From the NCBI RefSeq assembly GCF_013170845.1, contig NZ_CP033367.1, forward strand, positions 5,705,001 to 5,769,000: a DNA stretch of 64,000 nucleotides, given 5' to 3'. Every line of letters begins with the position of its first letter. Position 1 is the first letter of the stretch. The notes under the pieces are model-generated. The model was given only the letters and a program-made list of their open reading frames with translations. It ran no database searches and was not told the origin of the DNA. The translations under genes and the position numbers were made by a program. Source of the stretch: Mesorhizobium loti R88b (GTDB lineage: Bacteria > Pseudomonadota > Alphaproteobacteria > Rhizobiales > Rhizobiaceae). This document shows positions 1 through 64,000 of the stretch, in pieces.

Positions 1-1
1 G

Positions 2-157
2 GAGCGGTACCGCGTTGAGTTGGATGGGAATGGCGAGGCGGTGGCGCAACTGCGTGGCCTGCTTCGCCAAGGCAAGGTGACGCTGCTCTACGGCGCGCAT
101 GATGAGGCGCATAATAATGCCGTGGCGTTGGCGGGGTACTTGCGCGGGACGGACTGA
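2..157 (+). CDS. DUF488 family protein, C-terminal end (partial)
   Basis: The 5' part lies before the window. The frame starting at base 2 reads 51 codons to a TGA at 155-157. The peptide contains GPVTLLYGAHDE-like residues (here QGKVTLLYGAHDEAHNNA) followed by AVALAGYL, which is the usual C-terminus of the YeaO-type DUF488 family. The function of that family is not established. Only the tail is visible, so nothing can be said about the start or the operon upstream. The next gene is convergent. Confidence 0.7.
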   Translation, partial: ERYRVELDGNGEAVAQLRGLLRQGKVTLLYGAHDEAHNNAVALAGYLRGTD

Positions 158-203
158 AGCGGCTGACATTTCTGAGGCCGGCGGGCCAAGGTGAAGGTCC
201 GCC

Positions 204-554
204 CTACTTCCCCACCGCCTGCTCGTAAGCCTCCGGCTTGAACCCAACCAGAACCCGATCCCCCACCTCAAGCACCGGCCGCTTGATCATCGTCGGCTTG
301 GCCAGCATCAGGGCCTTGGCCTTCTTCTCATCTAGCGCTTCCTTTTCCTTGTCCGGCAACTCGCGAAACGTCGTGCTGCCCTTGTTGAGCAGCTTTTCCC
401 AACCGACCTTGCCGACCCAGCCATCCAGCCGCTTCGCGTCCAGCCCCTCCGCACGAAAATCGTGGAAACGATAGGGTACGTCATGGCTCTCCAGCCAGAC
501 GCGCGCCTTCCTGATCGTGTCGCAGGTGGTGATGCCGTACATGGTGATCGTCAA
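204..554 (-). CDS. ArsC/Spx-family thioredoxin-fold protein (YffB-like)
   Basis: This 116-aa protein has the length and fold signature of the ArsC-like reductase family that includes Spx, MgsR and YffB. Residues 5-12 (MYGITTCD) carry a single N-terminal cysteine, Cys11. The C-terminal part holds the family's conserved Arg-Pro segment (IKRPVLEVGD). True arsenate reductases use a similar active-site Cys, but this short subfamily usually has no arsenic operon around it, and there is none here. A role as a glutathione-dependent reductase is family inference; the substrate is unknown. Confidence 0.8.
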   Translation of the reverse strand: MTITMYGITTCDTIRKARVWLESHDVPYRFHDFRAEGLDAKRLDGWVGKVGWEKLLNKGSTTFRELPDKEKEALDEKKAKALMLAKPTMIKRPVLEVGDRVLVGFKPEAYEQAVGK

Positions 555-660
555 AGCGTGCTTTCCTTGGGCTGACCGTCGAATCCGTCCCGCAGCCTAA
601 AACTGCCCTCCGCGCTTTTCCAGCACCCGGGTCCGTGTCTCCGCATTTTTGGGGCTTGCC

Positions 661-686
661 AATACTAAGGAATTTTCCTAAGTATT
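661..686. promoter_or_regulatory. Palindromic operator upstream of the arsR-type gene
   Basis: AATACTAAGGAA at 661-672 is followed by TT and then TTCCTAAGTATT at 675-686. The 12-base arms match as an inverted repeat at 11 of 12 positions. The site lies about 40 bases before the ArsR-family start, where an autorepressor would bind. It is seen in sequence; the assignment to this regulator is inference. Confidence 0.6.
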
Positions 687-723
687 TTTCGAACCATTTT
701 TGACGGCGATGCAGGACCGACCC

Positions 724-1080
724 ATGGCAAGCCTCCAGACCACGACTTCAGGCCTCCCGCCCATCGACGGCATCTTTCGCGCACTCGCCGACCCGACGCG
801 GCGGCGCGTCGTCGAGCGGCTGAACCGCAGCCCGGCCTCGGTCAGCGAACTGGCGCAGCCTTTCGAGATGGCGCTGCCCTCCTTCATCGAACACCTCAAA
901 GTGCTGGAAGGCTGCGGGCTGGTGCGCTCGGAAAAGATCGGCCGCACCCGGACCTATCAACTGGCGCCCGAGCCGCTGCAACTCGCCGAAAACTGGCTGG
1001 CCGAACAACGCACGCTGTGGGAGCGCCGCCTCGACCAGTTCGACGCCTATGTGATGATCCTCAAGGAGCAGGAAAAATGA
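724..1080 (+). CDS. ArsR-family HTH transcriptional regulator
   Basis: The 118-aa protein has an ArsR-type winged helix. [16 protein letters not shown] opens it, [20 protein letters not shown] is the recognition helix region, and [16 protein letters not shown] forms the wing. No metal-binding Cys box is evident, so it resembles the SdpR-like subgroup that is paired with SRPBCC proteins. The ATG at 724 was chosen because AGGAC lies 8 bases upstream; ATG 709 and TTG 700 are in frame alternatives. The stop overlaps the next ATG by four bases, so the two are co-transcribed. It probably represses its own operon through the palindrome at 661-686. Confidence 0.85.
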
Positions 1081-1556
1081 GCTACCCCTTCAAGCCGGAT
1101 CCCAGGCTGGACCTGGTGCTGGAACGCGTCATCGATGCGCCGCGCGAATTGCTGTGGCGTGCCTTGACGACGCCGGAGCATGTCAGGCAATGGTTCACGC
1201 CAAAGCCGTGGCTGATCACCGATTGCGAGATCGATCTGCGGCCGAGTGGACTGTTTCGCACACGCATGCAGTCGCCTGACGGCCAGGAGGTCAGCGATCG
1301 CCATTGCTGCTATCTCGACATCGTGCCGAACGAGAGGCTGGTGTGGACGGATGCGCTGCTGCCGGGCTACCGGCCGTCAGGCGAGCCCTTCATCACCGCG
1401 GTCATCTCCCTCCAGCCGGATGGCCGGGGCACACGCTACACCGCCACCGCCATCCACCGCGACGAGGCGACCCGCAACAACCATGAAGAGATGGGCTTCT
1501 TCGACGGCTGGGGCACGGTGGCCGATCAGCTTGCGGACTACGTGAAGACGATTTGA
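1077..1556 (+). CDS. SRPBCC / AHSA1 domain protein
   Basis: The 159-aa protein begins with [21 protein letters not shown], the classic first strand and helix of an AHSA1 (START-like) domain. It ends with the family's W-G-T-V-A-D-Q-L C-terminal helix. Such proteins bind hydrophobic ligands or client proteins in a helix-grip fold, but a ligand cannot be named from sequence. Its start overlaps the ArsR stop (ATGA at 1077-1080), and ArsR-AHSA1 pairs are a common operon arrangement. A hairpin with a T-run follows it. Confidence 0.88.
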
Positions 1557-1562
1557 GCCGCC

Positions 1563-1606
1563 GCATGATGGCCGGGGCATTGCCCCCGGCCGCCATGCTT
1601 GTTTTT
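1563..1606 (+). terminator. Rho-independent terminator after the arsR-AHSA1 operon
   Basis: GGCCGGGG at 1570-1577 pairs with CCCCGGCC at 1584-1591 around a six-base loop. Flanking CAT/ATG bases extend the stem imperfectly, and a TTTTT run sits at 1602-1606. The structure lies just after the TGA at 1556. Confidence 0.6.
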
Positions 1607-1649
1607 CGATCTACAGTGGAGAACTCCGCAGTCGGCGGAATTTCCAGCC

Positions 1650-2003
1650 TCAGTAGTAAAAGCGCTCTTCGGTGATCTTGCCGTTCTTGACCGTGTACAG
1701 GCCAACCTCATCCATGGTGACACGCTCGCCGGTGGCCTTGGGCGTTACGTCGAACTTGAAGCGCACGGCGAACTGGTCGCCATTGACATAAGGGCCTTCG
1801 ACCGAGCCGCCGTGGACTTCGTGGTTCTCTTGCCACCATTGGCCCTTTTGCTTGAGAGCCTCCTTGCCACGGGCCACGGCCATCGGCCCTTCCATGGCTT
1901 CGTAGCTGACGATATCGTCGGCGTTGTATTTCTCGCCAGCACCGGCGTGATCTCCCTGCTGGAGCAGTTCGGTGAAATCCTTGGCAATTTCCGCGATGGT
2001 CAT
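1650..2003 (-). CDS. SnoaL-like / NTF2-fold protein
   Basis: The 117-aa protein has the layout of a SnoaL-like cone-shaped alpha-beta barrel. An N-terminal helix (IAEIAKDFTELLQQGD) is followed by a helix carrying YNADDIVSYEA. The C-terminal strand is DEVGLYTVKNGKITEERFYY. The start is supported by an AGGAGG box a few bases upstream on the minus strand. Family members include small isomerases, hydrolases and proteins without activity. The neighbours give no pathway, so function is open. Confidence 0.75.
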   Translation of the reverse strand: MTIAEIAKDFTELLQQGDHAGAGEKYNADDIVSYEAMEGPMAVARGKEALKQKGQWWQENHEVHGGSVEGPYVNGDQFAVRFKFDVTPKATGERVTMDEVGLYTVKNGKITEERFYY

Positions 2004-2131
2004 GTGTGTTCCTCCTGTTGAGACGCACTCGAACTAGGGAAGCGCGTGCCGGCGCGCCAGCCTTGCCCGCACGACAGCTGACAATGTGTGTCAGGACGAT
2101 AGATATAGCGCGGCTATGTGATGGCCAGTTC

Positions 2132-2755
2132 TCACATGCCGGCCAGGGAATCGTCCTGGCCGGACAATTGCCAGATCGCTGGACATTCGTATTCACCCTG
2201 ATAGCTGCGGATCAGCGCAAAGCTGCGCACCGTCCAGGACATCGGCTCAACAATCTGTTCCCGCACTTTTGGCACGCCTCGTCTGTCACGAAGCAGCGTG
2301 ACATGTGGCTCCAACGAGCTCGTGACAAAGGGTTTGAGTGGGCTGTCGTCAATTACGGCAGAGAGCTTGCGCCAGAAGGCTTGCAGGGCCGGCGAATGGT
2401 CGCCGCTGCGAAGCACCAGCGCTCCGCCGCCGAAGGCTGACAGGCGGTCGAAGCAAACTTCGAACGGTTTGGCATGTATAAGCAGACCAACATGACGGGC
2501 CATATCCACCACAGCTTCGGGTTTGCCATCACCAAGGCCTATCAGGCTTATGTGCATTTGATTTGTTGGCGTCAGCCGACCCCGCAATCCCAGTTCTTGA
2601 TTGTAGTGCTCCGCCTTGCACCTCAGCATTGCATTGACCGGGTCTTCGACCAGGAATTCGTAGAACAGATGCGGCTCTCGGGCGGCGTTCGGCGAATCCC
2701 AGTGGAAATGGGCCTGACCGTTCTTGCCAATTCCGTAGGTAGGCAGCTCGTTCAT
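2132..2755 (-). CDS. 2'-5' RNA ligase / cyclic phosphodiesterase family protein
   Basis: The 207-aa protein has the two HxT/S motifs of the 2H phosphoesterase superfamily: MHISL near residue 68 and EPHVTL near residue 149. They are spaced as in LigT/ThpR-like enzymes, which open 2',3'-cyclic phosphates or join RNA ends in vitro. Its N-terminus is longer than that of typical ThpR. The gene is single and transcribed leftwards. A GAAC-N7-GAAC element lies 40 bases upstream (2795-2809), which suggests SOS control. The natural substrate is unknown. Confidence 0.8.
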   Translation of the reverse strand: MNELPTYGIGKNGQAHFHWDSPNAAREPHLFYEFLVEDPVNAMLRCKAEHYNQELGLRGRLTPTNQMHISLIGLGDGKPEAVVDMARHVGLLIHAKPFEVCFDRLSAFGGGALVLRSGDHSPALQAFWRKLSAVIDDSPLKPFVTSSLEPHVTLLRDRRGVPKVREQIVEPMSWTVRSFALIRSYQGEYECPAIWQLSGQDDSLAGM

Positions 2756-2794
2756 GGCTGATCCCTTTCGGACATTTTATAAAGGATCACTTAG

Positions 2795-2809
2795 GAACAA
2801 AGCAGGAAC
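2795..2809. promoter_or_regulatory. Putative LexA box (GAAC-N7-GAAC)
   Basis: The bases read GAAC AAAGCAG GAAC, which on the minus strand is GTTC CTGCTTT GTTC. This matches the alphaproteobacterial LexA consensus GTTC-N7-GTTC exactly, including the TTTGTTC half often seen. It lies 40 bases upstream of the 2'-5' RNA ligase-like gene, in the promoter region. Confidence 0.6.
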
Positions 2810-2963
2810 AAATGTTTGAGTCAAGTGTGGATTGATGCGAAGCTTGGCAGCAGCCAGACGCCGAACTCGATCAACGAGATCACCGGAAAAAAGGCGCGGT
2901 TCGTCCGTTGGAACGGGGCGGGATCGGATGCAGGCGCCTGCAGCTGGGTAGCGCCTAGCGCGT

Positions 2964-3176
2964 TCAATCCTTGTGTAAGCAATAGTCACACAGACCGTGG
3001 TCGCCTGCCGACGCTATAGCAGCATTGAACGACTGGCCGCAGTGGATGCACTGAATCTTTTCGACGGCTTCGTGGAAGGTCGGACGCTGGCGCTTCTTGA
3101 GATATTCCGCAACTTCTTTGTCTGTGAACCCTGATTTGTTGGCCACGCGGATCATCCTCTTGGAGCCGCCCCTCAT
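2964..3176 (-). CDS. Small zinc-ribbon-like hypothetical protein
   Basis: The 70-aa protein carries two CxxC pairs near its C-terminus (IQCIHCG and LCDYCLHK), about 20 residues apart, which should bind one zinc. The middle has a short helical segment (TDKEVAEYLKKRQRPTFHEAVEK). The ATG at 3176 is used here, but ATG 3155 (MIRVANKSGF) is also plausible; neither has a clear ribosome binding site. No function is recognised, and it has no operon partners. Confidence 0.6.
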   Translation of the reverse strand: MRGGSKRMIRVANKSGFTDKEVAEYLKKRQRPTFHEAVEKIQCIHCGQSFNAAIASAGDHGLCDYCLHKD

Positions 3177-3302
3177 AGCACATTTCGTTAGATAGCTCCA
3201 TTTCGTGTGGATGCCGGCCTATCACTAGCCTTAACAAAACGGGCACTGATGCTTTCCGCACCAGCGCCCGCTCACGAGAACTTACCAAATAGCTGCCCGA
3301 GC

Positions 3303-4730
3303 CTACGCCCCGTAGCCGATGATGCCCTTGACCTCCACAAAATCATGGATCGCCCAGTCAGCATATTCGCGGCCGTTGCCTGACTGCTTGTAGCCGCCGA
3401 ATGGTGCGAACGTGTCCCATTCCGGATAGTTGATCGAGACCTGCCCGGCGCGCAGCTGGGCAGCGACCTTGCGGGCATGCTGGATGTCCTGCGACTGGAC
3501 ATAGGCAGCAAGGCCGTAGACGGTGTCGTTGGCGATCTTCACCGCGTCGTCGTCGTCCTCGTATGAAATGACCGACAGCACCGGGCCGAAGATCTCTTCC
3601 TTCTCGATGGTCATGCCCGGTGTGACATGGCCGAACACGGTCGGGCGCACATAGTAGCCGCGGTTGAGGTGCTCCGGCCGGCCTGGGCCGCCGGTGACCA
3701 GCGTGGCGCCTTCCTTGATGCCGGCCTCGATCAGCCGCTGGATCTTGTTGAACTGGAGCTCGCTGACCACCGGGCCAAGCTTGGTCTGTTCATTGCGCGG
3801 ATCGCCGACATTGTGTGCTTCGGCCGCCTTCTTGGCGATGGCCAGCGCCTCGTCGTGGCGGGCAGCCGGCACCAGCATGCGGGTCGGCGCGTCGCAGGAC
3901 TGGCCGCTGTTGCCGAAGCAACCCTCGACGCCCTTGCGCACCGCCGTTTCGAAATCGGCGTCGGGCAAAACGATGTTGGCCGACTTGCCTCCAAGTTCCT
4001 GCGCCACGCGCTTGACCGTTTCGGCCGCCGTCTTGGCGACGATGATGCCCGCCCGGGTCGAGCCGGTGAAAGACACCATGTCCACATCGGGATGGCCGGC
4101 CATGATCTGGCCGACATCCGGGCCGGTGCCGTTGATCATGTTGTAGACGCCCTTTGGCACGCCGGCGGCTTCCATCACTTCGGAGAAGACGATGCCGCTG
4201 ATCGGGGCGATTTCGGACGGCTTCAGCACCACGGTGCAGCCGGCGGCAATGGCTGGCGCCACCTTGCAGACGATCTGATTGAGGGGCCAGTTCCATGGCG
4301 TGATCAGCGCGCAGACGCCGATCGGTTCCTTGACCACCATGGTGCCGCCGCGCTTCTCCTGGAATTCATAATCCTCCAGCGCCTTGATGGTGGCTTCCAT
4401 ATGCGCCCTGCCCGCCCAGGCCTGCGCCTCGCGCGCCCAGGTGATGGGCGAACCATTTTCCTGACTTACGGCCTGGGCGATATCCTCGAAGCGTTCGTTG
4501 TAGACTTCGAGGATGCGCTTCAACAGCGCCAGGCGCTCGGCCTTGCTGGTCTGCGAGAAGGACGGAAAGGCCGCCTTGGCGGCCGCGACAGCCTTGTCGA
4601 CATCGGCCTTCGAGCCGACGGAAATTTTCGTATAGGCCTCTTCCGTTGACGGGTCGATGACGTCGAGCGTCGCCGGCACCATGGGCGCCACCCATTTGCC
4701 GTCGATGAAGAAGTTGAGATGATTGCTCAA
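3303..4730 (-). CDS. NAD(P)-dependent aldehyde dehydrogenase
   Basis: This full-length ALDH has 475 aa. The Rossmann substrate motif PWNWPLNQ lies near residue 144. The general base Glu is in ELGGKSANIV, the nucleophile Cys in FGNSGQSC near residue 282, and EEIFGPVLSV near residue 380. The start is TTG 4730 with GGAG nine bases upstream. It is the last gene of the polyamine-type operon, downstream of the potA-like ATPase with a 39-base gap. An aminoaldehyde such as 4-aminobutyraldehyde would suit that context. The substrate is inference from neighbours. Confidence 0.88.
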   Translation of the reverse strand: MSNHLNFFIDGKWVAPMVPATLDVIDPSTEEAYTKISVGSKADVDKAVAAAKAAFPSFSQTSKAERLALLKRILEVYNERFEDIAQAVSQENGSPITWAREAQAWAGRAHMEATIKALEDYEFQEKRGGTMVVKEPIGVCALITPWNWPLNQIVCKVAPAIAAGCTVVLKPSEIAPISGIVFSEVMEAAGVPKGVYNMINGTGPDVGQIMAGHPDVDMVSFTGSTRAGIIVAKTAAETVKRVAQELGGKSANIVLPDADFETAVRKGVEGCFGNSGQSCDAPTRMLVPAARHDEALAIAKKAAEAHNVGDPRNEQTKLGPVVSELQFNKIQRLIEAGIKEGATLVTGGPGRPEHLNRGYYVRPTVFGHVTPGMTIEKEEIFGPVLSVISYEDDDDAVKIANDTVYGLAAYVQSQDIQHARKVAAQLRAGQVSINYPEWDTFAPFGGYKQSGNGREYADWAIHDFVEVKGIIGYGA

Positions 4731-4769
4731 AGGGGAACACTCCGGTTTTCGGGGAAATGGACGGGCAGT

Positions 4770-5855
4770 TTATGCGGGGAGCATAGGGCAGTTGGCGCCA
4801 CGGCGCAGACTGATATGCGCCACGTCGCCGACGCTGAATCGAAAACCCTCGGCCTGGCGCGGTGCATCGATCACCACCGGCATGCCTTGCCCCAGTTCCG
4901 CGTGCAGGCGCAGCGTGCGGCCGTGAAAGACGATGCTGTTGACGCGCGCCGGCGCCGTGCCCGGCGCGGCTTCGGTGACCGCCAGCAAATCCTCGGGGCG
5001 CACGCCGATGGTGCGCACCTCGCCTTCGCCGGGTGACTGGCCGGGTTCGGAAATCGCCTTCAACGGCAGCATGCCGGCGGTGAAACGCAAGCGATCGCCA
5101 TCACGACCGACAAAGCGCGATTGCAGGAGATTCATGGTGCCGATGAAGCTCGCCACAAACTTCGTGGCGGGCCGATCATAGAGCGTCGCCGGCGGCGCGA
5201 TCTGCTCGATGCGGCCCTTGTTCATGACGACGATCCGGTCGGAGATCGACAGCGCTTCGGTCTGGTCGTGGGTGACCATGACGAAGGTGGTGCCAAGCCG
5301 GGACTGCAGCCGCTTCAGTTCCACCTGCATCTGTTCGCGCAGATGCGCGTCGAGCGCCGACAGCGGCTCGTCGAGCAGGAGCACGCGCGGCTCGCAGACG
5401 ATGGCGCGGGCGAGCGCGACGCGCTGACGCTGGCCGCCCGACAGTTCCGAGACGCGGGCACGAAGCTTGTCGGCGAGGCCGACCATGTCAAGGGCTTCGC
5501 CCGCACGCTTTGCCTGCTCGGCGCCAGACAGTTTTCGCAGGGACAGGCCGAAGCCGACATTTTCGGCGACGTTCATATGCGGAAACAGCGCGTAATCCTG
5601 GAACACGGTGTTGACCGGCCGGTCGAAGGGCCTGAGCGCCGTGATGTCGCGGCCATCGAGCAAGACCTTGCCGTTGGACGGGCTTTCGAAACCGGCGATG
5701 ACGCGCAGGCTGGTGGTCTTGCCGCAGCCGGACGGCCCGAGCAGCGTAATGAACTCGCCGCTGATAATGTCGAGATCGACGGCATCGAGGCCGACGATAC
5801 CGCCGGGAAAAATCTTCGAGACGGCCTGCAGCCGTACAAGGGGATCAGGCGCCAT
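4770..5855 (-). CDS. ABC transporter ATP-binding protein, polyamine type (PotA-like)
   Basis: From ATG 5855 the protein is 361 aa. Walker A is GPSGCGKTT, the Q-loop VFQDYALFPHM, the signature LSGGQRQR, Walker B VLLLDEPLSALD and the H-loop VMVTHDQ. A C-terminal TOBE domain follows (IGVRPEDL...), as in PotA/FbpC-type importers. The open frame extends to 5954, but MAPDPLVRLQAVSKIF is the natural start. It overlaps the stop of the XRE-cupin gene by 11 bases, so the two are co-translated. It should energise the permeases encoded at 7748-9462. Confidence 0.9.
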   Translation of the reverse strand: MAPDPLVRLQAVSKIFPGGIVGLDAVDLDIISGEFITLLGPSGCGKTTSLRVIAGFESPSNGKVLLDGRDITALRPFDRPVNTVFQDYALFPHMNVAENVGFGLSLRKLSGAEQAKRAGEALDMVGLADKLRARVSELSGGQRQRVALARAIVCEPRVLLLDEPLSALDAHLREQMQVELKRLQSRLGTTFVMVTHDQTEALSISDRIVVMNKGRIEQIAPPATLYDRPATKFVASFIGTMNLLQSRFVGRDGDRLRFTAGMLPLKAISEPGQSPGEGEVRTIGVRPEDLLAVTEAAPGTAPARVNSIVFHGRTLRLHAELGQGMPVVIDAPRQAEGFRFSVGDVAHISLRRGANCPMLPA

Positions 5856-6453
5856 CGCGAACCTCGGACGGTCTCGTGGTGTTGACCCACAGAATCTGGC
5901 ACTGCTTGTCGCCCGGATTGCGGAAAGCATGCAGAAGCGTGCTCTTGAAGGCAAAGGAGTCGCCGGCCTTCAGCCCGTATTTTGTCGAATCCACCACCAG
6001 TTCGACCTCGCCCGCCAGCACGTAGCCGAATTCATGGCCGGCATGGGCATAGGCTTCCGCCGTGCCGCCACCCGCCTCCACCGTCACCAGCATCCCGGTC
6101 AATGTCGCGCCCGGCGGCGACAACAGCGCCTTGGCGATGCCTTCCGACTTTACCGGGATCTGCCGCCTTTTGTCGGCGCGCACGCAATAGAGATCGTTGA
6201 CGGCATCGTTGCCGTCGGTGATCAGCGCCGACGGCTCGATGTCCAGCGCCGCGGCGAGCGGCCAGATCACCTTGACGCGCAACGAAGACATGCCGCGCTC
6301 GATCTGGCTCAGCGCACCGATCGAGACGCCGGCTTTCGCCGCAAGCTCAGCCAGCGAAAGGCGGCGTTCGAGCCGCAGCGCCCGCACGCGACGGCCGACG
6401 CGAACGTCGGCATCGTCCTTTGGCTTTTCGGTGGCTTCGTCAAGGATGTCCAT
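5845..6453 (-). CDS. XRE-family regulator with C-terminal cupin (PuuR-like)
   Basis: The 202-aa protein has an HTH_3 domain at about residues 20-75 (LSLAELAAKAGVSIGALSQIERG). A cupin domain follows from about 125 (EAYAHAGHEFGYVLAGEVEL and HAFRNPGDKQCQILWVNTT). E. coli PuuR, the putrescine-utilisation repressor, has the same architecture. Embedding in a polyamine-type transport operon therefore suggests an autoregulating ligand sensor. GAGGA lies upstream of the ATG at 6453. A likely binding site is the inverted repeat at 9489-9504. Confidence 0.88.
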   Translation of the reverse strand: MDILDEATEKPKDDADVRVGRRVRALRLERRLSLAELAAKAGVSIGALSQIERGMSSLRVKVIWPLAAALDIEPSALITDGNDAVNDLYCVRADKRRQIPVKSEGIAKALLSPPGATLTGMLVTVEAGGGTAEAYAHAGHEFGYVLAGEVELVVDSTKYGLKAGDSFAFKSTLLHAFRNPGDKQCQILWVNTTRPSEVRDGA

Positions 6454-6504
6454 GCGTAAGTCCTCGTTGCAGTCACTTCACTGGCGCAGCGCTTCGCGGT
6501 TCTA

Positions 6505-6647
6505 CCTTCTCCCCTTGTGGGAGAAGGTAGATCGGCGCGCAGCGCCGAGACGGATGAGGGGTGAGCGACGGATCGCCATCGGCGCCAAGCTGTAGCACCC
6601 CTCATCCGTCGCCTTCGGCGACACCTTCTCCCACAAGGGGAGAAGGG
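6505..6647. repeat. Large inverted repeat element inside the polyamine operon
   Basis: The left arm at 6505-6562 starts CCTTCTCCCCTTGTGGGAG. The right arm at 6596-6647 ends CCCACAAGGGGAGAAGG, with the GGATGAGGGG / CCCCTCATCC pair inside. Each arm also has its own short hairpin. The element fills the gap between the potD-like stop and the XRE start. It looks like a rhizobial palindromic repeat or MITE-like sequence, and no transposase is present. Confidence 0.75.
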
Positions 6648-6653
6648 GGAGCG

Positions 6654-7721
6654 TCACCCGCCCGCCTTCACCTTCTCGAACATCTTCGCCACATCGTCAT
6701 TCTGTTTCATCGGCCCGGTGAAGATCGTGCTCTTCAGCATCACTTCCGGATCCGACGGCAGTTGCAGCTTCTCCAGCTCCTCCTTCGAAACGCCGGCGAA
6801 AGCGGTCGAAAGCGAACTGCCATATCCGTAGGACTGGATCAGGAATTTGCCCGAATCGGCATCGAGCCGGCTGTTCATGAAATCATAGGCGAGGTCGACA
6901 TTCTTGGCGTCCTTCAGCATGACGAAGCCGCAGGCCCAGGTCAGCATGCCTTCCTTCGGCTTCATGAACTCGACCGGCACGCCCTGCTTCTTCAGCGAGG
7001 TGGCGGACGCATTCCAGGTCATGGCGGCGACCAGTTGCCCGCTGGCCAGCGCCTGTTCGACCGAGGTCATGTCGGTGGTGTAGTTTGAGAGCAGCGGGCG
7101 CTGCTCGCGCAGCTTTGCCGCCACCTTGTCCATCTGCTCGGGCGTCATGTCGAACGGGTTCACGCCAGCCAGAAGTGCGGCAACGATCGGCGTGTCATGC
7201 ACGGCGTCGATGGTCGCCATGCGGCCGGCATATTGCTTGTCCCAAAGCAGGTTCCAGCTCGCTTCGGGGTTCTTCACCAGATCGGTGCGGTAGAGGATCG
7301 AGGTGTTGCCCCAGTCCCACGGCACCATCCACACCTTGCCGTCACCGGCCTGCAGGTCGGGGAGATTCTTGAACACAGGGAAGATCGAATCCCAGTTCTT
7401 GATGCGCTTGGTGTCGATCGGCTGCAGCAGACCTTCCTTGTTCCAACGCGCCACCTTATCGTAGCAGGGATGGGCGATATCGGGCCGGAAGCCGGCCTTG
7501 ACCTTGGTGAAGGCGTCATCGTCGTCGCCGAAGATCGAGGCCTCGACACCATCGGGGTGTGCAGCAAGGAAGCTCTTGTTGAAGTCGGGCAGTTCGTAGC
7601 CCGACCAAGTGAAATATTGCAGCTTTTCGGCGGCCAGCGCCACGGTCGAAGACAGTGCGAGCGCCAATGCGGCGAGCCCGGCACGGGCCTTGTGTCCGGT
7701 AATCGATTTCAGAAATGCCAT
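6654..7721 (-). CDS. Extracellular solute-binding protein, polyamine type (PotD/PotF-like)
   Basis: From ATG 7721 the protein is 355 aa, preceded by GAGGAG at a normal distance. The N-terminus is a Sec signal peptide (KARAGLAALALALSSTVALAA), followed by EKLQYFTWSGYELPDF, the usual start of mature PotD/PotF-like proteins. WMVPWDWGNTSILYRTD is a typical binding-domain segment. It is co-oriented with the two permeases upstream, so it is the periplasmic receptor. A much longer open frame (to 8408) runs through the permease gene and is not real. The ligand is probably a polyamine. Confidence 0.9.
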   Translation of the reverse strand: MAFLKSITGHKARAGLAALALALSSTVALAAEKLQYFTWSGYELPDFNKSFLAAHPDGVEASIFGDDDDAFTKVKAGFRPDIAHPCYDKVARWNKEGLLQPIDTKRIKNWDSIFPVFKNLPDLQAGDGKVWMVPWDWGNTSILYRTDLVKNPEASWNLLWDKQYAGRMATIDAVHDTPIVAALLAGVNPFDMTPEQMDKVAAKLREQRPLLSNYTTDMTSVEQALASGQLVAAMTWNASATSLKKQGVPVEFMKPKEGMLTWACGFVMLKDAKNVDLAYDFMNSRLDADSGKFLIQSYGYGSSLSTAFAGVSKEELEKLQLPSDPEVMLKSTIFTGPMKQNDDVAKMFEKVKAGG

Positions 7722-7747
7722 TTTCGTTCTCCTCTTCATTGTTGTGG

Positions 7748-8569
7748 TCAGGCTGGATTGCGGCGCGCGGCGCCGAGCCCGCGATGGCGCAGGAACTCGG
7801 CTGTACCGGCAATGATGAAGGACACGGCCAGGATCACCGTCCCCAGCGCCATGACGGTCGGCAGCGACCGGGGGAAGCGCAGCTGGCTCCAGATGTAGAG
7901 CGGCAGTGTCGGCTCGGTGCCTGCAAGGAAGAAGACGACGATGAACTCGTCGAAGGAGATCAGGAAGGCGAGCATGAAGGCCGACAGCACGGCAGGCAGG
8001 CTGAGCGGCAGCATGACGCGCCGAAACGTCGTCCAGTCGGAGGCGCCAAGGTCCAGCGCCGCCTCGCGAACGCTCCTGGGTATGGCGGCGAAACGGCTGC
8101 GCATGATCACCACGGTGGTTGGCAGCGCCACCAGTATGTGTCCAAGAACGATGGCGATGCGCGATGGTCCAAGCGCTACGAGGTTGACCAGGATCAGCAG
8201 CGATATGCCGACGATGACACCGGGAATGAGGATCGGCAGCCGCGCGATGGCGCTGATCGTGGCGGCCAATGGCGAGCGGCCATAGAGGTCCATATAGGAC
8301 ACGGTGATACCGCACAGCGTGGCGCCGGAAGCCGCGATGGCGCCGATGACGAGGCTGTTCAAAAGCGCGCCCGACAGCGCCGGATTGCCATAGAGCGTCG
8401 CATACCATTCAAGCGTGAAGCCCTGCAGCGGAAACGCCGCCTGGATGGAATCGTTGAAGGAAAACAGCGGGATCAGCAGGACCGGCAAATAGAGGAAGAC
8501 CAGATAAGCAAGCACATAGAGGCCGAGCCAGCGGCCATCCCGTTTCGTGCTGGTACGTTCCGCTTTCAT
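7748..8569 (-). CDS. ABC transporter permease, PotC-like
   Basis: The 273-aa inner-membrane protein has about six hydrophobic segments and the binding-protein-dependent permease EAA loop (REAALDLGASDWTTFRRVMLPLSLP, residues about 172-196). Its start overlaps the stop of the potB-like gene by four bases (ATGA). The C-terminus carries a short basic tail. It pairs with the permease at 8566 to form the channel for the solute receptor encoded at 6654. Confidence 0.9.
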   Translation of the reverse strand: MKAERTSTKRDGRWLGLYVLAYLVFLYLPVLLIPLFSFNDSIQAAFPLQGFTLEWYATLYGNPALSGALLNSLVIGAIAASGATLCGITVSYMDLYGRSPLAATISAIARLPILIPGVIVGISLLILVNLVALGPSRIAIVLGHILVALPTTVVIMRSRFAAIPRSVREAALDLGASDWTTFRRVMLPLSLPAVLSAFMLAFLISFDEFIVVFFLAGTEPTLPLYIWSQLRFPRSLPTVMALGTVILAVSFIIAGTAEFLRHRGLGAARRNPA

Positions 8570-9462
8570 GTGCGGCTACCAAATCTGCGGTCGGCGCCGC
8601 GCGCGACCAGCACCACGACGAGGATGACCAGCATGACGCAGACCGAGAGTGCGGCGCCGAACGGCCAGTCATTGGCCTTGCCGAACTGCGACTGGATCAA
8701 CGTGCCGATCATGGTGCTGACCGGGCCGCCAACCATGGCCGGCGTAACATAGTCACCGACCGTCGGCACGAAAACGACGAGAGCTGCGGCCAGTACGCCC
8801 GGCATGGAGTTCGGCAGCACCACGCGACGAAACACGGTGAACGGCCGCGCACCAAGATCGGAAGCAGCCTCGAGCAGGGATTTCGGGATCGTGTCCAGTG
8901 CCACATAGATCGGCAGGATGGCGAAAGGCGCGTAGGCGTGGGCGAGCGTGACGACCACCGCCGCCGGCGTGTTGAGGAAAGCCAATGTCGGCTCCGACCA
9001 GATGCCGCTTTCGATCAATGCCGAGTTCAAGACACCATTGTAGGCGAGCACGATCTTCCAGGCGAAGACGCGCAGGAGATAGCTGGTCCAGAACGGCAGC
9101 GTCACCAGGAAGAGCAGCAGGCCGCGCCGCGATCCAGCGTGGAAGGCGAGATAGTACGCGACGGGGTAAGCGGTAACGACGGTTGCCAGCGTCACCAGGC
9201 CGGCAATGATCAGGGAGCGCAGCGTCACCGTCCAGTAAAGCGGATCGCTGGCCACGGTGACGAAGTTTTCGGCAGTCAGTCCAACGCCAAGCAGCGAGCC
9301 ATCATTGCCGCGGAATGCAAGGAACAGCACGAGGGCCAGCGAAAACAGGATCAGAAGGAAGGTGACCAGCGCGCCCGGCAGCAACATGGCGAGCCGGAAG
9401 CCCGATGAAGAGCGGGACTCAGGCGCCTGTGCTGCAACTAGGGTCGACATCGACCTGCCCAT
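8566..9462 (-). CDS. ABC transporter permease, PotB-like
   Basis: This 298-aa permease has the EAA loop LEAASDLGARPFTVFRRVVLPNSMPG and an N-terminal cytoplasmic stretch before the first membrane segment, as in PotB. It is the first gene of the leftward operon potB-potC-potD-XRE-potA-ALDH. ATG 9462 gives the longest form. ATG 9450 (MSTLVAAQ) is an alternative, with GGGCAGG just upstream, and may be the true start. Confidence 0.88.
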   Translation of the reverse strand: MGRSMSTLVAAQAPESRSSSGFRLAMLLPGALVTFLLILFSLALVLFLAFRGNDGSLLGVGLTAENFVTVASDPLYWTVTLRSLIIAGLVTLATVVTAYPVAYYLAFHAGSRRGLLLFLVTLPFWTSYLLRVFAWKIVLAYNGVLNSALIESGIWSEPTLAFLNTPAAVVVTLAHAYAPFAILPIYVALDTIPKSLLEAASDLGARPFTVFRRVVLPNSMPGVLAAALVVFVPTVGDYVTPAMVGGPVSTMIGTLIQSQFGKANDWPFGAALSVCVMLVILVVVLVARGADRRFGSRT

Positions 9463-9804
9463 CGAGAATTTGAAATTGGCTAAGACTTTTTCATATCCAT
9501 GAAACTGTCAAGCGGAATCCCGCCAGTGGGAATTGTTGTGAACGGCTCGATGCATCAAGACCAGCACAATACCTAGCCGTATGCGCGGCATGAAAATCCA
9601 GCTGAAGTTTCACACTTCTGAAAGAGGCCCTTCGGTTTGGTGACGCCCAATGCCGACCGACCCATCGGAAAGCTGGAACTTCACTGCCAAAAAACATGGC
9701 ACCATGGATTGCCAACGACGGGATAGACCTTTGAGCGGAATCCGGTGAAAGTGCCGCGCCGATCCGGCAAGCCCGCATTTTTCGATGATCAGAGGACCGC
9801 ACGT
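9463..9804. other. Divergent intergenic region between potB-like and FAH genes
   Basis: These 342 bases separate two divergent operons. Apart from the potB-side promoter and operator at 9489-9511, and a TCCC/GGGA short repeat near 9518-9533, nothing with coding or RNA character was found. A GAGG box at 9791-9796 precedes the FAH start. Confidence 0.6.
9489..9511 (-). promoter_or_regulatory. Putative promoter and operator of the polyamine-type operon
   Basis: On the minus strand TTGACA (9511-9506) is followed after one base by the inverted repeat TTTCAT-GGAT-ATGAAA (9504-9489). The repeat occupies the space between -35 and -10, where a repressor would block RNA polymerase. No good -10 hexamer is visible. 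The XRE-cupin protein of the same operon is the natural candidate to bind here. Confidence 0.45.
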
Positions 9805-10962
9805 ATGACGAACCCGACGCATCTGCCCACCGAGGGCCTTTTTGTCGGCCGCGCCAGGAACGGCGATGCCTCGCATCCCCTGATAGTCACGGTGCGCGAC
9901 GGCACGGTCTTCGACATCACGTCAAGCGCGGCGCCGACCGTGCGTGACATCTGCGAGATGGCCGATCCGGCAGGGCATGTGCGCTCGGCCAAGGGCAAGC
10001 CTATCGGCTCGCTCGATGACATCGCGGCGAACAGCTTTGAGGCCAGGCGCGATCCGGCAAAACCTTATCTGCTCTCGCCGGTCGACCTGCAGGCGGTCAA
10101 GGCGTCAGGCGTCACCTTCGTCGTCAGCCTGCTGGAGCGGGTGATCGAGGAACAGGCGCGCGGCTCGGCTGATAAGGCCGACGCCATCCGCGCCGACATT
10201 GCCGGGCTGATCGGCCATGATCTGTCAAAGCTCAAGCCCGGTTCGCCGGAAGCGATGGAGATCAAGGCCAAGCTCATCGCGCGCGGTGCCTGGTCGCAAT
10301 ATCTGGAAGTGGGCATCGGCCCCGATGCCGAGATCTTCACCAAGTGCCAGCCGATGGCCTCGGTCGGCTTCGGCGCCGATGTCGGCCTGCATCCAGTCTC
10401 GACCTGGAACAATCCGGAGCCGGAGATCGCCATGATCGCCGCCTCAAGCGGCAGGATCGTCGGCGCCACCATCGGCAACGACGTCAATTTGCGCGACGTC
10501 GAAGGGCGTTCGGCGCTGCTGCTGGGCAAGGCCAAGGACAACAATGCCTCCGCGTCGCTTGGCCCCTTCATCCGCTTGTTCGACGACACGTTCTCGATCG
10601 ACCACGTGAAGCAAGCCGTGGTGCGCCTGAGGGTCGAGGGCGATGACGGCTTCTCGCTGGAGGGCGCAAGCTCGATGGCCGAGATCAGCCGCTCGCCCGA
10701 AGAGCTGGTTGCCGCCGCCATGGGGCCGCACCACCAATATCCGGATGGGCTGGCGCTCTATCTCGGCACCATGTTCGTACCCTCAAAGGATCGTGGCGAA
10801 AAGGGCAAGGGGTTCACGCACAAGGTTGGCGACATCGTCACCATCTCGTCGGAAAAATTCGGTGCGCTGGTCAACCGCGTGCGGCTGTCGCCCGATTGCC
10901 CGCACTGGACCTACGGTGCCAGCCATCTCATGCGCGACCTGGCGAAGGCTGATCTTATCTAG
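9805..10962 (+). CDS. Fumarylacetoacetate hydrolase family protein
   Basis: The protein from ATG 9805 is 385 aa; GAGG lies upstream, and the open frame starts earlier at 9745. The C-terminal two thirds is the FAH fold. EVGIGPDAEIFTKCQPM contains the metal-binding Glu pattern, WNNPEPEIAM is the core ExE motif, and GATIGNDVNLRDVEGRSALLLGKAKDNNASASLGPF is the substrate lid region. Close types hydrolyse 2,4-diketo acids or dehydrate sugar acids. No pathway partner is adjacent except the sugar transporter downstream. Its last 38 codons are duplicated at 11922-12035. Confidence 0.88.
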   Translation: MTNPTHLPTEGLFVGRARNGDASHPLIVTVRDGTVFDITSSAAPTVRDICEMADPAGHVRSAKGKPIGSLDDIAANSFEARRDPAKPYLLSPVDLQAVKASGVTFVVSLLERVIEEQARGSADKADAIRADIAGLIGHDLSKLKPGSPEAMEIKAKLIARGAWSQYLEVGIGPDAEIFTKCQPMASVGFGADVGLHPVSTWNNPEPEIAMIAASSGRIVGATIGNDVNLRDVEGRSALLLGKAKDNNASASLGPFIRLFDDTFSIDHVKQAVVRLRVEGDDGFSLEGASSMAEISRSPEELVAAAMGPHHQYPDGLALYLGTMFVPSKDRGEKGKGFTHKVGDIVTISSEKFGALVNRVRLSPDCPHWTYGASHLMRDLAKADLI

Positions 10963-11283
10963 CTTTCGCGTCAGCCCTTCGGGATTTGCGCCAAGTGGCC
11001 TGCAGCGACAGTCATTAAGTTCCGCATGGAATTGACCGACAATAAGCTCGCCTCACTCCAAATCGACGATCGTTTTCGCCGATGAGTTTCGTGCGCAGTC
11101 CCCGCAGTTGGGGGAACGTGCCGACAAGGCGAGGACTCCTGTGGATAATCCCCGCAATGACTTGCCGCCATGAAGTGAGGACTAACCTTCCAAAATCCGG
11201 TGATTTACGTGAGGCTATGTGTTACTAATAAGGAGTCAGCGGCTAGCATTGTAAAATTTGCTTCAGGCCTTAGAGGCATTTCA
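10963..11283. other. Gene-free left part of the inserted AT-rich segment
   Basis: No credible gene was found in these 321 bases. They begin immediately after the FAH stop, become AT-rich near 11200, and contain one perfect DnaA-box-like 9-mer (TGTGGATAA, 11140-11148). AGAGG at 11270-11274 is the ribosome binding site of the next gene. Confidence 0.5.
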
Positions 11284-11610
11284 ATGGGAAAAATCGGTGC
11301 ATTTCTACTGCTGTATGGCCCAGCAATTCAAATATATCTAACAACAGTTTTCGGCGCATGTGGCATGTACGTATTTTCTTCGTATAAGGGATTCGACAAC
11401 TCAATAAATTTCTTGAAAAGAATGTTTCCTGAACGAAGTGATGTATTTTATGCCAGAGCGGATTTTTTTCTGGTTAGCCTGAGCGGAAGCGTAATAGGCA
11501 TTATAACATTCTCTCCTCAAGGAATTTACCAGGCCCTAGCCGCTGGTTTTGGATGGACAGGAGCTATGAACGTTCTCCTGAAATCCGAACCGCCGAAACG
11601 CCAGGAGTAG
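11284..11610 (+). CDS. Unknown small membrane protein A of the AT-rich cassette
   Basis: The 108-aa product was not recognised. It begins MGKIGAFLLLYGPAIQIYL with a long first hydrophobic segment (about residues 5-30). A charged middle (FLKRMFPERSDVFYARAD) follows, then a second hydrophobic stretch (FFLVSLSGSVIGIITF) and a basic tail. ATG 11284 is chosen because AGAGG lies 9 bases upstream; the frame is open from 11200. Its AT-rich codon use is unlike all flanking genes, which suggests acquisition by transfer. Protein B follows after four bases. Confidence 0.6.
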   Translation: MGKIGAFLLLYGPAIQIYLTTVFGACGMYVFSSYKGFDNSINFLKRMFPERSDVFYARADFFLVSLSGSVIGIITFSPQGIYQALAAGFGWTGAMNVLLKSEPPKRQE

Positions 11611-11614
11611 GCAG

Positions 11615-11914
11615 ATGGCCTCGTTTTCAAACATAAATCTTGTTCAGACACTACTCGTTGCTTTTGGAATTATTGGTACTTTAGTTTTGGTATTTTCCCT
11701 TGGAACACTGAGGCCAGCAGTTATATCAAACTTTAGAAAAAAACTATATTACACCTTAATTGGCACAACAATTTTTATCATTGTAACCTACACTTCAATT
11801 CTAACTGCATACAAATTTGGATTTATGGGACATGGCAATATTATTGTAGAATCACCTGAAGATTGCAATAAACTCGACACTGCGCCTTTGTGGGCTCGGT
11901 GCCCCCCTCTATAG
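11615..11914 (+). CDS. Unknown small membrane protein B of the AT-rich cassette
   Basis: The 99-aa product was not recognised. Two hydrophobic helices (LVQTLLVAFGIIGTLVLVF and LIGTTIFIIVTYTSILTA) are joined by a short basic loop (RPAVISNFRKKL). A soluble tail with two cysteines follows (EDCNKLD...RCPPL). A CAGGAG box overlaps the end of gene A, so the two are a translationally linked pair. Base composition is strongly AT-rich. No toxin, antitoxin or phage family could be assigned. Confidence 0.55.
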   Translation: MASFSNINLVQTLLVAFGIIGTLVLVFSLGTLRPAVISNFRKKLYYTLIGTTIFIIVTYTSILTAYKFGFMGHGNIIVESPEDCNKLDTAPLWARCPPL

Positions 11915-11921
11915 TTTGCAT

Positions 11922-12035
11922 TCGGAAAAGTTCGGCGCTCTGGTCAACCGGGTGCGGCTGTCACCCGACTGCCCGCACTGGACCTACGGCGCCAGCCATT
12001 TGATGCGCGACCTCGCCAAGGCCGGTCTCCTCTAG
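11922..12035 (+). pseudogene. Displaced 3' end of an FAH-family gene
   Basis: This 114-base stretch ending in TAG aligns without gaps to the last 114 bases of the intact FAH gene (10849-10962). There are 15 base differences, and the 37 encoded residues differ at only two places (Asp to Gly and Ile to Leu near the end). It has no start codon or upstream gene body, so it is a remnant. A GGCCTTC/GAAGGCC hairpin follows at 12049-12067, as expected for an original gene end. Confidence 0.85.
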
Positions 12036-12048
12036 CGATACTCCAGGC

Positions 12049-12067
12049 GGCCTTCGTCAGGAAGGCC
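12049..12067 (+). terminator. Hairpin after the displaced FAH 3' end
   Basis: GGCCTTC (12049-12055) pairs with GAAGGCC (12061-12067) around a five-base loop. There is no T-run, so termination strength is uncertain. No similar hairpin follows the intact copy at 10962. Confidence 0.4.
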
Positions 12068-12152
12068 GTCATCAACACAATTTTACGCGGAATCCCAGTG
12101 ACGGCGGACGCAATCCGCTCCAAGATCGCGGTGCGGTCGGGGGGCCGTTTCG

Positions 12153-13682
12153 ATGTCCGATTCGCCGATCCTGTTGGTGCGCAACGTCGCCAAGCGCTTT
12201 GGCGGCACGGTTGTGCTCGAAGACATGAACCTTATGGTCGAGCGCGGCTCGATCCACGCGCTGGTTGGCGAAAGCGGCGCCGGCAAATCGACACTGACAA
12301 AGGTGTTGGCGGGCATTGTCCGGCCAGACAGTGGCGTCATCGAATTTGACGGCAAGACGGTGACGATCGACAGCCCCAATGCCGCGCGGAAGCTCGGCAT
12401 CGGCGTGGTTCTACAACAGCCGGGACTGTTTGCGGAGCGCCCAGTGCTGGCCAATCTGTTCGTCAACCGGGAGCCGGTCCACAACGGGTTGATCTCGCGG
12501 CGCGAAATGGAGGCACGCAGCCGAGACCTGCTTCGCCAGCTTGGTCTTGATGTCGATGTCCACACCCCGCTCCGCGACCTCGGGTCAGGTGAACGGCAGT
12601 TGGTCGCGATCGCCCGCGCGCTTCTGGAGAACCCGAGGCTGCTTATCCTCGACGATCCGAATTCGGCGCTTGATGGGCGCCAGGGCGAGCGGCTGTTCGC
12701 GGCGCTGCGGGGCCTGAAAGCCAGGGGCATGAGCATGCTCTACGCATCGAACCGTCTCGATGAAGCACTGGCGATTGCCGACCAAATGACAGTGATGCGC
12801 AACGGTCGCGACGTGCTGTCGAAGGCTCGGCAAGACCTGACGACCTCCGAGGAAGCGATGATCGGCCAGTTGCGCCAGTCCCTCTTCCCGCTGCCGCTCA
12901 GGGCCTTGCCGACGCTTGCCGGCACGCTGCGGCCGCAGATCGCTGTTGAGGGGCTCAGCGGCGGCATCCTGTCCGGTGTCAGCTTCACGGCCCGCGCCGG
13001 CGAAATCCTCGGGCTTGCCGGCTCTGGAGCACCGGACCTGCTTGCCCTGTTGTTCGGGTTGCGCAAACCCCGCCAGGGCAAGGTGCGGTTTCCCGATGGG
13101 GACGGCTTGCCTGGAACGCAGACGGAAGCGGCGCGGCGCAACATCTGCATGATTTCGGGCGATCGCGGCAACGGGCTGATGGCCGACAAGTCGATCGCCT
13201 TCAACATAGCGAATGTCGTTGTCGGCGCACGCAACTGGGGCTCGCGCTGGTATTCACCCAAGGCGGCGCTCGGCCGCGCCGCGCGCCAGATCGAGGCGCT
13301 GCGCATCAGGAGCACGCCGGAGATGCCGGCCGGCTCGCTTCCGGCCGGCGGCCAGCAGAAAGTGGTCATCGCCAAATGGCTGGAAATCGGCCCGCAAGTG
13401 ATGTTGCTCGACGAGCCTGCCCGCGGCATCGATATCGGCAGCAAGCAGGAGATCTATGCCTTGATCCGCCAGATGGCGGCCAGCGGCTGCATCGTGCTGC
13501 TGCATTCCCGCGAACTGTCTGAACTGACGGGCCTCTGCGATCGCATCCTTGCTTTCGATCAGGGCAGGCTGGCCGGCGAAATCGCCGGCGACGATATGGA
13601 TGTGGGCAAGGTTCTGAAGCTGATCATTTCGGACAAACCCGCGGACGAACGCCATCAGAGCAACCGGGAGAGCGCTGCATGA
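12153..13682 (+). CDS. Sugar ABC transporter ATP-binding protein, two-domain (RbsA/MglA-like)
   Basis: The protein is 509 aa with two nucleotide-binding domains. The first has Walker A GESGAGKST, signature LGSGERQ and Walker B LLILDDPNSALD. The second has the degenerate P-loop usual in RbsA (GLAGSGAPDLLALLFG), signature PAGGQQK and LLDEPARGID. In domain 1 the usual catalytic Glu after Walker B is Asp (DDP), and the signature lacks the normal LSGG. It is followed by a permease with overlapping start (ATGA) but no binding protein of its own. The substrate is presumably a sugar or polyol. Confidence 0.88.
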   Translation: MSDSPILLVRNVAKRFGGTVVLEDMNLMVERGSIHALVGESGAGKSTLTKVLAGIVRPDSGVIEFDGKTVTIDSPNAARKLGIGVVLQQPGLFAERPVLANLFVNREPVHNGLISRREMEARSRDLLRQLGLDVDVHTPLRDLGSGERQLVAIARALLENPRLLILDDPNSALDGRQGERLFAALRGLKARGMSMLYASNRLDEALAIADQMTVMRNGRDVLSKARQDLTTSEEAMIGQLRQSLFPLPLRALPTLAGTLRPQIAVEGLSGGILSGVSFTARAGEILGLAGSGAPDLLALLFGLRKPRQGKVRFPDGDGLPGTQTEAARRNICMISGDRGNGLMADKSIAFNIANVVVGARNWGSRWYSPKAALGRAARQIEALRIRSTPEMPAGSLPAGGQQKVVIAKWLEIGPQVMLLDEPARGIDIGSKQEIYALIRQMAASGCIVLLHSRELSELTGLCDRILAFDQGRLAGEIAGDDMDVGKVLKLIISDKPADERHQSNRESAA

Positions 13683-14707
13683 CGAGGACCGATACCGCGC
13701 CACCGCTCGCCGGGTCGGCGAACCATCAACCCAGACGCCGCATTCGTCTGCCGGTCGAGACCGGTGTTTTCGTTACGCTCGCCGTGTTGGTCGCGCTGCT
13801 TGGCTGGTGGAGCCCTTCCTGCCTCGAACCGGCCAATCTGCTTTCGATACTGAGCCAGGCCGCCCTCCCCGGCCTGCTGGCGATCGGCATGGTGTTCGTT
13901 CTCGCCACGCGCGAGATCGACGTTTCGGCTGGTGCCGTGTTTCATCTCGCGGCAACCTTCGCGGCCCTGCTCATTGTTGCAGGAATGGACCCCTGGCTCG
14001 CCGCCCTGGCAGGTGTCGCGGCCGGTGCCGGGCTAGGCCTGATCAACGGCCTTATGGTGATCGCGCTGCGTCTGCCGGCTCTGCTGGTGACGCTCGGCAC
14101 ATGGTGGATGATCCAGGGCCTGTCGCTGGTGGCCGGCAAGGGGCAGACGATCGTCCCGGCAGGCGCGGGCAGCGGCTTCTTCACCACGCTTTCCGGCAAG
14201 GCCTTCACTGTGGTGCCGGTGACGGGCATCATCTTTGTCGTGTTGGCGCTGGCGATGCATGTCGTGCTTCACCGCACCCGCTTCGGCTACCGGGTCCAGG
14301 CCGTGGGCAGCAATCCGCAAGCTGCCGCCTATGCCGGCATTCCAACGTCCAAGGTACGGCTGCTGACGCTGGTGCTGATGGGTGCGATGGCCGGGCTTGC
14401 CGGCGTGGTCCACCTCGGCTCCCAAGGCACCATTGCTCCCGGTGACGGCGGCACGTTCGCACTGCTGGCGATCGCGGCAGCCATCATTGGCGGCACAGCG
14501 CCTTCGGGCGGCAACGGCAGCGTCATCGGCGCCGCGATCGGCATGCTGGTCCTGCAGGCAATACTGAGCGCCATGACGTTGCTTGGCGTGGGTGCCATCT
14601 GGGCGACTTTCACAACCGGTGCGCTGGTCGTGCTGGCCCTGGCGATCGACCGGCTGATCCGGTTATGGCGCGACTGGCGTGCCGGTCGCGGCGATCCGCT
14701 CGGCTGA
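13679..14707 (+). CDS. Sugar ABC transporter permease (RbsC-like)
   Basis: The 342-aa permease has about eight to ten membrane segments. Family landmarks are FVLATREIDVSAGAVFHLAA, the GNPQAAAYAGI-like loop (VGSNPQAAAYAGIPTSKVR) and IIGGTAPSGGNGSVIGAAIG. The start overlaps the stop of the two-domain ATPase by four bases. It forms a half-transporter with that ATPase and may share the binding protein encoded at 14934. Confidence 0.9.
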   Translation: MTRTDTAPPLAGSANHQPRRRIRLPVETGVFVTLAVLVALLGWWSPSCLEPANLLSILSQAALPGLLAIGMVFVLATREIDVSAGAVFHLAATFAALLIVAGMDPWLAALAGVAAGAGLGLINGLMVIALRLPALLVTLGTWWMIQGLSLVAGKGQTIVPAGAGSGFFTTLSGKAFTVVPVTGIIFVVLALAMHVVLHRTRFGYRVQAVGSNPQAAAYAGIPTSKVRLLTLVLMGAMAGLAGVVHLGSQGTIAPGDGGTFALLAIAAAIIGGTAPSGGNGSVIGAAIGMLVLQAILSAMTLLGVGAIWATFTTGALVVLALAIDRLIRLWRDWRAGRGDPLG

Positions 14708-14801
14708 GCCTCGACGCCGATCATCCGGCCGCCTGGAAAAAATCACCCCAACTGATGCAATCTGATGGGTCCGCTGATGGCGCCGCGTCAGGCGCCATCT
14801 A

Positions 14802-14813
14802 CATCTGCAGATG
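14802..14813. promoter_or_regulatory. Perfect palindrome upstream of the sugar-binding protein gene
   Basis: CATCTGCAGATG is a perfect 12-base palindrome, 120 bases before the binding-protein start. A second inverted repeat, TGGCGC/GCGCCA, lies just upstream (about 14778-14798). Its half-site ATCTG resembles the arms of the palindrome in front of the lacI-type gene (17840-17857), so it may be a LacI-family operator. Confidence 0.4.
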
Positions 14814-14933
14814 GAGGCTTGCCATCCGTCGAAAAAGGGGATGCTCTGAGGCATCCGAGCGGCGCTGGCAAAAGACGCAATCCGGCTGAAGCCGGAACAA
14901 GGGACGGATCATCTTCAACCGGGAGGAAATCAA

Positions 14934-15869
14934 ATGCTGACAAGACTGAGACTTGTGCTCTACGGCCTGCTGATCGCGCTGACGCTCGTTCCGGCAGCCG
15001 CGCAGGCCAAGACGTTCTACTGGATTTCGCATGGCGGCCCGGCCGATCCGGTCTGGACCTACTTCTTGGCCGGCGCCAAGCAATGGGCCAAGGACACCGG
15101 CAACACCGTCAACACCTCGTTCCACAATGGCGATGTCGCCTCCCAGCAGGAAGCGGTTCGCGCCGCGCTCTCGGCCAAAGCCGACGGCATCGTCACCACA
15201 AGCCCCGATCCGGGCAGCCTTGTCGAGATCGTCAAGGAAGCCCGCGCGGCCAACATCCCGATCATCAACTTCAACACGCCCGATCCAAAAGCCAATTTCA
15301 ATGCCTATGTCGGCGGCGACAACGTTACCTTCGGTAAGCATTGGGCGCAGTATCTGGTCGACAAGGGCCTGGTGAAGAAGGGCGACTTCGTCTGGATGCC
15401 GGTCGAGATCCCCGGCGCCACCTATGGCGTCCAGGAAGAGGAAGGCATCAAGAGCGTCTTCGGACCGCTCGGCATCACCTATGAAGTGACCGAAGCGACG
15501 CTCGACCAGGCCGAGGTGATCAACCGCATGGTCGACTACCTCACCGCCCACAAGGGCAAGGTCAACGCCATCATCGGCCTTGGCGACCTCGTCACCGGGT
15601 CGATCAAGCGGGTGTTCGACCAGGTCGGCGTCAAGCCGGGTGAAATTCCGGTTGTCGGCTGGGGCAACTCGCTCGACACCACGCAGGAAGTGCTGAACGG
15701 CTATGTCAATGCCGGCCAGTGGCAGGACCCGCAGGCGACCAGCTATGTCGCGCTGTCGCTCGCCAACATGGCCGCGTCAGGCATTCCTCCGGGCTTCAAC
15801 GTCATCACCGGCGCGCTCTATGAAAAGGACACCGCCGCAATCTACGACAAGATCCTGTCTGGCAAGTAA
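14934..15869 (+). CDS. Sugar ABC transporter substrate-binding protein
   Basis: This 311-aa periplasmic receptor has a clear Sec signal (LRLVLYGLLIALTLVPAAAQA, cleaved near residue 25). It belongs to the ribose/fructose-binding type-I fold (peripla_BP_4), with ADGIVTTSPDPGSLVEIVKEA and VNAIIGLGDLVTGSIKRVFD. GGGAGG lies upstream of the ATG at 14934. It heads the binding protein-permease-ATPase set at 14934-17768, which has the frcB-frcC-frcA order known from rhizobia. The sugar cannot be named. Confidence 0.9.
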   Translation: MLTRLRLVLYGLLIALTLVPAAAQAKTFYWISHGGPADPVWTYFLAGAKQWAKDTGNTVNTSFHNGDVASQQEAVRAALSAKADGIVTTSPDPGSLVEIVKEARAANIPIINFNTPDPKANFNAYVGGDNVTFGKHWAQYLVDKGLVKKGDFVWMPVEIPGATYGVQEEEGIKSVFGPLGITYEVTEATLDQAEVINRMVDYLTAHKGKVNAIIGLGDLVTGSIKRVFDQVGVKPGEIPVVGWGNSLDTTQEVLNGYVNAGQWQDPQATSYVALSLANMAASGIPPGFNVITGALYEKDTAAIYDKILSGK

Positions 15870-15882
15870 CATCCGGACCCAA

Positions 15883-15914
15883 ACAGTCGCGACCCTATCC
15901 ACGGTCGCGACTGT
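15883..15914 (+). terminator. Strong intra-operon hairpin after the binding-protein gene
   Basis: ACAGTCGCGACC (15883-15894) pairs perfectly with GGTCGCGACTGT (15903-15914) around an eight-base loop. No T-run follows. Such a structure between a binding-protein gene and its permease usually protects the upstream mRNA from 3' decay or causes partial termination, which keeps receptor levels high. Confidence 0.6.
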
Positions 15915-15985
15915 CTTGTCCATTCGCCGAGCCTCGCCGGATCCAGCGCAGGTTTTAGCCATTCCCATCATGTCGCGGGTTATCA

Positions 15986-16972
15986 GTGGAAAATCATTCG
16001 CTTGTCCAACGCCTGATCGCGCGACCTGAATTCGGTCCCTTCGTCCTGCTGGTCGTCGAGATCGGCGTTTTCTGGGGCTTCAACCACGACTTCCTGTCGC
16101 CGCAGAACATCTCCAACACGCTGGCCTTCACGGTCGAACTCGGCCTGATCGCACTGGCGATGACCTTGCTGATGACATCAGGCGAATTCGACCTGTCCGT
16201 CGGGTCCCTGTTCGGCTTCTCGCCAGTGCTGATGTGGACGCTGTTCAATGCCGGCGTCACCTCGCTGGAGATGGGCTTTGTCGTCGCGCTGCTGGTTGCC
16301 GCCCTCATTGGCCTGGTCAATGGCTGGTTCGTCACGCAGCTCAAGATTCCGTCCTTCCTGGTCACGCTCGGCATGCTGCTGGTGGTGCGCGGCAGCGCGC
16401 TTTTCATCACCGACGGTTTTCCGCAGCGTACGTGGAGCGCCGAGGGCAGCTGGCTGGCGGAAGCGCTGGTCGGCGATTTCTTCATCGGGCCGTTCCGCAT
16501 CTACATGTCGCTGTTCTGGTTCATCGCCGCGGCGATCGCGCTCGGCTATGTGCTGACGCAGAGCCGGACCGGCAACTGGATCCAGGCGGCTGGCGGCAAT
16601 CCCAACGCGGCGCGCGCCCGCGGCGTCAATGTCAACCGCGTCAAGATCGGCCTGTTCGTCCTGTCATCGGTGATGGCCTCGCTTGCCGGCGTCATCTCCT
16701 CGCTGCGCACCTCCGCCGCCAACCCCAACAGCGGCACCGGTTACGAGCTCGAAGTCATTGCCATGGTGGTGATCGGCGGCACGGCACTGACCGGCGGACG
16801 CGGCACCATCATCGGCACCGTGCTCGGCATCCTGATCCTGCGCGTGATGCGCAACGGCATCGTGCTGATCGGCGTGCCCGGCCTTGCCTACAACATCTTC
16901 ATCGGGGCGATCATCCTTGGCATGATGGCGCTCCACTCATGGCTGGAACGCCGGCACCAGGCAGGGACGTAA
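15986..16972 (+). CDS. Sugar ABC transporter permease (FrcC/RbsC-like)
   Basis: The 328-aa permease has family landmarks LIALAMTLLMTSGEFDLSVGS, AGGNPNAARARGVNVNRVK and VIGGTALTGGRGTIIGTVLG. The start is GTG 15986, since the nearby ATG at 15970 is in another frame. It lies between the binding protein and the short ATPase and should form the main channel of this importer. The ribosome binding site is weak, in line with lower expression than the receptor. Confidence 0.88.
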   Translation: MENHSLVQRLIARPEFGPFVLLVVEIGVFWGFNHDFLSPQNISNTLAFTVELGLIALAMTLLMTSGEFDLSVGSLFGFSPVLMWTLFNAGVTSLEMGFVVALLVAALIGLVNGWFVTQLKIPSFLVTLGMLLVVRGSALFITDGFPQRTWSAEGSWLAEALVGDFFIGPFRIYMSLFWFIAAAIALGYVLTQSRTGNWIQAAGGNPNAARARGVNVNRVKIGLFVLSSVMASLAGVISSLRTSAANPNSGTGYELEVIAMVVIGGTALTGGRGTIIGTVLGILILRVMRNGIVLIGVPGLAYNIFIGAIILGMMALHSWLERRHQAGT

Positions 16973-16976
16973 GACC

Positions 16977-17768
16977 ATGGCCGAGCCACTGATCCGCATG
17001 CAGAACATCCGAAAATCCTATGGCCGCGTGCAAGCGCTCGAGGACGCCAATTTCCATGTCAACGAGCGGGAGATCGTCGGCCTGCTCGGCGACAATGGCG
17101 CCGGCAAGTCGACGCTGATCAAGGTTTTGTCGGGCGCCGTGCCGCTGACCAGCGGCGACATCTTCATCCGCGGCAAGAAGGTGACGTTGCGCAACACCAG
17201 CGACGCCATCGCCCATGGCATCGAGACCATCTATCAGGACTCCGCACTGGTCACGCAATTGTCGATCGCCCGCAATCTGTTTTTGGGGCGCGAGCCGATC
17301 AAGCCGCCGCGCTTCCTCAACCGCATGGACCAGGAGGCGATGAACACCGTCGCCCGCGACCTGCTCAAACAGGTCGGCATTTCGAAGAACATTCCGCCGA
17401 CGACGCCGATCGGTTCGCTCTCCGGCGGCGAGCGCCAGGCGGTGGCGATCGCGCGCGCCATGCATTTCGACAGCGACCTGATCATCCTCGACGAACCGAC
17501 CAACAATCTTGGCGTTGCCGAAACACAAGGCGTGCTGAGCTTCGTGCGCAGCGCGCGCGATTCCGGCCATTCCTGCATCTTCATCGCGCACAACATCCAT
17601 CACGTCTTCCAGGTGGTCGACCGCATTGTCGTCATGCGCCGGGGCAAGGTGGTCGCCGACGACATCGACCCGAAGAAGACAAATGTGACGGAAGTCGAAC
17701 GGATCATCACCGGCATGTCGGACAAGGAAATCCGCGATGCCGTCGCCGACGGCAAGCCGGCGCATTGA
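16977..17768 (+). CDS. Sugar ABC transporter ATP-binding protein, single-domain (FrcA-like)
   Basis: The 263-aa ATPase has one nucleotide-binding domain: Walker A GDNGAGKST, Q-loop TIYQDSAL, signature LSGGERQ, Walker B LIILDEPTNNLG and H-loop FIAHN. The short length and the LG-V-A-E segment after Walker B are typical of FrcA-type sugar ATPases, unlike the two-domain RbsA type at 12153. It starts four bases after the permease stop. It energises the permease at 15986. Confidence 0.9.
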   Translation: MAEPLIRMQNIRKSYGRVQALEDANFHVNEREIVGLLGDNGAGKSTLIKVLSGAVPLTSGDIFIRGKKVTLRNTSDAIAHGIETIYQDSALVTQLSIARNLFLGREPIKPPRFLNRMDQEAMNTVARDLLKQVGISKNIPPTTPIGSLSGGERQAVAIARAMHFDSDLIILDEPTNNLGVAETQGVLSFVRSARDSGHSCIFIAHNIHHVFQVVDRIVVMRRGKVVADDIDPKKTNVTEVERIITGMSDKEIRDAVADGKPAH

Positions 17769-17839
17769 GGACGGGCGGAAGCCGTCTTGTCGAAGCAGCC
17801 GAATGCGCATCGCGGCGACGGGTATCGATCACCCGCCCT

Positions 17840-17857
17840 TCAGATTATATCATCTGA
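17840..17857. promoter_or_regulatory. Palindrome upstream of the lacI-type gene
   Basis: TCAGAT (17840-17845) and ATCTGA (17852-17857) flank the spacer TATATC. Sixteen of eighteen positions are symmetric. It lies 60 bases before the LacI-family start and could be an autoregulatory operator. Confidence 0.4.
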
Positions 17858-17917
17858 CACATCGCCCATCACATCGCTTGTCTGGCGCGCCATAGCATCG
17901 GCGCATAGGGTTGCGGC

Positions 17918-18940
17918 ATGAAGGCCACTGTCTCCGACATCGCCAGGAACTGCGGGCTCTCGACCGCGACGGTCGACCGGGTGCTCAACCACAGGCCGGG
18001 TGCCAGCGCCGCCAACCGGCAGCGCGTGATGGAGGCCGCCAAGCAGCTCGGCTATCTGCCGGTCGCCGATCAGGTGACGCTTCCATCGAAGCCCGCAAAC
18101 CTCGAATTCTTCCTGCCGATCGGCAGCAACGCCTTCATGCAGGATCTGGCAAGACACATTGAGGATTATGCATCGCGCCTGCCGCTGGTCGCTTCCTGCC
18201 GGATCCACAACCTCGCCGGCATCGCGCCGAACGCGTTGCAGAGCGCCGTCGAAAACCTCTCGATCAAGGCCAATGGCGTCGGTGTCATCGCCGTGGATCA
18301 TCCCCGAACCCGCAACATCCTGCGCGACATTGTCGACACCGGCATTCGCCTGGTGACGCTGGTGTCCGATATTCCGGCCGCTCCCCGCTCGGCCTATGTC
18401 GGCATCGACAACCGGGTGGCGGGGCGAACGGCGGCACTTTTGATGGGACGTTTCCTCAGCGGCCGCACGGGCCATCTGGCGATGGTGGTCGGCTCACGCT
18501 CCTATCGCGGCCACGAGGAACGCGAAATGGGCTTTCGCTCGGTGCTCGGCGAGGAGTTTCCCAACCTCACCGTGACCAGCGCCGTCGAGATCAACGACGA
18601 GCCGGATGCCAGCTATGCCGAGACCATGAAGGCGCTGCGCAACGAGCCGGAACTGCTCGGCATCTATTGCGTCGGGGCTGGGCGCTCCGGCGTGGCAAAA
18701 GCCATCCGGGAAGCGAGACCCAACCGCAAGCCGGTGTTCATCTGCCACGACCTGACGAGGGAAACGCGCGGTTATCTCGTCGATGATCTCGTCGACGTCG
18801 TCATCGACCAGAACGCCAGGCTGATCGCCGAACAGTCGGTCATCCGCCTGCTCGGCTCCATTGCCTCATCGGCGCCTTACCTGACACGTAAATTCATCGA
18901 GCCGCGACTGATCTTCAGAGAAAACGTGCCGGTCCAGTGA
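17918..18940 (+). CDS. LacI-family transcriptional regulator
   Basis: The 340-aa protein has the LacI DNA-binding helix at its extreme N-terminus (TVSDIARNCGLSTATVDRVLNHRPGAS). A hinge helix (RQRVMEAAKQLGYLP) and a periplasmic-binding-like sensor domain follow, the latter containing YVGIDNRVAGRTAALLMGRFL. Close types respond to sugars. It directly follows the sugar ABC genes on the same strand, so it likely controls them and itself through the palindromes nearby. Confidence 0.9.
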   Translation: MKATVSDIARNCGLSTATVDRVLNHRPGASAANRQRVMEAAKQLGYLPVADQVTLPSKPANLEFFLPIGSNAFMQDLARHIEDYASRLPLVASCRIHNLAGIAPNALQSAVENLSIKANGVGVIAVDHPRTRNILRDIVDTGIRLVTLVSDIPAAPRSAYVGIDNRVAGRTAALLMGRFLSGRTGHLAMVVGSRSYRGHEEREMGFRSVLGEEFPNLTVTSAVEINDEPDASYAETMKALRNEPELLGIYCVGAGRSGVAKAIREARPNRKPVFICHDLTRETRGYLVDDLVDVVIDQNARLIAEQSVIRLLGSIASSAPYLTRKFIEPRLIFRENVPVQ

Positions 18941-19017
18941 GGACGGGGGCAGAGTTGTTCACCCTTTCACGGAAACGGCGAACACCTCCATTTTTTGTTT
19001 TGCCGCAATTCCGGACG

Positions 19018-19051
19018 GAAAACCGTTTCACACTTTTCCTGGAATTGCTCT
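19018..19051. repeat. Dispersed short rhizobial repeat, single copy
   Basis: GAAAACCGTTTCACACTTTT followed by CCTGGAATTGCTC is a widely dispersed intergenic motif in rhizobial genomes. It is related to the GAAAACCGGTTCCCACTTTT copies at 46177 and 46254. It lies in the gap between the lacI-type gene and the sRNA. Confidence 0.5.
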
Positions 19052-19084
19052 GGGCAAACCCGGTTTCCCGGATTTGTATGATAA

Positions 19085-19113
19085 TTGACACGGCAAATCT
19101 GCACAGCAGCTAT
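19085..19113 (+). promoter_or_regulatory. Candidate promoter of the sRNA
   Basis: TTGACA at 19085-19090 is followed after 17 bases by AGCTAT (19108-19113). Transcription from here would begin near 19120, some 30 bases before the first hairpin. The -10 match is weak and the start site is not fixed. Confidence 0.35.
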
Positions 19114-19149
19114 GCACAATTCATTGTTGCCGAATCATTGGGCAAATCG

Positions 19150-19275
19150 TAGTTTCTGGTTGTCGGCCATCTACTCCTCCCAGATGCGATGCCGACGCTG
19201 AATGGGGTGCACCTCCTCCCGCGCCACATTCGAAATCGAGCCCGCTGCCACCTCCTCCCGGCAGCGGGCTTTTTT
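19150..19275 (+). ncRNA. Anti-Shine-Dalgarno sRNA of the alpha-r14 (NfeR1) type
   Basis: Three consecutive hairpins each present a CTCCTCCC loop. Hairpin 1 has stem GTCGGC/GCCGAC plus CATCT/AGATG, with loop at 19173-19181. Hairpin 2 has GGTGC (19206-19210) with GCGCC (19221-19225). Hairpin 3 has GCCCGCTGCC (19240-19249) with GGCAGCGGGC (19260-19269), followed by six Ts. Repeated CCUCCUCCC loops define the alpha-r14 family, whose member NfeR1 in Sinorhizobium affects osmoadaptation and nodulation. The 5' end is approximate. Confidence 0.8.
19240..19275 (+). terminator. Intrinsic terminator of the sRNA
   Basis: A perfect ten-pair stem, GCCCGCTGCC with GGCAGCGGGC, carries a ten-base loop ACCTCCTCCC and is followed by TTTTTT at 19270-19275. 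Confidence 0.85.
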
Positions 19276-19378
19276 CGTTCAGCGGTCAGGAAAAGCGGTA
19301 TTGCCGACGCCAAAGGGCTCCAGGCATCGCACTCGATCACACGATCAAATGGCGCGTTATCAATGACGGCGAGTCATT

Positions 19379-19969
19379 TCAACCGGCGGCAGTGCCCCGG
19401 AAGGAAACGATCAACCCTTCGGCCATGCGCACGAATTGCGTGCTCGGACCTTCGGCGCCTACGGTCTGCACGCTGACGCGCGCGCCTTCAAGCAGCAGCG
19501 ACAGCGTATCGGCGAGAAGCTCAGCCTGGCCGATGCCGGCATCGCGACACATCGTTACAAGGCGATCGCGCTGGGCTTCCTTGATTTCCTTGATGACGCG
19601 CCTGGCCGGATGGTCCGGCTCGGTCAGTTCAGCAGCGGCATTGGCCATGTCGCAGCCGCGGCCATCAGCCGTCAGGCAATCAGCGGCCATGCGGATCCAG
19701 GCATGCAGTTGGGCGAGCTTGTCACCGGGAAACTCGACCTCGAATGCTTCCCACATCGCGCCGGCCTTGGATGCCGTGGCACGCAGACATTCGACGATCA
19801 GGTCGTCCTTGGATTCGAAGTGACGATAGAGCGTCATCTTGTTCGTGCCGGCAGCCTCGGTGATGGCATCGACGCCGACACCCTTGATGCCATGCTTGTG
19901 GAACATGTCACGCGCCGTCTCGAGGATTCGATCCCGGGGACGTGAGCGCTCCACGACGCCGTCTGTCAT
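19379..19969 (-). CDS. TetR/AcrR-family regulator of the divergent RND efflux operon
   Basis: The 196-aa protein has an N-terminal TetR helix-turn-helix (RILETARDMFHKHGIKGVGVDAITEAAGTNKMTLYRHF) and a variable ligand-binding C-terminus. ATG 19969 has AGGAG six bases before it; ATG 19972 and a longer frame to 20005 exist. It is divergent from the efflux operon, and two identical-form inverted repeats lie in the shared promoter, so it is very likely the local repressor. Confidence 0.88.
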   Translation of the reverse strand: MTDGVVERSRPRDRILETARDMFHKHGIKGVGVDAITEAAGTNKMTLYRHFESKDDLIVECLRATASKAGAMWEAFEVEFPGDKLAQLHAWIRMAADCLTADGRGCDMANAAAELTEPDHPARRVIKEIKEAQRDRLVTMCRDAGIGQAELLADTLSLLLEGARVSVQTVGAEGPSTQFVRMAEGLIVSFRGTAAG

Positions 19970-20019
19970 CATGATCTCCTTTCGTTTCCTAAAAACCACG
20001 GCCACCTCTTGACTAGGGT

Positions 20020-20060
20020 GTTACCGGTCTGTAACTATGCAGATGTTACTTACTGGTAAC
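20020..20060. promoter_or_regulatory. Twin TetR operators GTTAC-N6-GTAAC
   Basis: Site 1 is GTTACCGGTCTGTAAC (20020-20035). Site 2 is GTTACTTACTGGTAAC (20045-20060). Both have the arms GTTAC and GTAAC separated by six bases, and their centres are 25 bases apart, about two and a half helical turns. The pair sits between the tetR-type start and the rightward efflux operon and can serve both promoters. Confidence 0.75.
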
Positions 20061-20213
20061 ACCTATGTCGCCTTCCGTCAATAACAAGGCCGTGAACTGG
20101 TCCTGCCAGATCGGAATGAGCGAAAAACTGCAGTTCATGCGGCTCCGGCCGGTGAAAGAGATGAAAACGGTTCGCGAGCATGGGCTGCGAATCGACAGAC
20201 AAGGAGCCGGCCA

Positions 20214-20468
20214 ATGCCACAGCGCCGCGATCTTACCATAGATGAAGCCGTCCGGGATCCGATGATCCGGCTGGTCATGAAGGCAGACGGGGTCGACCCC
20301 CGCGCCTTCGAGAAAATGCTCCGCTCGCTTGCCGATGAGCAGCGTCGCGAGGTGCCGTTGCTGCGTTCGCTGGAAGAGTCCAGTGACGGGCGCGGCCAAA
20401 GGCTGTCCAGGGTCGCCAGCGCCTTTGGGCGGGCGAGAGCAGCCGGAGAGGCGTGCGTGTCGTGGTAA
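20214..20468 (+). CDS. Small hypothetical protein preceding the RND pump
   Basis: The 84-aa protein was not recognised. It is hydrophilic, with helices DEAVRDPMIRLVMKADGVDPRAFEKMLRSLADEQ and an Arg-rich C-terminus. AAGGAG precedes the ATG closely. Its 3' end overlaps the RND gene start by 16 bases, so the two are likely translationally coupled. It is the first gene of the TetR-controlled operon. There is no membrane segment and no cysteine pair; a regulatory or assembly role would be speculation. Confidence 0.6.
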   Translation: MPQRRDLTIDEAVRDPMIRLVMKADGVDPRAFEKMLRSLADEQRREVPLLRSLEESSDGRGQRLSRVASAFGRARAAGEACVSW

Positions 20469-23400
20469 ATTTTTTCATCCACCGTCCGATCTTCGCCTCG
20501 GCGATCGCCATCATCATGGTGCTCGCCGGGACGATTTGTTATTTCCTGCTGCCGGTCTCGCAGTTCCCAGACATCACACCGCCGCAGGTGGTCGTCAGCG
20601 CCCATTATCCGGGCGCCAGCGCGCAAGTCGTGGCCGATACGGTGACGACGCCGCTGGAGCAACAGATCAACGGCGTCGAAGGCATGACCTACATGTCGTC
20701 GACGAGTTCGAATGACGGCTCCTCGACCATCACCATCACTTTCGATGTCGGCTATTCCTTGAGCACCGCCGCCGTCGACGTCCAGAACCGCGTCTCGCAG
20801 GCCGCCTCGTCGCTGCCCGCGATCGTCAACCAGGGCGGCGTGACGATCAAGAAGCAGAACCCGAACTTCGTCCTCATCGTCAACCTGACATCGCCCGACA
20901 AATCGGTCGATCCGGTGGCGCTGTCGAACCTTGCCTATCTGCAGGTCGTCGATCCGCTGAAGCGCCTGCCCGGCGTCGGCGACGTCCAGATCTTTGGCGA
21001 GCGGCGCTATTCGATGCGCGTCTGGCTCGATCCGGACAAGCTCGCCAATCTCGGCATCACCGCGGTCGACGTGCAGAACGCCATCTCGGAACAGAACGTC
21101 CAGGTGGCGGCCGGCAAGATCGGCCAGTCGCCGGCGCCTGCCGGCACCGCCTTCGAGATGCAGGTCAACGCCGTCGGCCGCCTGAGCGACCCGAAGGAGT
21201 TCGGCGACATCGTCGTGCGCGCCAACACCGACACCGGTTCGCTGGTGCGGCTGCGCGACGTCGCCCGCATCGAGCTCGGCGCGCTGCAATATTCATCCTC
21301 CGCCTTCTTCGGCAAAGATCCGACCGTCGTGCTCGCCGTCTACCAGATGCCCGGTTCCAACGCGCTCGACCTTCAGCAGCGCGTCAAGGACAAGATGCAG
21401 GAGCTGTCCGGCCGTTTTCCGAAGGGCGTCTCCTACGCGATGCACTACGACACCACCCGCTTCGTCTCGGCGTCGATGCATGACGTGCTGATCACGCTCG
21501 GCGAGGCCCTGGTGCTCGTCGTTGCCGTGGTGTTCGTCTTCCTGCAGAGCTGGCGCACGACGATCATTCCCACCATCGCCATTCCGGTGTCGCTGGTGGC
21601 GACGATGGTTGTCATGGAGATGCTCGGCTTCTCGCTCAACATGCTCTCTTTGCTTGGCATGGTGCTGGCCATCGGCCTCGTCGTCGACGACGCCATCGTG
21701 GTGGTCGAAAATGTCGAACGACAGCTCGAGGCCGGTCTGAAACCGCTGGCGGCGACCAGGGCCGCGATGGCTGAGGTCACCGGACCGATCATCGCCACCA
21801 CCGCGGTGCTGATGGCCGTCTTCGTCCCCGTCGCCTTCATTCCCGGCGTCTCCGGCAAGCTCTACAATCAGTTCGCGCTGACAGTAGCGATCTCCGTCGG
21901 CATCTCTGCTTTCAACTCGCTGACCCTGAGCCCGGCGCTGAGCGCCGCCTTCCTGCGCCATCGCGGCGAGACGCAGTTTGCCCCGTTCCGCTGGTTCAAC
22001 ACCGGCTTCGACAAGCTGTCGCATCTCTACGCTCATGGCGTGCGCATCCTCATCCGGCTGCGCTGGATCATGCTTGGCCTGTTCGCGGCCGGACTGGTCG
22101 CCACCTACTTCGTCTGGCAGAAGCTGCCCTCGACCTTCCTTCCGGTCGAGGACCAGGGCTACTTCTTCGTCGTCATCCAGCTGCCTGACGGCGCATCGCT
22201 GGAACGCACGGATGCGGTGGCGCAGAAGGCGCGCGACATATTGCAGGCGACACCCGGCGTCGACATTGTTGGTTCGATCAGCGGCCTGAACTTCCTGACC
22301 AGTGCCGCACAGTCGAACTCGGCGGTCGAGTTCGCCATCCTGAAGCCCTGGGAAGAACGTGGCCCCGACCAGAACGCATCCAAGCTCGTGGCCGATGTGC
22401 GCGGCAAGCTGCTGCAGATGCCGGAAGCCTTCGCGCTGAGCTTCGATCCGCCCTCGATCCCTGGCATCGGCACCACGGGCGGCTTCGAATTCGTCGTCGA
22501 GGATCTCACCGGCCGTGGTAGCACGGCCCTCAACGACGCGACGCAAGCCGTGATCGCCGAGGCGCGCAAACAGCCGGAAATCAACCCGCAGCAGCTGTTT
22601 TCGCCGTTCTCGACCTCGACACCGCAGTTCAACTACGACCTCGACCGCAGCAAGGCCAAACTGCTCGGCCTCAACCTGCCCGACGTCTTCAACACGCTGC
22701 AGATCTATCTCGGCTCGCTCTACGTGAACGACTTCAACCTGTTTGGCCGCACCTTCCGGGTGACCATCCAGGCCGACAAGGATGCACGTGCGGGTGCAGC
22801 CGACATATCACGGCTCTATGTGCGCAATGCGTCCGGCGGCATGGTGCCGCTTTCGACGCTGGGCAAACTCGTGCCGTTCGTCGGCCCGGAAACCGTGCCG
22901 CACTACAACAACAATGCCTCGGCCACGATCAATGGCGGCGCTGCTCCCGGCTTCTCGTCGGGCCAGGCAGTGGCCGCGATGGAACGGGCCGCGGCCACCG
23001 CGCTGCCCAGGGATTTCGGCTTCGAATGGACCGGCATCACCTTCCAGGAGCTCAAGGCGGGATCGATCGCGTCGGTCGTCTTCGGCCTCGCGATCGTCTT
23101 CGTCTTCCTGATCCTGGCGATGCAGTATGAGAGCTGGGCGATGCCGTTCATGGTGCTGCTGGCGGTGCCACTGGCCTTGTTCGGTGCCTTCGTGGCCCTC
23201 TGGGCGCGCGGCATGCAGATCGACGTCTATTCGCAGATCGGCTTCGTCATGCTGATCGGCCTGGCGGCGAAGAACGCGATCCTGATCGTCGAGTTCGCAA
23301 GGCGGCGACGCGAGGAAGGCTTGAGCATCGTCGAGGCGGCGATGGAAGCCGCGCGGCTGAGACTCCGGCCGATCCTGATGACGGCCTTCGCCTTCATCCT

Positions 23401-23638
23401 CGGCGTGCTGCCGCTGATGTTTGCGACAGGCGCCGGTGCGGCAAGCCGGCAGTCGATCGGCACCACCGTGTTCGGTGGCATGGTCGCCGCGACAATCCTG
23501 TCGCTGGTGTTCGTGCCGGTCTTCTACGCGGTCATCGAACAGTTGCGGGAGCGCCGCGAAAGCGGCGAACCCGCCTCCCAACACACTGAACCAACTGCCG
23601 AACCCGCCTTCCCTCCCCTGGCGGAAGCGGCTGAATAA
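20453..23638 (+). CDS. RND efflux inner-membrane transporter (HAE1 family, AcrB/MexF-like)
   Basis: The protein is 1061 aa, the usual length for AcrB-type pumps. It opens with NFFIHRPIFASAIAIIMVLAG. The proton-relay Asp pair is in GLVVDDAIVVVENVER, and the C-terminal half repeats the fold (GFVMLIGLAAKNAILIVEFA and ATGAGAASRQSIGTTVFGG). The start is GTG 20453 with GGAGAGG in front. It exports hydrophobic or amphiphilic compounds from the inner membrane and periplasm with the adaptor encoded next. No outer-membrane channel gene is nearby. Confidence 0.92.
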   Translation: MRVVVNFFIHRPIFASAIAIIMVLAGTICYFLLPVSQFPDITPPQVVVSAHYPGASAQVVADTVTTPLEQQINGVEGMTYMSSTSSNDGSSTITITFDVGYSLSTAAVDVQNRVSQAASSLPAIVNQGGVTIKKQNPNFVLIVNLTSPDKSVDPVALSNLAYLQVVDPLKRLPGVGDVQIFGERRYSMRVWLDPDKLANLGITAVDVQNAISEQNVQVAAGKIGQSPAPAGTAFEMQVNAVGRLSDPKEFGDIVVRANTDTGSLVRLRDVARIELGALQYSSSAFFGKDPTVVLAVYQMPGSNALDLQQRVKDKMQELSGRFPKGVSYAMHYDTTRFVSASMHDVLITLGEALVLVVAVVFVFLQSWRTTIIPTIAIPVSLVATMVVMEMLGFSLNMLSLLGMVLAIGLVVDDAIVVVENVERQLEAGLKPLAATRAAMAEVTGPIIATTAVLMAVFVPVAFIPGVSGKLYNQFALTVAISVGISAFNSLTLSPALSAAFLRHRGETQFAPFRWFNTGFDKLSHLYAHGVRILIRLRWIMLGLFAAGLVATYFVWQKLPSTFLPVEDQGYFFVVIQLPDGASLERTDAVAQKARDILQATPGVDIVGSISGLNFLTSAAQSNSAVEFAILKPWEERGPDQNASKLVADVRGKLLQMPEAFALSFDPPSIPGIGTTGGFEFVVEDLTGRGSTALNDATQAVIAEARKQPEINPQQLFSPFSTSTPQFNYDLDRSKAKLLGLNLPDVFNTLQIYLGSLYVNDFNLFGRTFRVTIQADKDARAGAADISRLYVRNASGGMVPLSTLGKLVPFVGPETVPHYNNNASATINGGAAPGFSSGQAVAAMERAAATALPRDFGFEWTGITFQELKAGSIASVVFGLAIVFVFLILAMQYESWAMPFMVLLAVPLALFGAFVALWARGMQIDVYSQIGFVMLIGLAAKNAILIVEFARRRREEGLSIVEAAMEAARLRLRPILMTAFAFILGVLPLMFATGAGAASRQSIGTTVFGGMVAATILSLVFVPVFYAVIEQLRERRESGEPASQHTEPTAEPAFPPLAEAAE

Positions 23639-23653
23639 GATTGGAGAATAATC

Positions 23654-24808
23654 ATGCGTAAATGGAAAATCGCTTTGGGAACCGCTGTCGCGCTGGGCGC
23701 GATCTCGGTGGCCAGCGTCCACCTTCTCGACATGGGCAACCTGAGGCTGAGCAGCGGCACGGCCGGAGCAGCGACGCCGGCTCCAGCGGCATTCGTCATG
23801 CCGGTGCCGGTGGCGAACGTGGTCAAGAAGACGATCCCGATCTATCTCGACTATGCCGCCCGCATCGAGCCGATCCGCAGCGTCACGCTGCAAGCGCGTG
23901 TGCCTGGCTACCTGCAGGAACAGACGGCGCAAGACGGCGCCGATATCCGCCAGGGCGACCTCCTCTACAAGATCTCGCCTGACGACTTCCAGGCTGCGCT
24001 CGACCAGGCGAGAGCCCAGGTACAGCGCGATACGGCAACACTCGATTATGCGCGTTCCAATCTCGGCCGCGGCACCGAACTCGCCAAGAGCGGTTACCTT
24101 GACAAGGACAGCTTCGACCAGCGCACCAGCACCTTGCGCGAAGCGCAGGCGTCGCTGGCACTCAACCAGGCGGCGGTGCGCACGGCGGAGCTCAATCTGA
24201 GCTACGCTGAAATCCATGCACCCTTCACCGGGCGCCTGGGCCGCAACCAGGCCTCGGTCGGAACGCTGGTCAGCGTTGCCGGCACGGTGCTCAACACGCT
24301 GGTGCAGCTCGACCCGATCTATGTCACCTTCAATCCCAGCGAGACGGATCTGGTCGAGATCGAGCAGGCCCGCGCGGCCGGCCCGATCGAGGTCGAGGTC
24401 CTGCTTCCGGGCGAGACCGAGACCAGCCAGAAGGGCGAACTCACCTTCATCGACAACACGGTCGACCATTCGACCGGAACCATCACCGCACGCGCCACCA
24501 TCGGCAACGCCAAGTTCACGCTGATGCCCGGCCAGTATGTCCGCGTGCGGCTGCATATCAGGCAGCAGCCCGATGCGCTGATGGTGCCGCAGACGGCGCT
24601 GGGTTCGAGCCAGCTTGGCAAATATGTCTATGTCGTAGGCAAGGGCAACACGGTCGACCAGCGGCTGGTCTCGCTCGGCCCGACCAGCGGCGACATGGTG
24701 GCCATCCTGACCGGCGTCGCCGAAGGCGACCAGGTGATCACAGGCAATCTGCAGAAGATCGGACCCGGAATGCCGATCTCGCCACTGCCACAGAAACCGG
24801 CTACCTGA
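23654..24808 (+). CDS. RND efflux periplasmic adaptor (AcrA/MexE-like)
   Basis: The 384-aa membrane-fusion protein has an N-terminal signal or anchor helix (WKIALGTAVALGAISVASVHLL) without a lipobox Cys. A biotinyl-lipoyl half motif follows (VTLQARVPGYLQEQTAQDGADIRQGDLLYKI), then a coiled-coil hairpin at about residues 110-180. The barrel section reads SYAEIHAPFTGRLGRNQASVGTLVS. It lies 15 bases after the pump gene; the order pump then adaptor is reversed from acrAB. It links the pump to a TolC-type channel encoded elsewhere. Confidence 0.92.
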   Translation: MRKWKIALGTAVALGAISVASVHLLDMGNLRLSSGTAGAATPAPAAFVMPVPVANVVKKTIPIYLDYAARIEPIRSVTLQARVPGYLQEQTAQDGADIRQGDLLYKISPDDFQAALDQARAQVQRDTATLDYARSNLGRGTELAKSGYLDKDSFDQRTSTLREAQASLALNQAAVRTAELNLSYAEIHAPFTGRLGRNQASVGTLVSVAGTVLNTLVQLDPIYVTFNPSETDLVEIEQARAAGPIEVEVLLPGETETSQKGELTFIDNTVDHSTGTITARATIGNAKFTLMPGQYVRVRLHIRQQPDALMVPQTALGSSQLGKYVYVVGKGNTVDQRLVSLGPTSGDMVAILTGVAEGDQVITGNLQKIGPGMPISPLPQKPAT

Positions 24809-24833
24809 ATCCCCCGCAGGCCCGGTTTCCGCG

Positions 24834-24873
24834 CGGCGCCCCCGACCTTTTCTCAGGTCGCGGGCGCCGTTTT
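24834..24873 (+). terminator. Terminator after the RND operon
   Basis: CGGCGCCCCCGACCT (24834-24848) pairs with AGGTCGCGGGCGCCG (24855-24869) with one C-C mismatch, followed by TTTT. It overlaps the stop region of the convergent LysR gene and may act in both directions. Confidence 0.7.
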
Positions 24874-25761
24874 CATGAGCAGGCCGGCAAGAGCGGCGAC
24901 ATCGGCGCGGTCGGCCTTGGCCGGCGGCATGAAGGCGCAATAGGGATGGCCAAGGCGCACTGAAACAGGGGAAAGCGCAATCAGCCGCCCCGCCTCCAGG
25001 TCGGCTTGCGCCATTACCCGCTGGCCAAGAGCGATGCCCAGGCCAAGCCTCGCCGAGGCGATCGCCAGGCTGGACAGGCCGACACGGCGTCCATGCGACG
25101 GATCTGGCGAGCGGCTGCCGCCGCAGGCCGCGAACCAGTCCGCCCAGGTCGGGTGCGAAGCGTAGTTCGGCCCCCAATTGGTGTGGATGAATTGGCTTTC
25201 GTGTAGATTCGCGAGCCCCGGATCACCATTGCCGTAACGGTGCCAGAATTCCGGCGCGCAGACCGGCAGCACATCGTCATGCACGAGGCGGATCATCCGC
25301 AGGGCCGGATAGTGATAGTCGCCATAGGAGATGCGCAGATCGATATTCCAGCGCATCAGATCGACCGGATCGTCTTCGACCCGCACGTCGACCGCCATGT
25401 GTGGAAAGGTGTCGAGCAGCACAACCAGTTTCGGCGCCAGCCACAGCTCGGCCAGCGAGAACGGCACGCTGACGACAAGGCGCGTCCGCAAGCCGCCCTC
25501 CAGCATGCGCTGGCCAATGGCGGCGATGTCGCCCAAGGCGCGTGCGGTCTGCGGATAGATGGCGTGGCCGGCGTCGGTCAGCGTGATGCGGTTGCCGGTG
25601 CGGACAAACAGCTGCTTGCCGAACCAGGTCTCGAGATTGCGGATCTGCTGGCTGACCGCCGCCGAGGACACGCCAAGCTCGGTGGCGGCCAGGGTGAAGC
25701 TGCCGGCCCGGGCCGCGACCTCGAAGGCCTTGATCGCATTCAGCGGCGGCAGCCGTTCCAT
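24853..25761 (-). CDS. LysR-family regulator (GcvA-like)
   Basis: The 302-aa protein starts MERLPPLNAIKAFEVAARAGSF, the common N-terminus of GcvA/AmpR-type LysR proteins. The recognition helix is TELGVSSAAVSQQIRNLE, followed by the ligand domain. The open frame continues to 26151 against the neighbouring gene, but ATG 25761 fits the family. It is divergent from the 2OG-oxygenase gene across about 100 bases and probably controls it. Confidence 0.88.
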   Translation of the reverse strand: MERLPPLNAIKAFEVAARAGSFTLAATELGVSSAAVSQQIRNLETWFGKQLFVRTGNRITLTDAGHAIYPQTARALGDIAAIGQRMLEGGLRTRLVVSVPFSLAELWLAPKLVVLLDTFPHMAVDVRVEDDPVDLMRWNIDLRISYGDYHYPALRMIRLVHDDVLPVCAPEFWHRYGNGDPGLANLHESQFIHTNWGPNYASHPTWADWFAACGGSRSPDPSHGRRVGLSSLAIASARLGLGIALGQRVMAQADLEAGRLIALSPVSVRLGHPYCAFMPPAKADRADVAALAGLLMKTAPAT

Positions 25762-25863
25762 GGCAGGCTCCGTAAGTTTTTCTTGGCCAATCCTAATAAT
25801 TTTCCACGTTGAGGGAAAGAATTTTTTGCCGTCTTCTGTGCCCAACCCCATGGAGCACGCGAC

Positions 25864-26652
25864 ATGAACGACATTCTCGATCTCGACCGCTATCCGCTGG
25901 ACCGCGAAGGCAGTGCCGAATGGAAGCGTCTCGTCGAACAATCGATCGCGGCGCTCGAAACCGACGGCATGTTCAATCTCGAAGGCTTTCTGCGGCCCGG
26001 CATCGCCGAAAAAGCGGTGCGGGAAATCAGGCCGGTCATGGACACGCGGTCCCATGTCCACAAGCGGATGCACAACATCTACTTCAAGCCCAGCATTCCC
26101 GAACTGGCGCCCGACCACCCCGCCCTGCGCAAGGTCGAGACCATCAGCCACACGGTCTGTGCCGACCAGATTCCGGAAAGCACCGTGCTCGCCATCTACG
26201 AATACGAGCCGCTGGTGCGATTCCTCGCGGCAACGATGGGCAAGGCAAAACTACATGTCATGCAGGATCCGCTGGCCCGCACCAATGTCATGGCCTATCG
26301 CGCCGGCGAGGCGTTGAACTGGCATTTCGACCGCTCGGAATTCACCACGACGCTGCTGCTGCAGCAGGCGGAGCGCGGCGGCGACCTCGAATACCGCACT
26401 GATCTCAGATCGGATGACAACCCGAATTATGAGGGTGTCGCGCGGCTGCTCGAAGGGCGTGATCCCGACGCAAAAATCCTGCGCATGAAGCCGGGTACAC
26501 TCAATGTTTTTCGCGGCAAGAACACAGCGCACCGTGTCACCACGGTCGAAGGCGAGCGCGAACGCATCATCGCGGTGTTCTCCTACTATGAAAAGCCAGG
26601 TGTGACGTTCAGTGTCGAGGAACGGGTCGGCTTCTACGGCCGGGCGGCCTGA
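25864..26652 (+). CDS. 2-oxoglutarate/Fe(II)-dependent oxygenase family protein
   Basis: The 262-aa protein has the facial triad of a 2OG oxygenase: HFD at residues 154-156 (NWHFDRSEF) and His223 in TAHRVTTVEGERER, with an Arg about ten residues later for 2-oxoglutarate. The strand TTTLLLQ follows the first motif as in the double-stranded helix fold. Related bacterial proteins include amino-acid hydroxylases or halogenases; an Asp at the second position argues for hydroxylation. The substrate may be linked to the catabolic genes downstream, which is inference. Confidence 0.75.
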   Translation: MNDILDLDRYPLDREGSAEWKRLVEQSIAALETDGMFNLEGFLRPGIAEKAVREIRPVMDTRSHVHKRMHNIYFKPSIPELAPDHPALRKVETISHTVCADQIPESTVLAIYEYEPLVRFLAATMGKAKLHVMQDPLARTNVMAYRAGEALNWHFDRSEFTTTLLLQQAERGGDLEYRTDLRSDDNPNYEGVARLLEGRDPDAKILRMKPGTLNVFRGKNTAHRVTTVEGERERIIAVFSYYEKPGVTFSVEERVGFYGRAA

Positions 26653-26716
26653 GCACCCAAACCGCATCCGGATCAAATTGTCGGGCGACGGTAAAAAACG
26701 AAAATGACATCTTGTT

Positions 26717-26732
26717 AGATTGTCGACAATCT
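26717..26732. promoter_or_regulatory. Palindromic GntR (FadR-type) operator
   Basis: AGATTGTCGACAATCT is a perfect 16-base palindrome with the TTGTNNNACAA-like core of FadR-subfamily operators. It lies 38 bases before the GntR-family start, so autoregulation is likely. Confidence 0.7.
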
Positions 26733-26769
26733 GATTGTCTTGCCTTCTGTTCTCGTTGGAGTGGGCCGG

Positions 26770-27495
26770 ATGGTGAAGACGGATTTCAGCCCGATTGCCG
26801 ACACGACGCGCCGCGCCGAAATCGTGGCGTTGCTGCGGCGCGCGATCCTGACCGGCCAGCTCGAACCCGGCCAGAAGCTCAACGAGCTCAGGATCTCGGA
26901 ACAGATGCGGGTCAGCCGCGCGCCATTGCGCGAGGCGATGCGCGAGCTGGTGCAGGAAGGCATCCTGACCAGCATTCCCTATGCCGGCACCTTCGTCATC
27001 GATGTCACCGCCAAGGACATCGACGATGCCTATTCGCTCAACAAGGTGCTGGACGAGTTCGCCATCGAACGCACTTGGCCACAGCGCGATCAGCGCTTCT
27101 TCGATGAACTCGACCGGCGCCATGAAGCCGTGAAACAGGCGACGCGCGACCTCGACACCACAAGGCAGATCGAAACAGCGCTGCAACTGCATGGCCTGAT
27201 CTACGAATGGGCCGACAATTCGGTGCTGCTGGAAACCTGGCAGCGGCTGACCAGCCGGTTGCAGATGTATTTCGCGCTCCATCTGCATGCCCGCAACGAG
27301 CCGGTGCCGGTCGAGGACATGCACGAGACCTATGTGCGGCTCATGAAGGGCAACGATATGAGTGCCGCCCAGCGCTATGCCCGCGAACATATCGACATCG
27401 ATTTCGAGGAGTTGCTTGCCTATGCGCGCGGGCTTGAGCAGCGGGAATCGAAGGGCGCCAGGGTCGATCGTGCCGGCCGGAACAACAACGGCTGA
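26770..27495 (+). CDS. GntR-family regulator, FCD (FadR) subfamily
   Basis: The 241-aa protein has the winged helix (RAEIVALLRRAILTGQLEPGQKLNELRISEQMRVSRAPLREAMREL) and an all-helical FCD ligand domain (DAYSLNKVLDEFAIERTW and HEALHL-type His positions, with Asp/His candidates for a metal). ATG 26770 (MVKTDFSPIA) has GGAG upstream; the open frame begins at 26740. It precedes two enolase-superfamily genes on the same strand, and FCD regulators often control sugar-acid or amino-acid catabolism, so those genes are its probable targets. Confidence 0.88.
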   Translation: MVKTDFSPIADTTRRAEIVALLRRAILTGQLEPGQKLNELRISEQMRVSRAPLREAMRELVQEGILTSIPYAGTFVIDVTAKDIDDAYSLNKVLDEFAIERTWPQRDQRFFDELDRRHEAVKQATRDLDTTRQIETALQLHGLIYEWADNSVLLETWQRLTSRLQMYFALHLHARNEPVPVEDMHETYVRLMKGNDMSAAQRYAREHIDIDFEELLAYARGLEQRESKGARVDRAGRNNNG

Positions 27496-27551
27496 GCGCA
27501 TCGCCGCACAGGCGATCCATTCCAGACATCACCGACAACGGACAGACAGCA

Positions 27552-28658
27552 GTGCAGATCAAATCCATCAAGGCATACCATGTCGTGCAACCCTTCGTGG
27601 ACGGTCCCTACCGCATGTCCAAGGGCCGCGAGGCCGACTGCTTCGACGCGGTCATCGTCTCCATCACCTCCGATAGCGGCGTGACCGGCTGGGGCGAGAT
27701 GGCGCCGCTCGGCAATTTCTATTCGGCGGCGTTTCCGGCGGGAGTGCGCGCGGGCGTGCCGGAAATCGCACCGCACCTTATCGGCCAGGATCCACGCGGG
27801 CTGGCCAGTATCGGCCGGCTGATGGATACGGTGTTCAAGGGCCATCCCTACATCAAGTCGGCGCTCGACATGGCCTGCTGGGATCTCGCGGCGCGCGCCG
27901 CCGACGTGCCGCTGGTGACCATGCTCGGCGGCCGCGAGAGCGATATGGCGGAGACCTACCGGGTCGTCACCCACGGCACGCTCGACCAGATGGCGGCACT
28001 GGCAACAAGGATCATCGCCGAGGGCTGCCGCCGTGTGCAGGTCAAGGTGGGCGGCAATGTGCACGACGACATCGAGCGGGTGACGGCAGTCGCCTCGGCC
28101 GTGCCGAAAGGCACGGTGATTTTCTGCGACGCCAATGCCGGCTGGACATCCTATCAGGCACGGCAGTTCGCCGATGCCACGCGCGCGATCGACTACACGT
28201 TCGAGCAACCCTGCACGACGATCGATGAGAACATGTCGGTGCGCCGCATGCTCGACAAGCCGATGGTGCTCGACGAATCCGTGACGTCGCTGGAAGAGAT
28301 GCTGGAGATTCACCGCCTGGGCGCGGCCGACGGCTTGACGCTGAAAATCTCGCGGCTGGGCGGCGTGACCAGGACCCGGCAGATCCGCGACGTGGCCGTC
28401 GATCTTGGCTTCATGATCACTGTCGAGGATACAGGCGGCGCCGAGATCGACACCGCTGCCATGGCGCATCTGTCGCTGTCGACGCCGGAAGAGCGGCGGT
28501 TGCATGCGATTGCGTTCCATGAATGGGTGACGGTGCGCACGGCCTTCAACGCTCCACCGGTCACCGGCAGTCATATGGGCATTCCAGACGGACCCGGCCT
28601 CGGCATCGACGTGGACCCGAGCCTGCTCGGCACCCCGTTCTTTGAAATCGGTGGCTGA
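27552..28658 (+). CDS. Enolase-superfamily enzyme (MR/MLE type), hydroxyproline-like substrate possible
   Basis: The 368-aa enzyme starts at GTG 27552. Metal ligands are visible at Asp193 (CDANAGW), Glu218 (FEQP) and Asp241 (LDESV). Base lysines are Lys165 (VQVKVGG) and Lys265 (LKISRLGG). The first lysine of the usual KxK is Gln163 here. Two opposed lysines fit an epimerase or racemase, and the overall plan recalls hydroxyproline-betaine 2-epimerase or cis-3-hydroxyproline dehydratase. The exact substrate is unproven. It sits between the GntR regulator and a second enolase. Confidence 0.75.
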   Translation: MQIKSIKAYHVVQPFVDGPYRMSKGREADCFDAVIVSITSDSGVTGWGEMAPLGNFYSAAFPAGVRAGVPEIAPHLIGQDPRGLASIGRLMDTVFKGHPYIKSALDMACWDLAARAADVPLVTMLGGRESDMAETYRVVTHGTLDQMAALATRIIAEGCRRVQVKVGGNVHDDIERVTAVASAVPKGTVIFCDANAGWTSYQARQFADATRAIDYTFEQPCTTIDENMSVRRMLDKPMVLDESVTSLEEMLEIHRLGAADGLTLKISRLGGVTRTRQIRDVAVDLGFMITVEDTGGAEIDTAAMAHLSLSTPEERRLHAIAFHEWVTVRTAFNAPPVTGSHMGIPDGPGLGIDVDPSLLGTPFFEIGG

Positions 28659-28659
28659 G

Positions 28660-29844
28660 ATGAAAATCCGCAGCATCAAGGCCACGCCGATCAATCTTCG
28701 CCTCGAAGCGCCCTATGGCTGGGTGTTCGGCGAGTTGGACGGGTTTTCGCAGACCATTGTCGAGGTCGAGACCGAGGATGGACTGATCGGCCTCGGCGAG
28801 GCGCCGACGCCGGCGGCGGCCGCGATCATCAATGGTGTCTTGGCCGAGCGGCTGGTCGGCCGCGATGCCTTCGACATCGCCGGCGCCGAACATGTCTGCC
28901 TGCCCTACTGGACCGGCGTGCAGTCGATCAACGACCGCACCCGCATCATGGCCTTCGGCGCTATCGAGATGGCGTTATGGGATCTGCGTGGCAAGGCGTG
29001 GAACCAGCCGCTCTACCAACTGCTCGGCGGCGCGGTGCGCAAGGACATCCCGTTTACCGACTATTTCTCGCTGCGCGGCGACGGACCCAAAGTGAAGGGC
29101 GAGACGACGCCGGAAGAAGTCGCCGACTATTGCGTCGAACTGCATGAGACGCATGGAACGACCTTCTTCGAAGGCAAATTCTCGACCGAGGACCCGAAGG
29201 TCTCGCTGAAAATGGTCGAGTTGATCCGCGAAAAGCTCGGCGACGGGGCGATGATCCGCATCGATTCCAACCAGGCTTATTCGCTGGCGACCGCCAGGCA
29301 ATTGGCGCGGCCACTGGAGGATCTCGGCGTGCGCAACTGGGAGGATCCGGTGGCGACGATCGAGGAGATGCGCCAGTTGCGGCAGCATTGCTCGATCCCG
29401 TTCTCGACCCACAACATCGACATTGCGCGCGCCATGGACCTCAAGGTTCCCGACGCCTTCGTCGGCAATCCGACGGCGCATGGCGGCATCGGCCGCATGC
29501 TGCGTTTCGTCGGCGCCTGCGAGCATGCCGGCGTCGACTTCTGGTGCTACAGCGGCGACAGCGGCATCGGCAGTGCCGCCTATCTGCATCTGTGCGCCGC
29601 GCTCGGCTGGATCCGGGAGCCAAACCAGTCGCTGTTTCGCATGCAGCCTATGGACATTACCGAGGAAGGGCCGTTTTCGCCCAGGAACAATGTCGTGCGC
29701 GTGCCGGTAGGCCCCGGTCTCGGCGTTACGTTGTCGCGGAAAAACCTCGACGCCTGCCATCGCGATTTCGTCGAGAACGGACCATGCAACAAGTATCACG
29801 ACCCGGCGAAGCCCGGGACATATCGCCGTTTGCCGCTGAATTAG
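28660..29844 (+). CDS. Enolase-superfamily dehydratase (glucarate dehydratase-like)
   Basis: The 394-aa protein starts at ATG 28660, one base after the previous stop. EGKFS holds Lys173; metal ligands lie in RIDSNQAYS (Asp202, Asn204) and NWEDPVA (Glu228, Asp229). FSTHNIDIA has His251, and WCYSGDSGIGSAAYLHL marks the C-terminal barrel. The Asn after the Asp and the long C-terminal part recall the GlucD branch, whose members dehydrate acid sugars. A different specificity is equally possible. It is co-transcribed with the first enolase. Confidence 0.72.
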   Translation: MKIRSIKATPINLRLEAPYGWVFGELDGFSQTIVEVETEDGLIGLGEAPTPAAAAIINGVLAERLVGRDAFDIAGAEHVCLPYWTGVQSINDRTRIMAFGAIEMALWDLRGKAWNQPLYQLLGGAVRKDIPFTDYFSLRGDGPKVKGETTPEEVADYCVELHETHGTTFFEGKFSTEDPKVSLKMVELIREKLGDGAMIRIDSNQAYSLATARQLARPLEDLGVRNWEDPVATIEEMRQLRQHCSIPFSTHNIDIARAMDLKVPDAFVGNPTAHGGIGRMLRFVGACEHAGVDFWCYSGDSGIGSAAYLHLCAALGWIREPNQSLFRMQPMDITEEGPFSPRNNVVRVPVGPGLGVTLSRKNLDACHRDFVENGPCNKYHDPAKPGTYRRLPLN

Positions 29845-30088
29845 GAGGATGTCGAAAAGCAAGCAGGATTTATCGAGAAAAGGGCGCCCTTGGGTCGCCT
29901 GGTCGACAGACAATTCATCAAGAAAATCTGACTTTTCCATCCCAACGAGCGGATGGACCAGTCGAAACCGCATGCTACAGTCCATCGACCGACACTGATG
30001 ATGAGCGCCTGGAACCGGAGAACTCCGCGGAACTCGTCAACTGGAATGAACTCGCCAACCACAACAACTGGGGAAAGGGCTTAGACCC

Positions 30089-31750
30089 ATGAAGAACTAC
30101 CGCATTCTCGATCTGATCCGGCGCAATCGCTCGCCGCTCGAAAATCACCTCATCGACGGTCTCGTCGACGGCCGTGTCAGCCGCCGCGACTTCATTCGCC
30201 ACGGCAGCCTGCTTGGCCTGTCGCTGCCGCTTCTGGGCGGCATCACCACGGCCGCCGGCTTCGGTGGCATGCCGTCGCTCGCCCGCGCCGCAGGCGCCGC
30301 CGGCGCCACCATCCGCGTCGCCAGCAGCGTGCCGGCAGCCGCCATCGACCCGGTCACCATCGCGGACGCCGGCGGCCTTCTGGTCATGCAGCAGGTTGCC
30401 GAGTTCCTCTGCGTCGACGGCCCCGACCTCGTGCTGCAGCCGGCGCTGGCCGAGAGCTGGAAGCCGAACGACACCGGAACGGTCTGGACCTTCAAGCTGC
30501 GCAAGGGGGTGAAATTCCACTCGGGCGGCGAGATGAAGGCCGACGACGTCGTCGCCAGCATCGATCGCCTTGCCGACCCGGCAAACTCGTCCAACGCGCT
30601 GTCGGTGTTCACCGGCATCCTGCAGAAGGGCGCCTCGAAGAAGGTCGACGATTACACGGTCGAGTTCCACCTCGACGCGCCGAACGGCAACTTTCCCTAC
30701 ATGCTGTCGTCCGACAACTACAACGCCGTCATCATCCCGGCGAGCTACAAGGGCGACTATGAGAAGAGCTTCGACGGCACGGGGCCGTTCAAGATCGAGA
30801 AGTACACGGCAAAGGTCGGCGCCTCCTTCGTCCGCAACGACGATTACTGGGGGCCAAAGGCACTGCCGGATCGCACCGAGTTCACCTTCTTCACCGACGT
30901 GCAACCGATGATCCTGGCGCTGCAGGGCGGCCAGGTCGACATCATCAACCAGATGCCGGTGCTCTCGGGCGTCGCATTGCTCAACGATCCGAGCGTCGAC
31001 ATCATCAGCCTGAAGTCGTCAGCCCATCAGCAGCTTCACATGCGCTGCGACGACGGCCCGTTGAAGGATGCGCGCGTGCGCCGCGCTATCGCGCTCTGCC
31101 TCGATCGCGACAAGCTCGCCGCCGGCCTGATGAAGGGACGCTCGGCCCTCGGCAACGACAGCCCGTTCGCCGCAGTCTACCCCTCGACCGACACGAGCAT
31201 ACCGCAGCGCAAGCAGGACATCGCACAGGCCAAGCAGTTGATGGAAGCAGCCGGCGTTGCCCAGGGCTTCAAGGTGACGCTGACCACCGAGCGCTACCTC
31301 GAAATCCCCGAATACGCGCAGCTGATCCAGAACTGGGTCAAGGAGATCGGTGTCGAGCTCGAACTCAACATCCTCGACCAGGGCGGCTATTACGGCGATG
31401 CGGTGTTCGGCAAGTCGAACTGGCTGGATTCGGTAATGGGCATCACCGACTACGGTCACCGCGGCGTGCCGAATGTCTATCTCGCCGCACCTCTGAAGAG
31501 CGACGGCACCTGGAACGCGGCACACTTCAAGAACAAGGACTACGACACGCTGGCGGCCAGCTATATCGGCGCGCTCGACCTCGAGGCGCAAAAGGCGGAT
31601 GCCGGCAAGATCCAGAAGCTGCTGCTCGAAGAAACGCCGGTCATTTTCGGCTATTTCTACGACTACCTGACGGCAACGGCGAAGGGCGTGGCCGGCGTGC
31701 AGCCGACCGCCATGTCGCAGCTGTTCCTCGAAAAGGCATCGAAGGCCTAA
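30089..31750 (+). CDS. Dpp/Opp-type solute-binding protein 1, Tat-exported
   Basis: The 553-aa periplasmic receptor has a twin-arginine signal (SRRDFI at residues 31-36, then a hydrophobic run). SBP_bac_5 signatures are LAESWKPNDTGTVWTFKLRKGVKFHSG and GTGPFKIEKYTAK. It begins the transporter operon with two permeases and a fused ATPase. A paralogue lies at 36737, with long identical stretches such as LSVF and LRKGVKFH. It probably binds an amino-acid derivative or a small peptide processed by the enolases upstream. Confidence 0.9.
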   Translation: MKNYRILDLIRRNRSPLENHLIDGLVDGRVSRRDFIRHGSLLGLSLPLLGGITTAAGFGGMPSLARAAGAAGATIRVASSVPAAAIDPVTIADAGGLLVMQQVAEFLCVDGPDLVLQPALAESWKPNDTGTVWTFKLRKGVKFHSGGEMKADDVVASIDRLADPANSSNALSVFTGILQKGASKKVDDYTVEFHLDAPNGNFPYMLSSDNYNAVIIPASYKGDYEKSFDGTGPFKIEKYTAKVGASFVRNDDYWGPKALPDRTEFTFFTDVQPMILALQGGQVDIINQMPVLSGVALLNDPSVDIISLKSSAHQQLHMRCDDGPLKDARVRRAIALCLDRDKLAAGLMKGRSALGNDSPFAAVYPSTDTSIPQRKQDIAQAKQLMEAAGVAQGFKVTLTTERYLEIPEYAQLIQNWVKEIGVELELNILDQGGYYGDAVFGKSNWLDSVMGITDYGHRGVPNVYLAAPLKSDGTWNAAHFKNKDYDTLAASYIGALDLEAQKADAGKIQKLLLEETPVIFGYFYDYLTATAKGVAGVQPTAMSQLFLEKASKA

Positions 31751-31821
31751 ACGAAAAGGGAAAGCCAATCCTCTAACAGCCAGCTCCCGCATGGGGGCTG
31801 GCTCCACAAGGAGTCATAGCC

Positions 31822-32772
31822 ATTCTCTCCTTCTTTGCACGGCGTGTGTCGCTGTCGCTGGTTACATTGTTCCTGCTCAGCATCATGGTGTTCCTGGGCG
31901 GCCAGGTGCTGCCTGGCAATGTTGGGCGCGCGATTCTGGGGCCGTTCGCCGACCAGCGCGCCGTCGATGCGCTCAATCACACGCTCGGCGTCGACCGTCC
32001 GCTGCTCACCCAGTACGCGACCTGGATCTGGAATTTTGTCCAGGGTGACATGGGCACGTCCTACATCTTCCGTTCGCCGGTGGCGCCCTTTGTCATCGGC
32101 GCTTTGGGCAATTCGATGAAGCTGGCGGCGGTCGCCTTCGTGCTGGTGGTGCCGATCGGCATCCTCGGCGGCGTCATCGCCGCACTCAATCTCAACCGGC
32201 CGCTCGACCGCATCATCAGCCTCGGCGGCCTGTCGGTCACGGTGCTGCCGGAGTTCGTCACCGGCATCATCCTGATCCTGATCTTCGGCGTCTGGCTGCG
32301 CTGGCTGCCGATCTCGGCCGCGTGGCCGAAGGATGCCGGCTTCTTCACCCAGCTCTATTACCTGATCCTGCCCTCGCTGCCCCTGTTCCTGGTGCTGTTC
32401 GGCTATATCGCGCGCATGGCGCGCTCCGGCATGATCGAGGCGCTCGATTCCGACTATACGCGGACCGCGGTGCTCAAGGGCCTGCCCTGGCGCACGGTGA
32501 TCTGGCGCCATGTGCTGCGCAATGCGCTGCTGCCGACCATCACCGTCATTGCCACCCAGACCGGCTACCTCATCGGCGGCCTGGTGGTGATCGAGACGCT
32601 GTTTCGCTACCAGGGCATCGGCTCGCTGATCTTCACCGCCGCGCGCGGCAAGGATTTTCCGATGCTGGAATCGGGCATTCTCACCATCGGCATCGTCTAT
32701 GCCGTGGCGACATTGATCGCCGATTTCCTCTATTCCGTGCTCAATCCACGCATCCGGCTGGGGTCAGATTAA
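31822..32772 (+). CDS. Dpp/Opp-type ABC permease (DppB-like)
   Basis: This is a six-helix permease with the EAA motif ALDSDYTRTAVLKGLPWRTVIWRHVLRNALLPT and family segments LLTQYATWIWNFVQGDMGTSY. The first conventional start is GTG 31846, with no ribosome binding site and a truncated N-terminus. AAGGAG at 31808-31813 instead lies eight bases before an in-frame ATT at 31822, which gives ILSFFARRVSLSLVTLFL, the normal DppB beginning. ATT is used here as a probable rare start. The frame is closed by a stop at 31774. Confidence 0.85.
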   Translation: MLSFFARRVSLSLVTLFLLSIMVFLGGQVLPGNVGRAILGPFADQRAVDALNHTLGVDRPLLTQYATWIWNFVQGDMGTSYIFRSPVAPFVIGALGNSMKLAAVAFVLVVPIGILGGVIAALNLNRPLDRIISLGGLSVTVLPEFVTGIILILIFGVWLRWLPISAAWPKDAGFFTQLYYLILPSLPLFLVLFGYIARMARSGMIEALDSDYTRTAVLKGLPWRTVIWRHVLRNALLPTITVIATQTGYLIGGLVVIETLFRYQGIGSLIFTAARGKDFPMLESGILTIGIVYAVATLIADFLYSVLNPRIRLGSD

Positions 32773-33650
32773 TGAGCGCCGTCCAGACCACCTCTCCGCC
32801 ACAAGACGACACGCGCCGGCGTAGCCCCATGGCGGAAGTCTTTTTCTCGCTGCTGCGCTCCAAAACGTTTCTTGTCGGTTTTGCCATCGTGCTGTTCTGG
32901 GTTGCCTGCGCACTTTTCGGCGAACATTTCGCGCCGTACGATCCGCTTGCCGACGACATCATCAACGCGCTGGCACCACCCTCGCGCGAACATTGGTTCG
33001 GCACCGACCAGATCGGCCGCGACGTCTTCTCGCGTGTCATCGTCGGCTCGCGCGACATCCTCACCGTCGCACCGTTGGCGACCTTGCTGGCGACGGTCGC
33101 CGGCACCGCACTTGGCCTGCTCACCGGCTATTTCCGCGGCATCGTCGACGATGTCGTCAGCCGTATCCTCGAAGCCTTCATGGCTATCCCCGTGGTCATC
33201 GTCGCGCTGCTCGCGATCGTCGCTCTTGGCACCTCCAAGACCACCGTCATCGTCGTCATCGGCCTGAGCTTCGCGCCGATCATCGCCCGCACCGTGCGCT
33301 CAGCGGTGCTGGCCGAACGCGAACTCGACTATGTCGCGGCGGCACAGCTCAGGCATGAAAGCGCCGTGCATACGATGTTCGTCGAGATCCTGCCCAACGT
33401 CATCCCGCCGATCCTGGTCGAGACCACCGTGCGGCTGGGTTATGCCATCTTCGCGGTCGCCACGCTGTCCTTCATGGGTTTTGGCATTCAGCCGCCCTCG
33501 CCCGACTGGGGGCTGTCGATCTCCAGTAATTACGGCATGATCGGCGGCGGCTTCTGGTGGACGGTGCTGTTCGACGCGCTCGCCATCGCCTCGCTGGTGA
33601 TCGGCGTCAACCTGGCGGCCGACGGCGTTCATGGAGCGCTCAATGACTGA
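32772..33650 (+). CDS. Dpp/Opp-type ABC permease (DppC-like)
   Basis: The 292-aa protein from ATG 32772 overlaps the DppB stop by one base (TAATG). DppC landmarks are HFAPYDPLADDIINALAPPSREHWFGTDQIGRDVFSRV and the EAA loop VAAAQLRHESAVHTMFVEILPNVIPP. The C-terminus ends in the usual NLAADGVHGALND. With DppB it forms the membrane channel of the importer. Confidence 0.92.
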   Translation: MSAVQTTSPPQDDTRRRSPMAEVFFSLLRSKTFLVGFAIVLFWVACALFGEHFAPYDPLADDIINALAPPSREHWFGTDQIGRDVFSRVIVGSRDILTVAPLATLLATVAGTALGLLTGYFRGIVDDVVSRILEAFMAIPVVIVALLAIVALGTSKTTVIVVIGLSFAPIIARTVRSAVLAERELDYVAAAQLRHESAVHTMFVEILPNVIPPILVETTVRLGYAIFAVATLSFMGFGIQPPSPDWGLSISSNYGMIGGGFWWTVLFDALAIASLVIGVNLAADGVHGALND

Positions 33651-35700
33651 CCTCGCCCCGACTAAGTCCGCGAAGGCCGAAAACGCCCTCGAACTCAGCG
33701 ATCTGTCGGTCGCCTATCGCGTCGCTGGCCGCAACCGCGCTGTGCTGCGCAACCTCAGCCTCAACATCCGGCAAGGCGAGGCCTACGGGCTGGTCGGCGA
33801 ATCCGGCTGCGGCAAATCCACCGTGGCGCTCACCGTCGTGCGCTATCTGCCAAGGAACGGTTCGATATCGGGCGGCGCCATCTCGCTCGACGGCCAGGAT
33901 GTGATGAAACTCGACGCCGAGGCGCTTCGGCGCGCTCGGGCCGAAAGCGTCTCGATGGTCTATCAGGATCCCGGCAAGGCGCTGAACCCGTCGATCCGTA
34001 TCGGCCGCCAGTTGACAGAGATCTTCGAGCTTGGCGGCATTACAGGCCAGGCGGCCACCGATCGCGCCATTGCCATGCTCAATCGCGTGCGTATCTCCGA
34101 TCCGCCAAGCGTCATGCAGCGTTATCCGCACCAGCTCTCGGGCGGCATGCAGCAGCGCGTGGCGATCGCCATGGCGCTGGCCAACGATCCCTCGATGCTG
34201 ATTCTCGACGAGCCGACCACCGGCCTCGATGCGACGGTCGAGGCAGAGGTGCTCGACCTGATCGCGCAGCTGCGGCAGGAACTGTCGGCCTCGATCCTGT
34301 TCATCAGCCACAACCTCGCCGTCGTCTCCAACATGTGCGACCGGGTCGGTGTGCTCTACGCCGGCATGCTGGTGGAGGAAGGACCAACGGATGTCGTGTT
34401 CAACGATCCGCGACATCCGTACACGGTTGCCCTGCTGCGCTGCCTGCCGCGCGGTGGCCAGCGCAAGGACCAGGGCCGGCTCGACACCATCCCCGGCTTC
34501 CTGCCGGGCATTGGCGCTGACATCAAGGGCTGTGCCTTCGCCGACCGCTGTGCGCTCGCCGACGATCGCTGCCGCACCGAATTGCCGCCGCTCTATGATC
34601 TGAGCGACGAGCGCGGAAAACGTCTGTCGCGCTGCTTCCATCACGATAAGGCGCAAGCTCTGCCGCGCGCCACACCGAGCGATGTTGCGATAGCGCCCAA
34701 GCCGACAACCGCACCGGTGCTGCGCGTCGCCGGGCTGAACAAGACCTATGCCAGCCACGGCCATCCCTTGCGCGCCGTCAAGGACGTCTCGCTCGATCTC
34801 AGCCCCGGCGAGACGCTGGGGCTGGTCGGCGAATCCGGCAGCGGCAAGACCACTTTCGCCAGGCTGCTGCTCGGCCTTGTGCCGCCCGACGACGGCGGCA
34901 CCATCGAGCTCGAGGGCAAGCCGCTGGCGCCAAAGCTGGAGAACCGTGGCGACGACCAGGTCAAGGCCCTGCAGATCGTCTTCCAGAACCCGGATTCAGC
35001 GCTCAACCGCTCGCATTCGATCCGCCACATTCTCGGCCGCGCGTTGAAGCGGCTGGCCGGTCTCTCCGGCAAGGCGCAGGAGGCGCGCCTCGACGACCTC
35101 GTCCGCTCGGTGCGCCTTACCGACCGGCACCTGGCCGTCAAGCCGCGCCAGCTCTCAGGCGGGCTGAAGCAGCGCGTTGCCATTGCACGTGCCTTCGCCG
35201 GGGATCCGCGCATCGTCGTCTGCGACGAGCCGACCTCGGCACTCGACGTCTCCGTGCAGGCGGCGATCCTCAACCTGCTCGCCGACCTGCAGTCCAAGGA
35301 AGACGTCAGCTACATCTTCATCTCGCACGACCTCGGCGTGGTGCGTTACCTCTCCGACAAGATCGCCGTGCTCTATCTCGGCCGCATCATGGAGATCGGG
35401 CCATCGGAGGAAGTCTTCTCCGGGCCGCATCACCCCTACACCGAGGCTCTGCTGTCGGCCGTTCCAAAACTCGACCAGACCGAGACGGCGCGCATTCGCC
35501 TCGACGGCGAAATCCCCAGCGCTACCAACCCGCCATCAGGCTGCGTGTTCCACACACGCTGTCCGCGCAAGATCGGCCCGATCTGCGAGCAGCAGGAGCC
35601 GCCGCTGGCCGAGGCGCAGCCCGGCCATTCCATCCGATGCCATATTCCCTATGCGGAGCTGGCGAGGCTGCAGAAGGCGACCGTGATCGAGGCGGCATAG
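33643..35700 (+). CDS. Fused Dpp/Opp-type ATPase (DppD-DppF in one chain)
   Basis: The 685-aa protein joins two complete ATPases. The first has Walker A GESGCGKST, signature LSGGMQQR and LILDEPTTGLD. The second has GESGSGKTT, LSGGLKQR and VCDEPTSALD. Each half ends with the oligo_HPY cysteine motif (GCAFADRCALADDRC and GCVFHTRCPRKIGPIC). ATG 33643 was chosen because GGAG lies upstream; it overlaps the DppC stop. A single chain supplies both ATP sites that separate DppD and DppF usually provide. Confidence 0.93.
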   Translation: MTDLAPTKSAKAENALELSDLSVAYRVAGRNRAVLRNLSLNIRQGEAYGLVGESGCGKSTVALTVVRYLPRNGSISGGAISLDGQDVMKLDAEALRRARAESVSMVYQDPGKALNPSIRIGRQLTEIFELGGITGQAATDRAIAMLNRVRISDPPSVMQRYPHQLSGGMQQRVAIAMALANDPSMLILDEPTTGLDATVEAEVLDLIAQLRQELSASILFISHNLAVVSNMCDRVGVLYAGMLVEEGPTDVVFNDPRHPYTVALLRCLPRGGQRKDQGRLDTIPGFLPGIGADIKGCAFADRCALADDRCRTELPPLYDLSDERGKRLSRCFHHDKAQALPRATPSDVAIAPKPTTAPVLRVAGLNKTYASHGHPLRAVKDVSLDLSPGETLGLVGESGSGKTTFARLLLGLVPPDDGGTIELEGKPLAPKLENRGDDQVKALQIVFQNPDSALNRSHSIRHILGRALKRLAGLSGKAQEARLDDLVRSVRLTDRHLAVKPRQLSGGLKQRVAIARAFAGDPRIVVCDEPTSALDVSVQAAILNLLADLQSKEDVSYIFISHDLGVVRYLSDKIAVLYLGRIMEIGPSEEVFSGPHHPYTEALLSAVPKLDQTETARIRLDGEIPSATNPPSGCVFHTRCPRKIGPICEQQEPPLAEAQPGHSIRCHIPYAELARLQKATVIEAA

Positions 35701-35718
35701 CAAGGCAGCGCTGGCCGG

Positions 35719-36621
35719 TTACCTCCGGCCGGCCATGCTGAGGGAACGGTCACCTTCCGAAAATCCCCGACCTTTCGCCCAGTCCCTTGCCAAGGTGCGC
35801 AGGCCGGTCAGCGCGACGTCCAGCACATCAGACGAAACCGGGTTGGACGGATAGGCAAGATAGATCGGCCGCTGGAACACTGGCGCATTGTCGATGCGTC
35901 GCATCTCACCGCGCTCGATATGGCCGCTGACGGCGCTGAGCGGCAGGTAGGCCGAAGCTTGCTGCGACAGCACATGCTGCAGGCCGATGAAGACCAACCC
36001 TGCTGAAATGGCCGGCTTGACCATGCCGGCAAAGGCGCGGTCATGCTCGATGCGGAATTCCAGCCCCCAGTCCATCAGAATGTAGTTGTCAGTCCACGGC
36101 TTCGTCTGCGCCGCGTGCTGGACAAGCACGACCTGATCGACCGCCAGCGTCTCATAGACGATGCCGGGATGCGGACGCGGCAGATAGAGGATGCAGATGT
36201 CGAGCAGGCCTTCCGCCAGCTGGTCGATCGCCAGATCCGGAAAACTGCCTTCGAGCCTTAGCGCCACATTCGGCCGCTCAGTGCGCATCCACTCGACCCA
36301 AGGCGAGGTGATCAGGTCCCAGAGATAGGCGGGAGCGGTCAGCCGCAGCAGTGTCTCGTAACCATCGGGAACCGCGATATCCTGTCTTGATTGCTCCCAG
36401 GTGCGGGTGATGGAAGAGGCGTGCGGCAGGAACTGCCGGCCGGCCGGGGTGAGCGTGACGCCGTCGCGGTCGCGCACGAAAAGCCGGCGCCCCAATTGCT
36501 CCTCCAGCCCCCTGATCCGTGCACTGACGGTGGATTGGGCGAGATTGAGGCGGCTGGCAGCGACGGTGAAGCTGCCATGTTCGGCAACCTCCAGGAAACT
36601 GCGCAGGTTTTCTGTATCCAT
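35719..36621 (-). CDS. LysR-family regulator
   Basis: The 300-aa protein from ATG 36621 (MDTENLRSFLEVAEHGSF) has the LysR helix ASRLNLAQSTVSARIRGLE and a full ligand domain. An in-frame ATG at 36636 lacks a ribosome binding site. It is divergent from the second binding-protein gene, and a perfect palindrome lies between them (36634-36650), so it likely governs that gene in response to the transported compound. Confidence 0.88.
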   Translation of the reverse strand: MDTENLRSFLEVAEHGSFTVAASRLNLAQSTVSARIRGLEEQLGRRLFVRDRDGVTLTPAGRQFLPHASSITRTWEQSRQDIAVPDGYETLLRLTAPAYLWDLITSPWVEWMRTERPNVALRLEGSFPDLAIDQLAEGLLDICILYLPRPHPGIVYETLAVDQVVLVQHAAQTKPWTDNYILMDWGLEFRIEHDRAFAGMVKPAISAGLVFIGLQHVLSQQASAYLPLSAVSGHIERGEMRRIDNAPVFQRPIYLAYPSNPVSSDVLDVALTGLRTLARDWAKGRGFSEGDRSLSMAGRR

Positions 36622-36633
36622 GCTCACACCTTG

Positions 36634-36650
36634 CATCGAAAATTTCGATG
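36634..36650. promoter_or_regulatory. LysR-type palindromic site
   Basis: CATCGAAA-A-TTTCGATG is a perfect inverted repeat around one central A. It contains the T-N11-A form of LysR recognition boxes. It lies 13 bases upstream of the lysR-type start and about 90 bases before the divergent binding-protein gene. Confidence 0.6.
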
Positions 36651-36736
36651 ACCCCTATCAAAAAATATCGCTTTCCGGTCGCTGTCAACAATGACCTAAA
36701 TGGCCAATCTCCCCAGGGCAAGCGAGGAATGCAGCC

Positions 36737-38392
36737 ATGCCAAGGCATTTCATGACGATTGACACTGCTCGCAAAAACCTCACTGCAATCGAAAATTCCG
36801 CTGTCGACGAATTGCTGGCCGGTCGGCTCGACCGCCGCGATTTCCTGCGCCATGGCAGCGTTCTTGGCCTCTCCCTGCCGTTCCTGGGCGGCCTTGTCGC
36901 GGCTGCCGGCCTTGGCACGCAAAAGTCCCGCGCCGAGGGCAAGCCGGGCGGCACGGTGCGCGCTGGCGTGGCGACGCCGGGCGGCGCCATCGATCCCGTC
37001 ACCTACTATGACAGCGGCAGCTACCAGCTGGTTTTCCAGACCGCCGAGTTCCTCTGCATCACCCAGCCTGACCTCACCTTGAAGCCGGTGCTGGCGGAAA
37101 GCTGGGCGCCCAACGCGGACGGCAGCGTATGGACCTTCAAGCTGCGCAAGGGTGTGAAATTCCACAATGGCGAGGACTTCAAGGCCGACGACGTGGTCGC
37201 AACCTTCGACCGGCTGGCCGACCCCAATGGCGCCTCGAACGCGCTTTCCGTGTTCAAGGGCCTGCTGTCGAAAGGCGGCACGCAGAAGGTGGACGACCAC
37301 ACGGTCGCCTTCCATCTCGATGCGCCGAACGGCAGCTTCCCCTATTCGGTGTCGATCGACAATTACAACGCCGTCATCTTGCCGGCGAGCTACAGGGGCG
37401 ACTACGAAAAGACCTTTGAGGGCACCGGGCCGTTCCGGCTGGAGAGCTACACGCCGAAGGTCGGCGCGACCTTCGTGCGCAACCCCGACTATTGGGGCGA
37501 GAAGGCGCTGCCCGACCGGCTCGAGTTCAAATTCTATGGCGACGTGCAGCCGCGCATCCTGGCGCTGCAAGCCGGCGAGGTCGACATCCTCGACGCCGTT
37601 CCGCTCGATGTCAGCCAGGTGGTGCTGAACAGCCCAGACATCACAGTGCTGCGTGTCGCCTCGACCGCGCACCGCCAGCTCCACATGCGTTGCGACACCG
37701 GTCCGTTCACCGACAAGCGTGTGCGCCAGGCGCTGGCGCTTAGTATCGATCGCTCCAAGCTGGTCGATGGCCTCTGCCGCGGCATGGCGGCGACCGGCAA
37801 TGACAGCCCTTTCGCGCCGGCCTTCCCTTCCACCGACAAGACGGTGCCGCAGCGCGTGCAGGATATCGCCAAGGCCAAGCAACTGCTTGAGGCGGCGGGC
37901 CTCGGCAGCGGCTTCGACATCACGCTGACGACGCTGCGCTATTCCGACATTCCCGGTTACGCGCAGCTGTTCCAGAATTTCGCCAAGGAAATCGGTGCCC
38001 GCATCTCGCTCAACATCGAGGACCAGGACAAATATTACGGCAAGGCGGTGTTCGGACAGTCGGACTGGCTGGACAGCCCGTTGGGGATCACCGACTACGC
38101 GCATCGCAGCGTGCCCAACGTCTTTCTGAAAAGCCCGCTGGTCAGCGACGGCCCGTGGAACGCGGCGCATTTCAAGAGCCCGGCCTATGACGGCATGGTG
38201 ACGAGCTACCTCAGGGCACTCGACATCGGCGCGCAGCGCGCGGCCGCTTCCGATATCCAGAAACTGTTGCTCGACGAGACACCTGTCATTTTCAGCTACT
38301 TCCCGGATTTGCTGGTGCCGGTGCGCAAGAACGTCAGCGGCTTGCCGCCGATTGCCGCCGGGCTGCTGCTCGATCGCGTATCCATAGGGTGA
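36737..38392 (+). CDS. Dpp/Opp-type solute-binding protein 2, Tat-exported
   Basis: The 551-aa receptor has a Tat signal (DRRDFL at residues 32-37). The same core as the protein at 30089 is present (LRKGVKFHNGEDFKADDVVATFDRLADP, GTGPFRLESYTPKVG, SVPNVFLKSP). The two are clear paralogues and may feed the same membrane complex with different ligands. GAGG precedes the ATG; Met6 is a possible alternative start. It is divergent from the LysR gene and overlaps the DUF427 gene. Confidence 0.9.
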   Translation: MPRHFMTIDTARKNLTAIENSAVDELLAGRLDRRDFLRHGSVLGLSLPFLGGLVAAAGLGTQKSRAEGKPGGTVRAGVATPGGAIDPVTYYDSGSYQLVFQTAEFLCITQPDLTLKPVLAESWAPNADGSVWTFKLRKGVKFHNGEDFKADDVVATFDRLADPNGASNALSVFKGLLSKGGTQKVDDHTVAFHLDAPNGSFPYSVSIDNYNAVILPASYRGDYEKTFEGTGPFRLESYTPKVGATFVRNPDYWGEKALPDRLEFKFYGDVQPRILALQAGEVDILDAVPLDVSQVVLNSPDITVLRVASTAHRQLHMRCDTGPFTDKRVRQALALSIDRSKLVDGLCRGMAATGNDSPFAPAFPSTDKTVPQRVQDIAKAKQLLEAAGLGSGFDITLTTLRYSDIPGYAQLFQNFAKEIGARISLNIEDQDKYYGKAVFGQSDWLDSPLGITDYAHRSVPNVFLKSPLVSDGPWNAAHFKSPAYDGMVTSYLRALDIGAQRAAASDIQKLLLDETPVIFSYFPDLLVPVRKNVSGLPPIAAGLLLDRVSIG

Positions 38393-39282
38393 GCCCCGTG
38401 TCCAACCGCACGGCCACTAAAACAAGCAGACGGGAGACTACCATTCGCAAGCCTCATTTGCGCGGTCGCGGACCGCACTTCCCCTTGCTCGACAGTATCG
38501 TGCAGTATGAATCCGAACCCGGCTATGTCGCCTTCACCATGCCGATGCAGAAGCGGCTGCGCGTGCAGGTGGGATCGATGATCGTCGCCGATACGACCAA
38601 GGCGCTGGTGCTCTACGAGAGCGACCATCTGCCGGTCTATTATTTCCCGATGAGCGACGTGCGCGAGGAGTTCCTGTTGCCCAGCACGACAACGACCGAG
38701 AGCCCGTTCAAGGGCGTCGCCACGCATTATTCGCTGAACACCGGCATCACGCTGGTCGAGGATGCCGCCTGGCGCTATGCCGATCCGGTCAACGGATCAC
38801 CCCTGCTCTCGGACTACATGTCTTTCTACTGGCCCAAGATGACGCACTGGTATGAGGAGGACGAGGAGATTTTCGTCCACGCCCGCGACCCGTTCCGCCG
38901 CGTCGACTGCCTGCCCTCTTCGCGGCGGGTGCAGGTCATCCTCGACGGCGAGCAGGTCGCCGATTCACGCCGTGGCGTGTTCCTGTTCGAGACCGGCCAC
39001 CCGGTGCGCCACTATCTGCCGATCGCGGACACCAGGCTCGATATGTTTGCGCCCAGTCGCTACATCTCGCGTTGCCCCTACAAGGGCATCTCCAACTACT
39101 ATCACGTGACGACCAAGGCCAAGCGGCACGAAAACCTTGTCTGGTATTATCCCGAGCCGGTGCACGAGGCCGAGCGCATCAAGGGGCTGGTCTGCTTCCA
39201 CCACGAACTGGTCGACAAGATCCTGGTCGACGGCGTCGAAATTCCGAAAGAGGCCACGGCCGCGTCCAGCGGCTATTTCTGA
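38389..39282 (+). CDS. Tandem DUF427 protein
   Basis: The 297-aa protein starts with GTG 38389, which overlaps the binding-protein stop (GTGA). It contains two DUF427 domains. The first has IVADTTKALVLYESDHLPVYYFP (about residues 65-87). The second has QVADSRRGVFLFETGHPVRHYLP (about 187-209). Each carries a nearby Y-W/Y-Y-P segment (WRYADPV, WYYPEPV). The family has no settled function. Translational coupling to a transporter receptor gene suggests that it acts on the imported compound. Confidence 0.85.
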   Translation: MSPVSNRTATKTSRRETTIRKPHLRGRGPHFPLLDSIVQYESEPGYVAFTMPMQKRLRVQVGSMIVADTTKALVLYESDHLPVYYFPMSDVREEFLLPSTTTTESPFKGVATHYSLNTGITLVEDAAWRYADPVNGSPLLSDYMSFYWPKMTHWYEEDEEIFVHARDPFRRVDCLPSSRRVQVILDGEQVADSRRGVFLFETGHPVRHYLPIADTRLDMFAPSRYISRCPYKGISNYYHVTTKAKRHENLVWYYPEPVHEAERIKGLVCFHHELVDKILVDGVEIPKEATAASSGYF

Positions 39283-39380
39283 GCGGTCACTGGCTAACCC
39301 CGTTCGAAGTCATCCAGAGTTTCGCGTTTTCGTTCGCCCGGGCCAGTGCTACGCTGGGCTTCCGTGGCGGACGATTGCTC

Positions 39381-39968
39381 ATGAAGACAGCATTGCATCA
39401 TGCGGCCCTTCCCTGGCTCGTCGCTCTCGTCGCGGTGCCTGCACCGGCGTTTGCCGAAAGCGCGCCGGCTTTCGAGCTCAAGCTCGACATCGACCAGGAC
39501 GGCAAGATGGATCGGGCTGTCGTGATGCAGGCGCCTGGTGGATCGGCCGATCTCACTATTTACCTGGCAGCCGGCGAGGAGAAGCTCGATCCCTCGCGCC
39601 GGCCGGATTTCGTCAGGAAAGGCCTGACCGAAGACCGGGTTACCGACCTTGAAAGCAAGGGCAAGGGATCGCTGGTGATCACGTCCTGCTTCGGCTGCGG
39701 CGCCAGCGAGTCGACGGAGGACACGCTGACCATCGTCTATCGCCAGGGCCAATTGCTGGTCGGCGGCTACAGCCGCAGCTGGGATTGGAACCAGCAGATG
39801 TCGGATGGCGTCAAGACGACGGTCGGTGGCTGCGACATCAATTATCTCACCGGCAAGGGCACCGTCTCCAAGGACCTTGGGAATACCAAGCCGATCAGGG
39901 GTAGGTTCAAGCCGGTGCCGCTCAAGGACTGGTCCATCGGCAAGCGTCCCAAAGCGTGCAACTTCTAA
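39381..39968 (+). CDS. Secreted hypothetical protein
   Basis: The 195-aa protein has a Sec signal peptide (LHHAALPWLVALVAVPAPAFA, cleaved near residue 25) and was not otherwise recognised. The mature part begins ELKLDIDQDGKMDRAVVM, an EF-hand-like DxDxDG loop. It has a SCFGCGASE cysteine pair and a further pair of Cys later, so disulphides are likely in the periplasm. The upstream ribosome binding site is poor. It stands alone between the DUF427 and SDR genes. Confidence 0.65.
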   Translation: MKTALHHAALPWLVALVAVPAPAFAESAPAFELKLDIDQDGKMDRAVVMQAPGGSADLTIYLAAGEEKLDPSRRPDFVRKGLTEDRVTDLESKGKGSLVITSCFGCGASESTEDTLTIVYRQGQLLVGGYSRSWDWNQQMSDGVKTTVGGCDINYLTGKGTVSKDLGNTKPIRGRFKPVPLKDWSIGKRPKACNF

Positions 39969-40023
39969 AGAGGTTGATCGAAAGACGGCATAGGCAATAA
40001 CCTCCTCGAAACGGGAGGGCTTG

Positions 40024-40788
40024 ATGGATCTTTTCAAACTGGACGGCGACGTCGCACTGGTCACCGGTGCCGGCAGCGGCATCGGCCAGGCAATCGCGAT
40101 CGGACTGGCCGAGGCGGGTGCCGATGTTGCCTGTTTCGGCCATGCGTCGAAGGGCGGGTTGGAGGAAACCGCTCACCAGATCACGGCACTCGGGCGCAAG
40201 GCTTTGGTGCTGACCGGCACAGTCACTTCGGAGAGCGACCTCGCGGCGGCAATCGATCGCGTCGAAGCCGAACTCGGCGCGCTGACGGTCGCCGTAAACA
40301 ATGCCGGTATCGCCGGCTCAGTGCCGGCCGAGACGATGTCGCTTGAGACATGGCAGAAGGTGCACGAGGTCAATGTTGCCGGCGTATTCCTGTCGTGCCA
40401 GGCCGAGGCACGCAAGATGCTTTCGCGGCGCAAGGGCTCGATCATCAACATCGCCTCAATGTCGGGCACCATCGTCAACCGTGGACTGACGCAGGCGCAC
40501 TACAATTCCTCGAAAGCCGCCGTCATCCATATGTCGAAGAGCCTTGCCATGGAGTGGGCGGACCGGGGCATGCGCGTCAATGTCGTCAGCCCGGGCTACA
40601 CGTTGACGCCGATGAACAAACGGCCCGAGGTGGCGGAGGAGATAAAGATCTTCAAGCGCGACACACCGATGGGACGCATGGCGGCGCCGGAGGAGATGGT
40701 CGGGCCGACCGTGTTCCTGGCCAGCCGCGCATCGAGCTTCGTCACCGGCCTCGACCTCATCGTCGATGGTGGCTACGTCTGCTGGTAG
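40024..40788 (+). CDS. Short-chain dehydrogenase/reductase
   Basis: The 254-aa SDR has the NAD(P) motif TGAGSGIGQA (residues 15-24), the NNAGI motif, the active-site Ser in IINIASMSG and YNSSKAAV (Tyr-x-x-x-Lys). The C-terminus matches classical SDRs (VFLASRASSFVTGLDLIVDGGY). GGGAGGG precedes ATG 40024. The group includes gluconate 5-dehydrogenase-like and 3-ketoacyl-type enzymes; the substrate is not evident from its neighbours. Confidence 0.9.
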   Translation: MDLFKLDGDVALVTGAGSGIGQAIAIGLAEAGADVACFGHASKGGLEETAHQITALGRKALVLTGTVTSESDLAAAIDRVEAELGALTVAVNNAGIAGSVPAETMSLETWQKVHEVNVAGVFLSCQAEARKMLSRRKGSIINIASMSGTIVNRGLTQAHYNSSKAAVIHMSKSLAMEWADRGMRVNVVSPGYTLTPMNKRPEVAEEIKIFKRDTPMGRMAAPEEMVGPTVFLASRASSFVTGLDLIVDGGYVCW

Positions 40789-41209
40789 GATCGCATGAGG
40801 CAGAACTTTGCCTGCAGTCTGAATTTGTGCATCCGCGAAGCGTTAGTCGTTGCACGACATGAACCTTGGTATATATAATTTCATCCTATGAAACGGCCCG
40901 GGCGAGATGGGACTTGCCAGGCCAGCAGCCGAGATCATGGGACCTTGATGGCTTGCACCTTGCAGGGCGCCGCAAGACTGGCAATTGATCCGCAGGCGAT
41001 CGCTCCCGCAGCGATCCATCGGCAGCCATGACGCTGGCCCTCCCGACGGCATCCATCATATCAGAAATTCAGCACAATCCTGTCTGCGCCGGCTTTAACG
41101 GCGACGCGGCGGCAACGGCCTTGCGCAACGACCAACCTTTCCACCAAAATCATAAAAAGACGCAAGAAGGGAACGAACAATAACCGCCACAGCTTGAAGG
41201 AGAACAAGC
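40789..41209. other. Intergenic region and long leader before the choline/betaine operon
   Basis: These 421 bases hold a promoter and palindrome near 40850-40893, then about 320 bases to the binding-protein ATG. No credible gene was found. The leader contains short complementary GCGATCGCTCC/GCAGCGATC-like segments near 41000, but no named riboswitch could be recognised. GAAGGAG at 41197-41203 is the ribosome binding site. Confidence 0.5.
40850..40893 (+). promoter_or_regulatory. Promoter with downstream palindromic operator
   Basis: TTGCAC (40850-40855) and TATAAT (40874-40879) are 18 bases apart, a near-consensus sigma-70 promoter. The inverted repeat TTTCAT-CCT-ATGAAA (40879-40893) covers the expected start site. 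It points at the choline/betaine transporter operon, 317 bases downstream. Confidence 0.55.
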
Positions 41210-42184
41210 ATGTTATTTCGCAGCTATATCTCGAAGTTATTGATGAGTGCCGTCGCGCTCGCGACACTTAGCGTGTTGACACCTTCCGCACGGGCCGCGG
41301 CGCCGGAATCCAACGACCCGATCAAGATCGCGCTGTTCGACTGGACCAGCGTCAACCTCAACGCCAAGATCCTCGGCGGCATCCTGGAAAAGCTCGGCTA
41401 TACCGTCGAGTACCCGACCGCCGATTACCTCTCCAGCCTGACCACCGGCCTTACCAACGGCGACCTCGATGTCGGCCTGGAATTCTGGGACACGACCGCC
41501 GGCGAAGCCATGAAGGCGTCCGATGCCACCGGCCAGACGGAGCGGCTCGGCAAGCTCGGCCCGAAGGCCAAGGAAGAGTGGTGGTTTCCCGAATACATGA
41601 AGGCGAAATGCCCGACCTTGCCGGACTGGCATGCGCTGCTCGACCCGACATGCGCGGCGTCGTTCTCGACGGCCGAGACCGCGCCGAAGGGGCGCTATCT
41701 CGGCGGCCCGGTGACCTGGGAAGGTTTTGACGACGAGCGCGTCGCGGCGCTGAAACTGCCGTTCACCGTCATCCATGCCGGCACCGACGCGGCGATGTTT
41801 GCCGAGCTCGACTCTGCCTATCAGCGCAAGGCGCCGATCATGCTGTGGATCTATTCGCCGCATTGGGCGCCGGCCAAGTACAAGGGCGAGTGGGTGCAAT
41901 TCCCCGAATACACGCCCGAATGCTACAACGACCCGAAATGGGGTGTGAACCCCGACGCCAAATATGATTGCGGCAAGCCGCATGGCGAGATCTGGAAATA
42001 CTCCTGGAACGGCATGAAGGACAAATGGCCGATCGCCTACAAGGTGGCCAAGGCCTACACGATCGACACCGACGAGCTCAACAAGATGAGCGGCGAGATC
42101 GACCTCGACGGCAAAAAGCCGGAAGACGTAGCCGCCGCCTGGATCGCCGCGCATGAGGCCGACTGGAAAGCCTGGGCGCAGTGA
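41210..42184 (+). CDS. Choline/glycine betaine-type substrate-binding protein
   Basis: The 324-aa receptor has a signal peptide (ISKLLMSAVALATLSVLTPSARA). It has the OpuAC/ChoX fold: IKIALFDWTSVNLNAKILGGILEKLGY, LDVGLEFWDTTAGEA, and the Trp/Tyr-rich segments KEEWWFPEY and MLWIYSPHWAPAKYKGEW, which form the aromatic cage for quaternary amines. GAAGGAG precedes the ATG. It begins an operon with a ProV-like ATPase and a fused permease. Choline, glycine betaine or another quaternary or methylated amine is the probable ligand. Confidence 0.88.
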   Translation: MLFRSYISKLLMSAVALATLSVLTPSARAAAPESNDPIKIALFDWTSVNLNAKILGGILEKLGYTVEYPTADYLSSLTTGLTNGDLDVGLEFWDTTAGEAMKASDATGQTERLGKLGPKAKEEWWFPEYMKAKCPTLPDWHALLDPTCAASFSTAETAPKGRYLGGPVTWEGFDDERVAALKLPFTVIHAGTDAAMFAELDSAYQRKAPIMLWIYSPHWAPAKYKGEWVQFPEYTPECYNDPKWGVNPDAKYDCGKPHGEIWKYSWNGMKDKWPIAYKVAKAYTIDTDELNKMSGEIDLDGKKPEDVAAAWIAAHEADWKAWAQ

Positions 42185-42261
42185 TCGTTCCGACTGGAAA
42201 AATGAGACCCGGCCGTTGATCGGCCAGGCCTCAAATCTTGGTATTCCAGAAGGACGATTGG

Positions 42262-43335
42262 ATGACGACTGAACAGGGATCGACGCAACCAGGCGCGGAC
42301 GACCGCCCGGTAAAACTTGCCTGCCGCAATGTCTGGAAACTGTTTGGATCGAACGCGGCCAATTTCATCCGCGAGCGTGACGGCAAGGCCAGCATGGCGG
42401 ATGTCGCTGCCGCCGGACTGGTCGGCGCGGTACGGGCCGTCGATCTCGAAATCCGCCAAGGCGAGATTTTCATCATCATGGGCCTGTCCGGCTCCGGCAA
42501 ATCGACGCTGGTGCGCTGCATGTCGCGGCTGGTCGAACCGACGCATGGCAAGGTCGAGTTCGAAGGCAAGGACCTGCTCAAGATTTCAGACGCGGCACTG
42601 ATCGAGTTGCGGCGCCATCGAATGGGTATGGTGTTCCAGAATTTTGCGCTGCTGCCGCATCTCAACGTGCTGGATAACATCGCCTTTCCGCTCAGCATTC
42701 AGGGGCAGGACAGGCCAACGCGCGAGGTGCGGGCGCGCGAAGTCATCGAACTTGTCGGCCTGCGTGGCCGCGAGCATTTCTATCCGCGCGAGCTTTCCGG
42801 CGGCCAGCAGCAGCGTGTCGGCATCGCCCGCAGCCTCGCGACCAAACCGGAAATCTGGTTCCTCGACGAGCCGTTCTCCGCGCTCGACCCGCTGATCCGT
42901 CGCGAGATGCAGGACGAGCTGATGCGGCTGCAGACCATGCTGCACAAGACCATCGTCTTCATCACCCATGATTTCGACGAAGCGATCAGACTGGCCGACC
43001 GCATCGCCATCATGAAGGACGGCGAGGTCATCCAGACCGGCACGCCGGAGGAGTTGGTGGTCAATCCGGCGACCGACTATGTCGCCGAGTTCACCCGCGA
43101 CGTCGACCGCGCCAAGGTGATCTCGGCGCGCAGCCTGATGCGCGCCTGCGACGGCGCCGAGCATGGCGGGACGGTGGCGCCGGAGGCCAAGATCGCCAGT
43201 TTCTCGGCCAGCATCGTTTCCGCCGGCAAGCCGTTCGCCGTGGTCAACGGCACGGGCAAGCCGATCGGCGAAGTGACGCCGCAAGCGGTGATCGATCTGT
43301 TGGCCGGCATCGACAGCTCCGGAGCCCGCGCATGA
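42262..43335 (+). CDS. Glycine betaine/choline ABC transporter ATPase (ProV/OpuAA-like)
   Basis: The 357-aa ATPase has Walker A GLSGSGKST, Q-loop VFQNFALLPHL, signature LSGGQQQR, Walker B EIWFLDEPFSALD and H-loop FITHDFDEA. The ProV-type N-terminal extension before the P-loop (AFRKxxGS-like, here VWKLFGSNAANFIRERDGK) is present. The C-terminus is a short regulatory region and seems to carry only a CBS-like remnant. ATG 42262 has AAGGA upstream. The permease gene overlaps its end. Confidence 0.9.
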   Translation: MTTEQGSTQPGADDRPVKLACRNVWKLFGSNAANFIRERDGKASMADVAAAGLVGAVRAVDLEIRQGEIFIIMGLSGSGKSTLVRCMSRLVEPTHGKVEFEGKDLLKISDAALIELRRHRMGMVFQNFALLPHLNVLDNIAFPLSIQGQDRPTREVRAREVIELVGLRGREHFYPRELSGGQQQRVGIARSLATKPEIWFLDEPFSALDPLIRREMQDELMRLQTMLHKTIVFITHDFDEAIRLADRIAIMKDGEVIQTGTPEELVVNPATDYVAEFTRDVDRAKVISARSLMRACDGAEHGGTVAPEAKIASFSASIVSAGKPFAVVNGTGKPIGEVTPQAVIDLLAGIDSSGARA

Positions 43336-45311
43336 CGGTGACGGCGAGCGCCAGCGAGGCAAGGCCGCCGCTTCAGCGCTGGCTTGTTGTCTGGGCGGCA
43401 GCACTCGCCGCTGTGCTCATGGTGTTCCTGCTGCAGGACGCTGTCCCTTGGGCCGTCAACTATCCGGCCGACGCGGTCGTTCCCGTCGCCGACTGGGTCA
43501 GCGCGCTGATGGGCTGGATCAAATCGAACCTGTCGTGGCTCACGCGCTCGATCACCGCGGTGCTCGGCGTGCCGCTCGATTTCGCGCTCAATCTCTTGGC
43601 CAAGAATTTCAAATTCGGCCATGGCGCCGATACCGTTGTCTTGCCGCGCCTGTCCTGGGTCGGCGTGTGCGCGGCCGCCTTCCTCGCCGGCCACGCTGTC
43701 GGCGGTCGCAAACTCAGCCTGCTGGTCGGCGGCTGTTTCCTCTACATCGCTCTGTTCGGGCAGTGGACCAGCGCCATGCTGACGCTGGGGCTGATCTCTA
43801 TCGCCGTGCCGTTCTGTATCATCACCGGCCTGTTCGCTGGCATCTGGGCGTGGCGCAAGCCGTGGGCCGAAAGGCTTGTTGTCTCCCCTGCCCTTGACCT
43901 GATGCAGACGATCCCGACCTTCGCCTATCTGATCCCGATGCTGCTGCTGTTCGGCAACAGTCCGGTGTCGGCGATGATCGCCACCGCCATCTTTGCCACG
44001 CCGCCGATGGTGCGGGCGACGATGCTTGGCCTGTCGCGGGTGCCGTCCGAGATCGACGATTTCAGTGAAATGGCCGGCTGCACGGCGCGGCAGAAACTGT
44101 GGCGGGTGCTGTTGCCCTCGGCGCGGCCGACGCTGATGGTCGGCGTCAACCAGGTGATCATGCTGGCGCTCAACATGGTGATCATCGCGTCGATGATCGG
44201 CGCCGGCGGCCTCGGCTACGACGTGCTCCTGGCGCTGCGCGCGCTGAAGGTCGGCGAGGCGATGGAAGCCGGTCTCGCCATCGTCGCGCTGGCCATCGCG
44301 CTCGACCGGCTGAGCCAGGCCATCGCGCACAAACAGGCAAAGGGCCATGTTCATCAGGCCGTGAGCCCAAGCCTCTGGCGACGCTACCCCAATCTGACGC
44401 TGGCCATCGCCATCCTTGCCGTCACCACGCTGCTCGGCCTGTTTGTGCCGGCCTTCGCCGCAGTGCCAAAGGCGATCACCTTCACCACCGCGCCGCTGTG
44501 GAAGGCGGCGGTGAACTGGGTGACGATCAACTTCTTCGACATTATCGAGGCGTTCCGCGTGGCGCTGATCCTCAATGTGCTGAACCCGGTGCGCGCCTTC
44601 TGCGAAGGCTTTCCATGGCTGGGCGCGGTGTTCCTGCTCGGCCTTGCCGGCTATCAGCTTTCCGGCCTGCGACTGGCGGCGCTGGTGGCGGCGCTGACTG
44701 CCTTCTGCGCTGTCACCGGCCTGTGGGAAAAGACTATGGCCACCGTCTATCTCTGCGGCATCTCGGCCTTCATTGCCTGCCTGATCGGTATCCCGATCGG
44801 GCTGATGGCGGCGCGCAGCGACCGCTTCGAGAAGATCGTCACCCCGATCATCGACACGCTGCAGGTGCTGCCGTCCTTCTGCTTCATCATCCCGGTGGTG
44901 ATGCTGTTCCGCGTCGGCGACGTCACCGCCATGATCGCCACCGTCGCTTTCGCCGTGGTGCCGGCCATCCGCTACACAAATCACGGTATCCGACAGGTGC
45001 CGCCGGCGCTGATCGAGGCGGCCAAGGTTTCCGGCTGCACGCCGCGCCAGACCTTCTTTCGTGTGCAATTGCCGCTGGCGCTGCCGGAGATCATGCTGGG
45101 CGTCAACCAGACCATCCTGATGGCACTGGCGATGATCATCATCTGCGCCATGGTCGGTACGCGCGATCTCGGCCAGGAAGTGTTCATTGCACTGTCCAAG
45201 GCCGATTCCGGTCGTGGCATTGTCGCCGGCCTGGCCATCGCCTTCATCGGCATCGTCGCCGACCGGCTGTTCAACGCCTGGACGGCGAAGGCGCGGGCAA
45301 GACTGGGATAG
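43332..45311 (+). CDS. Glycine betaine/choline ABC permease, fused double domain
   Basis: The 659-aa protein contains two ProW/OpuAB-type permease units in tandem. The first has EAA loop DFSEMAGCTARQKLWRVLLPSARPTLMVGVNQVIM. The second has IEAAKVSGCTPRQTFFRVQLPLALPEIMLGVNQTILM. They lie about 335 residues apart with around twelve membrane segments overall. Typical ProW/ChoW proteins have a single unit that works as a homodimer; here the dimer is encoded as one chain with diverged halves. Its start overlaps the ATPase stop (ATGA). Confidence 0.9.
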   Translation: MTVTASASEARPPLQRWLVVWAAALAAVLMVFLLQDAVPWAVNYPADAVVPVADWVSALMGWIKSNLSWLTRSITAVLGVPLDFALNLLAKNFKFGHGADTVVLPRLSWVGVCAAAFLAGHAVGGRKLSLLVGGCFLYIALFGQWTSAMLTLGLISIAVPFCIITGLFAGIWAWRKPWAERLVVSPALDLMQTIPTFAYLIPMLLLFGNSPVSAMIATAIFATPPMVRATMLGLSRVPSEIDDFSEMAGCTARQKLWRVLLPSARPTLMVGVNQVIMLALNMVIIASMIGAGGLGYDVLLALRALKVGEAMEAGLAIVALAIALDRLSQAIAHKQAKGHVHQAVSPSLWRRYPNLTLAIAILAVTTLLGLFVPAFAAVPKAITFTTAPLWKAAVNWVTINFFDIIEAFRVALILNVLNPVRAFCEGFPWLGAVFLLGLAGYQLSGLRLAALVAALTAFCAVTGLWEKTMATVYLCGISAFIACLIGIPIGLMAARSDRFEKIVTPIIDTLQVLPSFCFIIPVVMLFRVGDVTAMIATVAFAVVPAIRYTNHGIRQVPPALIEAAKVSGCTPRQTFFRVQLPLALPEIMLGVNQTILMALAMIIICAMVGTRDLGQEVFIALSKADSGRGIVAGLAIAFIGIVADRLFNAWTAKARARLG

Positions 45312-45318
45312 AAGCCGA

Positions 45319-46119
45319 ATGGCCGAGCCGGGCGAACCGCCTTTTACCGTTCTCGTCTTCGACATGGCCAAGACCGGCGAACCGGACGGCGAGCATATGG
45401 TTCGCGGATTTGAGACGCTGGATGCGGCAACATCCTATGCTATTGCGCGGGTTCGCGCCTCGGTGGAGCAACTGCGTAAGCCCGGCATCGCTGCCGCCGA
45501 GCTGCGCCAGCTTTGGCACATCCATGGCGAAGACTGTTCGGTGCTGAACGCCAATGTGCGCGGCAGCGATCTTCTCGACGACTTTATCGCGACGCCGGCG
45601 ACTTCAGCCGAATGCAACTGGCAGGTTCTGGCACCAAGGTTGCGCCGCTTCCGCGCCTCGCTGCTCATCTCCAACGACAAGGATGAGTCGGTCTGGGCTG
45701 GCGGCTTTTTTCGCTCGACCTACAAATTATCGCGCGATGGCCTGCTCGACCATTTTCGCGACGACGCCATTGCCGCCTTCAAAGCAGAGAATATCGAGCC
45801 GGCGGAGCCGACGAAGCTCATGGTCGCCAATCACTTCGAACTTCCCGACCCGCCCTACCCGCCGCCAGGTGTGGCGCTACGGTCCTGGAGGGTCGAGGTC
45901 GGCTTCGTCTGCCACGATGTGAAGTTCGGCGCAGATGCCGCTGGCGTCTTCGCCTGGCCGCAAGAGCCGGCCGACTGGGCGCTCAGAACCATGCAGTTCC
46001 TGCTGATTGCCGACATGATGGCGATGCGCGGTGATGGCCCGGACTGGGCCAACGACTGCGATGTTCTCTCCTCAGAGGTGACCGAGACGGATGCGGCTCC
46101 CGACTATCCCTTGGATTGA
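45319..46119 (+). CDS. Hypothetical protein after the betaine transporter
   Basis: The 266-aa protein was not recognised. It starts FTVLVFDMAKTGEPDGEHMVRGFETLDAATSYAIARVRASVEQLR and contains a Pro-rich stretch DPPYPPPGVALRSW. There are no membrane helices or signal peptide, so it should be cytoplasmic. It begins seven bases after the permease stop with only a weak ribosome binding site, so it is probably transcribed with the operon by read-through. Confidence 0.65.
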   Translation: MAEPGEPPFTVLVFDMAKTGEPDGEHMVRGFETLDAATSYAIARVRASVEQLRKPGIAAAELRQLWHIHGEDCSVLNANVRGSDLLDDFIATPATSAECNWQVLAPRLRRFRASLLISNDKDESVWAGGFFRSTYKLSRDGLLDHFRDDAIAAFKAENIEPAEPTKLMVANHFELPDPPYPPPGVALRSWRVEVGFVCHDVKFGADAAGVFAWPQEPADWALRTMQFLLIADMMAMRGDGPDWANDCDVLSSEVTETDAAPDYPLD

Positions 46120-46133
46120 AGCGCGGCAATCTT

Positions 46134-46284
46134 TAGTTGGGCCATGATCTCGGGACAAACGAAACCGTTTGTCCGAGAAAACCGGTTCCCACTTTTTGCT
46201 TCGCTGACCTTCGGTTCGGGATTATGGCCCTTAGCTGGGCCATGATCTTTTCCGAAAACCGGTTCCCACTTTTCGGGATCATGG
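46134..46284. repeat. Tandem copies of a dispersed rhizobial repeat
   Basis: TAGTTGGGCCATGATC (46134) and TAGCTGGGCCATGATC (46232) each precede GAAAACCGGTTCCCACTTTT (46177-46196 and 46254-46273). The first unit also has a perfect hairpin GGACAAACG-AAAC-CGTTTGTCC near 46152-46173. The block fills the convergent gap between the unknown protein and tmm and may end transcription from both sides. Confidence 0.7.
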
Positions 46285-46285
46285 C

Positions 46286-47644
46286 CTACTCCGCCGCCAC
46301 ACCCTTCACTTCGAGATAGCTCTCCATGGAATCGTCCAGCGCCTGCAGCCAAGGCGTGTGGTGCAGTGGCGCCATGGTGCCGGTCATCAGCGAGCGGTAG
46401 GCGTGATCGCGAAAACTCATAATGTCTTCGCCCTTGTGGTGCTCCCATTCCATGAAGGTCTGGTTGACCGCCTCGACGTCGAAGCCGGGATAGTCGGTTT
46501 GGTCCATCAGCTCCTTGGTGTAGTCGCCCTGGAACCAGATCATCTGCTCGGCGTCTTCCAGCGTCTCTTCGCGTGCGCGCCACTTGGCGCCATGCGCGGC
46601 CATCGCTTCGGCCGACGGCAGCTTGATGCGGCCCAAGATGACGTCGCGCGCGAACCAGGCCTGCGCGTCGAACATGTTGAAGGTGTAGAACTGGTCCTGC
46701 ATGCCGATATAGGACAGCTTCGGGTTCTTCTCCCAAACGACGCCTTCGTAGAGGCTGTCCGGCCACATGCGGTTGGCGGTCTTGAGTTTCAGATCGTCGG
46801 TCAGGAACGGGAAGGAATGCAGATAGCCGGTGCACAGGATGATGGCGTCGACGTCCTTGGTGGTGCCGTCCTTGAAGTGGGCCGTCTTGCCGACGACCTT
46901 CTGCAGCAGCGGCACCTCTTTCCAATTGTCAGGCCATTTGAAACCCATCGGCTTCGAACGGTAGCTGGAGGTGATCGATTTGGCGCCGTATTTGTAGCAT
47001 TGCGAGCCGATGTCCTCGGCCGAATAGGAGCGGCCGATGATCAGGATATCCTTGCCTTTGAACTCCATCGCGTCACGGAAATCATGGCTGTGCAGGATGC
47101 GGCCGTTGAAGGTCGAAAACCCTTCGAAATAGGGAACGTTGGGCACCGAGAAGTGGCCGGAAGCGACGACGACATTGTCGAACTCTTCCGAATAGGTGAC
47201 ATCGTTTGAGCGGTCATGGGCGGTGACGGTGAATTTCTTGGTCTCGTCCGAGAAGGTGACCATGCGCACCGGACTGTTGAAGCGCACCCATTTGCGCAGG
47301 CCTGATTTTTCAACGCGGCCCTTGATGTAGTCCCACAGCACGGCGCGCGGTGGATAAGAGCCAATCGGCCGGCCGAAATGCTCCTCGAAGGTGTAGTCGG
47401 CGAATTCCAGGCATTCCTTCGGTCCGTTCGACCAGAGGTAGCGATACATCGAGCCGTGCACCGGATCGCCATGCTCGTCGAGGCCGGTGCGCCAGGTGTA
47501 GTTCCACAGGCCACCCCAGTCGGACTGCTTTTCGAAACAGACGATTTCGGGAATGTCGGCGCCCTTGTCGGCAGCCGACTTGAAGGCCCTAAGCTGTGCC
47601 AGGCCGGACGGTCCGGCGCCGATGACGGCAACGCGCGTTTTCAT
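46286..47644 (-). CDS. tmm: Trimethylamine monooxygenase (flavin-containing)
   Basis: The 452-aa class B flavoprotein oxidises trimethylamine to TMAO with NADPH and O2. The FAD motif is GAGPSGLAQ (residues 9-17), the NADPH site [12 protein letters not shown] and the FATGY-like motif [33 protein letters not shown] and the C-terminal [17 protein letters not shown] are as in characterised Tmm of methylotrophs and marine roseobacters. AGGAGG precedes ATG 47644; a longer frame reaches 47725. It is divergent from the XRE-cupin regulator. Confidence 0.92.
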
Positions 47645-47685
47645 TTCCAGGGCCTCCTTTTTTGATTTCCCCAGCGAAACAAATT

Positions 47686-47698
47686 TCACTGACAGTGA
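47686..47698. promoter_or_regulatory. Palindrome in the tmm promoter region
   Basis: TCACTG-A-CAGTGA is a perfect inverted repeat 42 bases upstream of the tmm start. A related single site, TTCGCTGACAGAA, lies at 47778-47790 nearer the divergent regulator gene. Both are candidates for binding by the XRE-cupin protein. Confidence 0.5.
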
Positions 47699-47904
47699 CA
47701 CTAATTGGCCCTTCGGTGCTGTCAACAGACATCTGTGGGAACTGCATTTACGCGCAACGGATTCCCAGTGAAAAACCTTCGCTGACAGAATTCATGGGAT
47801 CAGCAGGTGGGACTTAAGACGGCTTGCCGACACCGCCGCGCTGCTGTATCGCCACGTGACATGTTCACCTTGAGTGAAATAAATCCGCGAAGTCCGGGGG
47901 CGAG

Positions 47905-48612
47905 ATGGCGCAAGACAGTTCTAATCCCAAGGCTGGGCTTGCCGGCGCCAAGCCAAAGGTTTCGGCCGACGGCAAGACCATCCGGGCACCGCTGACGCAG
48001 AACCCGCACGCCATCCGCGACACCCGCGAAAAAGTGCTGGAAGTGGCGATCGGCCGCGAGGTGCGGGCGTTCCGCAAGAAGCTCGGCATCACCGTAGCTG
48101 ATCTCGCCGTTGCCACCGACATTTCGCTGGGCATGCTGTCGAAGATCGAGAACGGCATCACCTCGCCGTCGCTGACCACCTTGCAGGCACTGTCACGGGC
48201 GCTCGGCGTTCCCGTCACCGCCTTCTTCCGCCGCTTCGAGGAGGAGCGCAGTGCCGTTTTCGTCAAGGCCGGCCAGGGACTGGACGTCGAGCGCCGCGGC
48301 ACGCGCGCCGGCCACCAGTACAATCTGCTCGGCCATATCGGCTCCAACACCAGCGGCGTCGTCGTCGAACCCTATCTGATCACGCTGACCGAGGATTCGG
48401 ATGTGTTCCCGACCTTCCAGCATGAGGGCATGGAGTTCCTCTACATGCTGGAGGGCGAGGTCGTTTACCGGCACGGCAGCAACCTCTATCCGATGAAGCC
48501 CGGCGACAGCCTGTTCTTCGATGCCGATGCGCCGCATGGCCCGGAGCAGCTGACGAAACTGCCGATGCGGTATCTGTCGATTATTTGCTATCCGCAGAAT
48601 AGTGCGGGGTAA
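47905..48612 (+). CDS. XRE-family regulator with cupin domain, probable regulator of methylated-amine genes
   Basis: The 235-aa protein has a 45-residue N-terminal extension, an HTH_3 domain (VRAFRKKLGITVADLAVATDISLGMLSKIENGITSPSLTTL) and a C-terminal cupin (FQHEGMEFLYMLEGEVVYRHGSNLYPMKPGDSLFFDADAPHGPEQL). It is divergent from tmm and convergent with the dmm operon. This position at the centre of the island makes it the best candidate for sensing a methylated amine or a metabolite. The ligand is not known. Confidence 0.88.
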   Translation: MAQDSSNPKAGLAGAKPKVSADGKTIRAPLTQNPHAIRDTREKVLEVAIGREVRAFRKKLGITVADLAVATDISLGMLSKIENGITSPSLTTLQALSRALGVPVTAFFRRFEEERSAVFVKAGQGLDVERRGTRAGHQYNLLGHIGSNTSGVVVEPYLITLTEDSDVFPTFQHEGMEFLYMLEGEVVYRHGSNLYPMKPGDSLFFDADAPHGPEQLTKLPMRYLSIICYPQNSAG

Positions 48613-48619
48613 GATTGGC

Positions 48620-48807
48620 GATCTCCCTCCTCGTGGGGGAGATGTCCGGCAGGACAGAGGGGGGCGCTGTTCCGCCGACTTATCAATCGATCGTAATCTA
48701 GTCACGACCTCAAAGGTTGGAGGTCTTTCACCGGAGGTGGGCAAGGGCTGGCGCTCTACGGCGCCCCCCTCTGCCCTGCCGGGCATCTCCCCCACGAGGG
48801 GGGAGAT
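48620..48807. repeat. Large inverted repeat element between convergent genes
   Basis: The left arm 48620-48667 and the right arm 48761-48807 are reverse complements with only a few mismatches (GTGGGGGAGATGTCCGGCAG against CTGCCGGGCATCTCCCCCAC). Each arm forms its own small hairpin, and the 93 bases between show no gene. It is an analogue of the element at 6505-6647 and probably a non-autonomous palindromic repeat. It may also end both converging operons. Confidence 0.75.
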
Positions 48808-48827
48808 TGGCAGCGTCGCTGGCAGCT

Positions 48828-49868
48828 TTAGTCCGGCCCAAACCCCGGTGACGTCGCACTGCCATCATCGAGCTTCGACAGCCATTCCACCAATGTCGGA
48901 CGAAAGCGCGTCAGGCCCTTGTAGGTGGCGAGTTCGTCCGGCAGGTCGCGGATGACGCGGTGAAGCCGGCGTGCCCATTTCGGCTGCGTCACCAGTTCGT
49001 CCATCTTGATCAGATAGCAGCGGATCGGGAAGACGATGCCGTTGGAGCGCGGCAGCCGCCAGAAGCTTTGCAACTCGACGCGCAGATGCACCTTGTCGCC
49101 GACATTCTCCGGCGTCACGGTCGTCCGATCCGGTCCCCATTTGTGGTAGTTTTCCGGGCTGGTATCGAGACGCGGATTGATGGTCATCGTCCAGTTCAGG
49201 CGCCGCGCCGGCTTGCCCTGCTGGATGTTGGTGAGGAATTTCAGCGCCCTGGTAAAAATCCCCTTCTCATGCGCCAGCGGCACCGGCGCGTGCCATTCGA
49301 AGAAATTCATGCCGATGTCGAAATCGAGCGACCAATCGGCTTGCGTGGTGACCATGCCGGCATCCATCCACAGATTGCCGTCGCGCTGGTCGAGGATGCA
49401 GAAATCGCCCTGGCTCTGGCGGGTGATGTATTCCATCGGCCCGTAAGGCAGGGTCGAGGTGTCGCCGAAGGTAAAGGTGTCGTCGATGCCGAGCGGCCGG
49501 TTGATCCAGCGCCAGCGGTCGCCGTTGCGTGTCAGCGTGAAATGCTCGGGATAGCCGAGCGCCTGCTGTTCCATCAAAAGCTCCAGCAGGTCCCAGCCGG
49601 CCAGCGTCATATGCGGCAGCGACTGGCAGCGCAGCGGATCCTCGGCCAGCACCAGCGCACGGTCCTGCATCTCGGCAACATAGTGCTCGTCGACGTCGAT
49701 CAGGTTTTCCAGCACCGAGCCCTTGGTGCCGACGACATGCGGCTCGATGTTGACCGCATACATGTAGGCGTCTTCGTGGAACGGGAACGGAAACCGCCTG
49801 ATGTGTTCCGGGCTGTTCTTGAAGGTGAAATCGTCGCGGAACGTTTCCTTGCGAAAGGTGATGCCCAT
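48828..49868 (-). CDS. dmmC: Dimethylamine monooxygenase heme subunit (DUF3445 / HODM alpha)
   Basis: This 346-aa protein is of the DUF3445 family, which contains the heme-bound PAS-like catalytic subunit of the oxidative N-demethylase. FPFPFHEDAYMYAVNIEPHV opens it. LRVELQSFWRLPRSNGIVFPIRCYLIKMDEL is the conserved core, and RLHRVIRDLPDELATYKGLTRF follows it. The enzyme removes one methyl group from dimethylamine. A strong TAGGAGG precedes the ATG. It is the last gene of dmmDABC; the letter follows the order in Ruegeria and is inference. Confidence 0.88.
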   Translation of the reverse strand: MGITFRKETFRDDFTFKNSPEHIRRFPFPFHEDAYMYAVNIEPHVVGTKGSVLENLIDVDEHYVAEMQDRALVLAEDPLRCQSLPHMTLAGWDLLELLMEQQALGYPEHFTLTRNGDRWRWINRPLGIDDTFTFGDTSTLPYGPMEYITRQSQGDFCILDQRDGNLWMDAGMVTTQADWSLDFDIGMNFFEWHAPVPLAHEKGIFTRALKFLTNIQQGKPARRLNWTMTINPRLDTSPENYHKWGPDRTTVTPENVGDKVHLRVELQSFWRLPRSNGIVFPIRCYLIKMDELVTQPKWARRLHRVIRDLPDELATYKGLTRFRPTLVEWLSKLDDGSATSPGFGPD

Positions 49869-49877
49869 GATTTCCTC

Positions 49878-50843
49878 CTACCGCTCCAGCACCAGCGACC
49901 GGCCTTCGAAGCGCGACACGCACGGCATGATCTTGCAGCCGGAGCGATGCTCTTCCTCGCTCAGCCAATGGTCGTTGTGGATGAACTTGCCGTCATGAGA
50001 GATGACGTTGGTCTCGCATTGGCCGCAGACACCGCCGCGGCAGAGATAGGGCGGATCGACGCCGGCCGCCTCGATCGCTTCGAGCAAGCTCTGCTGCTCG
50101 CCGACACGGATGGTCTTGCCGCTGACGGCAAGTGTGACATCGAAGGGCAGGCCGGGCTGGGGCGCGGCGAAATGCTCGAAATGCACGGCCTCCGACGGCC
50201 AACCCAGGCTCGCTGCGCGGTCACGCACCCAGTTGATCATGCCGGCCGGACCGCAGACATAGAGATGCGTGCCGAGCGGCTGTGTCGACAGCAGACGGTC
50301 GAGTTCGATGCGCTCCTCGCGGTCGTCGTGGTAGAGCCTGATGCGCCTGTCGTAGCGCTCTCGCAGCACATCGGCATAGGTGCCCAGCGAAGCGGTGCGG
50401 CAGGTGTAGTGCAGTTCGAAATTGCCACCCTCCCCCGCCAGTTGCGCGGTCTGCGCCATGAATGGCGTGATGCCGATGCCACCGGCCAGCATCAGGTGTT
50501 TTTTGGCGCGCAGGTCGAGCGAGAACAGGTTGACGGGATAGCTGATCACCATCTCCAGCCCGGGCTTGACGGAGCGATGCATGAACAGCGAGCCGCCGCG
50601 GCCGACATCGTCGCGGCGCACCGAGATGGTGTATTCGCGCGTGTCGAGCGGCGACCCCATCAGCGAATAGGGATTGAGCCTTGTGCGCTCGCCATCGCGC
50701 ATCTCGACCACGACATGGGCGCCGCCGGAGAAGGTCGGCAGAAGCTCGCCGTCACGGCGGCGGAAATGGAAGCGGGTGACCAGATCGTTGACCGGAACGA
50801 CATCGCTGACGACGACATCGAGCTTGGTGGTGCCGGTGCTCAT
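49878..50843 (-). CDS. dmmB: Dimethylamine monooxygenase reductase (PDR/VanB type)
   Basis: The 321-aa reductase has an FMN-binding segment RLNPYSLMG (residues 55-63), an NAD(P)H domain starting at GGIGITPF (121-128), and a C-terminal 2Fe-2S ferredoxin with Cys268, Cys273, Cys276 and Cys308 (CRGGVCGQC). It passes electrons from NAD(P)H to the heme subunit encoded nine bases downstream. AGGAGG precedes ATG 50843; the frame extends to 51020 without support. Its start overlaps the dmmA stop by four bases. Confidence 0.9.
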   Translation of the reverse strand: MSTGTTKLDVVVSDVVPVNDLVTRFHFRRRDGELLPTFSGGAHVVVEMRDGERTRLNPYSLMGSPLDTREYTISVRRDDVGRGGSLFMHRSVKPGLEMVISYPVNLFSLDLRAKKHLMLAGGIGITPFMAQTAQLAGEGGNFELHYTCRTASLGTYADVLRERYDRRIRLYHDDREERIELDRLLSTQPLGTHLYVCGPAGMINWVRDRAASLGWPSEAVHFEHFAAPQPGLPFDVTLAVSGKTIRVGEQQSLLEAIEAAGVDPPYLCRGGVCGQCETNVISHDGKFIHNDHWLSEEEHRSGCKIMPCVSRFEGRSLVLER

Positions 50844-51436
50844 GGGAAGGCCTCCTCGATTGGAGGAATCTCCGAGCGATCCTCGGCATTGATGCACACG
50901 CCCTGGAAAGCGGCCAGGCGCCTGGAATAGTGATCGCGCACCAGGAGCAGGAGGCCGCAATGCGCGCAGGTCGCCGGCTGCGTCGTCACGTTCTCGGTGA
51001 TGCCCTTGCAGTGCACGCACTGCATGCGCCGCGCCAACGAACCGCGATGCTCTGTCTGCATGGAGGTGTGGTCGATGCCGGCTTCAAGGGCCACCTGCAT
51101 GGCCTGGCCGATCAAGCCTTCGGTGCCGGCGAGGTAGAGGCGCAGGCCCATATGGGCGTTGGTCAGCGTCTGCTTCAGCCGGGGCAGCAAACTGGCAAAG
51201 GATGGCGCCTGGTGAAACTGCGCTGGTTTGAGCGCTTCGAGGGCGCCGACATGCTTGCCGTCAGGGCCGGGAATGAAGACGATCTCGGCCCCGTCGAAGA
51301 AGCCGGGCGGGGCCGTCCTTGCCATATCAACGATCGCCAGCGCGCCTTCCGCATCCGCCAGGAAAAGATGATGCTTGCCGGGCTGCGGAGACAGGGTTCC
51401 GTAAATGGGCCGGCTGATGATGGTCTTGGCTGCCAT
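50840..51436 (-). CDS. dmmA: Dimethylamine monooxygenase subunit, DmmA family (zinc-ribbon tail)
   Basis: The 198-aa protein has an N-terminal alpha-beta part that looks like a degraded NAD-binding domain (GLRLYLAGTEGLIGQAMQVALEAGI). A C-terminal ribbon follows with Cys140, Cys143, Cys157 and Cys160. A DRSEIPPIEEAFP tail ends the protein. It corresponds to the small accessory subunit found between the GcvT-like and reductase subunits in known dimethylamine monooxygenase operons. Its exact role is not settled. Confidence 0.8.
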   Translation of the reverse strand: MAAKTIISRPIYGTLSPQPGKHHLFLADAEGALAIVDMARTAPPGFFDGAEIVFIPGPDGKHVGALEALKPAQFHQAPSFASLLPRLKQTLTNAHMGLRLYLAGTEGLIGQAMQVALEAGIDHTSMQTEHRGSLARRMQCVHCKGITENVTTQPATCAHCGLLLLVRDHYSRRLAAFQGVCINAEDRSEIPPIEEAFP

Positions 51437-51476
51437 TCTCTCTGTTTGCCCTAAATCCCTCGCTGTCGATAATGCC

Positions 51477-52610
51477 TCAACCCTTGGCGGTGCGTTTGGT
51501 TTTCTTCGGATCGTCGAAGGGAAGCGGCTGCGCCGTCGCCTTGATCGATCCGCTCTTGTTGCGGATTTCGAGCTTGGTGTCCTTGACCGCGCAGTCGACG
51601 TCGAGGCGGGCGATGCCCATCGATTTCTTGACCAGCGGCGAATACATGGCGCAGGTCACCACGCCGACCTTTTTGCCGTCGCGATAGACCGGCGCGCCTT
51701 CGTCGGCCGGCTCCTTGCCGTCGAGCAACACGCCAAAAATCTTGAAGCGCTCCTTGCCCTTCAGCCGATAGTGCTCCTCGGCGCCGCGAAAGCCGGTCTT
51801 GCCGGGGCTGACGGTGAAGTCGAGGCCGAGTTCCCACAGCGTGTCGCCGGGGCCTTCATTCTCGAACGGATACTTTTGCGAATTGTCGTAGGGGTAGAAC
51901 AGCAGGTAGCTCTCGACGCGCAACATGTCGAGCGTGGTGAAGCGGCATGGAATGATGCCGGCGCTCTTGCCCTCTTCAAGAATCCTGTCCCAGATCGTGC
52001 CGGCATCCTGGCCGCGGCAGAAGATCTCGTAGCCGCGCTCGCCGGTATAGCCGGTGCGCGAGATCATCACCGGGAAGCCGAACAACTGCGTCTGCATGTG
52101 ATGGAAATAGTTGAGGTCGCGAATACCCGGCACATGCTTGGCGAGATAGTCGACCGCGGTCGGCCCCTGCAACGACAGATCGTGCAGATTGTCGTCGAAG
52201 CGCAGCGAGACATCGCGGCCGACGGAAGCGCGCTGCAATTCCTCATGGCCGGTGCCCGAACCATGCACGACCATCCAGGCGTTCGGCCCGGTGCGGTAGA
52301 GGATGCAGTCGTCGGTGAATTTGCCGGCTTCGTTCAGCATGCATGCATAGGCTGATTTGCCGGGGTAGATCTTTTCCACGTCGCGCGTGGTGGCGAGGTC
52401 TATGAGATGCGAGGCGTGCGGCCCTGTGATGTGGACCTTCTTCAGGCCCGAAACGTCCATCAGCCCCGCCTTGGTGCGGATGGCGATGTATTCCTCGTCA
52501 GCGTCCTTGTCGTAAGTCCAGGCGGTCCCCATGCCGCTCCAGTCTTCGAGCTTCGAACCCAGCGCGCGGTGGCGATCCGCTAGGGTCGAAAATCTCCAGG
52601 ATGCCGTCAT
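51477..52610 (-). CDS. dmmD: GcvT-like folate-binding subunit of dimethylamine monooxygenase
   Basis: From ATG 52610 the protein is 377 aa and resembles the glycine-cleavage T-protein. MDVSGLKKVHITGPHASHLIDLATTRDV is the N-terminal folate fold, SRTGYTGERGYEIF the central motif, and PGKTGFRGAEEHYRLKG lies in the C-terminal part. In the N-demethylase complex this subunit presumably captures the released formaldehyde on tetrahydrofolate. GGAGG lies upstream; the longer frame to 52724 is unsupported. It begins the leftward operon D-A-B-C. Confidence 0.87.
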   Translation of the reverse strand: MTASWRFSTLADRHRALGSKLEDWSGMGTAWTYDKDADEEYIAIRTKAGLMDVSGLKKVHITGPHASHLIDLATTRDVEKIYPGKSAYACMLNEAGKFTDDCILYRTGPNAWMVVHGSGTGHEELQRASVGRDVSLRFDDNLHDLSLQGPTAVDYLAKHVPGIRDLNYFHHMQTQLFGFPVMISRTGYTGERGYEIFCRGQDAGTIWDRILEEGKSAGIIPCRFTTLDMLRVESYLLFYPYDNSQKYPFENEGPGDTLWELGLDFTVSPGKTGFRGAEEHYRLKGKERFKIFGVLLDGKEPADEGAPVYRDGKKVGVVTCAMYSPLVKKSMGIARLDVDCAVKDTKLEIRNKSGSIKATAQPLPFDDPKKTKRTAKG

Positions 52611-52788
52611 CCGCTCGTCCTCCGTTAAAAATCTGCTGTTCCCTGCTCCTTGTGGCACGGAGGCCGGAGCTTTGGGTTGAATATTGACCGCAAACGCGGG
52701 AGAGCCGCAATCCCCTGAAAGCAAATAATTTCATTGTCAGGCAAAATCAGCCGCGCCTTGCAAACGGTTAACTCTGCGTAAATTCGCC

Positions 52789-52843
52789 TTGACAATTGCG
52801 GAAAACGGCTTGAGTTTATGAAAAAAATTTCACTCTGTTGAAA
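52789..52843 (+). promoter_or_regulatory. Putative promoter and TTTCA-N6-TGAAA site before the small-membrane-protein operon
   Basis: TTGACA stands at 52789-52794 without a convincing -10. The inverted repeat TTTCACTCTGTTGAAA (52828-52843) lies 56 bases before the first gene. A related half-site, AATTTCATTGTCAG, occurs at 52727-52740 on the dmmD side. A matching repeat, TTTCA-TGTGAT-TGAAT, lies before mgsA. Confidence 0.45.
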
Positions 52844-52898
52844 GAGGACGGCGCACGGTGAGTTCGGAACCGGGCGTCGGAAAAAAGGGGAAAAACCG

Positions 52899-53186
52899 AT
52901 GTCAGACCTGCAGCAGCGCATCGAAGCGCTGTACCGCTCCGACGTGCGCGGATCCGTGATCCTGATCGTCTGCCTTTGGGCAACTATCCTTTTCGTCCTC
53001 GTGATGACCTGGCCATACATTCCCGACAGCGGCATCAAGCTCGTGGTCGCGGTTGCCGCCGCGGCCGTGCTGATCTTCAACACGGCCGCCATCCTGGCGA
53101 TGGTCAACCACTACAAGGAAGACAAGGACTTCATCTACGGCCTCGACATCAAGAACGCCGACGCGTCCCGCAACCGCAAGTCCTGA
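52899..53186 (+). CDS. Small two-helix membrane protein, possible transporter accessory 1
   Basis: The 95-aa product was not recognised. A short cytoplasmic helix (SDLQQRIEALYRSD) precedes two membrane helices (GSVILIVCLWATILFVLVM and VVAVAAAAVLIFNTAAILAMV). A charged tail follows (NHYKEDKDFIYGLDIKNAD). It is the first of three tiny membrane proteins directly upstream of an APC permease, all on one strand with short gaps, so a joint function in transport of a methylated amine is the simplest reading. That is inference from position. Confidence 0.7.
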   Translation: MSDLQQRIEALYRSDVRGSVILIVCLWATILFVLVMTWPYIPDSGIKLVVAVAAAAVLIFNTAAILAMVNHYKEDKDFIYGLDIKNADASRNRKS

Positions 53187-53197
53187 GGGGAGAAACC

Positions 53198-53575
53198 ATG
53201 TCCCGCTACATACCGCCGGATCAGAGCAAGGCCGGGCAAGTCTTTGATATCGCCGTCGTCGTCGTCGCCATTTTCGTGGCGCTGTGGCTGCCGTTGAAGC
53301 TCGGCCTCGCCGGTGCCGCGAAATCCATCGACGCGCTCGACGCCAAGACCTGGGAAGCGCTTGGCCAGAATCCGACCATGGCCGGTATCTGGGAAAAACT
53401 CGGCTACACGCCGGAGACCGCGCATGACGTCATCCAGAACCGTTTCCACTATGTCATCGATTGGCCGACGCTGATCATCATGGCCGTCGTCTTGATCGCC
53501 TATTTCGTGTTCCTGTTTCGCGCATCCGACCGCGAGTATCGCGACGTCATCAACGAAAAGTTCGACGACAAGTAA
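53198..53575 (+). CDS. Small two-helix membrane protein, possible transporter accessory 2
   Basis: The 125-aa product was not recognised. One membrane helix (VFDIAVVVVAIFVALWLPLKLGL) is followed by a soluble linker with short helices (IDALDAKTWEALGQNPTMAGIWEKLGYTPE). A second membrane helix (IDWPTLIIMAVVLIAYFVFLF) ends in a charged tail (RASDREYRDVINEKF). GAGGGGAG precedes ATG 53198. It follows the 95-aa gene after 11 bases and precedes the 53-aa gene. Confidence 0.7.
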   Translation: MSRYIPPDQSKAGQVFDIAVVVVAIFVALWLPLKLGLAGAAKSIDALDAKTWEALGQNPTMAGIWEKLGYTPETAHDVIQNRFHYVIDWPTLIIMAVVLIAYFVFLFRASDREYRDVINEKFDDK

Positions 53576-53609
53576 TAGTTTCGACTACGAGCAGGATGGG
53601 GACAAGATC

Positions 53610-53771
53610 ATGTGGGTGGCACTCTCTTACGCTTGCTGGGGCATCTCGATCATCCTCGCGCTGTGGATGCTTTACGACTGGTTCAAGGTCGATACGACTT
53701 ATTCCGAGGAGGTCCTGACCTCGTCGCGCGAAGGCGAACTTGAAGCCGCTTCCGAAGAACACCGGATCTGA
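53610..53771 (+). CDS. Very small single-helix membrane protein, possible transporter accessory 3
   Basis: The 53-aa product begins MWVALSYACWGISIILALWM, a single membrane helix ending in LYDWFKVDTTYSE, with an acidic tail rich in Glu (EEVLTSSREGELEAASEEH). AGGATGGGG lies upstream of ATG 53610, and the reading frame continues cleanly between two expressed-looking genes, 34 bases after one and 14 before the other. Too short for many gene finders. It was not recognised. Confidence 0.65.
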   Translation: MWVALSYACWGISIILALWMLYDWFKVDTTYSEEVLTSSREGELEAASEEHRI

Positions 53772-53785
53772 GTGGGGATTGAAAA

Positions 53786-55180
53786 ATGACGACCGCGCTT
53801 GAACCGGCAATACACGGCGACAGGGTTTCGCTACTCAGGGTGCTCGGCCCGGCCCATGTTTGGGCGCTCGGCGTCGGCATCGTTCTGGTCGGCGAATTCA
53901 CCGGCTGGAATTTTTCCGCCGACAAAGGTGGTACGCTGGCAGCCCTGATCGTGTGCTGGGTCGTGGGCCTGCTCTACACATCCGTCGCCATGATCGATTC
54001 CGAGGTCACGTCGACCGTTGCCGCCGCGGGCGGTCAATACGCCCAGGCCAAGCACATTGTCGGCCCACTGATGGCGTTCAACGTCGCGCTGTTCCTGGTC
54101 TTTGCCTACACGATGCTGGAAGTGTCCGACGCCATCCTGCTCGGCGACACGATCGTTGCCAAGGCAGGGGTCGAGGGGCTCACCCACAATTCCTTCATCG
54201 CCGCGACCATCGTGGTTCTGGCATGGCTCAACTATCGCGGCGTGCTGATGACGCTCAACGTCAATTTCGTCATCACCGCGATTGCCTATGTCTCCATCGT
54301 CATCCTGTTCTTCTCGGTCAGCCCGTGGACGCAAGGGGCGGTGCTGAAGCTCAATGAACTGGTCACGCCGGGCAATGCCCTGCCCTATGGCTGGATCGGC
54401 GTCATCGCCGCTTTCCAGTTCGGCATCTGGTATTATCTCGGGATTGAAGGCACCACGCAGGCTGCCGAGGAAGTGCGCTCACCCGCGCGCTCGCTGCCCT
54501 ACGGCACGATGGCCGGCATGATCACGCTGCTCATCGCCGCCGCCATGACCTGGTATGTCTGCGCCTCGCTGATGCCATGGGAATATCTCGGCATCACGCC
54601 CTACCCGCTTTGGGACGCAGGTAAGCTCACCGGCAGCCCGCTGCTCGAAAACCTGCTGTTCATCGCGACGCTGCTCGCCGCCATCGCCTCGGCCAATGGC
54701 TGCATCAATGACGCGGCACGCGCCTGGTTCTCGCTTGGCCGTGACCGCTATCTGCCGAGCTGGTTCTCGGCGGTGCATCCGAAGTACCGCACACCCTACC
54801 GCTCGATCCTGTTCCTGCTGCCGATCGCGCTGGCCTTCGCCTTCATCGCCGACCTCAACCAAGCGATCACCTTCTCGATCCTGTCGGGCGTGCTGCAATA
54901 CACCTTCATGAGCATCAACATCATGATGTTCCGCAAGAAGTGGCCGCTCGGCACGATCCGTCGTGGCTACACGCATCCGTTCCATCCGCTACCGGCGATC
55001 GTGCTGTTCTGCCTGTGCGTGGTCACCTTCTTCGCCATCTTCCTCGGCTTCGGTTCGCAGCTGAGCGCCATGGTCGCCTTCTATTTTCTGATCTCCGTGT
55101 GGTTCCATTTCTATCGCTACAAATTCGTGCGGCGCGGCGACCAGTTCACCATGCCGTGGCCGAAACCGCAGGGCTATTGA
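53786..55180 (+). CDS. APC-superfamily permease, probable amine or amino-acid importer
   Basis: The 464-aa permease has about twelve membrane helices. It shows LGPAHVWALGVGIVLVGEFTGWN in the first unit, as in ethanolamine/amino-acid permeases. GIEGTTQAAEEVRSPARSLPYGTMAG is the conserved motif after TM6. It lies between dmm and mgs genes and immediately after three small membrane proteins. A methylated amine (mono-, di- or trimethylamine) or an adduct is the likely cargo. This is context inference; sequence alone says amino acid/amine permease. Confidence 0.8.
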   Translation: MTTALEPAIHGDRVSLLRVLGPAHVWALGVGIVLVGEFTGWNFSADKGGTLAALIVCWVVGLLYTSVAMIDSEVTSTVAAAGGQYAQAKHIVGPLMAFNVALFLVFAYTMLEVSDAILLGDTIVAKAGVEGLTHNSFIAATIVVLAWLNYRGVLMTLNVNFVITAIAYVSIVILFFSVSPWTQGAVLKLNELVTPGNALPYGWIGVIAAFQFGIWYYLGIEGTTQAAEEVRSPARSLPYGTMAGMITLLIAAAMTWYVCASLMPWEYLGITPYPLWDAGKLTGSPLLENLLFIATLLAAIASANGCINDAARAWFSLGRDRYLPSWFSAVHPKYRTPYRSILFLLPIALAFAFIADLNQAITFSILSGVLQYTFMSINIMMFRKKWPLGTIRRGYTHPFHPLPAIVLFCLCVVTFFAIFLGFGSQLSAMVAFYFLISVWFHFYRYKFVRRGDQFTMPWPKPQGY

Positions 55181-55188
55181 TGGGAGAC

Positions 55189-55213
55189 GGCCCGTCCGGA
55201 TGCCGGATGGGCC
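55189..55213 (+). terminator. Hairpin after the APC permease gene
   Basis: GGCCCGTCCGG (55189-55199) pairs with CCGGATGGGCC (55203-55213) over eleven positions, including one G-T pair, around a three-base loop. No T-run follows, and the next gene starts 12 bases later. It may reduce rather than stop read-through. Confidence 0.5.
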
Positions 55214-55225
55214 AGGCATGACAAA

Positions 55226-55915
55226 ATGTCCGAAGTGACATCAGCACTGGTTGCCGGAGCAATTGTCGCGGCTCTCGCTTTTCATTTTACGTGGCTTGCC
55301 CGCCGCAGCCGCAACAGGGCTTCAGCGGCGCTCGCCGCCGACGAGGTTGGCATTCGTACCGTCATTGCCGGAGCCGCTGATGTTTCGGACGGCACTGCCG
55401 GCGTCATCACCTGGGAAGGCTCGTGGAATGGGCAGCGTGTCCAACTGCGGACCATCGTCGATACGCTGGCAACAAGAAAACTGCCTGCACGCTGGCTCAG
55501 TGTCTCGATCACCGAAAAGGTCGCGGTGCCAGCCACCTTCGATATGATGATGCGGCCGGGCTCACCGACGACCTTCTCCAATTTCGACCATCTCCAGCAC
55601 ACGCTCCCAAAGGCACCGGGATTCCCAGCCGAGGCGGTGCTGCGGACAGACCTCAGGGGGGCGCGCTTTCCGCAGGGCCTCATTGCCGACCATCTCGAAC
55701 TCTTTTCCGAAGGACGCGCCAAGGAATTGCTGATCACGCCGAACGGCGTGCGCATTGTCTGGCTGCTGGCCGAGGCCGAGCGCGCGCGCTACGGTGTTTT
55801 CCGGCAAGCCGCGTTCGGTGACGCGCGGATCGATCCGGCGCTGATACGGCGGCTGCTCATATCCCTTTCGGCGCTGCGCGACGCCATCAACCAAAGCGAA
55901 CGGCAAGCCGCATGA
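55226..55915 (+). CDS. Unknown protein with N-terminal membrane anchor
   Basis: The 229-aa product was not recognised. An N-terminal helix (VTSALVAGAIVAALAFHFTWLA) is followed by basic residues, so the bulk may sit in the cytoplasm. The remaining domain contains GVITWEGSWNGQRVQLRTIVDTLATRKLPARWL and a helical C-terminus (IRRLLISLSALRDAINQ). It overlaps the next gene by four bases (ATGA) and follows the APC permease, so it is part of the island operon. Confidence 0.65.
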   Translation: MSEVTSALVAGAIVAALAFHFTWLARRSRNRASAALAADEVGIRTVIAGAADVSDGTAGVITWEGSWNGQRVQLRTIVDTLATRKLPARWLSVSITEKVAVPATFDMMMRPGSPTTFSNFDHLQHTLPKAPGFPAEAVLRTDLRGARFPQGLIADHLELFSEGRAKELLITPNGVRIVWLLAEAERARYGVFRQAAFGDARIDPALIRRLLISLSALRDAINQSERQAA

Positions 55916-56241
55916 CCAGCTCAGACACCTCTCCGGCGCCGGTGAGCCCTTATCTCGTGCTCGGTGCGGCAATCGTTTTGCCAGCAAGCGGCCATGTCAT
56001 TCTGGGCGTGCCGGTGCGCGGGCTGCAGTTTCTGTTCTTCATGGTGATCCTGGCCTGGGTCACCGCCAGGATCGCGCCGCCCGACGCCAGCTTCATCGGC
56101 CGCCATGCCGGCGGCTTCCTGATCTATGCGCTATCCATTCTGGACGCCTACAAGTTCGCTCGTGTCCGCCACGCCCGATGGGTTCACAATGCCGCGCAGG
56201 GCAGCAATAATTCGCATGGCGGCATCACGCCGCATACGTAA
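55912..56241 (+). CDS. Unknown small membrane protein
   Basis: The 109-aa product has hydrophobic segments at about residues 13-32 (PYLVLGAAIVLPASGHVILG), 36-52 (LQFLFFMVILAWVTARI) and 65-80 (AGGFLIYALSILDAYKF), and a basic C-terminus. Its start overlaps the upstream stop. The G-H-(V)-x(9)-R-G-x(2)-F pattern recalls small membrane proteins of the TM2-like or DUF-type class, but no family was recognised. It ends 85 bases before mgsA. Confidence 0.6.
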   Translation: MTSSDTSPAPVSPYLVLGAAIVLPASGHVILGVPVRGLQFLFFMVILAWVTARIAPPDASFIGRHAGGFLIYALSILDAYKFARVRHARWVHNAAQGSNNSHGGITPHT

Positions 56242-56256
56242 CTACAGGAAAATTTT

Positions 56257-56272
56257 TTTCATGTGATTGAAT
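56257..56272. promoter_or_regulatory. Inverted repeat before mgsA
   Basis: TTTCA-TGTGAT-TGAAT has inner arms TTCA/TGAA separated by six bases, the same geometry as the repeat at 52828-52843. It lies in the AT-rich gap 55 bases before the mgsA start. Confidence 0.4.
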
Positions 56273-56326
56273 TCGAGCAACGCATTCGGTACATCATCTC
56301 TTGGCTACAAACGTTGGGAGGCTGAC

Positions 56327-57223
56327 ATGTGTGGAATTGTCGGACTGTTTTTGAAGGACAAGTCGCTGGAGCCGCAGCTCGGTGCGATGCTGTCGGAGAT
56401 GCTGGTCTCGCTCAGCGATCGCGGCCCGGACAGCGCCGGCATCGCCATCTATGGCGCGCCCTCCAAGAATGAGGCCAAGATCACCATCCAGTCGGCGAAG
56501 CCGGGGCGCGATTTCCCTGGCCTCGATACCGAGCTTGCCAAGGCGATCGGCGTGCCGGTGAGCATCGCGGTGAAATCGACCCATGCTGTCGTCAGGACCA
56601 GCCCCGACAAGATCGATGAGGCCCGCGAGACCATTCAGGCGCTGCGCCCCGATATACGCATCATGGGTGCCGGCGACGTCGTCGAGATCTACAAGGAGGT
56701 CGGCCTGCCGGAGGCGGTCGTCGATCGCTTCGACGTTCGCAAGATGACCGGCACGCATGGCATCGGCCATACCCGCATGGCGACGGAATCGGCGGTGACG
56801 ACGATGGGCGCGCATCCCTTCTCCACCGGCGCCGACCAGTGCCTGGTACACAATGGCTCGCTGTCCAACCACAACAATGTTCGCCGCGAACTGATCCGCG
56901 AGGGCATGAAATTCGAGACCGAGAACGACACCGAGGTGGCGGCCGCCTATCTCTCCTCACAGATGGCGCATGGCAAGAACCTCGGCGAAGCGCTGGAAGG
57001 CACGCTCTCCGACCTCGACGGTTTCTTCACCTTCGTCGTCGGCACCAAGAACGGCTTTGGCGTGGTACGCGACCCGATCGCCTGCAAGCCGGCCGTGATG
57101 GCCGAGACCGAGCAGTATGTCGCCTTCGGTTCGGAGTATCGCGCGCTGACCAAATTGCCCGGCATAGACAATGCGAGGGTCTGGGAACCGGAGCCCGCAA
57201 CTGTCTATTTCTGGGAGCATTGA
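56327..57223 (+). CDS. mgsA: N-methylglutamate synthase subunit A (glutamine amidotransferase)
   Basis: The 298-aa class II glutamine amidotransferase begins MCGIVGLF, so Cys2 becomes the catalytic N-terminal nucleophile. RGPDSAGIAIYG, GHTRMATESAVTTMGAHPFS and VHNGSLSNHNNVRREL are the usual GATase II motifs. In N-methylglutamate synthase this subunit acts on gamma-glutamylmethylamide and delivers methylamine. GGGAGG precedes ATG 56327. MgsB follows after four bases. Confidence 0.92.
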   Translation: MCGIVGLFLKDKSLEPQLGAMLSEMLVSLSDRGPDSAGIAIYGAPSKNEAKITIQSAKPGRDFPGLDTELAKAIGVPVSIAVKSTHAVVRTSPDKIDEARETIQALRPDIRIMGAGDVVEIYKEVGLPEAVVDRFDVRKMTGTHGIGHTRMATESAVTTMGAHPFSTGADQCLVHNGSLSNHNNVRRELIREGMKFETENDTEVAAAYLSSQMAHGKNLGEALEGTLSDLDGFFTFVVGTKNGFGVVRDPIACKPAVMAETEQYVAFGSEYRALTKLPGIDNARVWEPEPATVYFWEH

Positions 57224-57227
57224 GTTC

Positions 57228-57959
57228 ATGCCGGCAACCAAACTTTCAAAGGCGGCGGCGAGCGACCACGCCTCCCGGGTGTTCGACCTCGATGTGTCGT
57301 CGCTGCGCGAGCTCAACCAAGCGCTTCACAATCTGGCTCCTGGCTCGAATGAAACGGCATGGGAGGTCCTCCATCCGAAGGGCAGCCATTCCGTGGCCGT
57401 CGGTGTCGACCAGCCTGTCTCCATCGATGTACGCGGCAGCGTCGGCTATTACTGTGGCGGCATGAATTCCGGCAGCGCCATTACCGTTCATGGCTCGGCC
57501 GGCCCCGGCGTCGGCGAGAACATGATGTCGGGCTCGATAACCGTGAAAGGTGACGCCAGCCAATATGCCGGCGCCACCGGCAAGGGCGGACTGCTGGTCA
57601 TCGAGGGCAATGCCTCGTCGCGCTGCGGCATTTCGATGAAGGGCATCGACATCGTCGTGCACGGCAATATCGGCCACATGTCCGCCTTCATGGCGCAGTC
57701 CGGCAACCTCGTGGTGCTGGGCGATGCCGGCGATGCGCTGGGCGATTCCATCTACGAAGCGCGGCTCTTCGTGCGCGGCAAGGTCGACAGCTTAGGGGCC
57801 GACTGTATCGCCAAGGAAATGCGGCCCGAGCATCTGGAGTTGCTGCAAGGCCTGCTCGACCGTGCCGGCGTGACAGGCGTCAAGCCGTCGGAGTTCAAGC
57901 GCTACGGCTCGGCACGCACGCTCTACAATTTCAATATCGACAACGCCGACGCGTATTGA
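57228..57959 (+). CDS. mgsB: N-methylglutamate synthase subunit B (GXGXG domain)
   Basis: The 243-aa protein is a right-handed beta-helix of the glutamate-synthase GXGXG type. Its repeated Gly-rich turns include DVRGSVGYYCGGMNSGSAITVHGSAGPGVGENM, SGSITVKGDASQYAGATGKGG and GNIGHMSAFMAQSGNLVVLGDAGD. It is the structural bridge between amidotransferase and FMN subunits. It starts four bases after mgsA and ends six before mgsC. Confidence 0.92.
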   Translation: MPATKLSKAAASDHASRVFDLDVSSLRELNQALHNLAPGSNETAWEVLHPKGSHSVAVGVDQPVSIDVRGSVGYYCGGMNSGSAITVHGSAGPGVGENMMSGSITVKGDASQYAGATGKGGLLVIEGNASSRCGISMKGIDIVVHGNIGHMSAFMAQSGNLVVLGDAGDALGDSIYEARLFVRGKVDSLGADCIAKEMRPEHLELLQGLLDRAGVTGVKPSEFKRYGSARTLYNFNIDNADAY

Positions 57960-57965
57960 GGCAGC

Positions 57966-59294
57966 ATGACCTATCGCAACCCGCCGACGACGCCGCGCAA
58001 ATCCGCGACCTTTGACGACTACACGCTTTCTGAAATCCGCCGCGCCGCGGCGACCGGCATCTATGATATCCGGGGCGCCGGCGCCAAGCGCAAGCTGCCG
58101 CATTTCGACGACCTTCTGTTCCTCGGCGCCTCGATCTCGCGCTATCCGCTCGAGGGCTATCGGGAGCGCTGCGACACATCAGTGGTGCTCGGTTCGCGCC
58201 ACGCCAAGAAGCCGATCGAACTGAAGATCCCGATCACCATTGCCGGCATGAGTTTCGGCTCGCTGTCCGGCCCGGCCAAGGAAGCACTTGGGCGCGGCGC
58301 GACGCTGTCGGGCACCTCGACCACGACGGGCGATGGCGGCATGACCGAGGAAGAGCGCGGCCACTCCAAGCAGCTGGTCTATCAATACCTGCCCTCGCGC
58401 TACGGAATGAATTTGCGCGACTTGCGCCGCGCCGATGCGATCGAGGTGGTCGTCGGCCAGGGCGCCAAGCCCGGCGGTGGCGGCATGCTGCTTGGCCAGA
58501 AGATTTCCGATCGCGTCGCCGAAATGCGCACGCTGCCGAAAGGCATCGACCAGCGCTCCGCCTCACGCCATCCCGACTGGACCGGGCCTGACGATCTCGA
58601 AATCAAGATCCTCGAACTGCGCGAGATTACCGACTGGGAGAAACCGATCTACGTCAAGGTCGGCGGCGCCCGCCCCTACTATGACACAGCCCTTGCCGTG
58701 AAGGCCGGCGCCGATGTCGTCGTCGTCGACGGCATGCAAGGCGGCACGGCGGCGACGCAGGAAGTGTTCATCGAGAATGTCGGCCAGCCCACGCTCGCCT
58801 GTATCAGGCCGGCAGTGCAGGCGCTGCAGGATCTCGGCATGCATCGCAAGGTGCAGCTGATCATTTCGGGCGGCATCCGCAATGGCGCCGATGTGGCCAA
58901 AGCGCTGGCGCTCGGCGTCGACGCGGTCTCGATCGGTACGGCGGCGCTGGTCGCTCTCGGCGACAATGATCCCCGCTGGGAGGCGGAGTACAATGAGCTC
59001 GGCACGACAGCCGGCGCCTACGACGACTGGCATGAGGGCCGCGACCCCGCCGGCATCACCACGCAGGACCCGGAGTTGATGAAGCGTGTCGACCCGGTGG
59101 CCGCCGGACGCCGGCTGGCGAACTACCTCAAGGTGATGACGCTTGAGGCGCAGACGATCGCGCGTGCCTGCGGCAAGAACAGCCTGCACAATCTTGAACC
59201 CGAGGACCTTGTCGCGTTGACGATCGAGGCAGCCGCCATGGCCGGCGTTCCGCTGGCCGGCACCAACTGGATACCGGGGAAGAACGGCTTCTAA
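57966..59294 (+). CDS. mgsC: N-methylglutamate synthase subunit C (FMN glutamate-synthase-like)
   Basis: The 442-aa protein is homologous to the FMN central domain of glutamate synthase. Landmarks are ITIAGMSFGSLSGPAKEALGRGA, GQGAKPGGGGMLLGQKIS, VKAGADVVVVDGMQGGTAATQEVFI and ISGGIRNGADVAKALALGVDAVSIGTAAL. It reduces the imino product to N-methylglutamate. It completes the three-gene mgs set in the standard order. Confidence 0.93.
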   Translation: MTYRNPPTTPRKSATFDDYTLSEIRRAAATGIYDIRGAGAKRKLPHFDDLLFLGASISRYPLEGYRERCDTSVVLGSRHAKKPIELKIPITIAGMSFGSLSGPAKEALGRGATLSGTSTTTGDGGMTEEERGHSKQLVYQYLPSRYGMNLRDLRRADAIEVVVGQGAKPGGGGMLLGQKISDRVAEMRTLPKGIDQRSASRHPDWTGPDDLEIKILELREITDWEKPIYVKVGGARPYYDTALAVKAGADVVVVDGMQGGTAATQEVFIENVGQPTLACIRPAVQALQDLGMHRKVQLIISGGIRNGADVAKALALGVDAVSIGTAALVALGDNDPRWEAEYNELGTTAGAYDDWHEGRDPAGITTQDPELMKRVDPVAAGRRLANYLKVMTLEAQTIARACGKNSLHNLEPEDLVALTIEAAAMAGVPLAGTNWIPGKNGF

Positions 59295-59327
59295 AACAGC
59301 ATCCAAAATACCAAGCGAGGAACTATA

Positions 59328-60635
59328 ATGGGGAACGATCTCGCCGCTTTCGCCAAAAAGAACGGCGTCAAGTATTTCATGATTTCCTACACTGACCTGT
59401 TCAGTGGGCAACGCGCTAAACTTGTTCCGGCGCAGGCCATTGCCGACATGCAGAAGGATGGCGCCGGCTTTGCCGGGTTCGCTACATGGCTTGATCTGAC
59501 GCCGGCGCATCCCGACATGCTGGCGGTGCCGGATCCGGATTCGGTCATCCAGCTGCCGTGGAAGCCTGAGGTCGCCTGGGTCGCCGCCAACTGCATCATG
59601 GACGACAAGGAGGTCGACCAGGCACCGCGCAACACGCTGAAGCGGCTGATCGCCGAGGCCGCCAGCGACGGCATGCATGTGAAGACCGGCGTCGAGGCCG
59701 AGTTCTTCCTGATCTCGCCGGACGGCAAGACGATCTCCGACGAATACGATACCGCTTCAAAACCCTGCTACGATCAGCAAGCGGTGATGCGCCGCTACGA
59801 TGTCATCGCCGAGATCTGCGACCACATGCTGGCGCTCGGCTGGGGCGCCTACCAGAACGACCATGAGGACGCCAACGGCCAGTTCGAGATGAACTGGGCC
59901 TTCGATGATGCGCTGGCGACCGCCGACAAGCACTCCTTTTTCAAATTCATGGTCAAGTCGATCGCCGAAAAGCACGGCCTGCGCGCGACCTTCATGCCCA
60001 AGCCTTTCCAGGGCCTGACCGGCAATGGCTGCCACGCCCATATCTCGGTGTGGGACAAGGCTGGGAAAACGAATGTCTTCGCCGACAATGCGATGGAGCT
60101 TGGCCTGTCGGCCAAGGGCAGGAATTTCCTAGGCGGCATCATGAAGCATGCCTCGGCTCTCGCCGCGATCACCAACCCGACCGTCAATTCCTACAAGCGC
60201 ATCAACGCACCGCGCACCATCTCGGGCGCGACCTGGGCGCCGAACACGGTGACCTGGACCGGCAACAACCGCACCCATATGGTGCGCGTGCCCGGCCCCG
60301 GTCGCTTCGAGCTGCGCCTGCCCGATGGCGCCGCCAACCCCTATCTCTTGCAAGCGGTGATCATTGCCGCCGGCCTCGATGGCATCCGCTCCAAGGCTGA
60401 TCCCGGCAAGCGCTACGACATCGACATGTACCAGCACGGCCACACAGTGAAGGGCGCGCCGAAACTGCCGCTCAACCTGCTCGACGCGTTGCGCGAGTTC
60501 GACAAGGACAAATCGCTCAAGGCGGCGCTGGGTGAGGAATTCTCGTCGGCCTATCTAAAGCTGAAGCATCAGGAATGGAATTCCTATGCTTCGCACTTCA
60601 CGCAATGGGAGCGCGACCACACGTTGGACATCTAA
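59328..60635 (+). CDS. gmaS: Gamma-glutamylmethylamide synthetase (glutamine synthetase family)
   Basis: The 435-aa enzyme ligates methylamine to glutamate with ATP. It belongs to the GS-III-like GmaS group: MISYTDLFSGQRAKLVPAQAIADMQ at the N-terminus, GVEAEFFLISP, the metal ligands in YQNDHEDANGQFEMNW, FMPKPFQGLTGNGCHAHISVWD, and the substrate Arg in GRFELRLPDGAANPYLL. AGGAAC lies upstream of the ATG. It follows mgsC by 33 bases and precedes the dehydrogenase genes, as in other NMG-pathway clusters. Confidence 0.93.
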   Translation: MGNDLAAFAKKNGVKYFMISYTDLFSGQRAKLVPAQAIADMQKDGAGFAGFATWLDLTPAHPDMLAVPDPDSVIQLPWKPEVAWVAANCIMDDKEVDQAPRNTLKRLIAEAASDGMHVKTGVEAEFFLISPDGKTISDEYDTASKPCYDQQAVMRRYDVIAEICDHMLALGWGAYQNDHEDANGQFEMNWAFDDALATADKHSFFKFMVKSIAEKHGLRATFMPKPFQGLTGNGCHAHISVWDKAGKTNVFADNAMELGLSAKGRNFLGGIMKHASALAAITNPTVNSYKRINAPRTISGATWAPNTVTWTGNNRTHMVRVPGPGRFELRLPDGAANPYLLQAVIIAAGLDGIRSKADPGKRYDIDMYQHGHTVKGAPKLPLNLLDALREFDKDKSLKAALGEEFSSAYLKLKHQEWNSYASHFTQWERDHTLDI

Positions 60636-60670
60636 CTGTCCAACCATGCGAGCGACCTCGGAATGAACGT

Positions 60671-61924
60671 ATGAAATATTCGATCTTCTCGCTCGCACGT
60701 GCCGCCCTTTCCGGCCACAAGAATTGGCAGCGCACCTGGCGTGACGCCACGCCGAAGGATCGCTACGACGTGGTGATCATCGGCGGTGGCGGCCATGGCC
60801 TGGCAACCGCCTGGTTCCTCGCCAGCGAATACGGCATCAGAAATGTCGCCGTGCTCGAAAAAGGCTGGATCGGCTCCGGCAATGCCGGCCGCAACACCAC
60901 CATCATCCGCTCCAATTACGGCCTGCCCGGCAATACCGGCTTCTACGAATTGTCGATGAAGCTTTGGGAGCGGATGGAGCAGGATCTCAACTACAATTCG
61001 ATGGTCAGCCAGCGCGGCGTCATCAACCTCTACCATTCCGATGCGCAGCGCGACGCCTATGCGCGGCGCGGCAACACCATGCGCATCAACGGCATCGATT
61101 CCGAACTGCTCGACTTGGCGGCGGTCAAGAAGATGATGCCGTTCCTGAACTTCGACGATGCGCGCTTTCCCGTGCAAGGCGGGCTGTTGCAGCGGCGCGG
61201 CGGCACGGCGCGGCACGACGCCGTGGTCTGGGGCTATGCCCATGCCGCAAGCGAACTCGGCGTCGACATCATCCAGAATTGCGAAGTCACCGGCTTCGTC
61301 AGGGATGCCAACGGCAAGGTGACAGGCGTCGGAACCTCGCGCGGCAAGATCGGCGCGGGAAAAGTCGGCATGGCCGTCGCCGGCAGCTCCTCGCGGGTTG
61401 CCTCGATGGCGGGCCTGCGTCTGCCGATCGAAAGCCACGTGCTACAAGCCTTCGTCTCCGAGGCGATCAAGCCTCTGATACCCAACGTCATCACCTTCGG
61501 CGCCGGCCATTTCTATGTCAGCCAGTCGGACAAGGGCGGGCTGGTCTTCGGCGGCGACATTGACGGATACAATTCCTATGCCCAACGCGGCAACATGCCT
61601 GTGATGGAGGATGTCTGCGAGGGTGGCATGGCGCTGATGCCGATGATCGGCCGCGTGCGTCTTTTGCGCCAGTGGGGTGGCATCATGGACATGTCGATGG
61701 ACGGTTCCCCGATCATCGACAAGACGCCGGTCGACGGGCTCTATCTCAACGCCGGCTGGTGCTATGGCGGCTTCAAGGCGACGCCGGGATCAGGCTTCGT
61801 CTTTGCCCATCTTCTGGCCCGTGATGAATCGCATGCCGAAGCCGCGCGGTTCCGTCTCGACCGCTTCCGGTCCGGCGCCATGATCGACGAAAAGGGCCAG
61901 GGCGCCCAACCGAACCTGCACTGA
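60671..61924 (+). CDS. mgdA: N-methylglutamate dehydrogenase subunit A (sarcosine oxidase beta-like)
   Basis: The 417-aa flavoprotein opens with an FAD motif, VVIIGGGGHGLATAWFLASEYG. It has GNAGRNTTIIRSNYG, and ARHDAVVWGYAHAA, the site of the covalently bound FMN His in heterotetrameric sarcosine oxidase. The C-terminus has GWCYGGFKATPGSGFVFAHLLA. It oxidises N-methylglutamate to glutamate plus a C1 unit. ATG 60671 was chosen; the frame extends upstream to 60575 over gmaS without support. Confidence 0.92.
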   Translation: MKYSIFSLARAALSGHKNWQRTWRDATPKDRYDVVIIGGGGHGLATAWFLASEYGIRNVAVLEKGWIGSGNAGRNTTIIRSNYGLPGNTGFYELSMKLWERMEQDLNYNSMVSQRGVINLYHSDAQRDAYARRGNTMRINGIDSELLDLAAVKKMMPFLNFDDARFPVQGGLLQRRGGTARHDAVVWGYAHAASELGVDIIQNCEVTGFVRDANGKVTGVGTSRGKIGAGKVGMAVAGSSSRVASMAGLRLPIESHVLQAFVSEAIKPLIPNVITFGAGHFYVSQSDKGGLVFGGDIDGYNSYAQRGNMPVMEDVCEGGMALMPMIGRVRLLRQWGGIMDMSMDGSPIIDKTPVDGLYLNAGWCYGGFKATPGSGFVFAHLLARDESHAEAARFRLDRFRSGAMIDEKGQGAQPNLH

Positions 61925-61940
61925 GGACAGTCAGAAACCG

Positions 61941-62216
61941 ATGCGCATTACCTGTCCCTTCTGCGGCGAACGTGAACTCGGCGAGTTCACCTATCTCGGT
62001 GACGCCAAGCCGGTGCGGCCGGTTGCCGGCGCTTCGGAAGACGAGGTCTTCGACTACGTCTATCTGCGCGACAATGTCGCCGGCGTGATGAGCGAGAACT
62101 GGTATCATGGCGGCGGCTGCCGGGCTTGGCTGAAGGTTACGCGAAATACGCTGACGCACGAGATTTCGGCTGTCGAACCGGCGGCTGGTGCCGGTGCGGC
62201 GAAGGTTGGCGCGTGA
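61941..62216 (+). CDS. mgdB: N-methylglutamate dehydrogenase subunit B (sarcosine oxidase delta-like)
   Basis: The 91-aa subunit has the zinc site of sarcosine oxidase delta: CPFCG at residues 5-9 and a later His and Cys in WYHGGGCRAWLKV. It starts 16 bases after mgdA and its stop overlaps the mgdC start by one base. It is a structural part of the heterotetramer. Confidence 0.92.
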   Translation: MRITCPFCGERELGEFTYLGDAKPVRPVAGASEDEVFDYVYLRDNVAGVMSENWYHGGGCRAWLKVTRNTLTHEISAVEPAAGAGAAKVGA

Positions 62217-64000
62217 TGGCCGGCAATCAGACAAACCGGCTCAGATCCGGCGGCCTCATCGACCGCTCGGCGCAGCTGAATTTCCGCTTCGACGGCAAGA
62301 GCTTTTCCGGCTTCCAGGGCGACACGCTGGCATCGGCGCTCGTCGCCAACGGCGTCAAGCTGGTCGGGCGCTCGTTCAAGTACCATCGACCGCGCGGCAT
62401 TCTCACGGCCGGCTCGGAAGAGCCTAACGCGCTGGTTGAGCTGCGCACCGGCGCCCGGCGCGAGCCCAACACCAAGGCGACGACCGCGGAACTCTATGAA
62501 GGGCTCGAGGCCGCCAGCCAGAACCGCTGGCCGTCGCTGCACCACGACGTGATGTCGGTGAACCAACTGTTCGCGCCGATCTTCGTCGCCGGCTTCTACT
62601 ACAAGACCTTCATGTGGCCGGCGAAATTCTGGGAAGCGATCTACGAGCCCGCTATCCGCCGCGCCGCGGGTCTCGGCCGTGCCGCGGGTGTTTCCGACCC
62701 CGACCACTACGACAAGGCCTGGGCGCATTGCGACGTGCTGATCGCCGGCTCCGGTCCGGCAGGCCTGGCAGCAGCAATCGCTGCCGGCCGCAGCGGCGCT
62801 CGCGTCATTCTCTGCGAAGAGGATTTTGCCCCAGGAGGCCGACTGCTGTCGGATGGCGGCACGATCGATGGCCTGCCGGCCGCCGAATGGCTATCGCGAA
62901 CGTTGGCTGAACTCACGGCAATGCCCGATGTCCGCATCATGACCCGCACAACCCTGTTCGGCGTCTATGACGGCGGCACCTATGGCGCGATCGAGCGGGT
63001 CAACGATCATCTGCCGGTGCCGCCCGAACATCAGGTACGGCAGCGGCTGTGGCGCATCGTGGCCAAGCGCAGCATCGTCGCCGCCGGCGCGATCGAGCGG
63101 CCGATCGTCTTTGCTGGCAACGACACGCCCGGCGTGATGATGGCTTCCGCCATGCGGACCTATGTCACGCGCTATGCCGCAACGCCGGCAAAACGCATCG
63201 CGCTGTTCACCAACAATGAGGATGGCTGGCGCACGGTCGAGACGGTACTTGGCGCCGGACTGCAGATCGCGGCGGTGGTCGACGCACGGCCTGACGTCTC
63301 GCCCGCCCATCGCTCGCTCGCCTCCAAGAACGGCTTTACCGTGCTGCATGGTTCGGTCAGCGGCGTGGATGGCGGCAAGGACGGCGTGCGCAAGATTTCG
63401 GTGTCGCTGACCGGCGGCGCGCGTGCCGAGGTCGAGGCCGATGGGCTCGCTATTTCCGGTGGCTGGAATCCGACGGTCGGTCTGACCTCCTACCATCGCG
63501 GCCGACCGAAATGGAGCGACGACATCGCCGCCTTCGTGCCCGATGGCGCACCTCCAGGCATGGTGGCCGCAGGTGCGGCCAATGGGGCCTTCGGGCTAGG
63601 CGCCTGCCTGCGCGAAGGTTTTGAAGCGGGAACGATGGCCGCGCGTGACACAGGACGCACCGGCAACGCCGGATCGACGCCCGTCGCCGACGATGAGGCT
63701 CTCTCGCTTGCGCCGCTCTGGCATGTTGCCGGCAAGGGCAAGGCCTTTGTCGACCAGCAGCACGATGTCACCGCCTCCGACATCGAACTGGCGCAGCGCG
63801 AAGGCTTTGAGTCGGTCGAGCATCTGAAGCGCTATACGACACTCGGCATGGCGACCGACCAGGGCAAGACCTCCAATGTCGCCGGCCTCGCGATCATGGC
63901 GGCGGTCAGCGGCCGCTCCATTCCCGAGACCGGCACGACGATCTACCGGCCGCCCTACGTGCCCGTCGCCATCGGCGCCTTCGCCGGCCATCATCGCGAC
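62216..64000 (+). CDS. mgdC: N-methylglutamate dehydrogenase subunit C (sarcosine oxidase alpha-like), partial
   Basis: The frame is open to the last base, giving 595 codons of an expected protein of roughly 960 or more. The N-terminus has a ferredoxin-like domain (RFDGKSFSGFQGDTLASALVANGVKLVGRSFKYHRPRGI), followed by an FAD domain (VLIAGSGPAGLAAAIAAGRSGARVILCEED). ITIAGAIERPIVFAGNDTPGVM-like residues are present as AGAIERPIVFAGNDTPGVMMASA. The C-terminal GcvT-like folate domain lies outside. It overlaps the mgdB stop (TGATGG). Confidence 0.92.
   Translation, partial: MAGNQTNRLRSGGLIDRSAQLNFRFDGKSFSGFQGDTLASALVANGVKLVGRSFKYHRPRGILTAGSEEPNALVELRTGARREPNTKATTAELYEGLEAASQNRWPSLHHDVMSVNQLFAPIFVAGFYYKTFMWPAKFWEAIYEPAIRRAAGLGRAAGVSDPDHYDKAWAHCDVLIAGSGPAGLAAAIAAGRSGARVILCEEDFAPGGRLLSDGGTIDGLPAAEWLSRTLAELTAMPDVRIMTRTTLFGVYDGGTYGAIERVNDHLPVPPEHQVRQRLWRIVAKRSIVAAGAIERPIVFAGNDTPGVMMASAMRTYVTRYAATPAKRIALFTNNEDGWRTVETVLGAGLQIAAVVDARPDVSPAHRSLASKNGFTVLHGSVSGVDGGKDGVRKISVSLTGGARAEVEADGLAISGGWNPTVGLTSYHRGRPKWSDDIAAFVPDGAPPGMVAAGAANGAFGLGACLREGFEAGTMAARDTGRTGNAGSTPVADDEALSLAPLWHVAGKGKAFVDQQHDVTASDIELAQREGFESVEHLKRYTTLGMATDQGKTSNVAGLAIMAAVSGRSIPETGTTIYRPPYVPVAIGAFAGHHRD

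Follow-up and report, generated by a model that had tools for sequence, protein, structure and literature searches.

A conserved six-gene module around an APC permease in a methylated-amine island of Mesorhizobium loti R88b, a candidate importer of small amines

The locus and its features

The window, that is, the whole 64,000-nucleotide stretch of Mesorhizobium loti R88b that was analysed (contig NZ_CP033367.1, positions 5,705,001 to 5,769,000), contains a methylated-amine island. In this island, six genes of one strand, named here s1, s2, s3, the APC permease, h5 and h6, lie between genes for dimethylamine monooxygenase (dmm) and N-methylglutamate synthase-like genes (mgs). The features are as follows.

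47905..48612, + strand: XRE-cupin regulator
48828..52622, - strand: dimethylamine monooxygenase genes, context of the module, comprising the next four entries
48828-49868, - strand: HODM_asu-like subunit
about 49878-50843, - strand: reductase
50840-51436, - strand: DmmA (PF22290, NF041259)
51477-52622, - strand: GcvT-like protein
52899..53186, + strand: s1, 95 aa; two membrane helices by hydropathy; conserved tail FNTAsI-AM-rHY-eDK--IYGlDI--LD
53198..53575, + strand: s2, 125 aa; two membrane helices flanking a conserved loop, pTWe-LgQn ... qWeKLG ... rFdY; C-terminal S-kEYReVIaErFg
53610..53771, + strand: s3, 53 aa; one membrane helix; acidic tail LtSSrEGeie
53786..55180, + strand: APC permease, 464 aa; 12 membrane segments; TM1 GIVLVGE-x-x-GW; TM6 LGIEG; Pfam AA_permease, 5.6e-30
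55226..55915, + strand: h5, 229 aa; one membrane helix and a predicted TtfA/CCDC47-like domain (AlphaFold, Foldseek, VIA-align)
55912..56241, + strand: h6, 109 aa; two predicted membrane segments; 4-base overlap with the end of h5
56327..60635, + strand: N-methylglutamate synthase-like genes, named by gene order, and a type III glutamate ligase (gmaS/glnT; TIGR03105, 674.8 bits)

An earlier note on this DNA had placed the permease and the three small genes in a methylated-amine island. This is correct: Tmm (NF058570, 851 bits; cut-off 675), DmmA, the HODM_asu-like subunit and the type III glutamate ligase surround the module. It should be noted that the mgs labels rest on gene order together with the general anatomy of the pathway, because the NCBIfam matches are weak and generic, and that the labels dmmB, dmmC and dmmD used in this analysis are our own and possibly unlike published lettering. 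The XRE-cupin regulator recurs near mgs genes or the module in many loci and is likely the regulator of the island. Between this gene and the dmm genes lies a 55-nt inverted repeat (48616-48670 / 48758-48812, 89% complementary); similar stretches of about 50 nt also occur in the congeneric loci L199 and L200. Downstream of tmm, positions 46133-46273 of the window hold short direct repeats of 20 nt and of 18 nt, each in two copies.

Coding evidence and family matches

The first four genes of the module, separated by gaps of 11, 34 and 14 bases, were recovered exactly where the earlier note had put them, and hydropathy bears out the membrane helices that it had assigned to the small proteins. 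A strong hydrophobic stretch (19 residues, mean hydropathy at least 1.6) is found in 11 of the 209 window ORFs of 50-130 aa, counted in six frames from the first ATG with real genes included. Against Mesorhizobium relatives, the median dN/dS is 0.13 for s1 (50 pairs), 0.07 for s2 (58), 0.17 for s3 (58), 0.03 for the permease (58), 0.16 for h5 (51) and 0.11 for h6 (51). All six genes are under purifying selection, and the low medians (0.03-0.17) identify s1, s2, s3 and the permease as real genes.

None of s1, s2, s3, h5 and h6 of the window matches a Pfam or NCBIfam family at its cut-off, and s3 has no family match at E 1. Six s1 and six s2 members compared with Pfam gave no match at E up to 0.1 to DUF485, DUF4212 or DUF997, which we take to be the small carrier-subunit families, a result compatible with remote kinship. 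DUF485 likewise has no match in the R88b genome itself. A PDB sequence search with the s1 and s2 profiles returned nothing at E up to 5, and the 66 members of the h5 family gave only stray weak matches in Pfam (best E, 0.039).

Conservation of the six-gene unit

The six-gene transporter module is a real, conserved unit. The genes s1-s2-s3-APC-h5-h6 occur on one strand and in this order in 149 of the 154 loci that carry the permease clade. Four of the five exceptions (L085, L095, L097 and L184) stop at a contig edge. The fifth (L135, 8975-10676, in genome G802) is a reduced paralogue, a divergent second permease copy with an s1-like gene only and with aspartate in place of glutamate in TM1. The earlier note had described a unit of four genes ending with the permease. 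The joint conservation of the small genes and the permease is upheld, but the unit comprises six genes, h5 and h6 included, and its end had been set too early. The comparison with other genomes that the note had proposed found the small genes neither missing nor apart from the permease, except in the reduced paralogue.

The loci were collected through the permease and in some cases through s2; plasmid records were collected through DNA or s2 similarity. The 154 loci are not independent: 61 of them (the window, L026-L084 and L104) are nearly all from Mesorhizobium, and some contigs occur twice under two handles. The remaining 93 come from Alphaproteobacteria (Sinorhizobium, Aminobacter, Paracoccus, Pararhizobium, Pseudohalocynthiibacter and MAGs), from Paraburkholderia, from a MAG labelled Gammaproteobacteria (L096) and from another class (G721 and others). 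Among the s2 homologues there are also some named as Methylophaga thalassica and as uncultured Hyphomicrobium.

Another line of evidence comes from 72,556 plasmid records. The permease, at an identity of at least 60% (65-69%), is present in 22 of these, and 108 contain distant APC carriers only, the best-ranked of which is 27% identical. A search for s2 (E up to 1) retrieved the identical 22 accessions and none of the 108. Around five distant carriers, three of them annotated as eat, a search of about 2.5 kb in each direction gave no s1, s2, s3, h5 or h6 (E up to 1). The small genes thus accompany the permease clade and not its relatives. This clade is sharply bounded, because all matches score at least 696 bits, save genes split in two (G1105, G1211). 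At E 1e-60 it is present in 14 of 398 genomes of a phylum sample, in 59 of 397 genomes of an order sample and in 6 of 274 genomes of the class of G721.

Several variants of the module were observed. In L154 (G884), two permeases stand in tandem within one module (s1-s2-s3-APC-APC-h5-h6). In L180 (G1105), the permease, h5 and h6 are each broken into two matches, as in a decaying copy. An apparent natural fusion of s3 and the permease in S. meliloti Ak57 (L021, 10539-12113, one 525-codon frame) was set aside as a single-strain change or an error, because s3 and the permease are in different frames in L229 and L232. Seven loci have a gene for a universal stress protein between the permease and h5, and L140 and L152 encode a fusion of the permease with a domain of this type, in a single 619-codon open frame.

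Predicted fold of h5 and the role of the accessory genes

The AlphaFold model of h5, which is of high confidence (pLDDT 95.6, pTM 0.89), consists of a soluble domain and one membrane helix, which together correspond to the TtfA/CCDC47-like fold and also resemble translocon chains. Foldseek against the PDB gave one match below E 0.001, and the Foldseek TM-scores are modest (0.45 and 0.34 by query length); the identity with TtfA and CCDC47 is 6-10% (VIA-align). TtfA is an accessory protein of MmpL3, and CCDC47 is part of the multipass translocon. The model therefore suggests a resemblance of h5 to accessory factors of membrane proteins. Judged by charges, the protein looks cytosolic behind its one helix. 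A docking model of a fused chain, read through as 764 residues, is of poor quality (pLDDT 58.1, pTM 0.62).

The apparent cytosolic placement of h5 would also suit a permease that imports alone, with the small proteins and h5 as regulators or as a sensor branch (a transceptor) reporting amine supply, and the universal stress protein genes inserted into the module or fused to the permease fit such a role. In our opinion, this is unlikely. Regulators tend to be acquired and lost more easily, and all six genes are kept in nearly every locus; the predicted fold of h5 is likewise more in keeping with a factor that assists a membrane protein. Dedicated accessory proteins of an importer are the reading that we prefer for s1-s3, h5 and h6.

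The permease and its TM1 and TM6 motifs

The permease is an APC amino acid/polyamine permease (AA_permease, 104.9 bits, cut-off 24.6; AA_permease_2, 96 bits, cut-off 27) with 12 segments. Its best NCBIfam match is TIGR00908, at 171.9 bits well below the cut-off of 381.75, which does not make it an Eat protein. It carries (S/V)G(E/D)xxGW in TM1 and L(A/G)(I/V)EG in TM6, a pair of motifs derived from our alignment with three eat permeases and not a published definition. The three have SGEYFGW or SGDFAGW in TM1 and LAIEG (two) or LAVEG (one) in TM6, where the window permease has LGIEG. The acidic residue of TM1 is part of VG[E/D] in 144 of 145 permeases (glutamate in 143 and aspartate in one, L135); the remaining one is unreadable.

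In APC carriers, a Gly-x-Gly motif of TM1 binds the substrate carboxylate. The corresponding GTGIF of GkApcT aligns with VGEF of the permease, and the acidic TM1 residue would therefore fit a charged amine substrate without a carboxylate. The permease constitutes a distinct clade, to which TmoP does not belong. Identity with TmoP was considered and rejected: at E up to 1, the 15 families listed for the permease do not include NF053774 (cut-off 690), which a different APC protein, encoded in the Paracoccus island (L023:279-2081), matches with 834.8 bits.

Association with the N-methylglutamate pathway

In the stretch around the locus, mgs or gmaS matches were found in 101 of the 154 loci, dmm or tmm matches in 70, and either in 108. 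No match to mgs, gmaS, dmm or tmm lies around 46 of the 93 loci outside the group formed by the window, L026-L084 and L104. A strong mgsC is present elsewhere in 25 of the 28 genomes whose module is unlinked to mgs genes; G802 is left out of these 28 because its mgs genes are 9-10 kb from the module. The other three (G1042, G1140 and G1114, the last with only a 42% identical paralogue) have no clear mgsC. For comparison, mgsC is present in 17 of 39 genomes of the same order that lack the module. The difference is significant by Fisher's test when counted by genome (1e-4), and reaches 0.007 when genera, which are themselves still non-independent, are collapsed. The 39 are the module-free genomes at hand and form a subset; some order-level genomes and G040, in which the module is cut by a contig end, are left out. 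Thus, the module goes with the N-methylglutamate pathway also where the two are not neighbours, and the link is strong without being strict. Conversely, the pathway does not need the module, as the 17 module-free genomes with mgsC indicate.

Other gene contexts keep a wider class of amine substrates possible. Fifteen loci of a single lineage, on 12 distinct contigs, carry a homospermidine synthase-like gene downstream of the module; the gene tested, at 12726-14153 of L088, matches PDB 4plp with 1.2e-206. Serine-cycle genes lie within 10 kb of the module in Aminobacter, and in Pararhizobium a glutamine-synthetase-family gene, for which no specific model is above cut-off, is located just upstream. 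The homospermidine synthase-like and Pararhizobium contexts, the loci with no methylated-amine gene nearby, and the likeness of the TM1 and TM6 motifs to those of ethanolamine permeases would be explained by a broader amine or polyamine permease (for putrescine, ethylamine or ethanolamine-like substrates), the methylated-amine setting being one use among several. We regard this as possible rather than probable. Genome-wide co-occurrence with mgsC argues against it, as does the Amt protein found in the same slot in two congeners (see below), and the homospermidine synthase setting is limited to one lineage among the loci seen. The tie to methylated amines drawn in the earlier note is accordingly upheld by the neighbouring genes, by co-occurrence across genomes and by the replacement in the same slot, and is weakened by the three genomes with no clear mgsC and by the homospermidine synthase-like contexts.

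Loss of the module and its replacement by Amt

Four congeners have mgsC and lack the module (G001, G006, G015 and G019). In G001 (L199), dmm and mgs genes are arranged as in the window; the counterpart of window positions 52793-56138 is absent and h6 survives as a 3' remnant, as expected from a single deletion of the whole six-gene unit. In G015 (L200) and G019 (L201), the module slot between dmm and mgs is filled by a 465-aa Amt protein (PF00909, 1.6e-56 in L200). Neither the module nor Amt lies beside mgs in G006 (L202), and the same is true of G001, in the stretch around the locus. Amt proteins carry ammonium and methylammonium, and for this reason the replacement is, in our opinion, the best single hint to the substrate of the module, and a hint only.

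Beside the Amt gene of L200 (9946-10164) and L201 (from 9971), there is a gene for a 72-aa protein with one hydrophobic stretch. This gene accompanies all five Amt matches of at least 695 bits (L200, L201, L188, L208 and L217). It is missing beside the other three matches of the total of eight (L134, L215 and L226), which are distant, at 319-324 bits. The 72-aa single-helix protein is possibly a small partner of the Amt channel.

A strict either/or of Amt and module near mgs was considered and is not borne out, the two being found together in L134, L188 and L208 (the Amt of L134 is distant, with 322 bits). Among loci with mgsC and a second mgs or gmaS match, 91 have the module without Amt, 3 have both, 5 have Amt without the module and 19 have neither. 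Seven of the 24 module-free mgs loci (L222-L228) belong to genomes with the module elsewhere.

The Amt replacement also bears on whether the permease might move an intermediate of the pathway (gamma-glutamylmethylamide, N-methylglutamate or glutamate), for example by recapturing leaked product. The permease does adjoin genes thought to make these amino acids; an Amt protein in the same slot does not suit an amino-acid role, however, and the replacement of Gly-x-Gly by VG[E/D] in nearly all permeases, as in ethanolamine permeases, speaks against it too. We consider transport of an intermediate highly improbable, and the amine itself remains our preferred substrate.

Proposed function and significance

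Taken as one functional unit, the six genes would encode an APC-type importer of small protonated amines with dedicated accessory proteins, a proposal to which we give about an even chance. That the substrate is methylammonium or a related amine is probable; a physical complex of the permease and the small proteins is plausible. The substrate would most likely be methylammonium, perhaps also dimethylammonium, imported for the N-methylglutamate pathway. The amine may be held by the acidic residues E37 (TM1) and E221 (TM6) of the permease, which would replace the carboxylate-binding Gly-x-Gly. The proteins s1, s2 and s3 could pack against the permease as structural or gating subunits, and h5, with its predicted TtfA/CCDC47-like fold, may act together with h6 in the assembly, stabilisation or regulation of the complex. 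A more far-reaching proposal, which we put forward tentatively and consider doubtful, is an obligate six-protein APC machine in which s1-s3 are true subunits, h5 is a putative assembly factor of the TtfA/CCDC47 fold and h6 a two-helix partner. Such a machine would scavenge scarce methylammonium and would be evolutionarily exchangeable with an Amt channel.

Methylamine is a widespread organic source of nitrogen and carbon. Its uptake by aerobic methylotrophs seems to have been assigned to carriers only in small part, and a candidate importer could fill this gap. If the small proteins and h5 are subunits or assembly factors, the module would represent a bacterial APC secondary transporter with dedicated accessory machinery, and also a bacterial setting in which a CCDC47-like fold occurs alongside the protein presumed to be its client.

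The available text of papers on dmm and tmm (PMC5520151, PMC13390433) and on the pathway in Paracoccus (PMC4543880), Methylobacterium (PMC5017803) and Aminobacter (PMC8235418) names between them TMAO carriers (TmoP, TmoXWV) and an ammonia transporter, and no methylamine carrier. Methyloversatilis universalis grown on methylamine raises "co-clustered conserved proteins" and "amino-acid permeases"; Table 3 of that paper, in its available text, gives no permease locus by which to match them to the module permease (PMC5023235). The view of the earlier note that no system of this form has been described agrees with the literature outside subscription papers, where no description of the six-gene module was found in the text available.

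Comparison with known systems

Among known carriers, the Eat proteins (TIGR00908) share the acidic TM1 segment with the permease and have LA(I/V)EG in TM6 for its LGIEG. They differ in overall sequence (about 25-28% identity), and the three eat genes have no module genes nearby. TmoP, which Zhu et al. reportedly described in 2014 as the TMAO permease of Methylocella silvestris, is likewise an APC carrier of methylated-amine islands; in the alignment with TmoP, the acidic TM1 segment of the permease faces a gap. Amt proteins (PF00909) occupy the same slot, also with a small membrane protein, but belong to another protein family. TtfA and CCDC47 have partners other than the presumed one of h5, and a common fold gives no function.

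Carriers with a partner protein include SLC7 heteromers, MetPS, ActP-YjcH/DUF485 and PanF-YhdT. The nearest solved relative of the permease by sequence is GkApcT (PDB 5OQT, 6F34; 6.9e-15). The statement of the earlier note that APC permeases normally act alone was too strong, since GkApcT, according to the available text, was crystallised with the single-helix protein MgtS bound at TM5 (PMC5803215). MgtS is an E. coli protein acquired during expression, and initial uptake rates of GkApcT were similar without it, as far as that text goes (PMC5803215). Unlike the module, the GkApcT-MgtS pair has one partner and no dedicated genes. In the two-component symporters MetPS, ActP-YjcH and PanF-YhdT, a carrier is encoded together with a small membrane protein; these systems have one small partner, whereas the module has five.
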